Source of the DNA: Acidobacteriota bacterium
GTDB taxonomy: Bacteria > Acidobacteriota > Blastocatellia > UBA7656
Direction: 5' to 3'
Length of the DNA: 34,682 nt
NCBI GenBank assembly: GCA_016201275.1
Contig: JACQDB010000142.1
Location: 1-34,682, forward strand
The notes under the pieces were generated by a model, which saw only the letters and a program-made list of their open reading frames with translations, made no database searches and was not told the origin of the DNA. Shown here piece after piece: positions 1-34,682 of the stretch. Within the stretch, counting starts at the first letter, position 1; every line of letters starts with the position of its first letter. The position numbers and the translations under genes are program-made.

Positions 1-63
1 CCCTGCGGTGGTCGCCCCTCCTTGAAAGCCACATGATTTCACGGAGGGGCGACCACCGCAGGG
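1..63. repeat. Perfect hairpin, REP-like palindrome
   Basis: Positions 1-21 and 43-63 are perfect reverse complements, giving a 21-bp stem with a 21-nt loop. The right arm continues into a motif (47-75) that recurs at 22984-23012 with one mismatch, so this is part of a dispersed palindromic family. It lies downstream of the pal stop codon and could also help end transcription of the Tol-Pal operon, but it has no T-tract. Confidence 0.8.
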
Positions 64-154
64 TCGCCCGTACAGAGCTTGGGAAAATCTCTCAAGACTT
101 GCAGGTGATTGCATCCTCGTCCCGGCTTGCCTCTGCGCCCTTTTACCTTGTGCC

Positions 155-1126
155 TTAATTTCTAGCCGAGGTGCCACCGCTCACATAAATGAAATCGTCG
201 CGGCGGTCTTTGGCCCAACTCGCTTCGTTCGTGCCTGTAGCTTTTTCTTCGCCGTAGCTGACGGTTTGTATGCGCTGTGTTTCTACGCCAGCGTTGACGA
301 GAAATTCTCTGGCCGCTTGAGCGCGGCGTTCGCCTAAGCCTATGTTGTATTCTTCGGTGCCGCGTGGGTCGCAATTGCCTTCGATACGAAAGGCTATGGA
401 GCGATTGGGGCCTTGCGTCAACCACTGCGCGGCTTTGCGTAAAGTCTCTTGCGCCTCTGTAGTCAATTCGGCTTTATCCAAAGCGAAATAGATCGGCAGC
501 ACCCATTGATTGAAGAGCGTAGCAATCGCCGTATTGGTCGGTGTAGTGGTGGTGCGCGGTCTATCGCCAGGCACTCCTATAGGCGTTGCCTCGGTCACGG
601 TGACGCGAGTTGAAGCAGATGAAGAGCCGCCCGGCCCCAAGGCGGTTGCCGTAAAGGTGGTGGATTGCGAAGGGCTGACGGCGCGTGAACCGCTGTCGGG
701 AACCGCGCCCAAATCGGTGATCGTCACACGGTCTGCATTGGTAGAACTCCAGCGCAAGGTTGTGCTTTGACCGCGCTCGATAGCGCTCTGGTCGGCGTTG
801 ATGGTCACGCTAGGCGCGGCTGGGCGTGCCGTGACGTTTACCGTTTTGCTGTCTCGCGCTTCTTTCTTGCCGCGTGTAGCGACCGCCGTATAGGTAGTGG
901 TGTCGTTCGGCGTGTAAACTTTCGAGCCGCTTTGATCAACCTTGTCGCCATTGATGGTGACGTTTTTCGCGTCTTTGGAAGTCCAGGTGAGGCGCACATC
1001 TTCGCCTTGTTGCACATGGTCACGCGAGACCTGCAATTGAACTTTGGGTTTGGCGCAGGCCGCAGCGCCCAGTGCCAGGGTGGTCACAAAAATAATCGTC
1101 AGAAGGCGTCTTTGATGGTCTTGCAT
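155..1126 (-). CDS. pal: Pal-like OmpA-family peptidoglycan-associated lipoprotein with two Ig-like domains
   Basis: This is an outer-membrane lipoprotein of the Tol-Pal complex that should tie the outer membrane to peptidoglycan. The ATG at 1126 is chosen over an upstream in-frame ATG because AAAGGAGAG lies about 8 nt before it. The product has 323 residues. A signal sequence ends in GAAAC, making Cys24 the probable lipidated residue, although Ala at -3 is less common than Leu. Two Ig-like beta-sandwich repeats follow (about 27-97 and 102-176). The C-terminal OmpA domain (about 200-320) carries CDPRGTEEYN and GERRAQAA, the usual peptidoglycan-binding Asp and Arg region. Pal proteins are normally about 150-180 residues, so the two Ig-like domains are an enlargement, perhaps a spacer across the periplasm. 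It follows tolB by 83 nt. Confidence 0.9.
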   Translation of the reverse strand: MQDHQRRLLTIIFVTTLALGAAACAKPKVQLQVSRDHVQQGEDVRLTWTSKDAKNVTINGDKVDQSGSKVYTPNDTTTYTAVATRGKKEARDSKTVNVTARPAAPSVTINADQSAIERGQSTTLRWSSTNADRVTITDLGAVPDSGSRAVSPSQSTTFTATALGPGGSSSASTRVTVTEATPIGVPGDRPRTTTTPTNTAIATLFNQWVLPIYFALDKAELTTEAQETLRKAAQWLTQGPNRSIAFRIEGNCDPRGTEEYNIGLGERRAQAAREFLVNAGVETQRIQTVSYGEEKATGTNEASWAKDRRDDFIYVSGGTSARN

Positions 1127-1209
1127 AACAACTCTCCTTTCTCTACACATGGTTTTTTGGTTTCTTCATTTTGGTTGAGTCGTGAAAACGAAAACGACAA
1201 AGCGAAATT

Positions 1210-2511
1210 TTATTTTCCCCAACTGGGCGAACGTCCGCCGCCCTTGGAAACCTGTTGTTGCTCGCTGCCGTCTATGTGCATACGCCAGATTTCCCAATGC
1301 CCGGAGCGATTCGATTGAAAGGCCAGATGGCGACTGTCTGGCGACCACGTAGGACTTTCGTTGCGACCGCTGGAGGTCAATTGCAAGAGTTGACCGCTGG
1401 CCACATCGGCTACGAAGATTTGATAGCTGCCCGCGCCGCCATAAGTGAAGGCGATGTAGCGCCCATCGGGCGACCAGGATGGCGAATCGGCGTGTCCGCC
1501 GCGTGCAATCAAAGGGCGTTGATTGGCACCGCTGGCGTCCATCACATAAACCTGCGGCGAGCCGCCTCTATCGGAAATGAAAGCGATTTCGCGGCCTGTG
1601 CGCGGATTCCAGCGCGGCGAAATGTTCACCGCTTTGGTGGTGCGGGTCAGGCGTCGCAACCCTGAACCATCAAGGTTCGCCACATAAATTTCCATAGAGC
1701 CATCGTTGCTGATGGCCGAACTGAAAGCCATTTGCCCGCCCGTTGAAAGGGCCGGTGATGAAGTCGTAGAAGTGAAATTTGTGCCGCCTACATAAGCCCC
1801 GTCGGTGGTTTGAACGACGATGTTCGGCACACCGCTTTTGAAACTGACGAAGGCCAGATAGCGACCGTCCGGTGAAAATTGCGGGAACAATCCGTCACCA
1901 GCAAAACCTCTATGACGGTTGCCGTCATAATCCATGAGGCGTATGGCTTTGCCGCTGACAAAAGCGATTTTGGAAGTGGCGATGCCGTCGCGTCCGGTCA
2001 ACAGCTTGACAATCTCATCGGCGAATTCGTGCGCCATCCGCAAGGCTTCGCCGTTGTGCCGCGAGGCGATCAGTTGTTGTTTGGTTTTGACATCGAAGAG
2101 ATAGCAATCGGCGGCCAGGCCATTGGTATTTTGCAGATTGCCGAAAGCCACATAATCGGCTTTCACAGGGTCGCCACTCCATTCTTCAAATTTGAGCGAC
2201 GCAGGGTCTGGCACCAGTGTGTTCGGGTTGAGCGATTTGCCGACGATGCCAGCGATGGCGGCGAATTGCAAATCAGCTTGTAGCGTTTGATTGAACGTCG
2301 CCACGGCGCTGTCCAGCCCCGCCGAACGCGCCACAAAATCGGCGAGCGCCAAGTTAGGGCCATTGCCTGGGGTGACGATAATTGTGCCGACCTGTTTTTT
2401 GATGTCATCAGGCGCAGCGCTTCGAGGTTCCTGTTGCGCCAGTGCCAGCGGGCTGATGATCGCCCAACAGAGCAGCGTGAAGAGGCAAGCTTGAAATTGG
2501 TGTCTGTTCAT
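1210..2511 (-). CDS. tolB: Tol-Pal system protein TolB
   Basis: Periplasmic beta-propeller protein that contacts Pal and the TonB/TolA-like protein during envelope constriction. The product has 433 residues, close to the usual length of about 430. A signal peptide ends in LALA-QQ near residue 25. The N-terminal TolB domain spans about residues 35-165. Behind it come repeated propeller blades with the PD40 signature, such as FSPDGRYLAFVS, WSPDGRYIAFTYGG and WSPDSRHLAFQSNRSG. The gene lies between the tonB-like gene (75 nt upstream) and pal, the standard Tol-Pal order. The start codon gives a complete signal peptide, and no better alternative was seen. Confidence 0.95.
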   Translation of the reverse strand: MNRHQFQACLFTLLCWAIISPLALAQQEPRSAAPDDIKKQVGTIIVTPGNGPNLALADFVARSAGLDSAVATFNQTLQADLQFAAIAGIVGKSLNPNTLVPDPASLKFEEWSGDPVKADYVAFGNLQNTNGLAADCYLFDVKTKQQLIASRHNGEALRMAHEFADEIVKLLTGRDGIATSKIAFVSGKAIRLMDYDGNRHRGFAGDGLFPQFSPDGRYLAFVSFKSGVPNIVVQTTDGAYVGGTNFTSTTSSPALSTGGQMAFSSAISNDGSMEIYVANLDGSGLRRLTRTTKAVNISPRWNPRTGREIAFISDRGGSPQVYVMDASGANQRPLIARGGHADSPSWSPDGRYIAFTYGGAGSYQIFVADVASGQLLQLTSSGRNESPTWSPDSRHLAFQSNRSGHWEIWRMHIDGSEQQQVSKGGGRSPSWGK

Positions 2512-2586
2512 AATTCGGAGCTATCACAATCAGGCGATGGCGAAATCCGCAAGGGTAGAGGATTTCGAGAAATCAATTATGCAAAA

Positions 2587-3621
2587 TTATTTCGGATAGC
2601 GAAACCAAACTTCGGCGACGGCCTCCTGCGCGTTCGATAAAAACCCGGCAGGGAAGGCAGGCAGAGGATTGGCAGCTAAGATGGCGCGTTCGGCAGCGTT
2701 GTTGACCAGAGCGTTGGTGCTGCGTTGTTTGATGTAAGCCGGTGCCACGCGCCCGTTGGCAATTGAGCGTATCGTGCCATCGCGAGCGATCTTCACCAGG
2801 ATGATGACGTATTGCGTCTCTGCCGCATCCAGGGTCGGCGGATTGTAGTTGCGACTGAAAATCTGTTGAATCAATCTGCCGTAAGCGGAGCCGCCGGGAA
2901 GCCCTGTGCCGATGCCGGAGCCGCCGCCGGAACCGATGCCGACGCCGCCCACTGTCGCAGGGGTTGGCGAGCCATAGCTTCTGCCGAGTTGTGTAGTGGG
3001 CGTAGGCGATTGGCCGCGCTCTTCTTTGCCGGTGAAGATTTTTTCCTGTTGCGGGGCGACCGGACGATCTGTTTTGATCGCATCAGGATTGGGCTTGGCT
3101 TTATCGGTTGGCGGCAACAAGGCTTCGTCGTTGGCGTCCTCTGGTCTGGCGGTTTCAAGGCGAGCGTTGTTGACGGGATTGTTTTCCTTGCCGATGAAAG
3201 CGACCGGTTGGGGTTTGGCAAATCCCAGAATCGCCGACGGCTCCGCGACGCCCACCTCTATAGCGCCGCCACCACCTTCGCCGCCTTCGCCTTCACCCGC
3301 CGCGACCATTTGTTGAACGGCGTTGCTGTGAAACCAGAAAATCAGCAACGCCAACCCCACAACATGAAAAAGTATGGATAGCAACAGGCTGAGTTTTGTA
3401 GTCTGTAGTCCGTAGTCCGTAGTCCGTAGTCGGTTGCCCGTAGTCCGTAGTTCGTAGTCCGTAGTCGGTAGTCCGTAGTCTGTAGTCTGTTGCTGGTTGT
3501 CGGTTGTCGGCTGCTGGTTGTCGGTTGTTGGTTGTCCGTTAGGTTTTTGCATCTTGTACCACTTCATGAGTTGTTGTGAAACTGTTCGGACTTCTACCTG
3601 TTCACTCTTTCTTGAAGCCAC
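2587..3621 (-). CDS. TonB/TolA-like energy transducer with heptamer-encoded N-terminal tail
   Basis: Probable inner-membrane energy transducer linking an ExbD/TolR motor to the outer membrane. One transmembrane helix lies at about residues 77-98 (LSLLLSILFHVVGLALLIFW). A Gly/Pro-rich periplasmic linker follows, then a C-terminal TonB-like domain (about 250-344) containing the segment VIILVKIARDGTIRSI. The 76-residue cytoplasmic tail is unusual: residues 29-75 are encoded by 20 tandem 7-nt units and read as TTDYGLR-like heptapeptides. The start is uncertain. The listed start is GTG at 3621; ATGs at 3567 and 3552 are alternatives, and none has a convincing ribosome-binding site. All of them lie upstream of the repeat, so a change in copy number would change the frame. 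It sits between exbD and tolB, where TolA is expected. Confidence 0.8.
   Translation of the reverse strand: MASRKSEQVEVRTVSQQLMKWYKMQKPNGQPTTDNQQPTTDNQQQTTDYGLPTTDYELRTTGNRLRTTDYGLQTTKLSLLLSILFHVVGLALLIFWFHSNAVQQMVAAGEGEGGEGGGGAIEVGVAEPSAILGFAKPQPVAFIGKENNPVNNARLETARPEDANDEALLPPTDKAKPNPDAIKTDRPVAPQQEKIFTGKEERGQSPTPTTQLGRSYGSPTPATVGGVGIGSGGGSGIGTGLPGGSAYGRLIQQIFSRNYNPPTLDAAETQYVIILVKIARDGTIRSIANGRVAPAYIKQRSTNALVNNAAERAILAANPLPAFPAGFLSNAQEAVAEVWFRYPK
3397..3536. repeat. Heptanucleotide tandem repeat (20 units) inside the tonB-like gene
   Basis: Twenty consecutive 7-nt units, 140 nt in all. On the plus strand the 3' part (3397-3487) is mostly CGTAGTC/TGTAGTC with a few variants, and the rest is mostly GGTTGTC. 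Because 7 is not a multiple of 3, all three frames through the GGACTAC type encode the same heptapeptide in rotation and none contains a stop. Gain or loss of one unit would shift the downstream frame. A related degenerate heptamer run is at 23078-23119. Confidence 0.92.
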
Positions 3622-3710
3622 AGCCTCTGGCGGTGGCGCAGTTATTCGGTTCGACCGTTGGCAGACATCGTAAAAAAATCTTCAACGCAAGCCGCTGCCA
3701 GAGGCTGTGG
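3618..3710. repeat. 93-bp palindromic element between exbD and the tonB-like gene
   Basis: Terminal arms at 3618-3631 and 3697-3710 are perfect 14-bp inverted repeats (CCACAGCCTCTGGC at the left). Inward extension gives 4 matches in 6. It overlaps the GTG start proposed for the tonB-like gene, a further reason to doubt that start. No flanking target-site duplication was found. It may be a REP/MITE-type element or an intercistronic hairpin. Confidence 0.6.
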
Positions 3711-3735
3711 TAGTTGACTATTGCCTTTTGCCTTT

Positions 3736-4167
3736 TCACTTTTTAACGCTCGGTTCGGTTACGAGGCTGACCTCTGCGCCCGCTTGTTTGGCAAGGTCGA
3801 GAACGTAAGCGATGATGCGATAAGGCGTCTCGCCATCGCCGCGCACATAGACTTTGCGTTCGCCGGATTGTCCCAGTTTTTCCTGCAACAATTTCGGCAG
3901 TTCGTTGACCTTAACCGGCTTGGCTTCGCTTTGAGTGCTGAGATAGGTATTGCCATCTTTATCAATGCTGATGACGACCGAGCGCGGTTTCGGCTGTTCG
4001 ACTTTGGTCTCTTTGGTCTTAGGCAAATTGACATCAATGCCGGTTTGCAGAATCGGCGCGGTGACCATAAAGATGACAAGCAGCACCAGCATGACATCCA
4101 CTAGCGGCGTGACATTGATTTCCGCCAGCGAGGTTTGTGTGCGTCCGCGTTGATTGGTAAAAGCCAT
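3736..4167 (-). CDS. ExbD/TolR family biopolymer transport protein
   Basis: Inner-membrane component of an ExbB/ExbD or TolQ/TolR proton-driven motor. The 143-residue length is typical. The N-terminus holds the family signature EINVTPLVDVMLVLLVIFMV; the transmembrane helix spans about residues 21-42 and includes the conserved proton-pathway Asp24. The periplasmic domain follows and ends with a YRIIAYVLDLAKQAGAEVSLVTEP block typical of ExbD. AGGA lies about 10 nt before the ATG. Synteny with tolB and pal favours a TolR role, but ExbD cannot be excluded. The partner TolQ/ExbB gene is not in the window; the next 339 nt upstream hold no recognisable gene before the CRISPR array. Confidence 0.93.
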   Translation of the reverse strand: MAFTNQRGRTQTSLAEINVTPLVDVMLVLLVIFMVTAPILQTGIDVNLPKTKETKVEQPKPRSVVISIDKDGNTYLSTQSEAKPVKVNELPKLLQEKLGQSGERKVYVRGDGETPYRIIAYVLDLAKQAGAEVSLVTEPSVKK

Positions 4168-4506
4168 TGTTAAATCGTCCTACTGACTCCATAAAATTGG
4201 GGCGCGGAAATTTTATCATGCTCCGACAAATTTCTTGGGCGAATTGTAGCAGAGAAACTTTCCCGCCTCACCCTGACGATGTTGCCGCGCCATAGAATCG
4301 TTACCAAGCGCAGACCCAGGTGATCGCTTGCGGGTTTGCTCCTCGGCATACTGATCTCACGCCCAACCCCGGCTGATGACTTGGTGACGCACTGCCGCCC
4401 TTCGCATCCGCAGTCTTGTGCATAACGAGTCAGTGTGAAGCCAGCGCATCGCCGCAACGATTTCGCCAATGCACGATATTCATTTCTTTGAAAGTAAGTC
4501 AGTCAC
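4168..4506. other. Gap between exbD and the CRISPR trailer end
   Basis: No convincing gene was seen. A 99-codon minus-strand open frame is present but has no recognisable domain, and its Cys/Arg-rich sequence does not look like a real protein. No degenerate CRISPR repeat was recognised beyond 4507. The promoter of the Tol-Pal remnant could lie here but was not identified. Confidence 0.5.
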
Positions 4507-5268
4507 CGGTTCACCTCCGCGTGTGCGGAGACCATGATTTTCGCGCCGCTGATTTCGATTTTGGTTCCGGTTCACCTCCGCGTGTGCGGAGACCATAGGC
4601 AACCCTTATTCCATAGCCGCCCAAACAGCGGTTCACCTCCGCGTGTGCGGAGACCATGTGATTGTGCGCGGCATAAGCGCGTGTGGAAACGGTTCACCTC
4701 CGCGTGTGCGGAGACCATTTTTTTTACCGCTTCACGGGGTGAGTCCCCGTCGGTTCACCTCCGCGTGTGCGGAGACCATTGCAATTGCAAAGGCACGGCA
4801 GAACTTCACGGCGGTTCACCTCCGCGTGTGCGGAGACCATTCGCTCACGCCTACACAATGTCACGCGGCGGGGGGTTCACCTCCGCGTGTGCGGAGACCA
4901 TCGGTGATTGCGGCGCAGTCGGTCACGTCGCCGCGGTTCACCTCCGCGTGTGCGGAGACCATCGCCATCCCCAAATCTGCGCCGGGGTCAAGGTCGGTTC
5001 ACCTCCGCGTGTGCGGAGACCATGCCAACAGCAAGCCCGTAACCGTAACCGGTTCCCGGTTCACCTCCGCGTGTGCGGAGACCATTTCTTGCCCGACTCG
5101 ATCCAGTCTTCGATGATCGGTTCACCTCCGCGTGTGCGGAGACCATTCTGGCATTGGTATTCTCCGGGTAAGGTGATGCGGTTCACCTCCGCGTGTGCGG
5201 AGACCATTCATATTCATCTTTCAGACCTTCAAGAAAAAGCGGTTCACCTCCGCGTGTGCGGAGACCAT
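4507..5268 (-). CRISPR. Type I-E CRISPR array, distal block (13 repeats, 12 spacers)
   Basis: Thirteen 29-bp repeats start at 4507, 4568, 4629, 4690, 4751, 4812, 4873, 4934, 4995, 5057, 5118, 5179 and 5240. Spacers are 32 bp, except 33 bp before 5057. The plus-strand repeat begins CGGTTCACC and ends GGAGACCAT. Its complement begins ATGGTCTCCGC and ends GGAGGTGAACCG, the type I-E form with an inverted stem, so transcription is on the minus strand. The repeat at 4873 has G instead of C at plus-strand position 1, which is the PAM-derived last base in crRNA orientation. The outermost repeat (4507) is not degenerate, which is unusual for a trailer end. Confidence 0.98.
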
Positions 5269-6100
5269 CCCTTCGCTGCGAAGAGCAAGGAAGTAGGGGA
5301 ACTCTCTTTCACGCCAGCGATTGCCGAAGAATATGCCAAGCGAGCAGAATCCTTTTCGCAGTTTGCGTCGACGGAACAGTTGCGCAAGAACTACAAGATT
5401 CTTGCCAACGCTCTGCAAGCCGGGATTGACAGCGGCAAAGAATTTGCCATTGGCTTACCCGAATATGAAAAGCACGGGGTTTTTCATAACGCCCACGTTG
5501 CTCTCAAGCGCCTATATGGGAAAGACATCTCGAACCCAGAGGCGCGGAAACTTCCACACTTCCGCGAAGCGGCGGCGGGGCTGATTCGCAAAGGTTACCG
5601 ATCAGCCGATCCGCGCCGAATCGCGCATGAGGCTGCGGCGCATATTAACAATGGTCAGATAGATGAGATTGGGTTATCCTTAGACCAGGCATTCGACTTC
5701 ATGAAGTCCTACTTTCAGCTTATTGAAAGTACCTATGGTACGGATGCGCTGGCGGTCTTTAACCGCCTGGATAAAGCTTATCAGGAGATTCGAGATGAAG
5801 TTGCCAATCAAGGACAAGGGACAAAATCAAGCCAAAGAGCCAACCGGCTTGGCACAGACCTATCAAATCTGGAAGCACCAGGGCGACGAAGCGTTGAAGA
5901 AACAGTTGGCGGAGAATCAGAGAATCCGCAAGGCGAACCAGGAGAAGACAGCGGACCGTTAGCTTCGCTTGATGACATCCCGCTTCCGCAAAAACTCAAA
6001 GAGGGATTGGCCGAGATCGCCCGCTCCTTTATCGAAGAGGGTAGAAGCGATTTCGATAACCTGATCACTGAGTTTCTGCCCAAGATGCAATCCGCATCAC
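5269..6100 (+). CDS. 832-bp internal gene fragment occupying a spacer position in the CRISPR array
   Basis: The segment begins immediately after the repeat ending at 5268 and stops immediately before the repeat at 6101. One plus-strand frame is open throughout, about 277 codons with no stop and no start at the junction, so it looks like the interior of a larger gene. The translation is protein-like. It includes LRKNYKILANALQAGIDSGK, RRIAHEAAAHINNGQIDEIG and a C-terminal LAEIARSFIEEGRSDFDNLI. The last resembles a short segment common in large polyvalent proteins of phages and plasmids, a family match made from memory. A nested 55-codon open frame (5795-5962) with an AGGAG upstream also exists and is probably a shadow. 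The segment may be a real insertion or an assembly bridge. Confidence 0.6.
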
Positions 6101-7716
6101 CGGTTCACCTCCGCGTGTGCGGAGACCATCACATCGCAGGCGACTCGCGCCGTGCGCCCGTCGGTTCACCTCCGCGTGTGCGGAGACCATAGGCCGAGTG
6201 CCGGCCAGCGCCGTCTTGCGGTCGGTTCACCTCCGCGTGTGCGGAGACCATAGCGCGAAGCGATGCTGTTTTATCACGCCAGCCGGTTCACCTCCGCGTG
6301 TGCGGAGACCATTGCCCTCACCACATCAACCGGCTCCGGGTTCTCGGTTCACCTCCGCGTGTGCGGAGACCATTATTCCAAGCCGTGCCGTGAGTGAGCA
6401 GCATTCGGTTCACCTCCGCGTGTGCGGAGACCATCGACTGAAGAAGTCGAAGAAAGAAGGATAGAACGGTTCACCTCCGCGTGTGCGGAGACCATCTGAT
6501 GCCGTGCGCCTGCGTGCGCGGATTCCACGGTTCACCTCCGCGTGTGCGGAGACCATATTCAGCCAGCAAATGCGAAGACAATCAAGAGCGGTTCACCTCC
6601 GCGTGTGCGGAGACCATGTTGACAGTTATGCCCAGCAATTGCGCGACAGCGGTTCACCTCCGCGTGTGCGGAGACCATGTGACGCGATCCGCGCCAGCCG
6701 AGGCCGCGTCCGGTTCACCTCCGCGTGTGCGGAGACCATTCAGGCCGAGCGTTTTCGATTGCCGCAAAAATCGGTTCACCTCCGCGTGTGCGGAGACCAT
6801 CTCGGTGTTGTGAAAATCGAGCCGGTAGGGGTCGGTTCACCTCCGCGTGTGCGGAGACCATCCCTCCGCTCCGCTCATCCCTGCCCCCGGTAACGGTTCA
6901 CCTCCGCGTGTGCGGAGACCATGATGAACTCAGCCGACGCCGCTTTTTTTCGCCCGGTTCACCTCCGCGTGTGCGGAGACCATGTTAAGGGCTGTGGTGG
7001 TTTTGGCGCATCCACCCGGTTCACCTCCGCGTGTGCGGAGACCATCGTGACCGACATTGAATTCGAGGCTTTCATAACGGTTCACCTCCGCGTGTGCGGA
7101 GACCATAACTTCTCAGACTCAAACGGCAGTCATAGATTCGGTTCACCTCCGCGTGTGCGGAGACCATTATACCTGCACATCAAAGAGGAACGGGAAAAGC
7201 GGTTCACCTCCGCGTGTGCGGAGACCATGATAGCCTGCTGAAACTCGGCAGGCTCGTTCTCGGTTCACCTCCGCGTGTGCGGAGACCATCTGCGATTCGG
7301 CGGGGGCTTGCTTGGCTTCCCCGGTTCACCTCCGCGTGTGCGGAGACCATTTTACCGTCTCGACCGGCGTAATGGCGTCCTGCGGTTCACCTCCGCGTGT
7401 GCGGAGACCATGTGTTCGCCGTCGCAGCGATGCAGCAGACCGCTGGTTCACCTCCGCGTGTGCGGAGACCATTGGGGAATTGAAAGTGATTTTGTCGCCG
7501 TGCGCGGTTCACCTCCGCGTGTGCGGAGACCATCGGCGCGAGCTTGTTTTCAGGGAACGAATCGGCGGTTCACCTCCGCGTGTGCGGAGACCATAATAAC
7601 TAAGCGTTTCGTAGTTTCCACAAGCACGGTTCACCTCCGCGTGTGCGGAGACCATCTTTTTCTCATGTGCAGTGATGACTGCATCGCCGGTTCACCTCCG
7701 CGTGTGCGGAGACCAT
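6101..7716 (-). CRISPR. Type I-E CRISPR array, leader-proximal block (27 repeats, 26 spacers)
   Basis: Twenty-seven 29-bp repeats identical in type to the distal block, starting at 6101 and then every 61 bp up to 7688. The spacer between 6955 and 7017 is 33 bp; the rest are 32 bp. The repeat at 7444 has T at plus-strand position 1 instead of C. The leader side is at 7716, next to cas2, so the newest spacers should be those near 7660-7687. No duplicate spacers were noticed. Spacer sources cannot be named without a search. Confidence 0.98.
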
Positions 7717-7732
7717 ACTGCAAAACAAAGGT

Positions 7733-7761
7733 TTTATAGCGCAAAAGAGCCGCTATGTCTA
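7733..7761 (-). promoter_or_regulatory. Leader promoter for the CRISPR array
   Basis: On the minus strand, TAGACA (7761-7756) and TATAAA (7738-7733) are separated by exactly 17 bp, a good sigma70 match (5 of 6 and 5 of 6). The -35 starts one base after the cas2 stop codon. Transcription would start roughly 10 nt before the first repeat at 7716. The gap between cas2 and the array is only 46 bp, so this promoter fills most of it and any further leader or IHF-type site must lie within cas2. Confidence 0.7.
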
Positions 7762-7762
7762 A

Positions 7763-8059
7763 TTATTCGCCTGTGGTTTTCGGAGTCTGGGGATGGCGAA
7801 TCAGCAGCAATCCTTCAAAGTCTTCGACTCGGCGAGAGGTGTTGCCGGAAAAACGGATAGACAAGCCCTGCTCGTTTGCGGCGTTATATATCAGCATTCC
7901 AGCCCCATCCCGCATCTTGCTGCATACCATCTTCCAAAGCATATCGCGTACTAAGGCGGAGAGGTTGCCGATGAAGACACCAGCCTTTAACTCCAGCATC
8001 CAGCGAGTCAATTCGCCGCGCACACTGGTTGGTACACTCTCAAGAATGATCACTACCAT
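7763..8059 (-). CDS. cas2: CRISPR-associated protein Cas2e
   Basis: Adaptation protein that forms the Cas1-Cas2 integrase complex. The product has 98 residues, close to E. coli Cas2 (94). The start MVVIILESVPTSVRGEL is set by AGGAGG about 7 nt upstream and by homology; an upstream in-frame ATG at 8158 lies inside cas1 and is rejected. The segments RGELTRWMLELKAGVFIGNL and VEDFEGLLLIR are typical of the Cas2e subtype. It overlaps the 3' end of cas1 by 20 nt and is the last gene before the array. The C-terminal tail after LLLIR is polar and short. Confidence 0.96.
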   Translation of the reverse strand: MVVIILESVPTSVRGELTRWMLELKAGVFIGNLSALVRDMLWKMVCSKMRDGAGMLIYNAANEQGLSIRFSGNTSRRVEDFEGLLLIRHPQTPKTTGE

Positions 8060-8999
8060 AGTCGTCCTCCTGATGTTGGTCGGCGTAGTTTTTACCGCCT
8101 GCGGTTTCGCCGCTGTCGCTATCCCAGAGACTACCTGGCGGGTCTTCGGCACGATCAAAATCTTCGCTGTCTTCGAGCTTGCCGATGCCTAACACCTGCT
8201 GTATATCCGGCACGATTCTCTGCAACAGCTTGTCCTTATAGAAGCGATCTCGACAGGCACGGCGCACTCGGGTTTCCAGTTGGTCACTACCTTCGGCCAC
8301 CATTTGAAACGAGATCGGCACGGTAATTTCAGCTTTATACAAATCAGCGACATCGTAAACAAAGGACAACATCTTGCCGGTATGAATAAAGCCGAGCGCT
8401 GGCGAAAAGCCTGCCGATACGATTGCCGCATGACAGACGCCATACAAACAACTATGCGCGCAGGACAAAGCGCGATTGATGGGATCGGCATCTTCCCACT
8501 TGTCGCGTTGGTAGGCTCGCCCCTTCCATTCAACTCCCGAATCACGACTCGCTTTAGCGTAGGCTTCGCGGACGCGAATGCCTTCACGTCCGCGAATCTG
8601 TTGCAAGGTCAAACCATTTTCCAACGGTTCGGGAAAGCGCATCTCGTATAACTTTCTGACCACCTGTAAACGCATGGCCGGATCGGAACTCAACCGCGCC
8701 TGATGCAACAGGTGACGCGCCGAGCGCGTTTCGCCAGTTCCTTGCGCGTAAAAACGCACCCCGCCTTCGCCTGTCCACAACACCAGACAGCCGTTGTCTG
8801 CCAGAGCTTTTACGGCAGCGTGAGTAATGCTGGTGCCGGGACCTAAAAGCAGAGCCGTCAACGAAGCACAAGGCACAGGCACTTTGCCGCTGGCATCATG
8901 CAGAGCGATGGCTTTGTCTTCCTGGTCAATTTTTTTATGCTCGACATAGAGGTAACTGAAACTGTCGCGCACTTTCGGTAACGCATGAAGGTCTTTCAT
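8040..8999 (-). CDS. cas1: CRISPR-associated endonuclease/integrase Cas1 (type I-E)
   Basis: Catalytic subunit of spacer integration. The product has 319 residues. The ATG at 8999 has AGAGGTG just upstream and is preferred to an ATG at 9062 that lies inside cas6e. The sequence closely follows E. coli Cas1e, with LGPGTSITHAAV, LRFPEP-like EMRFPEPLENG, SCLYGVCHAAIVSAGFSPAL and GFIHTGKMLSFVYDVADLYK. The metal-binding residues correspond to Glu139, His206 and Asp219. The last 30 residues are Asp/Gly/Ser-rich and include the part that overlaps cas2 in another frame. Confidence 0.97.
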   Translation of the reverse strand: MKDLHALPKVRDSFSYLYVEHKKIDQEDKAIALHDASGKVPVPCASLTALLLGPGTSITHAAVKALADNGCLVLWTGEGGVRFYAQGTGETRSARHLLHQARLSSDPAMRLQVVRKLYEMRFPEPLENGLTLQQIRGREGIRVREAYAKASRDSGVEWKGRAYQRDKWEDADPINRALSCAHSCLYGVCHAAIVSAGFSPALGFIHTGKMLSFVYDVADLYKAEITVPISFQMVAEGSDQLETRVRRACRDRFYKDKLLQRIVPDIQQVLGIGKLEDSEDFDRAEDPPGSLWDSDSGETAGGKNYADQHQEDDYGSDHS

Positions 9000-9003
9000 A
9001 AAT

Positions 9004-9732
9004 TCACCTCTGGGAAGGAGCAAAGGAAAGCAGACCGAATCCGTAAGCCTTGCCTGTGCCAATTCCGTTGACTAACGCTTGTTGGAATTTGCTTGCATCG
9101 GTGACCACCAATTCGCCGTCGAACAACACCGAGCCAAAAGTCATGTTGTTATCGGAGTGAAGAATTTTCCCTTTAACCTTCTGCTCTTGTCCGGCTTGCA
9201 CATTTGCGACATCGGCATTGAGACGCAAGGCTTTGATATGAAAGCCACAATCTAGCTCTTTGCGTTTGAGCCATTCGATCTGTTTTTGTTGGTCACGAAT
9301 CTCAACGCGCTTGCCGCGTTTTTTCGGATTGCTCTCTTTTTCAAGACGATCAGCATAGAGGCGGCGCGTCGGATTGGCTCGCAAGCGAAAACGCAGATGA
9401 CATCCTTCTTTTACCTCTTTGAATATTCCCTCAACAGGTTTGCAGGAAGGATTCAATTCGTCCGCATCTGCTTGTAAGAAGTCATCAGGCAAGCGACTCC
9501 AATCAGGTTGTACACGCGATTGCACCAACAAAGAAAGTTTGTTTCGTTGAGAGGAAATTTCGATGCGGTATAAAACGCCAAACTCCTCACGGGCTTTCTG
9601 GTCTGCGCTTTCGATTTTTGGAAAAGCCTTGAGAATCAGGCAATGCAGTTTTTGACAATCACGCAAGCCGCTTTGCACGTCACGGCTGCGCGGATTCAAA
9701 ATCAAACGAGAAAGATAAAGTTCATGGCTCAT
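9004..9732 (-). CDS. cas6e: Cas6e (CasE) pre-crRNA endoribonuclease
   Basis: Cleaves the repeat hairpin of pre-crRNA and stays bound to the 3' handle in Cascade. The product has 242 residues; E. coli CasE has 199. GGAG lies about 10 nt before the ATG at 9732. The N-terminus MSHELYLSRLILNPRSRDVQ matches the CasE N-terminal ferredoxin fold, and His30 in QKLHCLI lies where the catalytic His is expected. The C-terminus GIGTGKAYGFGLLSFAP is the glycine-rich loop of the family. It overlaps the end of cas5e by 11 nt and is followed 4 nt later by cas1. Confidence 0.95.
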   Translation of the reverse strand: MSHELYLSRLILNPRSRDVQSGLRDCQKLHCLILKAFPKIESADQKAREEFGVLYRIEISSQRNKLSLLVQSRVQPDWSRLPDDFLQADADELNPSCKPVEGIFKEVKEGCHLRFRLRANPTRRLYADRLEKESNPKKRGKRVEIRDQQKQIEWLKRKELDCGFHIKALRLNADVANVQAGQEQKVKGKILHSDNNMTFGSVLFDGELVVTDASKFQQALVNGIGTGKAYGFGLLSFAPSQR

Positions 9733-10417
9733 TTTTTTCTTCTCCTTTCGGACACCCAATCCATTTAGTTTTCACATAGCGAATGGTGAAGCGACGTGCA
9801 GCAAACGACAGCGGCACGTCGTGACGCGCTTCAGTAGCCAATGAATCTAACGGCTCAATCACGCAAGGCAGTTTTTCTTCTTTCGAGTTCCAATGGGTTT
9901 GTAAAGCCTCTTCGAGCCTTGTGTCACACAGCACACCAACGCCCACAGGCACAGATGGCACAAATGACTTGCGCCCCAAAAACAATTGCCAATGCGGACG
10001 CGCTAAAGCTTCATCAAGCGTTATCAGCAAGGCTTGGTTATCGCTTTCCAAGCCGACGAAAAAACTCGCATCGGCAAGGTAGTAGCGCGTTGAAACAACG
10101 GTGTCGCCTTTCGCTCCGCTTGCTTTCACGACTCCGTAATCATCGTGTCTTGAGCCACCCGCCGTGTGATAGTCTTTTTGCAACACGCCTGCGCGGTCAA
10201 CGCGAACACCCATTCGCAAGGCTGCGAGTTCCGCCAACTTTGGTTTGTCTTGATTGTCTGGATGAGTTTCGTCACGCGGCTTGCCCAGCGCGGCGCAAAG
10301 CAGACCAATTACTCCACTCTTTGAAGGCTCAAGTGTTGTGTCGCGTATGATGAAACGGCTCTGCGTTCCCCAAGATTGCATGGGTCCAACGAGCCGCAAA
10401 AGTAATGTGTGCGCCAT
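9722..10417 (-). CDS. cas5e: Cas5e (CasD) Cascade subunit
   Basis: Caps the 5' handle of the crRNA at the foot of Cascade. The product has 231 residues. The ATG at 10417 follows AAGGAGG by about 8 nt. The start MAHTLLLRLVGPMQSWGTQS is the diagnostic Cas5e N-terminus, followed by TTLEPSKSGVIGLLCAALG. HTAGGSRHDDYGVVKASG and the later LGRKSFVPSVPV segment are also typical. The stop overlaps the start of cas6e, so the two are probably translationally coupled. The gap from cas7e is 13 nt. Confidence 0.96.
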   Translation of the reverse strand: MAHTLLLRLVGPMQSWGTQSRFIIRDTTLEPSKSGVIGLLCAALGKPRDETHPDNQDKPKLAELAALRMGVRVDRAGVLQKDYHTAGGSRHDDYGVVKASGAKGDTVVSTRYYLADASFFVGLESDNQALLITLDEALARPHWQLFLGRKSFVPSVPVGVGVLCDTRLEEALQTHWNSKEEKLPCVIEPLDSLATEARHDVPLSFAARRFTIRYVKTKWIGCPKGEEKNEP

Positions 10418-10430
10418 AGCGTAAACCTCC

Positions 10431-11633
10431 TTACGATTCGTTTGGTTTGATCGCGCTTTTGATTTGAGTAACCAAAGCATCAATCATTGAGTTGCCGTTT
10501 TCTGCTTTCACACTATCGCCAAGCGCCTCTAACTTTTTCATCTTTGCACTGGCAAACCACGCACCTTTGATTCCTTTCTTGCCGTACATCTCGGACATCT
10601 CGCCCCAATGCTGATCTAAAGCTTTGATGGACTCTTCAACCAAATCACCTTTGTTTGTCTGCACAGGTTTCGCGAAAGCGTTGGTCAACGATAACAAGCC
10701 TGCATCACGGGCTACGACCATCACAAAAGAAGGCTTCTGTTGCGCCGCGTAACTGTTCTGTTTGCCAGTAGGCACAGCATCGACGAAGGCGCGAACGAAA
10801 GCTTCTATCGTTGCTGCTTCGAGTTCGGGGTCTTGCAAGTTGGTGTTGAGTTGATTGAGATCAAGGTTGGCGTAGCGATAAAAACAAGCAGAGGTGAATT
10901 CAAGCGTTCCCATCATCCCCGCGCCTGTTTCGCCTTGCGGCAACAGGTCATCAACGGCTGTGTAGAAGTCAAACTCAACGCCGGTTTTGTGCGTTGAAAT
11001 CGCGTGGGCAACTTGGCTGGCAGCATCAACACCAAGCTGCATTTTGCCAAAAGGTTTCTTGCTGTCAATCTCAATCATTCGACCAAAAAGAGCGATGTCG
11101 GGGGATTTAAGAGATTGAGCTAATGCTTTACCAAGCCCCTTAATAAGCTCATCTTTCCTTTCATTATTTCCATCAAGCAAGCCGCTATTTTTGAAAAGGA
11201 TGACCATTTCTTCAATGGCTTTAGAATTCATAAAAAGAACAAGTTTTGTATTTTCTTTTTCCTTCTCTTCATCTTCACTTTTTTTCACTTTCGGACGTTC
11301 AATACCTGCTTCATTAAACACCTCGGCGACAACTTTGACTATTTTCTCAGGCGGGATTTCTTGTTCTGAGATTTTCTTTGCAATCTCTATAATCAACCTT
11401 CTTGTTCTAACACTGCCACCATTTGCTTCAAGCACGCTGCGAAAGTTGCTCTCTCTACGGATAGCGCGTTTGAAACATTGACTTGAGATGCGAGCGCGAC
11501 GATAGCCGCCGAAGTCGCAATCTTTCGGCGCGCCTGTGTCGCTGCGATTTAAGTTTGACGGGGCGAAATTTTGAATGACATGAACTTCTACGAACCTAAC
11601 TTTTTCTTCCGCTTTGCTGTTTTCTACTGACAT
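10431..11633 (-). CDS. cas7e: Cas7e (CasC) Cascade backbone subunit
   Basis: Forms the helical backbone of Cascade along the crRNA spacer. The product has 400 residues, longer than E. coli CasC (363). AAGGAGA precedes the ATG at 11633. The N-terminal signature SNLNRSDTGAPKDCDFGGYR, followed by RARISSQCFKRAIR, is typical of the family. The extra length includes a charged insert near residues 116-130 (KKSEDEEKEKEN). The C-terminal part holds SFVMVVARDAGLLSLTNAF. A 28-bp REP-like element lies in the 69-nt gap between cse2 and this gene. Confidence 0.96.
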   Translation of the reverse strand: MSVENSKAEEKVRFVEVHVIQNFAPSNLNRSDTGAPKDCDFGGYRRARISSQCFKRAIRRESNFRSVLEANGGSVRTRRLIIEIAKKISEQEIPPEKIVKVVAEVFNEAGIERPKVKKSEDEEKEKENTKLVLFMNSKAIEEMVILFKNSGLLDGNNERKDELIKGLGKALAQSLKSPDIALFGRMIEIDSKKPFGKMQLGVDAASQVAHAISTHKTGVEFDFYTAVDDLLPQGETGAGMMGTLEFTSACFYRYANLDLNQLNTNLQDPELEAATIEAFVRAFVDAVPTGKQNSYAAQQKPSFVMVVARDAGLLSLTNAFAKPVQTNKGDLVEESIKALDQHWGEMSEMYGKKGIKGAWFASAKMKKLEALGDSVKAENGNSMIDALVTQIKSAIKPNES

Positions 11634-11672
11634 AATCTTTTCTCCTTTTTATAGTTTGTTGAATCACAGAAA

Positions 11673-11700
11673 CCCGCCCACTGCTACAGGCGGTACTGAC
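11673..11700. repeat. 28-bp REP-like repeat, copy 1
   Basis: This copy matches positions 13887-13914 at 24 of 28 bases. On the minus strand it begins GTCAGTACCGCCTG. It sits just after the cse2 stop codon. The second copy encodes the end of Cas3, so the family seems to land at the 3' ends of genes in this operon. Confidence 0.8.
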
Positions 11701-11702
11701 TT

Positions 11703-12236
11703 CTATTCCTTCCAGAAGGCTTTTGCCCAAGCGCGTTGAGTACGTCGGTCATCGTCGAAATCCCAAAACTCAACTGCTCTGAGTAACTGCACCCAATCAA
11801 TCGAAATCTCTTTTGATTTGAGCAAACCTACGGCTTGACGCAGATGCTCCGAGAGGTCTTCACTATGCGCGTTAAGCAATGCAGTGAAACGACGCTCGAC
11901 TCCATCGCCGCCCATCTCTGCTTGCAATCGTTTGAACGACGCGCCGAGATTGGTCTTCTCGTTGTTATCGCCGCTAGACCAACTTGGACTGGGATACAAA
12001 CCGAATAGCGTTGCGACGAGGTGATAAGCCTCTTCTTGTTGATAACGCTTCATTCGATTGGCAAAACGACCAAGATAACGATAGATGCCCATCTCTTCGC
12101 CAGGTTTCTTGCCAAGTCCGCGCCGCAAGGTTGCCAATGCCGCACGGTCATCTTTTTCGTACAACTTTTCTAACGCTTCGATGAACTCTTCTCTCAACTT
12201 CTCGCCGGATGTTTTCTCTTTTACTGGTGATGTCAT
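11703..12236 (-). CDS. cse2: Cse2 (CasB) Cascade small subunit
   Basis: Small subunit that stabilises the R-loop in type I-E Cascade. The product has 177 residues, about family size, and is all-helical by composition. Family-like features are LREEFIEALEKLY, RAALATLRRGLGKKPGEEM, YRYLGRFANRM and YHLVATLFGLYP. The C-terminus ends with LLRAVEFWDFDDDRRTQRAW, resembling the W.F...V...W region of CasB. Its ATG overlaps the cse1 stop in a TAATG arrangement, indicating translational coupling. Confidence 0.95.
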   Translation of the reverse strand: MTSPVKEKTSGEKLREEFIEALEKLYEKDDRAALATLRRGLGKKPGEEMGIYRYLGRFANRMKRYQQEEAYHLVATLFGLYPSPSWSSGDNNEKTNLGASFKRLQAEMGGDGVERRFTALLNAHSEDLSEHLRQAVGLLKSKEISIDWVQLLRAVEFWDFDDDRRTQRAWAKAFWKE

Positions 12237-13861
12237 TATTTACCTCCTGCTGTCTGTTGTTGTGGAAACATTGCCGCAAACGCTTTGCGCGTTCTGCCCA
12301 TTAGTTTGTTGAATTCGGTTTCTGCTTTGGTGATGCCTTTGAAGTCACGCGCCGAGCCGCTGAGACTGTTTGTCGCCATTGCGAACGCATCACGCGCCGT
12401 GCTTTCCAAATGTCGCGCCCACTTGTACTCGTCTTCACGGTTTTGATTAGGAATGTCTGTGAGAAGCTTTTTGAAATGAACTTCCAAACGCGACCAATAA
12501 AATTCTTCCGCGCCGAAACTGCTTGCGACCTTGCTTGCGTCTTGGTCTGTTGAGATTTCTTTAGCAAGCGTCTTAATACTCGCTTTCAAGTTCTCGGCAA
12601 TTTTTTCTGCCAGCCCCAGCGCATTTTCTAAAATCTCTACAAGTTCCGCATCACACAAATAACTAAGTGGCAGCGGCAGTCGTTCGCGTGACCAAAGAAA
12701 CACGGATGCTTTATCGTTGGCGAAACCATAGACAATAAGCGAATATGCAGGTTCTGCTTTGACGACGCCTTGATCTCTCGCTGATTCAAGCATTGCCAGA
12801 TGATTGAAAACTTCTGGTCTTTTATCCTTCTTCTTTTCATCTTTGTTTTGCTGCAAGAGTGCGTGACTATCACGCCACAAAGCTTTGTTCGGGTTGATGT
12901 CTTTCGTTTTGTATCCCTTGTCTGCGCTTGCGATGTAGCATTTGAAAGGGTCAAACAAAGGAGAGGCATCCGACAGTTTGAGATTTTGTAGAAGCTGACA
13001 ACGGCGCACCAAAGTTGAGCCGTTATCCGCATCGCTTTCAACTACCAGATGAATACGCCGACTTTGCCAAGTCAAGTAATCAAGATAGCCGCGTGGTTGC
13101 GTGCCTTTCTCGTTTGGAATTTCAAGATTGTTGTGTTCCCAAACCGGCGTGTCCTCTGCATTGCTTCTCCAAGCTATCGGTGTTGCTTCGGTGTATGGCA
13201 ACAAATTCAAAGCAAGCGTTTCAAAAAAATTGTTGCCTTGCGCCAATACCGCATAACCGTTGACCAAAGTTGCGTTGCTCAAATTGAACGGCTGACTGAC
13301 CCCGCCGCCCACGGAAAAAGCCTGTCGAGCAATCAGGTATCGCACTGACTCAGCGGGCGTAAACGCTTTAGGCGAAGCGTTGAAACTGTGGTCAAACAAA
13401 GTGGCGTTGTTTCCCGTCGCGGCTTCGTGCGCGAGCAATGCTATTGGGTGAAGTTCTACATCTTCGGGTTCAGCATTTTGACTTTCTTGCTTTTTCGTTT
13501 TTTTCTTTTCACTTGCCTCTTTCTTCATTCGCGCCACTTGATAAAACGGACGCGCTTTATCAAAAAGCTCAAAGCGATGTCGCCATTTATCCAAGTAATC
13601 ATTGATTGTCTTTTCATCCCATTGCCTTTTTGTCCACAACTCTTTCCATTCATCGAAGTCTTTGGGACCTCTCAGCGCGGCGTGTATTACTGCCAGCAAG
13701 AAACGATGCAAAGCCACGGTGACAAGCGGCGAATGGTCTATAACTTCTCGAATGTCGTGCGCCTGTAGCAAACAATCGCGCAGGCTCAACTCACGCGCTT
13801 CGTTGTCCTTCAACATCAAGCAAGGTATCCAGCACTCCTCTGTCAAATTATATTCGGGCAT
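12236..13861 (-). CDS. cse1: Cse1 (Cas8e/CasA) Cascade large subunit
   Basis: Large subunit that reads the PAM and recruits Cas3. The product has 541 residues, near the usual 500-560. The N-terminus MPEYNLTEECWIPCLM matches the family start (F/YNL...WIP). Other family-like segments are HSPLVTVALHRFLLAVIHAA, RPFYQVA and PRGYLDYLTWQSRRI. Two Lys/Glu-rich inserts, EKKKTKKQESQN (about residue 118) and NKDEKKKDKRPE (about 338), are low-complexity and probably surface loops. The gene follows cas3 by 22 nt; AGGAGG occurs upstream of its ATG. Confidence 0.95.
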   Translation of the reverse strand: MPEYNLTEECWIPCLMLKDNEARELSLRDCLLQAHDIREVIDHSPLVTVALHRFLLAVIHAALRGPKDFDEWKELWTKRQWDEKTINDYLDKWRHRFELFDKARPFYQVARMKKEASEKKKTKKQESQNAEPEDVELHPIALLAHEAATGNNATLFDHSFNASPKAFTPAESVRYLIARQAFSVGGGVSQPFNLSNATLVNGYAVLAQGNNFFETLALNLLPYTEATPIAWRSNAEDTPVWEHNNLEIPNEKGTQPRGYLDYLTWQSRRIHLVVESDADNGSTLVRRCQLLQNLKLSDASPLFDPFKCYIASADKGYKTKDINPNKALWRDSHALLQQNKDEKKKDKRPEVFNHLAMLESARDQGVVKAEPAYSLIVYGFANDKASVFLWSRERLPLPLSYLCDAELVEILENALGLAEKIAENLKASIKTLAKEISTDQDASKVASSFGAEEFYWSRLEVHFKKLLTDIPNQNREDEYKWARHLESTARDAFAMATNSLSGSARDFKGITKAETEFNKLMGRTRKAFAAMFPQQQTAGGK

Positions 13862-13883
13862 TCGTTTTCCTCCTTCTTCTACA

Positions 13884-16778
13884 TTACCCGCCCGCTACCG
13901 CAGGCGGTACTGACTTGTTCTTTTCAATGACAATTCCTAAATCAAGGTTAAGGCGAAATCTCCAATCGCCAATTGGTTGGCTGTTGCCGTCCGCCTCAAC
14001 TTCAACCAAACGGTGATGGCGCAACAATGGCGATTCGCTCCACTCGGACGGCGACTTACGATTGATCAACTCATTAGCTGCCCCGCGCTTGGATATGTTC
14101 ACGGAGCGTTCAAGCAATTTTTTGACAAGGCGGATTTCCGGTTTCGATTTGAGCAAATGGTTTTCGTCGGGTTTCAAAAAGACGACAGAAATGCTGGGCG
14201 TGTCATCATCGCGTGTTTGCGCTTGTCGCGTGCGATGATAGTCAGGACTGTCTTCTTCCAATTGCAGATTGAAATGTTCGAGCAAATTATTGTCGTGCGG
14301 CGAAAGAATGCGATAGGTGTTCGCATGGGTCTCCTTCGTGTTGCGCTTCTCAAGCCTCTTCGCTTTAGTTTCATCCCAAAAAATTTTCATTGTTTCATCT
14401 TCATCTTTCGGAAACTCGCGCTCATCGTCATAAACTTGCTCAATCAAATTTTCGACATCGGCAGGGATGTTGAGGCTTTCGCATTTCTTCAACTCAAGCC
14501 ACGAACGCAGCAAGATATGTTTGTCGTAAATCAAACCGCTGTGACCAAAGTCGAGAGCCTCTTTGTTATTCTTTTCAGGCTGGCAAATCCACAAGATGGG
14601 GCTTGCGATTGCGCCGCGCCCAGAACGCTCGTGCCGCCATTCGCGCCCTGAGCGTTGTAGCAACAAATCAATAGGCGCAAGGTCTGTGATGATTAAGTCG
14701 AAGTCTATATCGAGGCTCTGTTCGATAATTTGCGTAGCCACAAGGATGGCGCAATCAGGGCGTTTGACTTCGTGTTTGTTTCCATCACGGTCTGTGACTT
14801 CCTCGCCGTCTTTACCAAAACGAATCAAAGTGCGAAGCTCACGCTCTGCGCGGTCTTTGAAAAGAAAACGGGCGTGCAATAAATCAACAGTGTCATAGCC
14901 ATCATCTGCTTTGCCCGAAAAGATTTCTTTCAATCGCCTATAAACTTTTTGCGCTCGGTCAACGGTGTTGCATATCACCGCCGCGCAACCTCCGTTTGCC
15001 AGTTGTTGGCGCAATATCTCGCCAATTTCAAAGGGTTCGTTTTCATCTTCATTGATGCGACCATCAAGCCAACGCAGATGCAAGGTGCGTGAGCTTTGCT
15101 CGTTGGTTTCAATTGGTTCAATCCCTGTATGGTTCGCAATCAGCCAAGTGATGAGCGGGTAGTGTGCCTCTTTGACTGCATCTGTATGGTGGCTTAATTC
15201 TTTGCCTAAACCTTTCGTATATGCCTCAAGCAATTTCTTCCGCCTGCTTTTGGGCAACGTCGCCGACAACAAAATCACTGGCGAACCAAGCGCAGCTAAC
15301 CATTCCAACAGACGCTCTAACAAGGTGGACATATAAGCGTCGTAAGCGTGAACTTCATCAATGATGATGGTTTTGTGCGCCAAGCCAAACAAACGCACGA
15401 AGACGTGCCGCGTTTGCAATACAGCCATCAAAGCTTGGTCAACCGTCCCCACGCCGTAAGGCGCAAGCAATCCGCGCTTGCGATACGTGAACCATTCGGC
15501 GGCAACTACTTTGCCCAGACAGTGTTTGTCTTTACACATCCCGTCATCGCTTACACCTTCGAGTTGAAATGCCTTCTCTCCGCTTCTCTTCAAGGCTTCA
15601 AACTCTGCTGATAGTGATGCGTGTCCGTGAAGCAGTTGCAGTAACACTTTGTCTTCATCAAAGCGCGTTGCCAAAAATTTCTTCACACGAGAGAACATTT
15701 GATTGCTTGTCGCTTGAGTCGGGAGGGCGAAGTAAATGCCTCGTTGACAGAGTTGCACATTCCAATAATCGGCTAGAAACATAGCCGCTTCGGTTTTGCC
15801 CTCGCCCATCGGCGCTTCTATGACAACAATACCAGGCGAATTGAGTTTACTCGAAATTTGTATAGCGGCTTTCTGTACGCCACGAAGCGGAAACTTTTTC
15901 AGATTAGGAAACAAATCTTCAAAAGAGCGTGTGGCGGTTGGCTCTGTCCAATTCAACCAGCCAAGTTGTGTCAACGCTTTGCGTGCGTTGTCTTTTGCTT
16001 CTTGAAAATAATCTTGTGCGTTGAGGGTCAGCGGATTTTCAAAATCTTCAATCTTGCAAGGAAAATAATCCGCATTTGAGCCAATCCAATCAGCGACTGA
16101 AACCAACCCTGCTAAAAACATAGTAGCCGCGTGGTCAAATTTGGCGTCAGATGGAAAAGCAATAGGGGCAGGGAGTTCAAGTAACCGGGCAAGCAAAAGC
16201 GTCAAATCTGTTCGCGCTTTTGCCCACGCTTCATTGCCAATCCTACTTGGTGTTTTTAGTGCGGTGATGTCTTCGCTGCGTGGAAAAACGCCGTGATGTG
16301 CGCCGATTAAAACTGCTATGCGATTGGCTAATTCGTTTGGAAGCAGAAACTCTTTCTCAAGTATTAACGGCAATGTTCGAGTTGTGACGTATCCGTGCGG
16401 GGCTTTGCTTGCCTGCTCTACGGAACGCAAATGAATGCGACTGAAGAGAGTGTTGTCGTAGAGTTTCAACAACTTTTCTGTTTGCCTGGCTTTTTCATAA
16501 ACACCACGCAAAGCAAAAGGCGGTGACGCTTTGCCTAAATCGTGCAAGCCTGCAATCCAGGCGACAAGTTTCTTGGTTGTTTCTTCATCAAGCCCGAACG
16601 CTTTTGTAATTCGATTTTTCAAAGCCGATGAAAGAACTTCATCCCACATTGTCAACGTCACAGCAGCAACATCAATCAAGTGACACAACAACGGATGATA
16701 AGCATTTTGATTCTCTTTGTCATGCGAAGTCTTTGCCCAAAAAATAAACGGATTAAATGTGGATTCCGTGTCTTTCAT
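13884..16778 (-). CDS. cas3: Cas3 HD nuclease-helicase (type I-E)
   Basis: Degrades target DNA after Cascade binding. The product has 964 residues. The N-terminal HD nuclease shows His28, the His79-Asp80 pair in AGLHDLGKASPPF, and IGAHHGVFP (about 158-166). The helicase motifs are complete: Walker A EAPMGEGKTEAA (321-332), DEVH (474-477), LLSATLP (503-509), and motif VI QRSGREWRHER (708-718) after QIIEQSLDIDFD. The ATG overlaps the upstream WYL gene stop as ATGA. The last ten residues, KSVPPAVAGG, are encoded by a REP-like repeat (13887-13914), so the natural C-terminus has been extended or replaced by a repeat insertion. Confidence 0.97.
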   Translation of the reverse strand: MKDTESTFNPFIFWAKTSHDKENQNAYHPLLCHLIDVAAVTLTMWDEVLSSALKNRITKAFGLDEETTKKLVAWIAGLHDLGKASPPFALRGVYEKARQTEKLLKLYDNTLFSRIHLRSVEQASKAPHGYVTTRTLPLILEKEFLLPNELANRIAVLIGAHHGVFPRSEDITALKTPSRIGNEAWAKARTDLTLLLARLLELPAPIAFPSDAKFDHAATMFLAGLVSVADWIGSNADYFPCKIEDFENPLTLNAQDYFQEAKDNARKALTQLGWLNWTEPTATRSFEDLFPNLKKFPLRGVQKAAIQISSKLNSPGIVVIEAPMGEGKTEAAMFLADYWNVQLCQRGIYFALPTQATSNQMFSRVKKFLATRFDEDKVLLQLLHGHASLSAEFEALKRSGEKAFQLEGVSDDGMCKDKHCLGKVVAAEWFTYRKRGLLAPYGVGTVDQALMAVLQTRHVFVRLFGLAHKTIIIDEVHAYDAYMSTLLERLLEWLAALGSPVILLSATLPKSRRKKLLEAYTKGLGKELSHHTDAVKEAHYPLITWLIANHTGIEPIETNEQSSRTLHLRWLDGRINEDENEPFEIGEILRQQLANGGCAAVICNTVDRAQKVYRRLKEIFSGKADDGYDTVDLLHARFLFKDRAERELRTLIRFGKDGEEVTDRDGNKHEVKRPDCAILVATQIIEQSLDIDFDLIITDLAPIDLLLQRSGREWRHERSGRGAIASPILWICQPEKNNKEALDFGHSGLIYDKHILLRSWLELKKCESLNIPADVENLIEQVYDDEREFPKDEDETMKIFWDETKAKRLEKRNTKETHANTYRILSPHDNNLLEHFNLQLEEDSPDYHRTRQAQTRDDDTPSISVVFLKPDENHLLKSKPEIRLVKKLLERSVNISKRGAANELINRKSPSEWSESPLLRHHRLVEVEADGNSQPIGDWRFRLNLDLGIVIEKNKSVPPAVAGG
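13887..13914. repeat. 28-bp REP-like repeat, copy 2, encoding the Cas3 tail
   Basis: This copy matches 11673-11700 at 24 of 28 bases. Read on the minus strand it encodes the SVPPAVAGG end of Cas3 and supplies the bases next to its TAA. Confidence 0.8.
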
Positions 16779-17791
16779 TTTTTAACACCTCTTTGTTCAC
16801 CTAATGAATTACTAGACATCGCGCTCATTGCTTCTATCTCTTTGCGTATGGCTTGGCGCAATTCTTCCGGGGCGATGACTTCGACGTGCGCGCCGTATTG
16901 CATGACAAAGCGCTTCACTCCATCTAATGCTGTCACCTGCATACGCATTCGCAATCTGCCATCCGGCAGTTCTTCGCGCTCTTCGCTCTTGTGCGCTTTG
17001 CCGCGTTCGCGCATCCAGCGCGCTTGGTACTCGTCGAAAATGAATTCGACAGCTATAGGCTGGCCGCCGCGAATCATGGCAAAACCGGAATCAAGATAGG
17101 CTTGGAGGTCAAAGCTTTCCGGCCAGGTGAAAGCGGTCTCGGTGATTTCCAGTTCGCGGATTCTGCCGACGTGAAAATCTCTGATCTCACCGCGTCGGTG
17201 ATCGAAGGCGATCAAGTACCACTCGCCTAAATAATTTCGTAAGTGCAAAGGGTCAACAAGGCGTCGGCTCCATTGTCCGCGCGTCGCCGTGAAATAAGCC
17301 ATCTGTAAACTCAGGCGTTTGATGATGGCGCGCCCGAGCTGGCGAAAGGTGTTGTCGTCCAGTTCAGAGGTGATGGCGGTCTCGAACGAATACGCCTCGG
17401 TCAGTGCGTTTATATCAATGGAAACGCTATTTGTCATGGCGTTGAGGACTTTGGCAAAGACTTGATCTATCAACTTGCCTATGGCTGTGCCTTTGTAGGC
17501 TTGCGCCATTCTTTCGGCCAGCAGCAGGACTAACAATTCGCCTTCGGTCATCTCTATGCCGGTGAAAGGGAAGGTCGGCTCGGTGTAATACCAGCCGCGT
17601 TGTTCTGCCGAGTAAGCAATCGGTAAGCGCAATTGATCGCGCATAAAATCGAGTGTACGTTGCCCGGTTTTGGCTGACACTTCAAAATGCTCACCAATGC
17701 TTCGAGCATTCGGATAACGGTTTGCAGCTAATTGGTGAGCTATCCAAAAAACTCTGGCAAAATGGGTCTGACGCTCGCGGTTCGTTTTCAT
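16775..17791 (-). CDS. WYL-domain transcriptional regulator leading the cas operon
   Basis: Probable DNA-binding regulator of the cas operon. The product has 338 residues. The N-terminal helix-turn-helix (about 1-70) includes RSIGEHFEVSAKTGQRTLDF. The central WYL domain (about 155-225) carries the core GEWYLIAFDHRRGEIRDFHV with the following GRI, and a WCX-like C-terminal segment follows. Its TGA overlaps the cas3 ATG (ATGA), making it the first gene of the cas operon. GAGAGG lies about 9 nt before the ATG at 17791. The short inverted repeats just upstream could be its operator, so autoregulation is plausible. Whether it activates or represses cannot be read from sequence. Confidence 0.92.
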   Translation of the reverse strand: MKTNRERQTHFARVFWIAHQLAANRYPNARSIGEHFEVSAKTGQRTLDFMRDQLRLPIAYSAEQRGWYYTEPTFPFTGIEMTEGELLVLLLAERMAQAYKGTAIGKLIDQVFAKVLNAMTNSVSIDINALTEAYSFETAITSELDDNTFRQLGRAIIKRLSLQMAYFTATRGQWSRRLVDPLHLRNYLGEWYLIAFDHRRGEIRDFHVGRIRELEITETAFTWPESFDLQAYLDSGFAMIRGGQPIAVEFIFDEYQARWMRERGKAHKSEEREELPDGRLRMRMQVTALDGVKRFVMQYGAHVEVIAPEELRQAIRKEIEAMSAMSSNSLGEQRGVKK

Positions 17792-17807
17792 GTTGTCTAT
17801 CCTCTCA

Positions 17808-17837
17808 TGTCATATGTGACAGGTAATGTCCTAGCAA
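17808..17837 (-). promoter_or_regulatory. Candidate cas operon promoter with overlapping operator half-sites
   Basis: On the minus strand, TTGCTA (17837-17832) and TATGAC (17814-17809) are spaced by 17 bp, each 4 of 6 to consensus. TGTCATATGTGACA (17808-17821) is an inverted repeat of TGTCA with a 4-bp spacer, and a further TGTC at 17827-17830 pairs with GACA at 17818-17821. Three half-sites thus overlap the promoter. The predicted 5' leader would be only about 10 nt, so the exact promoter assignment is weak. Confidence 0.4.
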
Positions 17838-17887
17838 TTCTTTGATGAAAAAATATTTTGGCTCTCAAAGAAGTAGCGCCCTAATCT

Positions 17888-18050
17888 GATGATGTAGTCG
17901 AATAGCCTGCGACCTGGGCGCAAGCATAAAGCCACGGGCGTCAGCCCGTGGACAAGCGCAAAGCCGTATATGATGTGGTTGAATAGTCCGCGAAGCGGAC
18001 GCAAGTATAAAGCCACGGGCGTCAGCCCGTGGACAAGCGCAAAGCCGTAT
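17888..18050. repeat. Two copies of an 81-bp tandem repeat
   Basis: A 44-bp core is almost perfectly repeated at 17926-17969 and 18007-18050 with a period of 81 bp. It contains an internal palindrome, CCACGGGCGTCAGCCCGTGG. The flanking parts of the unit are more divergent. No gene was seen. Confidence 0.85.
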
Positions 18051-18083
18051 TGCCAGCCTGCGAAGCGGGCGATAGCTCATTGG

Positions 18084-18338
18084 CTATCACCCGCTGCGCG
18101 GGCTAAGAGGCGATGACGATTAGCACACCCAGCGCTGACGCACTGGGCTTTATGCTATCACCCGCTGCGCGGGCTAAGAGGCGATGACGATTAGCACACC
18201 CAGCGCTGACGCACTGGGCTTTATGCTATCACCCGCTGCGCGGGCTAGGAGACAATCACGACCCGCCTACCCAACGCTCGCTGACGCACTGGGCTTTATG
18301 CTATCACCCGCTGCGCGGGCTAAGAGGCGATGACGATT
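18084..18338. repeat. 71-bp tandem repeat, three and a half copies
   Basis: Units start at 18084, 18155, 18226 and 18301. The first two are identical over 71 bp, the third has diverged (75 bp) and the fourth is partial. Each contains the palindromes CCCGCTGCGCGGG and CCCAGCGCTGACGCACTGGG. A member of the same family in reverse orientation occurs at the window end (34645-34682). Confidence 0.88.
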
Positions 18339-18340
18339 GT

Positions 18341-18447
18341 AATTAGAGGGTGGCGCAGAAATGGATTTTTTTCCATATATTGTGTGTGATGGTTTAACCG
18401 TCCACAAGATATGGGCGGTTGCTGGAATTCTGCGACACCCTCAAATT
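18341..18447. mobile_element. MITE-like palindromic element (107 bp)
   Basis: Arms 18341-18360 and 18428-18447 are 20-bp inverted repeats with two mismatches. A second nested pair (CCATATATTGTG near the left, CACAAGATATGG near the right) has one mismatch, so the whole element can fold into a long hairpin. AATT lies at both outer ends but is self-complementary, so a true target duplication is ambiguous. It has no coding capacity. Confidence 0.6.
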
Positions 18448-18502
18448 ACCTTATGCGGCAAAACTATTATTCAGGTACGGCTGTAGTCAAAGCAAAAGAC
18501 TG

Positions 18503-18531
18503 TTGACATACACGCTTGAACATTCCACAAT
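18503..18531 (+). promoter_or_regulatory. Candidate promoter for the propeller/BACON gene
   Basis: TTGACA at 18503-18508 and CACAAT at 18526-18531 are separated by 17 bp. The -35 is perfect and the -10 is 4 of 6. The resulting leader of about 140 nt before the ATG at 18680 shows no obvious structure. Confidence 0.4.
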
Positions 18532-18679
18532 GCCACGTCCGTCATCGCAAAGGTTTTTCTTGAACTAACGATGATCTTGCCCCTACGCCATAGAGCCTGA
18601 TTCATAGGCCTTTGTCGCTCTGCGACCAACCTCACCTAGTCGTCTGCGCTATCCTGATTCCAACACCCTGGAGCAATCC

Positions 18680-21655
18680 ATGTTTAAAGAGCTTTTGTCT
18701 ATAAGTTTTCCTTCCCTGACTAAAACCCGGTCTATAAAATTAACCGTTGTGGTTTTCTTATTACTGGCAGCCTTCGCCACGCTCTATATGCCGCGCTGGC
18801 AAAGCACGCAGGTGGCGGCAGCCACATCGCCGACGATCATGTTTGTCACCCAACCACCCTTCGCTTATGATTTCACCTCTTACAACGCCGTGTTCGGCAA
18901 TCATCTGGGCAACACCGGGCAAGGCCCGCGTGGCGGCGACCTATACATACGCTATGGCGATGGGACATTGAGAAATCTCACCGCAGAAGCAGGCTATGGA
19001 CTGTCTACAGGACAAGAGATAGCCGTGCGTGAACCTTCTGTTCATTGGTCTGGCAACAAAGCGCTCTTTTCCATGGTCATCGGCGGAACCACGAAAAATA
19101 ATTACGCGCCGGTGTACTGGCAAATCTATGAAGTATCCGGCCTCGCGCAAGGGCAGGCTGTGCAAATAACCAAGCTACAACAGCTTGCCAACTACAATAA
19201 CGTCTCGCCGTTTTATGGCACCGATGACAGCATATTGTTCACCTCAGACCGTCCGCGCAACGGCTCTGCATTGCTGTACCCACAGCTAGATGAATATGAA
19301 TCCGCGCCTACCGTCACAGGTATATGGAAGATGAACCCGGACGGCAGCAATCTGCGTTTACTAGACCACACGGTATCGGGCGCGTTCACGCCGATCATAG
19401 ATTCGTTCGGGCGCATCATCTACACCCGTTGGGATCATCTGCAACGCGATCAGCAAAGCAACGACGGCGCTCTTACAGGCTATGGCGCGTTCAACTATGC
19501 GTCGGAGACCAGCACCCAAAACACCGGTTCGTCCACAGAGGTCTTCCCGGAACCGCGTACCCAACCATCCGGCAGTTATGTCAACGGGCATACTATGAAC
19601 GAATTCTTTCCCTGGATGATGAACGAAGACGGCACAGGGCTAGAGACCATCAATCATGTGGGTCGCCACGAACTTCTAAGCTATTTCAACTCGTCGCATC
19701 AAGGCTTGCCGGAATTCATCAACACCACTGGCCGACGCACTACACGCGACTTGATGCTACAGCTTAAAGAAGACCCTGCGCGGCCAGGTTATTACTACTG
19801 CACAGCTGCGCCGGAATTTGCTACCCACGCGGCGGGACAGATTCTTGGTTTGAACGCGCCCGAAGGTTTCAACCCGGACAATATGCAGGTGGATTACATC
19901 ACAGACCCCAACACCGCCAACCCTCTTGACGAAGGACAAGCGCCTCCGGCCAATTACGCAGGGCATTTTCGTAATCCCACGCCGCTTTCAGACGGCACCC
20001 TCATCGCCGTGCAAACCACTTCGCCTTATGCAGACAAAACCACTGGCAACAAAGATCAACTCAATGCGCGTTATGATTTCCGTTTGGTGACGCTGCAAAC
20101 CGGCGCAACCTATAGAACTCCAGGCTCGCGCTTGATTCCCAACGGCATAGTCAAATCCATCACCTACTGGGATAACTATTCCTATCAACAACTCCGTTAC
20201 AGCGGCCAGATGTGGGAACTAGACCCTGTAGAAGTGCGCGCCAGACCGCGACCGGCTTTGCACTCTTCGCCTTTGCCAGCTATTGAAGCGCAGATACTGC
20301 AACAGGAACTCGGCGGGCAAGCCGGTGTAGATGCTTTTCAGCAATGGCTAGTCACCAACAACTTGGCTTTAGTGGTCAGTCGCAATGTCACGCGCCGCGC
20401 CGACAAGCAACAAGATTTCAATCTCAGAATCGCAGGCGGCGGAGTATCAACGGTCACGCCCGGAGCGACGCCCGTTGATGTAGCCTTTATGCAGTTTTTG
20501 CAAGGCGATTTGATACGCGGCTACAGTCAATATCACAGCGGTCGTCGTCCCATCGCCCAGCCTATGCACGATGGCAATAATCCGGCTGTGGCAAATGCGC
20601 CGCCGGGCAGCGTGGCTCTGGGTGCGGATGGCAGCATGGCTGCACTGGTTCCTGCACGACGTGCCTTGACCTGGCAGATGACCACCACTAGCGGCAATCC
20701 CGTAGTGCGTGAAAGATATTGGTTGACCTTTGCGCCCGGCGAAATGCGTACCTGCACCAATTGTCACGGCATCAACACCACGGATGCGGTGTTGAATCAG
20801 CCGCCGCCGACCAATCCGCCGCAAGCCTTGCGCGATCTGGCGCGCTGGTATGTAAGCAGCACAGGCACTACGTGCGCGCCTGCGCCTGCTTCCACTAGCC
20901 AAGCGTTTGCCGCCAGTGGCGGCGTCAGCAGCGTCAATGTCAATGCAGGGGCTGGATGTGCCTGGACTGCTGCCAGCAACGCCAGTTGGCTGACCCTTAC
21001 TGCAGGCGCAAGCGGCAGCGGCAGCGGCACGGTCTTTTATTCGGTAGGAGTAAACCTGACGCTCACTCAACGGACAGGAACTCTGACTATTGCTGGGCAA
21101 ACTTTCACCGTCACGCAAGCGGCAGCTACGCCTAACTGCGCGTATGCGATTGCTCCCGCCGCAAGTCAGATAGGCGCAAGCGGCGGTAACGGCAGCGTAG
21201 CCGTGACGACTGCCAATGGCTGTGCCTGGACGGCGACCAGCAATGCAAGTTGGTTGGCGATTAGCGCAGGCGCAAGCGGCAACGGCAACGGCACAGTGAA
21301 TTTTTCAGCGGCGGCCAACCCCGGCAGCGCTGCGCGTACAGGCACCTTGACGATTGCAGGGCAGACCTACACGGTCACTCAAGAGCGTGCGACTAGCAAT
21401 TGTGTTTATGCGATCACGCCTTTAGACAGCGTCTTCAAGCCCAGAGGCGGCAACGGCACTGTGAATGTCAGCACTACGAATGGTTGCGCCTGGACGGCGA
21501 CCAGCAACGTCAGTTGGATAACCATTAGCACAGGCGCAAGCGGCACCGGCAGCAATGCGTTGACCTACACGGTGGCCAGAAATACCGGCGCTGTTCGCAG
21601 AGGCACCTTGACCATAGCCGGGCAGACCTTCTCGGTTAAGCAGAAAGGAGTTTGA
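18680..21655 (+). CDS. Exported propeller protein with CxxCH haem motif and three BACON-like repeats
   Basis: Probably periplasmic or surface-exposed, function unknown. The product has 991 residues. An N-terminal hydrophobic segment (about 24-40) acts as signal or anchor. The main part has propeller-like sequence with [28 protein letters not shown] and [14 protein letters not shown]. This resembles the middle domain described for the hydrazine synthase alpha subunit and its many non-anammox relatives; the match is from memory. A single CTNCHG motif near residue 694 could bind c-type haem. Three C-terminal repeats of about 85 residues follow, each with CAWTA.SN.SWL/I and GTLTIAGQT.(T/S)V, characteristic of BACON domains. 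GGAG precedes the ATG. The gene stands alone between repeat-rich gaps. Confidence 0.8.
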
Positions 21656-21972
21656 TGAAACCGCTACGCCTATGATTTCGCCGGTCGTGTTGCAACTTTG
21701 ATGCTGGTAAAAAATGCTCTCTGACTTGGTGACACTTGGCGACTCTTGGCGTGAACTGTAGCGGTGTGAAGTGAAAAAGAGATTTCGCGCCAAGCTGCCA
21801 AACTTCGCCAAGCGTCACCAAGATTCACCAAGAGTCGCCAAGGTTTCTCTTTCACATAGCTGTAGCAAGTGTGAATAACGACCAGCAAATCTCTCTCCGT
21901 TGAGGCTATGGTTGCAGCCCTAAGCGCGGTGCTATAGAATGCGCCTTACCTTCATGGATAAGGAGATTGCTG
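21656..21972. other. Intergenic region with inverted decamer repeats
   Basis: No gene was seen. It holds three 10-nt units of the ACTTGGCGAC type (21724-21753) and five units of the opposite orientation, such as AGAGTCGCCA (21791-21840). The two runs can pair to form a hairpin. AGGAG for the next gene is at 21961-21965. Confidence 0.75.
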
Positions 21973-22923
21973 ATGAAAATCGGTGTATTAGTTGGGCGCG
22001 AGGCGACCTTTCCCGCCGCGCTGATCAATGAAATCAATCGCCGCAACGCCGGTGTAACGGCAGAATATATTAAGCTCGGCGGCGTGCCTATGGCTGAAAA
22101 ATGTCCCTACGAGGTCATTGTTGATCGCATCTCGCACGAGATTCCGTTCTATCGCGCCTATCTGAAAAGCGCCGTCTTATCCGGCGTCAAAGTTTTGAAT
22201 AATCCTTTCTGGTGGACTGCCGATGATAAATTCTTCAACTATTCATTGGCTACCTATCTGGGCATAGCGATTCCCAAAACCGTATTGCTGCCGCAGAAAG
22301 CTTATAAAGACGGCGTGGTTTCCGAGTCCTTGAGAAATCTTGAATACCCTTTGGACTGGCAGAGCATCTGTGACCACATAGGCTTTCCGGCGTTTATCAA
22401 ACCCTATGATGGGGGCGGCTGGCGCGGCGTCTCGAAGGTCAACAACTTCGCCGAACTGATGCAGAAATACGACGAGAGCGGCACCGATTGCATGGTGTTG
22501 CAAGAGTACATTCCCTTCGATCATTATGTGCGTTCGTACTGCATAGGCAAAAGCGAAGTCTATCCCATGCCGTATGACCCGGCGGCGCATCGCTATCTGG
22601 TCGTTGAGCATTATCTGGACACCGCCACCGAGGAGCGCGTGCGCCGCGAAACCACTTTGATTAACCAGGCGCTCGGCTATGACATCAACACCGTAGAGTT
22701 TGCCATACTTGAGGGGGTGCCGTATGCGATTGATTATATGAACCCCGCGCCGGATGCCGATTGGTGGTCGGTCGGCACCGTCTATTTCAAATGGATGGTG
22801 ACGAAAGTCGCAGACCTGGCCATCAACGCCGCTTTGCATGGACAGCCCACTTTGCAGGCGATGCGCTGGGACGAGTTGTTGAAAAATGACATCAAACGCC
22901 CGAATTACGGACAACTGATATAG
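21973..22923 (+). CDS. ATP-grasp family ligase (RimK-like)
   Basis: Predicted ATP-dependent carboxylate-amine/thiol ligase. The product has 316 residues. The ATG at 21973 lies 7 nt after AGGAG; a TTG two codons earlier is less likely. An N-terminal pre-ATP-grasp region starts MKIGVLVGREATFPAALINE. ATP-grasp features follow: FPAFIKPYDGGGWRGVSKV (nucleotide-binding loop), MVLQEYIPFDHYVRSYCIG, and INTVEFAILEGVPYAIDYMN (metal-binding Glu/Asn region). It is the first of three same-strand ligase-like genes; the next begins after a 193-nt gap that holds a palindromic element. The substrate is unknown. Confidence 0.85.
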   Translation: MKIGVLVGREATFPAALINEINRRNAGVTAEYIKLGGVPMAEKCPYEVIVDRISHEIPFYRAYLKSAVLSGVKVLNNPFWWTADDKFFNYSLATYLGIAIPKTVLLPQKAYKDGVVSESLRNLEYPLDWQSICDHIGFPAFIKPYDGGGWRGVSKVNNFAELMQKYDESGTDCMVLQEYIPFDHYVRSYCIGKSEVYPMPYDPAAHRYLVVEHYLDTATEERVRRETTLINQALGYDINTVEFAILEGVPYAIDYMNPAPDADWWSVGTVYFKWMVTKVADLAINAALHGQPTLQAMRWDELLKNDIKRPNYGQLI

Positions 22924-22929
22924 CCCTTA

Positions 22930-23039
22930 GGATGGTGGATGAAATCAAGTGCCAGACTTGAGTGATTTTCCCATGCCCTGTACGGGCGACCACCGCAGGG
23001 TCGCTCGTACAGGGTTGCACTTGATTTCATCCACCATCC
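22930..23039. mobile_element. MITE-like element (110 bp) with nested palindrome
   Basis: Perfect 23-bp terminal inverted repeats lie at 22930-22952 and 23017-23039. Inside is a second palindrome (about 22977-23015) whose motif 22984-23012 matches 47-75 at 28 of 29 bases. No clear target-site duplication was seen. It separates the two ATP-grasp genes and could form a strong hairpin in their transcript. Confidence 0.7.
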
Positions 23040-23077
23040 ACTGTCCCTTGTCCTTTCTATTCATACAAGGGAAAGCT

Positions 23078-23119
23078 AAGGACTAGGGACGAAGGACTAA
23101 AGCGAAAGGTGAAGGGATG
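23078..23119 (+). repeat. Degenerate heptamer run carrying the start site of the second ATP-grasp gene
   Basis: Six successive 7-nt units are visible: AAGGACT, AGGGACG, AAGGACT, AAAGCGA, AAGGTGA, AGGGATG. The last one contains the ATG at 23117. The GGACTA core is shared with the heptamers in the tonB-like gene. The ribosome-binding site (AGGTGA) lies within the run. Confidence 0.6.
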
Positions 23120-24454
23120 AGCAGCCAGGCGGTAGAGGATTATAACGACATCATAGCGCGGCAGCCTGATTTATTGGCGGCGTCGCGGGAACATCTGGTG
23201 CGGCGCTTTGAAGAGGTGCGCTTTGTGTTTGGTGGGCGCATCTTGTCGCCTTATTTGCGTCCGCACTTCGTCACGCTTGATGAATGGCAAGGCATCAAAC
23301 GCGCTTGCGAAACGGTGTGGGGAGCTATCGAAAAAGTTGGGCGCAAGGCTCCCCAAGATGCCTTGATGCTTGAACAGATTGGCCTCACGGAAGGCGAAAG
23401 AGAATTGCTGGCGATGTCTCCCGGTTATGAAAATGTTTCGGTGTCGTCGCGGCTCGATTCGTTTTTGACCAGCGAGCGCTACAGCTTCGTCGAATTGAAT
23501 GGCGAATGTCCTGCAGGCATCGCTTACGCCGATGTCGCGGCGGAGATTTTTCTGGAATTGCCGTTGATGCGAGAGTTTCAAAAATCGCATCGCGTGACGC
23601 CTATGTATTGTCGCACCCATATGCTCGCAGCCTTGCTCAAAATTTATCAAGAGGTGCGCGGCACGGCTGAAAAACCCAACATCGGCATAGTGGATTATAA
23701 AGGCTTGCCTACGCAACGCGAGTTCGAGTTGTTCAAAGAGTTCTTTGAAAGCCGTGGCTATGCGACGACGATTGCCGATCCGCGTGAGGTGGAGTTGCGG
23801 GAAGGCAAGTTGGTACACGGCGAGTTTCCTATTGATCTGGTGTATCGCAGGGTGTTGACGACGGAGTTATTGGAAAAAATAGATGAATGCCAAGCCTTCG
23901 TTCAGGCGTACCAAAGCGGCGCGGCGGTCTTTGTCAATTCCTTTCGCTCGAAATATGTTCACAAAAAAATGCTCTTCGGAGTGTTGACCGACGAACGCCA
24001 TCAGCACTATTTCAGCGCGGCAGAACGGGAGGCGATAAGGCTGCACATCCCTTGGACGCGGCGCGTCGCCGATGTGAAGACGACCAGCAAAGGGCAAGCG
24101 GTCGAGTTGTTGACCTATATACGCGAGCATCGCCATCAACTGGTGTTGAAGCCGAATGACGATTACGGCGGTCACGGAATTGTTATCGGCTGGGAAGCCG
24201 ATGCCAGGCAATGGGACGCGGCGATTCAACAAGCGCTGGCGGGTGATTATCTGGCGCAGGAGCGCGTCAACACCTCCAAAGAGTTGTTCCCGTGGATAAG
24301 CGAAGGTGGCGTGCAGATGGTCGAGCAACTTCTGGACATTGACCCTTTGCTGTTTTTTGGCGAAGTCCAAGGCGCGTTCACACGCCTGTCCTCTTCGTCG
24401 CTGGCCAATGTGACTTCCGGCGCGGGCATGGTTCCGACCATGCTGGTTGAGTGA
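23117..24454 (+). CDS. Circularly permuted-type ATP-grasp ligase
   Basis: Predicted amide-forming ligase of the circularly permuted ATP-grasp group. The product has 445 residues. The C-terminal third contains LVLKPNDDYGGHGIVIGWE and a terminal block with LFFGEVQGAFTRLSSSSLAN and a Gly-rich segment, as in the catalytic core of this group. The central region includes YSFVELNGECPAGIAYAD, which resembles the displaced metal and substrate site. The N-terminal 100 residues are helical and unassigned. It follows the first ATP-grasp gene and precedes the YbdK-type ligase by 215 nt, with a hairpin in between. The assignment of permutation type is from motif memory, not alignment. Confidence 0.75.
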   Translation: MSSQAVEDYNDIIARQPDLLAASREHLVRRFEEVRFVFGGRILSPYLRPHFVTLDEWQGIKRACETVWGAIEKVGRKAPQDALMLEQIGLTEGERELLAMSPGYENVSVSSRLDSFLTSERYSFVELNGECPAGIAYADVAAEIFLELPLMREFQKSHRVTPMYCRTHMLAALLKIYQEVRGTAEKPNIGIVDYKGLPTQREFELFKEFFESRGYATTIADPREVELREGKLVHGEFPIDLVYRRVLTTELLEKIDECQAFVQAYQSGAAVFVNSFRSKYVHKKMLFGVLTDERHQHYFSAAEREAIRLHIPWTRRVADVKTTSKGQAVELLTYIREHRHQLVLKPNDDYGGHGIVIGWEADARQWDAAIQQALAGDYLAQERVNTSKELFPWISEGGVQMVEQLLDIDPLLFFGEVQGAFTRLSSSSLANVTSGAGMVPTMLVE

Positions 24455-24457
24455 GTT

Positions 24458-24526
24458 GTGCTTCAGGCTTATCAAAACTCGTTTGCCACAAAAGCCTGAA
24501 GCACACCAAGTGACATTCGATTTTTT
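24458..24526 (+). terminator. Probable terminator hairpin after the CP ATP-grasp gene
   Basis: GTGCTTCAGGCTT (24458-24470) pairs perfectly with AAGCCTGAAGCAC (24492-24504), a 13-bp stem with a 21-nt loop. A run of six T lies about 16 nt farther on, so it could also be a processing hairpin between linked genes. Confidence 0.5.
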
Positions 24527-24669
24527 CTGGCTTCGTGTTGCTGGTGTTCTTCTTGGTGTAGAACCGTATTGGTTATAGCAAAGCGCCATCGTCGTCGCAC
24601 GAATTGCAGGCGCTGCCCTTGACGCGAATAGTTATGCAACGAGAATCGAATCAGAAGGAAGAGGTGGTT

Positions 24670-25770
24670 ATGCAGGATTTGACAATCGGCATAGAAGAAG
24701 AGTTTCAAATCATTGACCCCAACACACGGGAGTTGAAATCGCACATCACCGAAATGATCGAAGAGGGCAAGATGCTGTTGGGCGAGCAGGTCAAACCCGA
24801 ACTGCATCAATCCATGATTGAAGTCGGAACCGGCATCTGTAGCAATATACAAGAGGCTCGCGCCGATGTGGTCAAACTTCGTAAAGCCGTAGCCGGGCTT
24901 GCCGAACGCAAAGGCTTGCGAATTGCCGCCGCTTCGACGCATCCGTTCTCGAATTGGAAAGATCAGAAGATCACCCCCGATGCTCACTACGAAGCGTTGA
25001 TCAATGAAATGCAGTTTCTGGCGCAATCGCTGTTGATCTTCGGTATGCACGTACACATAGGCATCGCCGACCGCGAATCGCAGATTCGCATCATGAATGA
25101 AATGCGTTATCTGTTGCCGCATCTGTTGGCGCTTTCGACCAGTTCGCCCTTCTGGATTGGCACCAAGACCGGCTTGAAAAGTTATCGCACCGAAGTGTTC
25201 AAGAAATTTCCGCGCACCGATATACCGGATCATTTTCGCTCCTATTCGGAGTTTGAAAATTATGTCGCCTTATTGTTAAAGACCGGCTGCATTGATCGCC
25301 CGAAAAAAATTTGGTGGGACGTGCGCCCACATCCGCATTTTGCCACCCTAGAAGTTCGCATTTGCGACCTGCCTGCCAAGGTGGATGAAGTGATTATGCT
25401 GGCCGCTTTGATTCAGGCCATTGTTGCCAAGCTGCAAAAATTGCACAACATGAATCAAGGCTTTCGCATCTATCATCGCGCCTTGATACAGGAGAACAAA
25501 TGGCGCGCCGTGCGCTATGGCATAGACGGTAAGTTGATAGATTTCGGCAAACAGAAAGAGGTGCCGGTGCGCGATTTGATTTTGGAGTTGCTCGATTTCA
25601 TAGACGATGTGGTGGACGACTTGGGCAGTCGCAAAGAGGTCGAATACGTTCACACGGTGTTGCAGGAAGGCACTAGCGCCGACAGGCAATTGCGAATCTA
25701 TGAAGCGACCAACGACTTCAACGCTGTGGTGGATAACCTGATCGCCGAAACCATGTTGGGAGTGCAATAA
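24670..25770 (+). CDS. Carboxylate-amine ligase, glutamate-cysteine ligase type 2 (YbdK family)
   Basis: Predicted ATP-dependent ligase that joins an amino acid amine to a carboxylate; E. coli YbdK has weak gamma-glutamylcysteine synthetase activity. The start at 24670 is chosen because GGAAGAGGTGG lies just upstream and the N-terminus TIGIEEEFQIIDPNT is the family start. The product has 366 residues (YbdK 372). Other family features are HQSMIEVGTGICSNIQEA, AAASTHPFSNW, MHVHIGIADRE, and the WWDVRPHPHFATLEVRICDL block. It is the third gene of the ligase cluster. Whether the product is glutathione-like or a novel peptide is unknown. Confidence 0.93.
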   Translation: MQDLTIGIEEEFQIIDPNTRELKSHITEMIEEGKMLLGEQVKPELHQSMIEVGTGICSNIQEARADVVKLRKAVAGLAERKGLRIAAASTHPFSNWKDQKITPDAHYEALINEMQFLAQSLLIFGMHVHIGIADRESQIRIMNEMRYLLPHLLALSTSSPFWIGTKTGLKSYRTEVFKKFPRTDIPDHFRSYSEFENYVALLLKTGCIDRPKKIWWDVRPHPHFATLEVRICDLPAKVDEVIMLAALIQAIVAKLQKLHNMNQGFRIYHRALIQENKWRAVRYGIDGKLIDFGKQKEVPVRDLILELLDFIDDVVDDLGSRKEVEYVHTVLQEGTSADRQLRIYEATNDFNAVVDNLIAETMLGVQ

Positions 25771-26306
25771 ATCTGGTCGTCGGGCGTCCGTTGGCAGACG
25801 GTTAAAGAGGGTGAATTAATGAATATCTGCCCAGCCAGTTTGAAAATTGCCAGTCGCCGAGTTGTTGCGCCGTAGGCGCACAGCCAAGCCAGCGGTCAGA
25901 GACCGCTGCTCAACGGGAATCATGGGATTATATTTTCTTCCTCCTCCCTTAGTTTTTGCGCCGGAGGCGTAGCGGAGAGTAGCCAGTGGGAAAGCCACGG
26001 GGATTCGTTTTTGCGCCAGCGGCGCATAGGAGATTAGCCCGTGGGAAAGCCACGGGAAGGCGCAGGCGGTGTGACGGTCGCGCTCTGGAAGAGCGCCGGA
26101 GGCTGGCGGCAATCTACCTCCTGCACCCTTTCAGGGCGCGTGGCGTTTGCTCAACTTGATGCCAGTGCTACAGGCACTGGCTACTCTTCTACCCTCCGGC
26201 GGGGCAAATTTGGCTACAACTATTTGGTGAGCGTGCGTATCAAAAGAAATGGTCAACTGGAACGATAGCTTTTGGTTTTCCGAATAAATTCCTTTGGAGG
26301 AGTCCA
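25771..26306. repeat. Repeat-rich intergenic region
   Basis: No gene was seen. A segment at 25881-25951 matches, in reverse orientation, 27901-27970 beyond the next gene. A diverged 55-bp tandem pair starts at 25953 and 26008 (TTTTTGCGCC...GGGAAAGCCAC). A perfect small hairpin, GCCAGTGC and GCACTGGC, lies at 26161-26181. GGAGGAG at about 26296-26302 is the ribosome-binding site of the next gene. Confidence 0.7.
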
Positions 26307-27710
26307 ATGAACCACTATAAGAATTTCAATCGCATAATCAGCGGCGTGATTTTATTTACGATGCTGGCGATGCCCTTTGCGGGGCTGGCGCAGACGCACG
26401 TCATCGCGCCGAAAAATCCCTACAAGGCCGAAGACGATATCAAGCTGGGACGCCAGGCAGCGGCGGAAGCCGAAAAGCAATTTCCTATACTCAACGACCG
26501 TGAAGTGACGGACTATGTTGAACGCGTCGGTGATCGCCTGGTTGAAGCCATACCGCGAGAGTATCAGCATCCGGAGTTTCGCTTTTCCTACAAAGTCGTC
26601 AATGTCAGCGACCTCAACGCCTTTGCTTTGCCCGGCGGCTTCACCTATGTCAATCGCGGCTTGATTGAAGCGGCCAAGAACGAAGGCGAGTTGGCAGGGG
26701 TGATGGCGCACGAACTCAGCCATGTTGCACTGCGACATGGGACGGCACAATATGCCAAAGCGCAGAAGCTCGGTATATGGGCAGGCATTGCGGCAATCGG
26801 TGGCGCGGTCTTGGGCGGACAAGCCGGAGCCGCCGCCGCGCAAGGACTCTTTGGCGTCTATTTCATGAAATACAGCCGCGAATATGAGCGTCAGGCCGAT
26901 ACCTTGGGGGCGCAGATTATGGCGCGTGCCGGTTATGATCCCAGAGACCTTGCCAATATGTTTCGCACCTTGGAACAACAGGGCGGCAAGAGCGGCCCCG
27001 AATGGTTGAGCGATCACCCGAACCCTGGGAACCGTTACGAGGCCATCAACCGTGAAGCCAGTATGTTGCCGGTCAGTAATCGCCTGCGCGATGACCGCGA
27101 CTTCAATCATATACGCGCAGTGCTGCGCGATATGCCCAGAGCCAGAACTACTCAGGAAGTCGGCAGAGGCGGCAATACGCGCCAACCCACAAGGCGCACA
27201 GGGTCGCGCAGCGGCGAACCGCCATCTCGCGCTATGGAAAGTTATCGCTCGCCCAATGGCAACTATCGCGTCAATTTTCCGGCCAACTGGCAGACCTTTG
27301 AAAGTCAGGATGGCGGCGTCACCTTTGCGCCGGATTGGGCTATAGAAGGCAACGATATTACACGCGGCGTTATTGTCGGAGCCTTCACTCCGAAACGTCA
27401 GCGCGGCTATATCACTTTAGATAAAGCGCTGAATACGTTAATCAATGATTTGAGCCAGACCAATGCCTATTTGCAAGAAGACCAGAGCGGCAGATACCGC
27501 GAAAGCCTTGCCGGCAGAGAAGCGCTGGCGACCATGTTATATGGTCAAAATCCGTCCGGGTATAACGAGCGCGTCTGGGTGGTTGCGCGTCCCAACGGCA
27601 ACGAAGTCGTCTATATGGTGTTCATTGCTCCTGAGAATGATTTCCGGCAATATCAACCTACCTTCGCGGCGATGCTGCGAAGTTATTCGTTGAGCAACAA
27701 CTTCCGTTAG
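26307..27710 (+). CDS. Exported M48-family metalloprotease with C-terminal extra domain
   Basis: Zinc peptidase, probably acting in periplasmic protein quality control like BepA/YfgC. The product has 467 residues. A signal peptide ends near residue 28 (AGLAQT). The active site AHELSHVALRHG contains His135, Glu136 and His139; the third ligand is probably Glu194 in SREYERQADTLG. A Gly/Ala-rich membrane-like stretch (about 158-185) lies between them, as in other M48 proteins. After an Arg/Thr-rich linker (about 270-305) a beta-rich C-terminal domain (about 310-467) starts SYRSPNGNYRVNFPANWQTF, resembling a PsbP-like fold. No TPRs are visible, unlike BepA. GGAGGAG precedes the ATG. Confidence 0.9.
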   Translation: MNHYKNFNRIISGVILFTMLAMPFAGLAQTHVIAPKNPYKAEDDIKLGRQAAAEAEKQFPILNDREVTDYVERVGDRLVEAIPREYQHPEFRFSYKVVNVSDLNAFALPGGFTYVNRGLIEAAKNEGELAGVMAHELSHVALRHGTAQYAKAQKLGIWAGIAAIGGAVLGGQAGAAAAQGLFGVYFMKYSREYERQADTLGAQIMARAGYDPRDLANMFRTLEQQGGKSGPEWLSDHPNPGNRYEAINREASMLPVSNRLRDDRDFNHIRAVLRDMPRARTTQEVGRGGNTRQPTRRTGSRSGEPPSRAMESYRSPNGNYRVNFPANWQTFESQDGGVTFAPDWAIEGNDITRGVIVGAFTPKRQRGYITLDKALNTLINDLSQTNAYLQEDQSGRYRESLAGREALATMLYGQNPSGYNERVWVVARPNGNEVVYMVFIAPENDFRQYQPTFAAMLRSYSLSNNFR

Positions 27711-27729
27711 CCTCGCGTTCCCAGTTGTA

Positions 27730-27766
27730 AACCAGGGAGGCGTGCTTGACTGCCGCCTCCTTGGTT
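27730..27766 (+). terminator. Hairpin after the M48 gene
   Basis: A 13-bp stem (27730-27742 with 27754-27766, one mismatch) closes an 11-nt loop 20 nt after the stop codon. There is no long T-tract, so factor-independent termination is uncertain. Confidence 0.45.
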
Positions 27767-27900
27767 CTTGGCGCGCTCCTGTTATGGGCGCGCTCCTTCA
27801 GCCCCACGGGTGGAAAAGTTTGCACGACTCGTCACCTCGTCATCTGGATAGTTGACGAAAAAGCCTATGAGTATTGGGTAAAAAGCGCTCTCCGCGTTTT

Positions 27901-27992
27901 CTGAGGGAAGAGGAAGAAAAAAATAATCCCGTCATTCCGGTTGAGCAGCGGTCTGTGCTTGCCAAGCCAGCAGCACAGAGTGCTGCTCAACC
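27901..27992. repeat. Dispersed repeat, inverted copy of 25881-25951
   Basis: About the first 53 nt are nearly identical to the complement of 25881-25951. It continues into an 11-bp inverted repeat of its own, GGTTGAGCAGC (27939-27949) with GCTGCTCAACC (27982-27992). The two copies flank the M48 gene in opposite orientation. Confidence 0.7.
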
Positions 27993-28020
27993 GTATGCTA
28001 TTTCTTGCCGCTTCCCTTAG

Positions 28021-28149
28021 AGCGTGTCTGCAAACCGCGAAGCGTGGCCGTAGCCCGACCGTAAGGGAGGGCTTGCTGGCACCAGTAAAACCCTCCCTTA
28101 CGGTCGGGCTACGGCTACGGAGACAGATTCCAGGGTTTGCAGACACGCT
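28021..28149. mobile_element. MITE-like element (129 bp) with 5-bp target-site duplication
   Basis: Perfect 16-bp terminal inverted repeats, AGCGTGTCTGCAAACC at 28021-28036 and its complement at 28134-28149, are flanked by the direct repeat CTTAG (28016-28020 and 28150-28154). A long internal palindrome (near 28046-28070 with 28090-28115) contains GTAGCCCGACCGTAAGGGAG. The element has no coding capacity and is likely mobilised in trans. Confidence 0.8.
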
Positions 28150-28248
28150 CTTAGCCGAGCATTTGAACTGAAGTTTGTAGAACCTCTAGCCGTACACGCA
28201 GTAGCACATTGATCTAGCAGACATACAGATTGTTTCAGGAGTAACAGA

Positions 28249-29925
28249 GTGAAAATATTATTCCTCGCCGCTAACCCCGTGGACGTGGTGGCTCGACTAC
28301 GCATTGACCATGAGTTGCGCGAGGTGAGTCAGAAACTTCACCGCGTCACACACGGCCAGCCCCTGGAAATGGTTTCGGAGTTGGCCGTCAGGGCGGGCGA
28401 TCTGCAAGCAGCGCTGTTGCTACATCAACCGGATATCGTTCACTTCAGCGGGCATTGTAGTCAAACCAGCGGCATTGTTTTGGAGGATGACAAAGGCTGT
28501 AGCGCCATCGTCAGTCGCCGGGCGCTGGCCGACCTGTTCAGCCTGCTCAAGGGCAATATCCGCGTAGTGGTTTTGAATGCCTGTTACGCGAAAGACCAAG
28601 CGCAGGCGTTAATCGGAACCTTGGACTGCGCGATTGGCATGAACGACGCCATAAGCGACAAAGCCGCGCTGGTCTTCGCCGCGCACTTTTATCAATCGCT
28701 GGCCTTCGGCTGTTCGGTCGAAACCGCTTTCCGACTGGCGCGCAATCAACTGGACATAGAAGGGCTGGACGGCGCACAGATACCGGAACTGCTGGTGCGG
28801 GAGGGCGCAGACGCGGCGCTGATACGCTTCGTCGAGCCGTCCACACCAAACGTAGAGACAGAGCGCCCAGGGGCTGATTCCGCAGCGCCGATTGTCAACT
28901 TGCCTACCACCCCGGCCACAGAAGGTTCTGCCAACCACGTCAAGCCGTATGCCAGCGTGCCGGTGATGCGTGGAATCAGCGGCGCAGAAATTCCTGGCAA
29001 GAATCGCCGCATGGCTTTGCTGGTCTGGTTGTTCTTCAGCTTGGCGACCCTCTTGACTACGGATGTCTTGCGGCGGTTTTTGCGCGAAGAGAGTGACTGG
29101 TTAAACCTCATAGCGGTGATCGTACAAATGGTTTTTCTCGTCGTTGCAACGCTGGCCGTGGTGCTTATCGTTGCCTCGCTACTGCGCCCTGGCACTGCGG
29201 TGCTGGAAAAAGTTTCGCCGCTAAAGGGCTTGCACAAACCCTCGCAAGACCGGCAGGCGGCACTGATGACGGGAAGCTTGCTGGTGCTGGCGTTCGGGGT
29301 ATGGTTGGCGCTGCCTGTCATGGCGCATTACTACAATGAACGCGGATTCGCGTTGCAGTACGGCGAGCCAGCGGATTTGACGCGGGCGCGTGAAGCCTAT
29401 CAACAGGCGCTGCGATTGCAACCGCACTATGCTCAAGCACATTATAATCTGGGCAGTGTTCAGGAGGACTTGCAGCCCGAAAAAGCGATAGAAGAATACC
29501 GACAGGCGCTTCACTACGATAGCCTGATTTATCCAGCTTACAATAATCTGGCGCGCTTGTACCTGCAAAGAGGGAAGGGCAATGATTACGAAACGGCTGT
29601 GAATTTATTGAGCCAAGGCGTCGAGTTGTCGCCGCCGGATGAGAACGTGCAATACGCGCTGAACAAGAATCTAGGCTGGGCGAATTTCGCTTTGAAGCGT
29701 TATGCTGTGGCCGAAAATTATTTGCGCCGCGCCCTGTCGCTACGCCCACCAAACCGTGCCGCCGCCGCGCATTGCCTTCTGGCTTACGTGCTGAAAGAGC
29801 AAGGCAAAGCGGAAGCCGCTGACCAGTGTTTTTATTGTGTAACGCTGGCTCCGGGTGAAAAAGATGTAGAGGCCAAGTGGGTGAGTGATGCCCAGGAATG
29901 TTTGCTGAAAGGAGATCGCAAGTGA
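28249..29925 (+). CDS. CHAT-domain caspase-like protease with three membrane helices and TPRs
   Basis: Probable membrane-anchored caspase-like peptidase. The product has 558 residues, with a GTG start 7 nt after AGGAG. The N-terminal CHAT domain (about 1-195) begins MKILFLAANP and carries the catalytic pair His69 in HFSGHCSQTSG and Cys112 in VVLNACYAKDQAQAL. This form of CHAT is known from conflict and signalling systems that carry effector-associated domains. Three hydrophobic helices follow (about 255-275, 285-311, 338-358), then TPRs (about 377-545). If the CHAT domain is cytoplasmic, the three helices put the TPRs in the periplasm. Its TGA overlaps the next gene's GTG start (GTGA). Confidence 0.88.
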   Translation: MKILFLAANPVDVVARLRIDHELREVSQKLHRVTHGQPLEMVSELAVRAGDLQAALLLHQPDIVHFSGHCSQTSGIVLEDDKGCSAIVSRRALADLFSLLKGNIRVVVLNACYAKDQAQALIGTLDCAIGMNDAISDKAALVFAAHFYQSLAFGCSVETAFRLARNQLDIEGLDGAQIPELLVREGADAALIRFVEPSTPNVETERPGADSAAPIVNLPTTPATEGSANHVKPYASVPVMRGISGAEIPGKNRRMALLVWLFFSLATLLTTDVLRRFLREESDWLNLIAVIVQMVFLVVATLAVVLIVASLLRPGTAVLEKVSPLKGLHKPSQDRQAALMTGSLLVLAFGVWLALPVMAHYYNERGFALQYGEPADLTRAREAYQQALRLQPHYAQAHYNLGSVQEDLQPEKAIEEYRQALHYDSLIYPAYNNLARLYLQRGKGNDYETAVNLLSQGVELSPPDENVQYALNKNLGWANFALKRYAVAENYLRRALSLRPPNRAAAAHCLLAYVLKEQGKAEAADQCFYCVTLAPGEKDVEAKWVSDAQECLLKGDRK

Positions 29926-31076
29926 GGCGAAACGGCTTGTGGAAATGGACTCAAGTTGTCCTCTTGGTTGGGCTTTTCCTGATCGTGCAAACCCATAGCA
30001 GCAACGCTCAATCGGCTAAACCGAGCGGCACGGTTTGGGGGCGCATTGTATTGATAGAGCCTGGCAACCGCAAAGGAACCTTGAAGATTCAACAGGCAAG
30101 AAGAGTCGCGGCGGTGAATGCCGTAGAAGGAATGTTGGTGCGGCGCGGCGATCTATTAATTTTGCGCCCTATGGCCAGAGCTATGGTGATTTGCGGCGAT
30201 GGCAAAGCGCACGAACTGGCACCTGGACTGCAAGGCTGCCCGTGTACGCAGCCTTGCAGTCCGGAGGTCTGCGGGATTCGCTACAAGGGCAGCACGATTG
30301 GTACCACCAGAGGCACGGATTCGGACCAAGGTTTTTTTCCTGTAGTGTTGACGCCGCGCCAAACACTGTTGCGAAATCTACGCCCAACATTGCGCTGGAC
30401 GCCGCTGGCTGGCGCGAAGGCAGACACGATTTATCAAGTGACTTTGTATGGCGACAATATGACACCGCTATGGTCTAAAGATGTCGCCTACGCCACTAGG
30501 CTCACTTATCCCGATTCCGCGCCTGCCTTAACCCCCGGCCAGACTTATAAAGTGGTCGTGACTTCAGCCGGTTTCAGTTCTCTACAGGAGCAGACGCCAG
30601 GGCTTGGCTTTACGACCTTGACAGCAGCGCAGGCGCGGCGGCTGGACGATGAAGAGAAGCAGCGACAGCGCTTGCCTTTGCCGGAAACGCAAATTCGTTT
30701 GCTGATCGCCAATCTGTATGCCGCCAGAGAATTGTACGCCGAAGCCATAGAGCAATTAGAGGATTTAGCTGCGAACAGGCGAGAGGCCGAAGTCATCAGG
30801 ACGCTGGGCGATGTGTACGCTACTATAGGTTTGAATCGAGAGGCTGAGAAGAAATATATGGAAGCTTTGACGCTGACTGCCGCCGATGATTTGGCGGGAC
30901 AGGGATTGACCCAGAGCCAACTGGCGCAAGTGTATGACAAGCTGGGAAGCGTAGAGTTAGCGCAGGCGCGATGGCGTGCGGCGGCCAAAGCCTATCGCCG
31001 CTTAGGGAATCGCGCCAAGGTCAAAGCTCTGCTCCGCAAAGCCCATAAGCTGCAAAGACCGCTTGAGGGGCGATGA
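29922..31076 (+). CDS. Exported FecR-like and TPR protein linked to the CHAT gene
   Basis: Periplasmic protein of unknown role. The start is placed at GTG 29922, with AAAGGAG about 9 nt upstream and a GTGA overlap with the preceding stop; an ATG at 29898 in the same frame is less likely. The product has 384 residues. A signal peptide ends near SSNA-QS (about residue 30). A FecR-like segment follows (about 33-105; VRRGDLLILRPMARAMVICG) and leads into an unusual Cys-rich loop, GLQGCPCTQPCSPEVCG. A beta-sandwich-like region (about 130-225; LRWTPLAGAKADTIYQVTLY) comes next, then two to three TPRs (about 245-375). Translational coupling to the CHAT gene suggests one complex. Confidence 0.75.
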   Translation: MRRNGLWKWTQVVLLVGLFLIVQTHSSNAQSAKPSGTVWGRIVLIEPGNRKGTLKIQQARRVAAVNAVEGMLVRRGDLLILRPMARAMVICGDGKAHELAPGLQGCPCTQPCSPEVCGIRYKGSTIGTTRGTDSDQGFFPVVLTPRQTLLRNLRPTLRWTPLAGAKADTIYQVTLYGDNMTPLWSKDVAYATRLTYPDSAPALTPGQTYKVVVTSAGFSSLQEQTPGLGFTTLTAAQARRLDDEEKQRQRLPLPETQIRLLIANLYAARELYAEAIEQLEDLAANRREAEVIRTLGDVYATIGLNREAEKKYMEALTLTAADDLAGQGLTQSQLAQVYDKLGSVELAQARWRAAAKAYRRLGNRAKVKALLRKAHKLQRPLEGR

Positions 31077-31214
31077 GCGGTCGCCGCAGTTTTCCTGGCG
31101 CTCTGTTGGTGAGCGACAAGAAGAGGATTGGCGCAAGCGTTCGGCTTCTCCAATCTGCTTTTCGGTAAACTAGCGTAGTCGTCATGGGCAATAACGGTAA
31201 AGGAGAATCAACCT

Positions 31215-34200
31215 ATGAACCTAGCCTTGCACGCTTTTGGCGCTTCGCATCGAAGCATATCTTTTCATGAACGGGCTACGTTGAGCCGTTTTTTCATGGC
31301 AGTCTTAATGCTGACTTACGGGTGCAGCGCAAGCCTTGTAGTCGTTGCAGCGGAGCGCCCTACAGTAGGCGCTGTAGCGACGCCTGAGCCGCAAGTTGAT
31401 AAACTGCGCCCCACCAAAGCGCCAACGGCGGCACCCGTTGGCGAGGCGGCAAAGTCTCAGCAGGAGCAGGCCAAAGAGCCGCCAGCCGAACCGCCTATGA
31501 CCAATCCCTTGGAGACCATGAAGCTGGCATTGGAAGGCAATCAACTGGGAGCCAGCCTGACTACTGCGGGCGTCGCCGCAGCCATCAAGAAGTACCAAGC
31601 GGCTTTCGCGGTTTTCAAAAACCAGAACTTTAAGCCCGGTATGGCGGCGTGTCTGTTCGCCAGCGGCTCGGCTTACTATTTCCTAGGTCAATATCGTGAA
31701 GCCCTCAACGATTTGTTAGCGGCTTCGGAATACTCAAAGGAATCAGGATTGGACGGCTTGCTGCGCCCACTACTGGAGGCCAGTACAGGGGCGACCTATG
31801 TAGGATTAGGCGATACCAGCAAGGCGCTGGAAACCTTGAACCGGGCCTTGCCCATGATGCGACGCTTGAACCATGTGCCTTTACTGGCGCTGACCTTGAA
31901 AGGGCTGGGTGATGTTCATGTGCAAATCGGCCAGAAACGCAAAGGCATAGAGTACCTGAGCGAAGCCGTGCATTTTTATCAGCAGAGCGGAGATTGGTTA
32001 CAAGAGGTGCAAGTCTTGGCGCTGATCAGTGCGCTACAATCCGCGCTTGGACAAACCACAGAGGCTATGCAATCGGCGCGTGCGGCTGTCCGTCGCGCCA
32101 AAGAAAAAGGCGCTAAGGACTGGGAAGGGTATGGATATTTTACCGTAGGAGCGGCTTACGCTGCCGTAGGAAATTTGACGGAAGCGGTGGCCGCTTATAC
32201 CCATTCGCTGGAACTTCTCAACGGCCAACACGATGCTACAGGAGAGGCCACGGCCTTCAATAATCTAGGTTTGATTTTCGTAGCGCGTGGCGAGTTCGAC
32301 CGCGCCTTGGATTATTTTGAGCGCGCCTTGAAACTGGCGACCTCCGGTGATGATGCCAAACTCAGGGCTTACGCGCTGAATAATATTGGCACTATATTTT
32401 ACCGTCGCAGTGAACCGCTGTTGGCGCTGCGCTATTTCGAAGAGGCGCTAGGCATCGCCCGACGCCTCAACGACAAACGCTTGCAGGCCGCCATCAGCGC
32501 CAGCATGGCCGATGCCTACTTTTTGATTAACAGCCGCGAGTACGCCTTGAAGTTACTCCAAGAGAGCGCTGCCACCTTTCGAGAAATCGAAGAGCCAGCA
32601 CACGAAGCGGAAGCTTTGATCAGCCTAGCCGATGGCTACGCCGCGTTGCAGCGCTATCAGGAAGCGCTAGATGTGTTAGTCCCGGTATTGGCGTCGCGAC
32701 GCCTCGCCCAAGACCCGGCGCGGCAAGGCTATGTCCTCAGAGAGATGGGCTACATCTACAGCAATATGGGAGACCGTGATCAGGCGCTCAAGCACTATAT
32801 GGCAGCCCTCAGCAGCTTGCAGGCGGCAGGGGATGTGGGTGGGCAGGTGGAACTCTTTCTTGCCTGGGGCGCTGCGGCTGTGGCCAAAGGAGAGTATCAG
32901 CAGGCGGAAGAACGCTTCAGTCAAGGGCTGAGGTTGGCGCGCACGGCTGGGCTGCGCCAAAATGAATCGCAAAGCTTGGCGTTGCTTGGCTATCTAAACG
33001 AAAAGCAAGGCAAGCTGGCGCAGGCTGAAGCTTTCTACGATCAGCAAGTCGCAGTGAGCGAAGCGCTACTCGCTTCGGCTCGTATCGAAGAGTTGAAAAC
33101 GGAAATCGGCAGTACCTCGGCCACTATGCTGTCGCGAGCAATTCTACTCAAGTTCAAACTGGGCAAAGGGACGGAAGCCTTCGCCTTGGCGGAACAGACA
33201 CGGGCGCGCACCTTTGTTGACCAGATGAACAGCGCGCACCTGGATATACGGAAAGGTGCTGACCCCGGCCTCGCCGAGCAGGAGCAGGCGCTGCGTTTCG
33301 ATATGCGCGCACTGGAAGAAAAACTACGCAACGAGCAACGCCACAATCCGGCCTCTGAGGCAGGCAGAATGATGGCGGCCAGCCTCAAAGAAAAAGAACA
33401 GGCTTATGCAGCTCTGCTCATCCGTTTGAAAGCCAGTAATCCCCGCTACGCGCAACTGCAAAGCTATGCCCCTGTGCCGTTGCCGGAAATCCAGCAACAG
33501 CTAGGGGCGCAAACCACCCTGATTTCCTATTTCGTCACTGCCGAAAAAAGCTTGGCTTTTATCATCCGCAAAGACTCTTTTCAAGCCGTAGAACTTCCTG
33601 TCAAAGAAGCCGATTTGCGCGCCGCCATTCTCTGGTTCCGTACCTTCGCCAACTTGCGCGAGGTCGAACCGGAGAGCCTGAAGCAACTGCACGCCTGGCT
33701 GATCGCGCCGATTCGCCAATATGTCAACACCACTGCAGTCATCATCGCGCCGCACGGCATATTGCATTATGTGCCGTTTGCCGCTTTAGGCGAGGGGCGC
33801 GAAAATTTTGGAGAGCAGCACACGATTTCGTATTTGCCCAGCGCTGGCCTCTTGCCCTTCATACAGCGTTCCCTGCGTCCGGGGCGCTATCGGGTTCTGG
33901 CCGCCGCCCAAGCTCAGGCCGACGGGCTGCCGAGGTTGCGCTATGCGGATGCCGAAGCCCACAGCGTCGCCGCGCTTTATCACACCCAGCCGCTTACCAG
34001 CGGACGCGCCACCAAAGCCGAGTTCTTCAAACGCGCCAGCGCTCACAACCTCCTGCACCTCGCCGCTCACGCCGAATTGAACCCTACCAATCCGCTCTTT
34101 TCGCGCATACGTCTGGCCTCGACCCAAGACGACAACGGCGCGCTTGAGGTTCGCGAGATTTATGGACTGGATTTAACCGGCACGAATCTGGTGGTACTCA

Positions 34201-34490
34201 GCGCTTGCGATACGCAGTTGGGAGCGCAGAGCCAGGGAGATGACATAGTGGGTTTGAACCGCGCTTTCATTTATGCTGGAGCCTCTTCTGTGATTGCCAG
34301 TTTGTGGACTGTGGATGATCAAGCGACGAGTTTTTTCATGCAAGCATTTTATGGTCAACTGAAGCGCGGCCTCAACAAAGCCGCCGCCTTACAAGCCGCT
34401 CAAAACGCTACGCGCAAAAAGTATCCGCATCCGTACTACTGGGCAGCGTTCGTTCTGACGGGCGACCCCGGCACCACTATCAAAAAGTAA
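31215..34490 (+). CDS. Exported TPR-CHAT protein
   Basis: Large caspase-like protease. The product has 1091 residues. An N-terminal hydrophobic stretch (about 27-47, FFMAVLMLTYGCSASLVVVA) indicates export; the Cys might be lipidated but the context is not a good lipobox. A Pro/Ala/Glu-rich linker follows, then more than ten TPRs (about 115-640), for example ALNNIGTIFYRRSEPLLALR, and a coiled helical region (about 640-760). The C-terminal CHAT domain (about 760-1091) holds His952 in LLHLAAHAELNP and Cys998 in VVLSACDTQLG, then GLNRAFIYAGASSVIASLW. AGGAG precedes the ATG. It follows the FecR-like/TPR gene after 138 nt. Unlike the first CHAT protein, its protease domain should be outside the cytoplasm. 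Confidence 0.9.
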   Translation: MNLALHAFGASHRSISFHERATLSRFFMAVLMLTYGCSASLVVVAAERPTVGAVATPEPQVDKLRPTKAPTAAPVGEAAKSQQEQAKEPPAEPPMTNPLETMKLALEGNQLGASLTTAGVAAAIKKYQAAFAVFKNQNFKPGMAACLFASGSAYYFLGQYREALNDLLAASEYSKESGLDGLLRPLLEASTGATYVGLGDTSKALETLNRALPMMRRLNHVPLLALTLKGLGDVHVQIGQKRKGIEYLSEAVHFYQQSGDWLQEVQVLALISALQSALGQTTEAMQSARAAVRRAKEKGAKDWEGYGYFTVGAAYAAVGNLTEAVAAYTHSLELLNGQHDATGEATAFNNLGLIFVARGEFDRALDYFERALKLATSGDDAKLRAYALNNIGTIFYRRSEPLLALRYFEEALGIARRLNDKRLQAAISASMADAYFLINSREYALKLLQESAATFREIEEPAHEAEALISLADGYAALQRYQEALDVLVPVLASRRLAQDPARQGYVLREMGYIYSNMGDRDQALKHYMAALSSLQAAGDVGGQVELFLAWGAAAVAKGEYQQAEERFSQGLRLARTAGLRQNESQSLALLGYLNEKQGKLAQAEAFYDQQVAVSEALLASARIEELKTEIGSTSATMLSRAILLKFKLGKGTEAFALAEQTRARTFVDQMNSAHLDIRKGADPGLAEQEQALRFDMRALEEKLRNEQRHNPASEAGRMMAASLKEKEQAYAALLIRLKASNPRYAQLQSYAPVPLPEIQQQLGAQTTLISYFVTAEKSLAFIIRKDSFQAVELPVKEADLRAAILWFRTFANLREVEPESLKQLHAWLIAPIRQYVNTTAVIIAPHGILHYVPFAALGEGRENFGEQHTISYLPSAGLLPFIQRSLRPGRYRVLAAAQAQADGLPRLRYADAEAHSVAALYHTQPLTSGRATKAEFFKRASAHNLLHLAAHAELNPTNPLFSRIRLASTQDDNGALEVREIYGLDLTGTNLVVLSACDTQLGAQSQGDDIVGLNRAFIYAGASSVIASLWTVDDQATSFFMQAFYGQLKRGLNKAAALQAAQNATRKKYPHPYYWAAFVLTGDPGTTIKK

Positions 34491-34682
34491 TAATCGGTGG
34501 TTGCTTCTCGGTCTGCGAAAACTGCAAGACTCGGCGCTAAGTGAGTAGCCAAAAGTTTTTACAAAAATAATGTAACGACGCAGCCCTCTTTGCCCCGCCT
34601 TACTTTTACCCATAAGTCAGAACTTCATCAACTGCGATAGTTTTTTAGCCCGCGAAGTGGGCGATAGCATATAGCCCAGTGC
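34491..34682. other. Downstream gap ending in a dispersed repeat
   Basis: No gene was seen. The final 40 nt (about 34643-34682) match, in reverse orientation, the CCCGCTGCGCGGG / CACTGGGCTTTATGC repeat family at 18084-18338, and run off the window end. Confidence 0.65.

Follow-up and report, generated by a model that had tools for sequence, protein, structure and literature searches.

The CRISPR array of this acidobacterial draft genome raises the question of how 832 bp of apparently foreign coding DNA came to stand between two repeats, exactly where a single spacer should be, and whether they truly stand there in the chromosome. CRISPR adaptation is held to be strictly length-gated, and the original prediction for this locus had regarded the capture of such a piece as unprecedented and had preferred an assembly error. 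Its description of the occupied slot, and of an internal fragment of a most likely foreign gene, stands; the assembler error is not supported, and the word unprecedented is too strong.

The window, i.e., the whole stretch of DNA that was analyzed, is contig C41 (34,682 bp) of a draft genome of 6.84 Mb that consists of 162 contigs and is 98.7% complete. Its features are listed in Table 1. The cas set adjoining the array is complete (cas3-cas8e-cas11-cas7-cas5-cas6e-cas1-cas2) and identifies a type I-E locus, and as this operon adjoins the array at high coordinates on the minus strand, the leader side was placed there. Allowing up to 3 mismatches, the repeat has 40 matches in the host genome, all of them inside the array. 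Of the 39 spacers, 38 fall within 31–34 nt (32 nt in 36, 33 nt in 2), and the remaining one, the 27th from the leader, is the 832-bp insert; we refer to such inserts as mega-spacers. Within the array the repeats vary at a single position, in the copies at 4873 and 7444; it is the PAM-side base adjoining the spacer, as would be expected if that base derives from the prespacer, and by the rule given in an excerpt of PMC10011333 the repeat position corresponding to base 6101 is normally PAM-derived. Elsewhere in the window, a TonB-like gene (2587–3621, minus strand) contains tandem 7-mers like GTAGTCC or GTTGTCG at 3398–3539 within a long frame.

Table 1. Coordinates of the CRISPR array, the mega-spacer and the adjoining genes in the window.
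Feature	Position	Strand	Remarks
Type I-E CRISPR array	4507..7716	-	40 repeats of 29 nt; leader side at high coordinates
Repeat, leader-distal flank of mega-spacer	5240..5268	-	perfect copy of the 29-nt repeat
Mega-spacer	5269..6100	+ (open frame)	832 bp, internal gene fragment, 277 codons without stop
Leader-distal 33 nt of mega-spacer	5269..5301	-	proposed normal ruler end (inferred)
GAG, candidate PAM retained in mega-spacer	5302..5304	-	33 nt from the leader-distal end
Repeat, leader-side flank of mega-spacer	6101..6129	-	perfect; base 6101 is G in leader sense
Leader, probable	7717..7762	-	between array and cas2; by position only (inferred)
cas2e	7763..8158	-	matches begin at residue 33–34, true start probably internal
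cas1e	8040..9062	-	residues 22–328 of 340 align with solved Cas1
cas6e	9004..9759	-	
cas5e	9722..10483	-	
cas7e	10431..11633	-	
cas11e	11703..12236	-	
cas8e	12236..13861	-	
cas3	13884..16778	-	
WYL-domain protein	16775..17791	-	adjoins cas3

As the original prediction had it, both flanking repeats are intact, in fact perfect, and the insert fills exactly one spacer slot. It is also the uninterrupted internal gene fragment that had been described: frame 1 is open over 277 of 277 codons with neither a start nor a stop bounding it, the two other forward frames are broken, and the G+C content by codon position (0.62/0.42/0.52) is coding-like. The insert is single-copy, matching only itself in its own genome, and with repeat-spacer units on both sides its arrangement is that of a pseudo-spacer of the SiL-E1 kind (see below). 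The triplet GAG, predicted on the PAM side for a spacer end of 33 nt, is present there in leader sense, and the triplet before the last 32 nt is AGT. When the outer 40 bases at either end were compared with each other, no direct repeat longer than 4 nt and no inverted repeat longer than 5 nt was found. A comparison of the other spacers of the array with the insert gave no match (best 20 of 32 on two strands, with a shuffled maximum of 19 on one strand).

Several candidate explanations were rejected on these grounds. An insertion sequence (IS) was dismissed as the mega-spacer has no Pfam or PHROG match and no repeats longer than 5 nt between its outer 40 bases, and a casposon as it has neither terminal inverted repeats nor a Cas1 of its own. 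Campbell-type integration at one spacer should have left a copy of it at each end of the insert, and there is no such repeat; a functional gene inside the array is contradicted by the missing start and stop. That 832 equals 26 × 32 was considered as more than a coincidence and dropped.

The search that had been proposed as a check, against phages by DNA and protein and against plasmids by protein, gave no match to the mega-spacer, and its source was not found among viral contigs (searched by protein and with a two-sequence profile) or genome contigs. In 162 genomes of the class searched by DNA, the matches listed outside its own copy covered only 18–44 bases at E-values of at least 0.004 and were taken as chance. 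The sole other match in a protein search of 98 related and 396 phylum genomes, its own genome included, was a frame of more than 2,300 amino acids in another genome (G015), with 31% over 97 residues (96–192 of the insert's 277; E-value 3 × 10−6, BLASTP 2 × 10−8). The G015 protein has an ART-PolyVal domain and a match to PHROG 21376, which marks it as a polyvalent protein of phage type; relatives of its ART-PolyVal part are present in 14 phage records, and it is adjoined by a 1,471-amino-acid frame with a PHROG match and a DUF5907 match. The claim that the insert resembles phage or plasmid coding sequence is thus upheld to the extent that a phage-type relative exists, the support being this one distant protein, and judging from it a phage polyvalent-protein gene is the most likely source of the mega-spacer.

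The host genome, a 162-contig draft, is probably a metagenome bin, and a 33-nt stretch shared between a spacer and its target would link their graphs at small k. A short-read assembler could in this way have passed from one spacer to another through a phage genome, as the original prediction preferred. The traces left by the assembler speak against such a chimera. When 102 ends from 59 of the 162 contigs were compared, seven pairs shared exactly 141 bp (six identical terminal stretches and one end-to-start overlap), one of these pairs being the end of the mega-spacer's contig with contig C75, and every other shared length was below 141. The exact sharing of 141 bp is the signature of a de Bruijn graph with a final k of 141, which we take to be the usual top k of MEGAHIT. 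That program was run with -k-max 141 in the work described in an excerpt of PMC9927493. At k = 141 a junction needs words of 142 bases, coming from reads or from contigs of smaller k, whereas the identity between a spacer and its target extends over only about 33. The window's outermost bases (1–116 and 34537–34682) belong to dispersed repeat families of at most about 146 bp that occur both at the ends and in the interior of contigs (the first 300 bases of the window have 72 matches and the last 300 have 49, self included), and such families lead to breaks in assembly.

The same question was addressed by simulation with a simplified multi-k assembler that included contig carry-over and pruning and used error-free reads, with no paired reads or local assembly. 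Under the bridge model, with two ordinary spacers and the phage in the sample, neither false junction appeared in 350 + 72 runs (0/422). With a real insert, one contig spanned both junctions in 25/25 runs without phage and in 25/25 with phage at 0.05x the depth of the host, falling to 9/25 at 0.2x, 1/25 at 0.5x, 1/25 at 1x, and 0/25 at 3x; a smaller simulation gave 6/6 without phage and 1/6 at equal depth. An abundant phage sharing the insert would therefore be expected to break the path across it, and under this model the unbroken contig is a strong, but not final, argument for a real insertion and for a sample in which the phage was rare. Considering the 141-bp overlaps, the lack of simulated chimeras, and the comparable mega-spacers in an isolate and on plasmid records described next, we regard the assembler bridge as very improbable.

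To find such inserts elsewhere, species genomes were scanned with a degenerate repeat (68 stretches, 512 spacers of 31–34 nt), which revealed two more mega-spacers that have neither IS nor leader. The first, in the isolate Streptomyces albidochromogenes DSM 41800 (L179), measures 630 bp, is flanked by perfect repeats, is the third entry after a recognizable leader, and matches its own genome once. The second, in S. anulatus JCM 4721 (L163), is 803 bp long and carries a DUF6221 gene; in complete plasmids of other strains the segment between the repeats measures 797 bp (L211), 850 bp (L212), and 603 bp (L214), and these were treated as one lineage with L163 and counted once. The DUF6221 segment occupies the same array place in several strains, with a common right end and different left ends, and these differing leading ends imply a history beyond one event. 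In a further record, L213, the DUF6221 segment has repeats on one side only. For the L179 and L163 inserts, no source reaching their ends was found, with 4 of 9 plasmid matches examined.

Plasmids were surveyed in 13 records with I-E-like arrays and then in 13 more, 12 of which are titled complete sequence, the exception being that of L249. The second set held 12 arrays with 423 spacers of 31–34 nt and gave one mega-spacer without IS or leader, on Roseomonas marmotae p1318-5 (L249). It is 292 bp long and lies at the leader-distal end of the array (at 6475 in leader sense), and with a single last repeat beyond it, it may be among the oldest entries. The L249 insert is phage-like: a relative, mostly of its second half, is encoded in 81 viral-contig stretches (80 kept), and part of it matches PHROG 62. 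Apart from itself it matches one other Roseomonas plasmid over 45%.

The PAM of type I-E systems is AAG. The ordinary spacers of the window's array, compared with phages and plasmids, gave no convincing protospacer among the matches listed, so that AAG may not be the host system's own PAM. In both L179 and L163, AAG precedes the leader-distal 32 or 33 nt of the insert, and L249, which was fetched later, has AAG before its last 32 nt. The 832-bp insert has GAG instead of AAG, and only at 33 nt, the length of 2 of its 38 companions; its own P value is about 0.1. Taking each insert's own trinucleotide frequency as the null, AAG is found at offset 32 or 33 in 3/4 members of the core set (the window's insert, L179, L163, and L249; P = 9 × 10−5) and in 4/8 of an inclusive set (P = 3 × 10−5), values that are optimistic as the first two cases, L179 and L163, had suggested the rule. 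The inclusive set adds four less clean gaps: AAG is present at this place in the 976-bp gap of L214 and missing from those of L222 (759 bp), L226 (2251 bp), and L228 (1522 bp). When offsets 20 to 60 were compared, three of the four core cases came together at 32–33 and nowhere else.

Gaps made by insertion sequences served as controls, and AAG at 32 or 33 was found in 0/4 of them; three are IS by annotation (IS982 in L222, IS21 in L254, IS3 in L261), and the fourth, in L176, is a fragment by our own reading with decayed flanking repeats. Five non-IS, non-leader gaps were met after the rule had been noted, and 2/5 have AAG (P = 0.006), or 1/4 (P = 0.08) if the doubtful L214 gap is left out. The sorting of gaps into leader, IS, and unexplained was done by eye and not blind. 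The PAM-plus-ruler mark at the leader-distal end of mega-spacers is therefore suggestive, not established. At the other end of the L249 insert, viral homologues have ATG at the corresponding place in 10/26 distinct loci (38 of 80 examined), a weak hint as the insert's last codon does not follow the homologues' codons.

Our preferred reading, which we hold with slightly less than even confidence, is that the 832 bp are truly in the chromosome and that the type I-E adaptation machinery, using an over-long prespacer, inserted a continuous piece of a mobile element as a single unit. It draws on the structure of the insert, its single copy, the assembly k, the other mega-spacers, and the PAM-plus-ruler mark in three of them; Cas1-Cas2 would be the agent, with an untrimmed PAM side or two complexes, and a phage the probable source. 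In the proposed course of events, Cas1-Cas2 would have been seated on a PAM-bearing site of the mobile-element DNA, and the non-PAM end, cut by the normal ruler, would have become the leader-distal end of the mega-spacer. The PAM side would not have been trimmed at once, or would have been capped by a second Cas1-Cas2 on the same molecule, leaving about 800 bp attached, the far end of which would have been joined to the opposite side of the repeat. The repeat would have been duplicated by repair, and 26 ordinary spacers would then have been added on the leader side. A leader-distal end of PAM plus 32–33 nt, with the PAM kept inside, is what would be expected if the first joining took its normal course and the PAM side kept its length.

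In E. coli, according to excerpts of PMC10011333, trimming and integration begin with the non-PAM end, which is joined at the leader side; the PAM end is shielded, its trimming comes late, and the PAM supplies the final G of the new repeat. Type II-A Cas1-Cas2, when purified, integrates longer substrates in vitro without their prior processing (PMC8034620, in excerpt). Among the matches listed in the open-licence literature searched, there was no in vivo type I-E acquisition of hundreds of base pairs. It also counts against the over-long prespacer that the Cas1-Cas2 complex measures 33 bp, so that long DNA has to form a loop or be bound by two complexes. As a wider and more tentative proposal, which we think possible but would not call probable, type I-E Cas1-Cas2 may integrate hundreds of bases in one step at low frequency, the non-PAM end obeying the 33-nt ruler and the PAM side remaining long. 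If this is true, mega-spacers would be natural fossils of acquisition with failed PAM-side trimming, a partial return to casposon-like integration that recurs in distant bacterial groups (an Acidobacteriota genome, Streptomyces, and Roseomonas).

A search with PF00929 (RNase_T), the family that includes DnaQ and ExoT, gave no match in the host genome (98.7% complete) and a match in 10/14 control genomes. DnaQ and ExoT are among the enzymes said in excerpts of PMC10011333 to trim prespacers in E. coli; a study cited there reports that 3' processing during primed adaptation does not depend on them in vivo. The missing family may be relevant to the trimming of prespacers or to proofreading during replication, but it is only a lead, since four controls lack the match too and the other spacers of the array are normal.

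The original prediction had also taken the two ends of the insert for genuine spacers, and this part survives in so far as the leader-distal end could be PAM-anchored (GAG, 33 nt) and the two-spacer idea can be moved from the assembler into the cell. Two ordinary spacers from the same gene would then have served in a double crossover with the invader, which swapped in its 832 bp. This recombination would yield the same sequence, PAM-anchored leader-distal end included, so that sequence alone cannot separate it from acquisition. Recombination between spacer and target has been reported (PMC8616872, in an excerpt citing Varble 2019 and Watson 2018), and for SiL-E1 it is one of the two scenarios named by Jaubert et al., the other being faulty protospacer processing (PMC3718332, in excerpt). 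The leading repeat ends in G in 4/4 core cases, weak evidence as 38/40 repeats of the window's array do so too, and this would fit a second PAM-processed end, provided either by two Cas1-Cas2 complexes or by two recombined older spacers. Recombination would, however, require two same-strand spacers from one gene and two crossovers, each confined to about 32 bp of homology, and this in each of several unrelated lineages; for the 832-bp insert it would also require the rarer 33-nt length and a GAG PAM. We consider it rather unlikely.

Illegitimate insertion would mean that end-joining placed a foreign fragment inside an ordinary 32-nt spacer and that the two halves of this spacer are now the outermost parts of the 832 bp. 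It is in line with this that the relative covers only residues 96–192 of 277 and leaves the outer bases unaccounted for, and some gaps in other arrays have no PAM mark. Yet such an insertion predicts no PAM at 32 or 33 nt, where AAG is found in 3/4 core cases, and none of the four IS insertions, in which a spacer is likewise split, has AAG there. The outer 40 bases, with direct repeats of no more than 4 nt and inverted repeats of no more than 5 nt, likewise argue against it, and we regard this origin as improbable.

That such an insert is unprecedented does not hold, as Jaubert et al. 2013 had already described a 1.9-kb pseudo-spacer in Sulfolobus islandicus (PMC3718332, in excerpt). In CRISPR_2 of strain LAL14/1, SiL-E1 consists of about 1.9 kb of plasmid-like DNA between identical repeats, and its match to the plasmid leaves no bases unaccounted for; as with the 832-bp insert, itself most likely foreign, a large piece of a mobile element fits exactly between a pair of identical repeats, and normal spacers continue beyond them. 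The differences, as far as the excerpt goes, are that SiL-E1 lies in a family I array of an archaeon, carries five ORFs like those of pING1 plasmids, and has a known source, whereas the 832-bp insert has only the distant partial relative described above. A 58-bp type II-A spacer has been explained by repeat loss (PMC4466440, in excerpt). Among the matches listed in the open-licence literature on long spacers and prespacers, no bacterial type I-E mega-spacer was found. The 832-bp insert is thus a further example, and within the literature searched the first in type I-E, of a kind known from one archaeon, and a possible novelty beside that kind is the regularity (PAM plus ruler) at one end.

Compared with ordinary type I-E arrays as described for E. 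coli (PMC10011333, in excerpt), the locus shares the 29-nt repeats, the variable repeat base on the PAM side, and the full operon, and the leader-distal end of the mega-spacer is consistent with PAM plus 33 nt; it departs from them in length (832 bp versus 31–34) and in the candidate PAM retained inside the insert. Casposon integration as outlined in an excerpt of PMC6977970 likewise involves a Cas1-family enzyme, DNA far beyond spacer length, and a duplicated target, and the same source calls it unclear whether the casposase and Cas1-Cas2 integration routes exclude each other. Unlike casposons, the insert has no terminal inverted repeats or casposase, and Cas2 and a normal I-E operon are present. 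The phage-CRISPR recombination of Varble et al. 2019 (via an excerpt of PMC8616872) would also join array and phage at spacer-protospacer identity, but there it concerns the transfer of CRISPR loci by transduction and not the replacement of a stretch inside an array.

Mega-spacers with one normal ruler end would reveal the failing step, PAM-side trimming, and would record a half-finished acquisition. They make it testable whether short-spacer integration by Cas1-Cas2 and casposase-like long integration exclude each other, and as they hold hundreds of bases of the invader as opposed to 32 nt, they can reveal the identity of elements for which a single spacer is not enough. For users of such data, long gaps in arrays should not be thrown out as misassemblies unchecked.

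Other long gaps were set aside. Intervals that end leader-like were read as array-to-array spacing (L149 817 bp, L214 1685 bp, L222 2112 bp, L226 3245 bp, eight gaps of L228, L257 1424 bp, and L260 5707 and 5714 bp, the last with AAG at 33), the leader labels being our own reading of the gap tails. Two gaps with a badly decayed flanking repeat, in L197 (3301 bp) and L228 (2003 bp, AAG at 33), were rejected; also left out were the 148-bp gap of L226, a 6190-bp gap of L175 that lies above the length limit, and gaps of 60–135 bp, which were taken as missed decayed repeats. L155, L177, L185, L188, L206, and the minus-strand set of L149 had too few repeats for the finder, and with the finder used L258 gave no array. 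The 2251-bp gap of L226 lies between two perfect repeats (10356–12606, reverse strand) on a plasmid of S. europaeiscabiei; it contains an annotated sigma-70 factor and a hypothetical gene, and neither leader nor IS was seen in it. L228, the Streptomyces albus plasmid NZ_CP103061.1, has several I-E arrays in a row, most of its gaps ending leader-like, so that leader-array cassettes are repeated along one plasmid, and the same arrangement is seen in L214 and L222.
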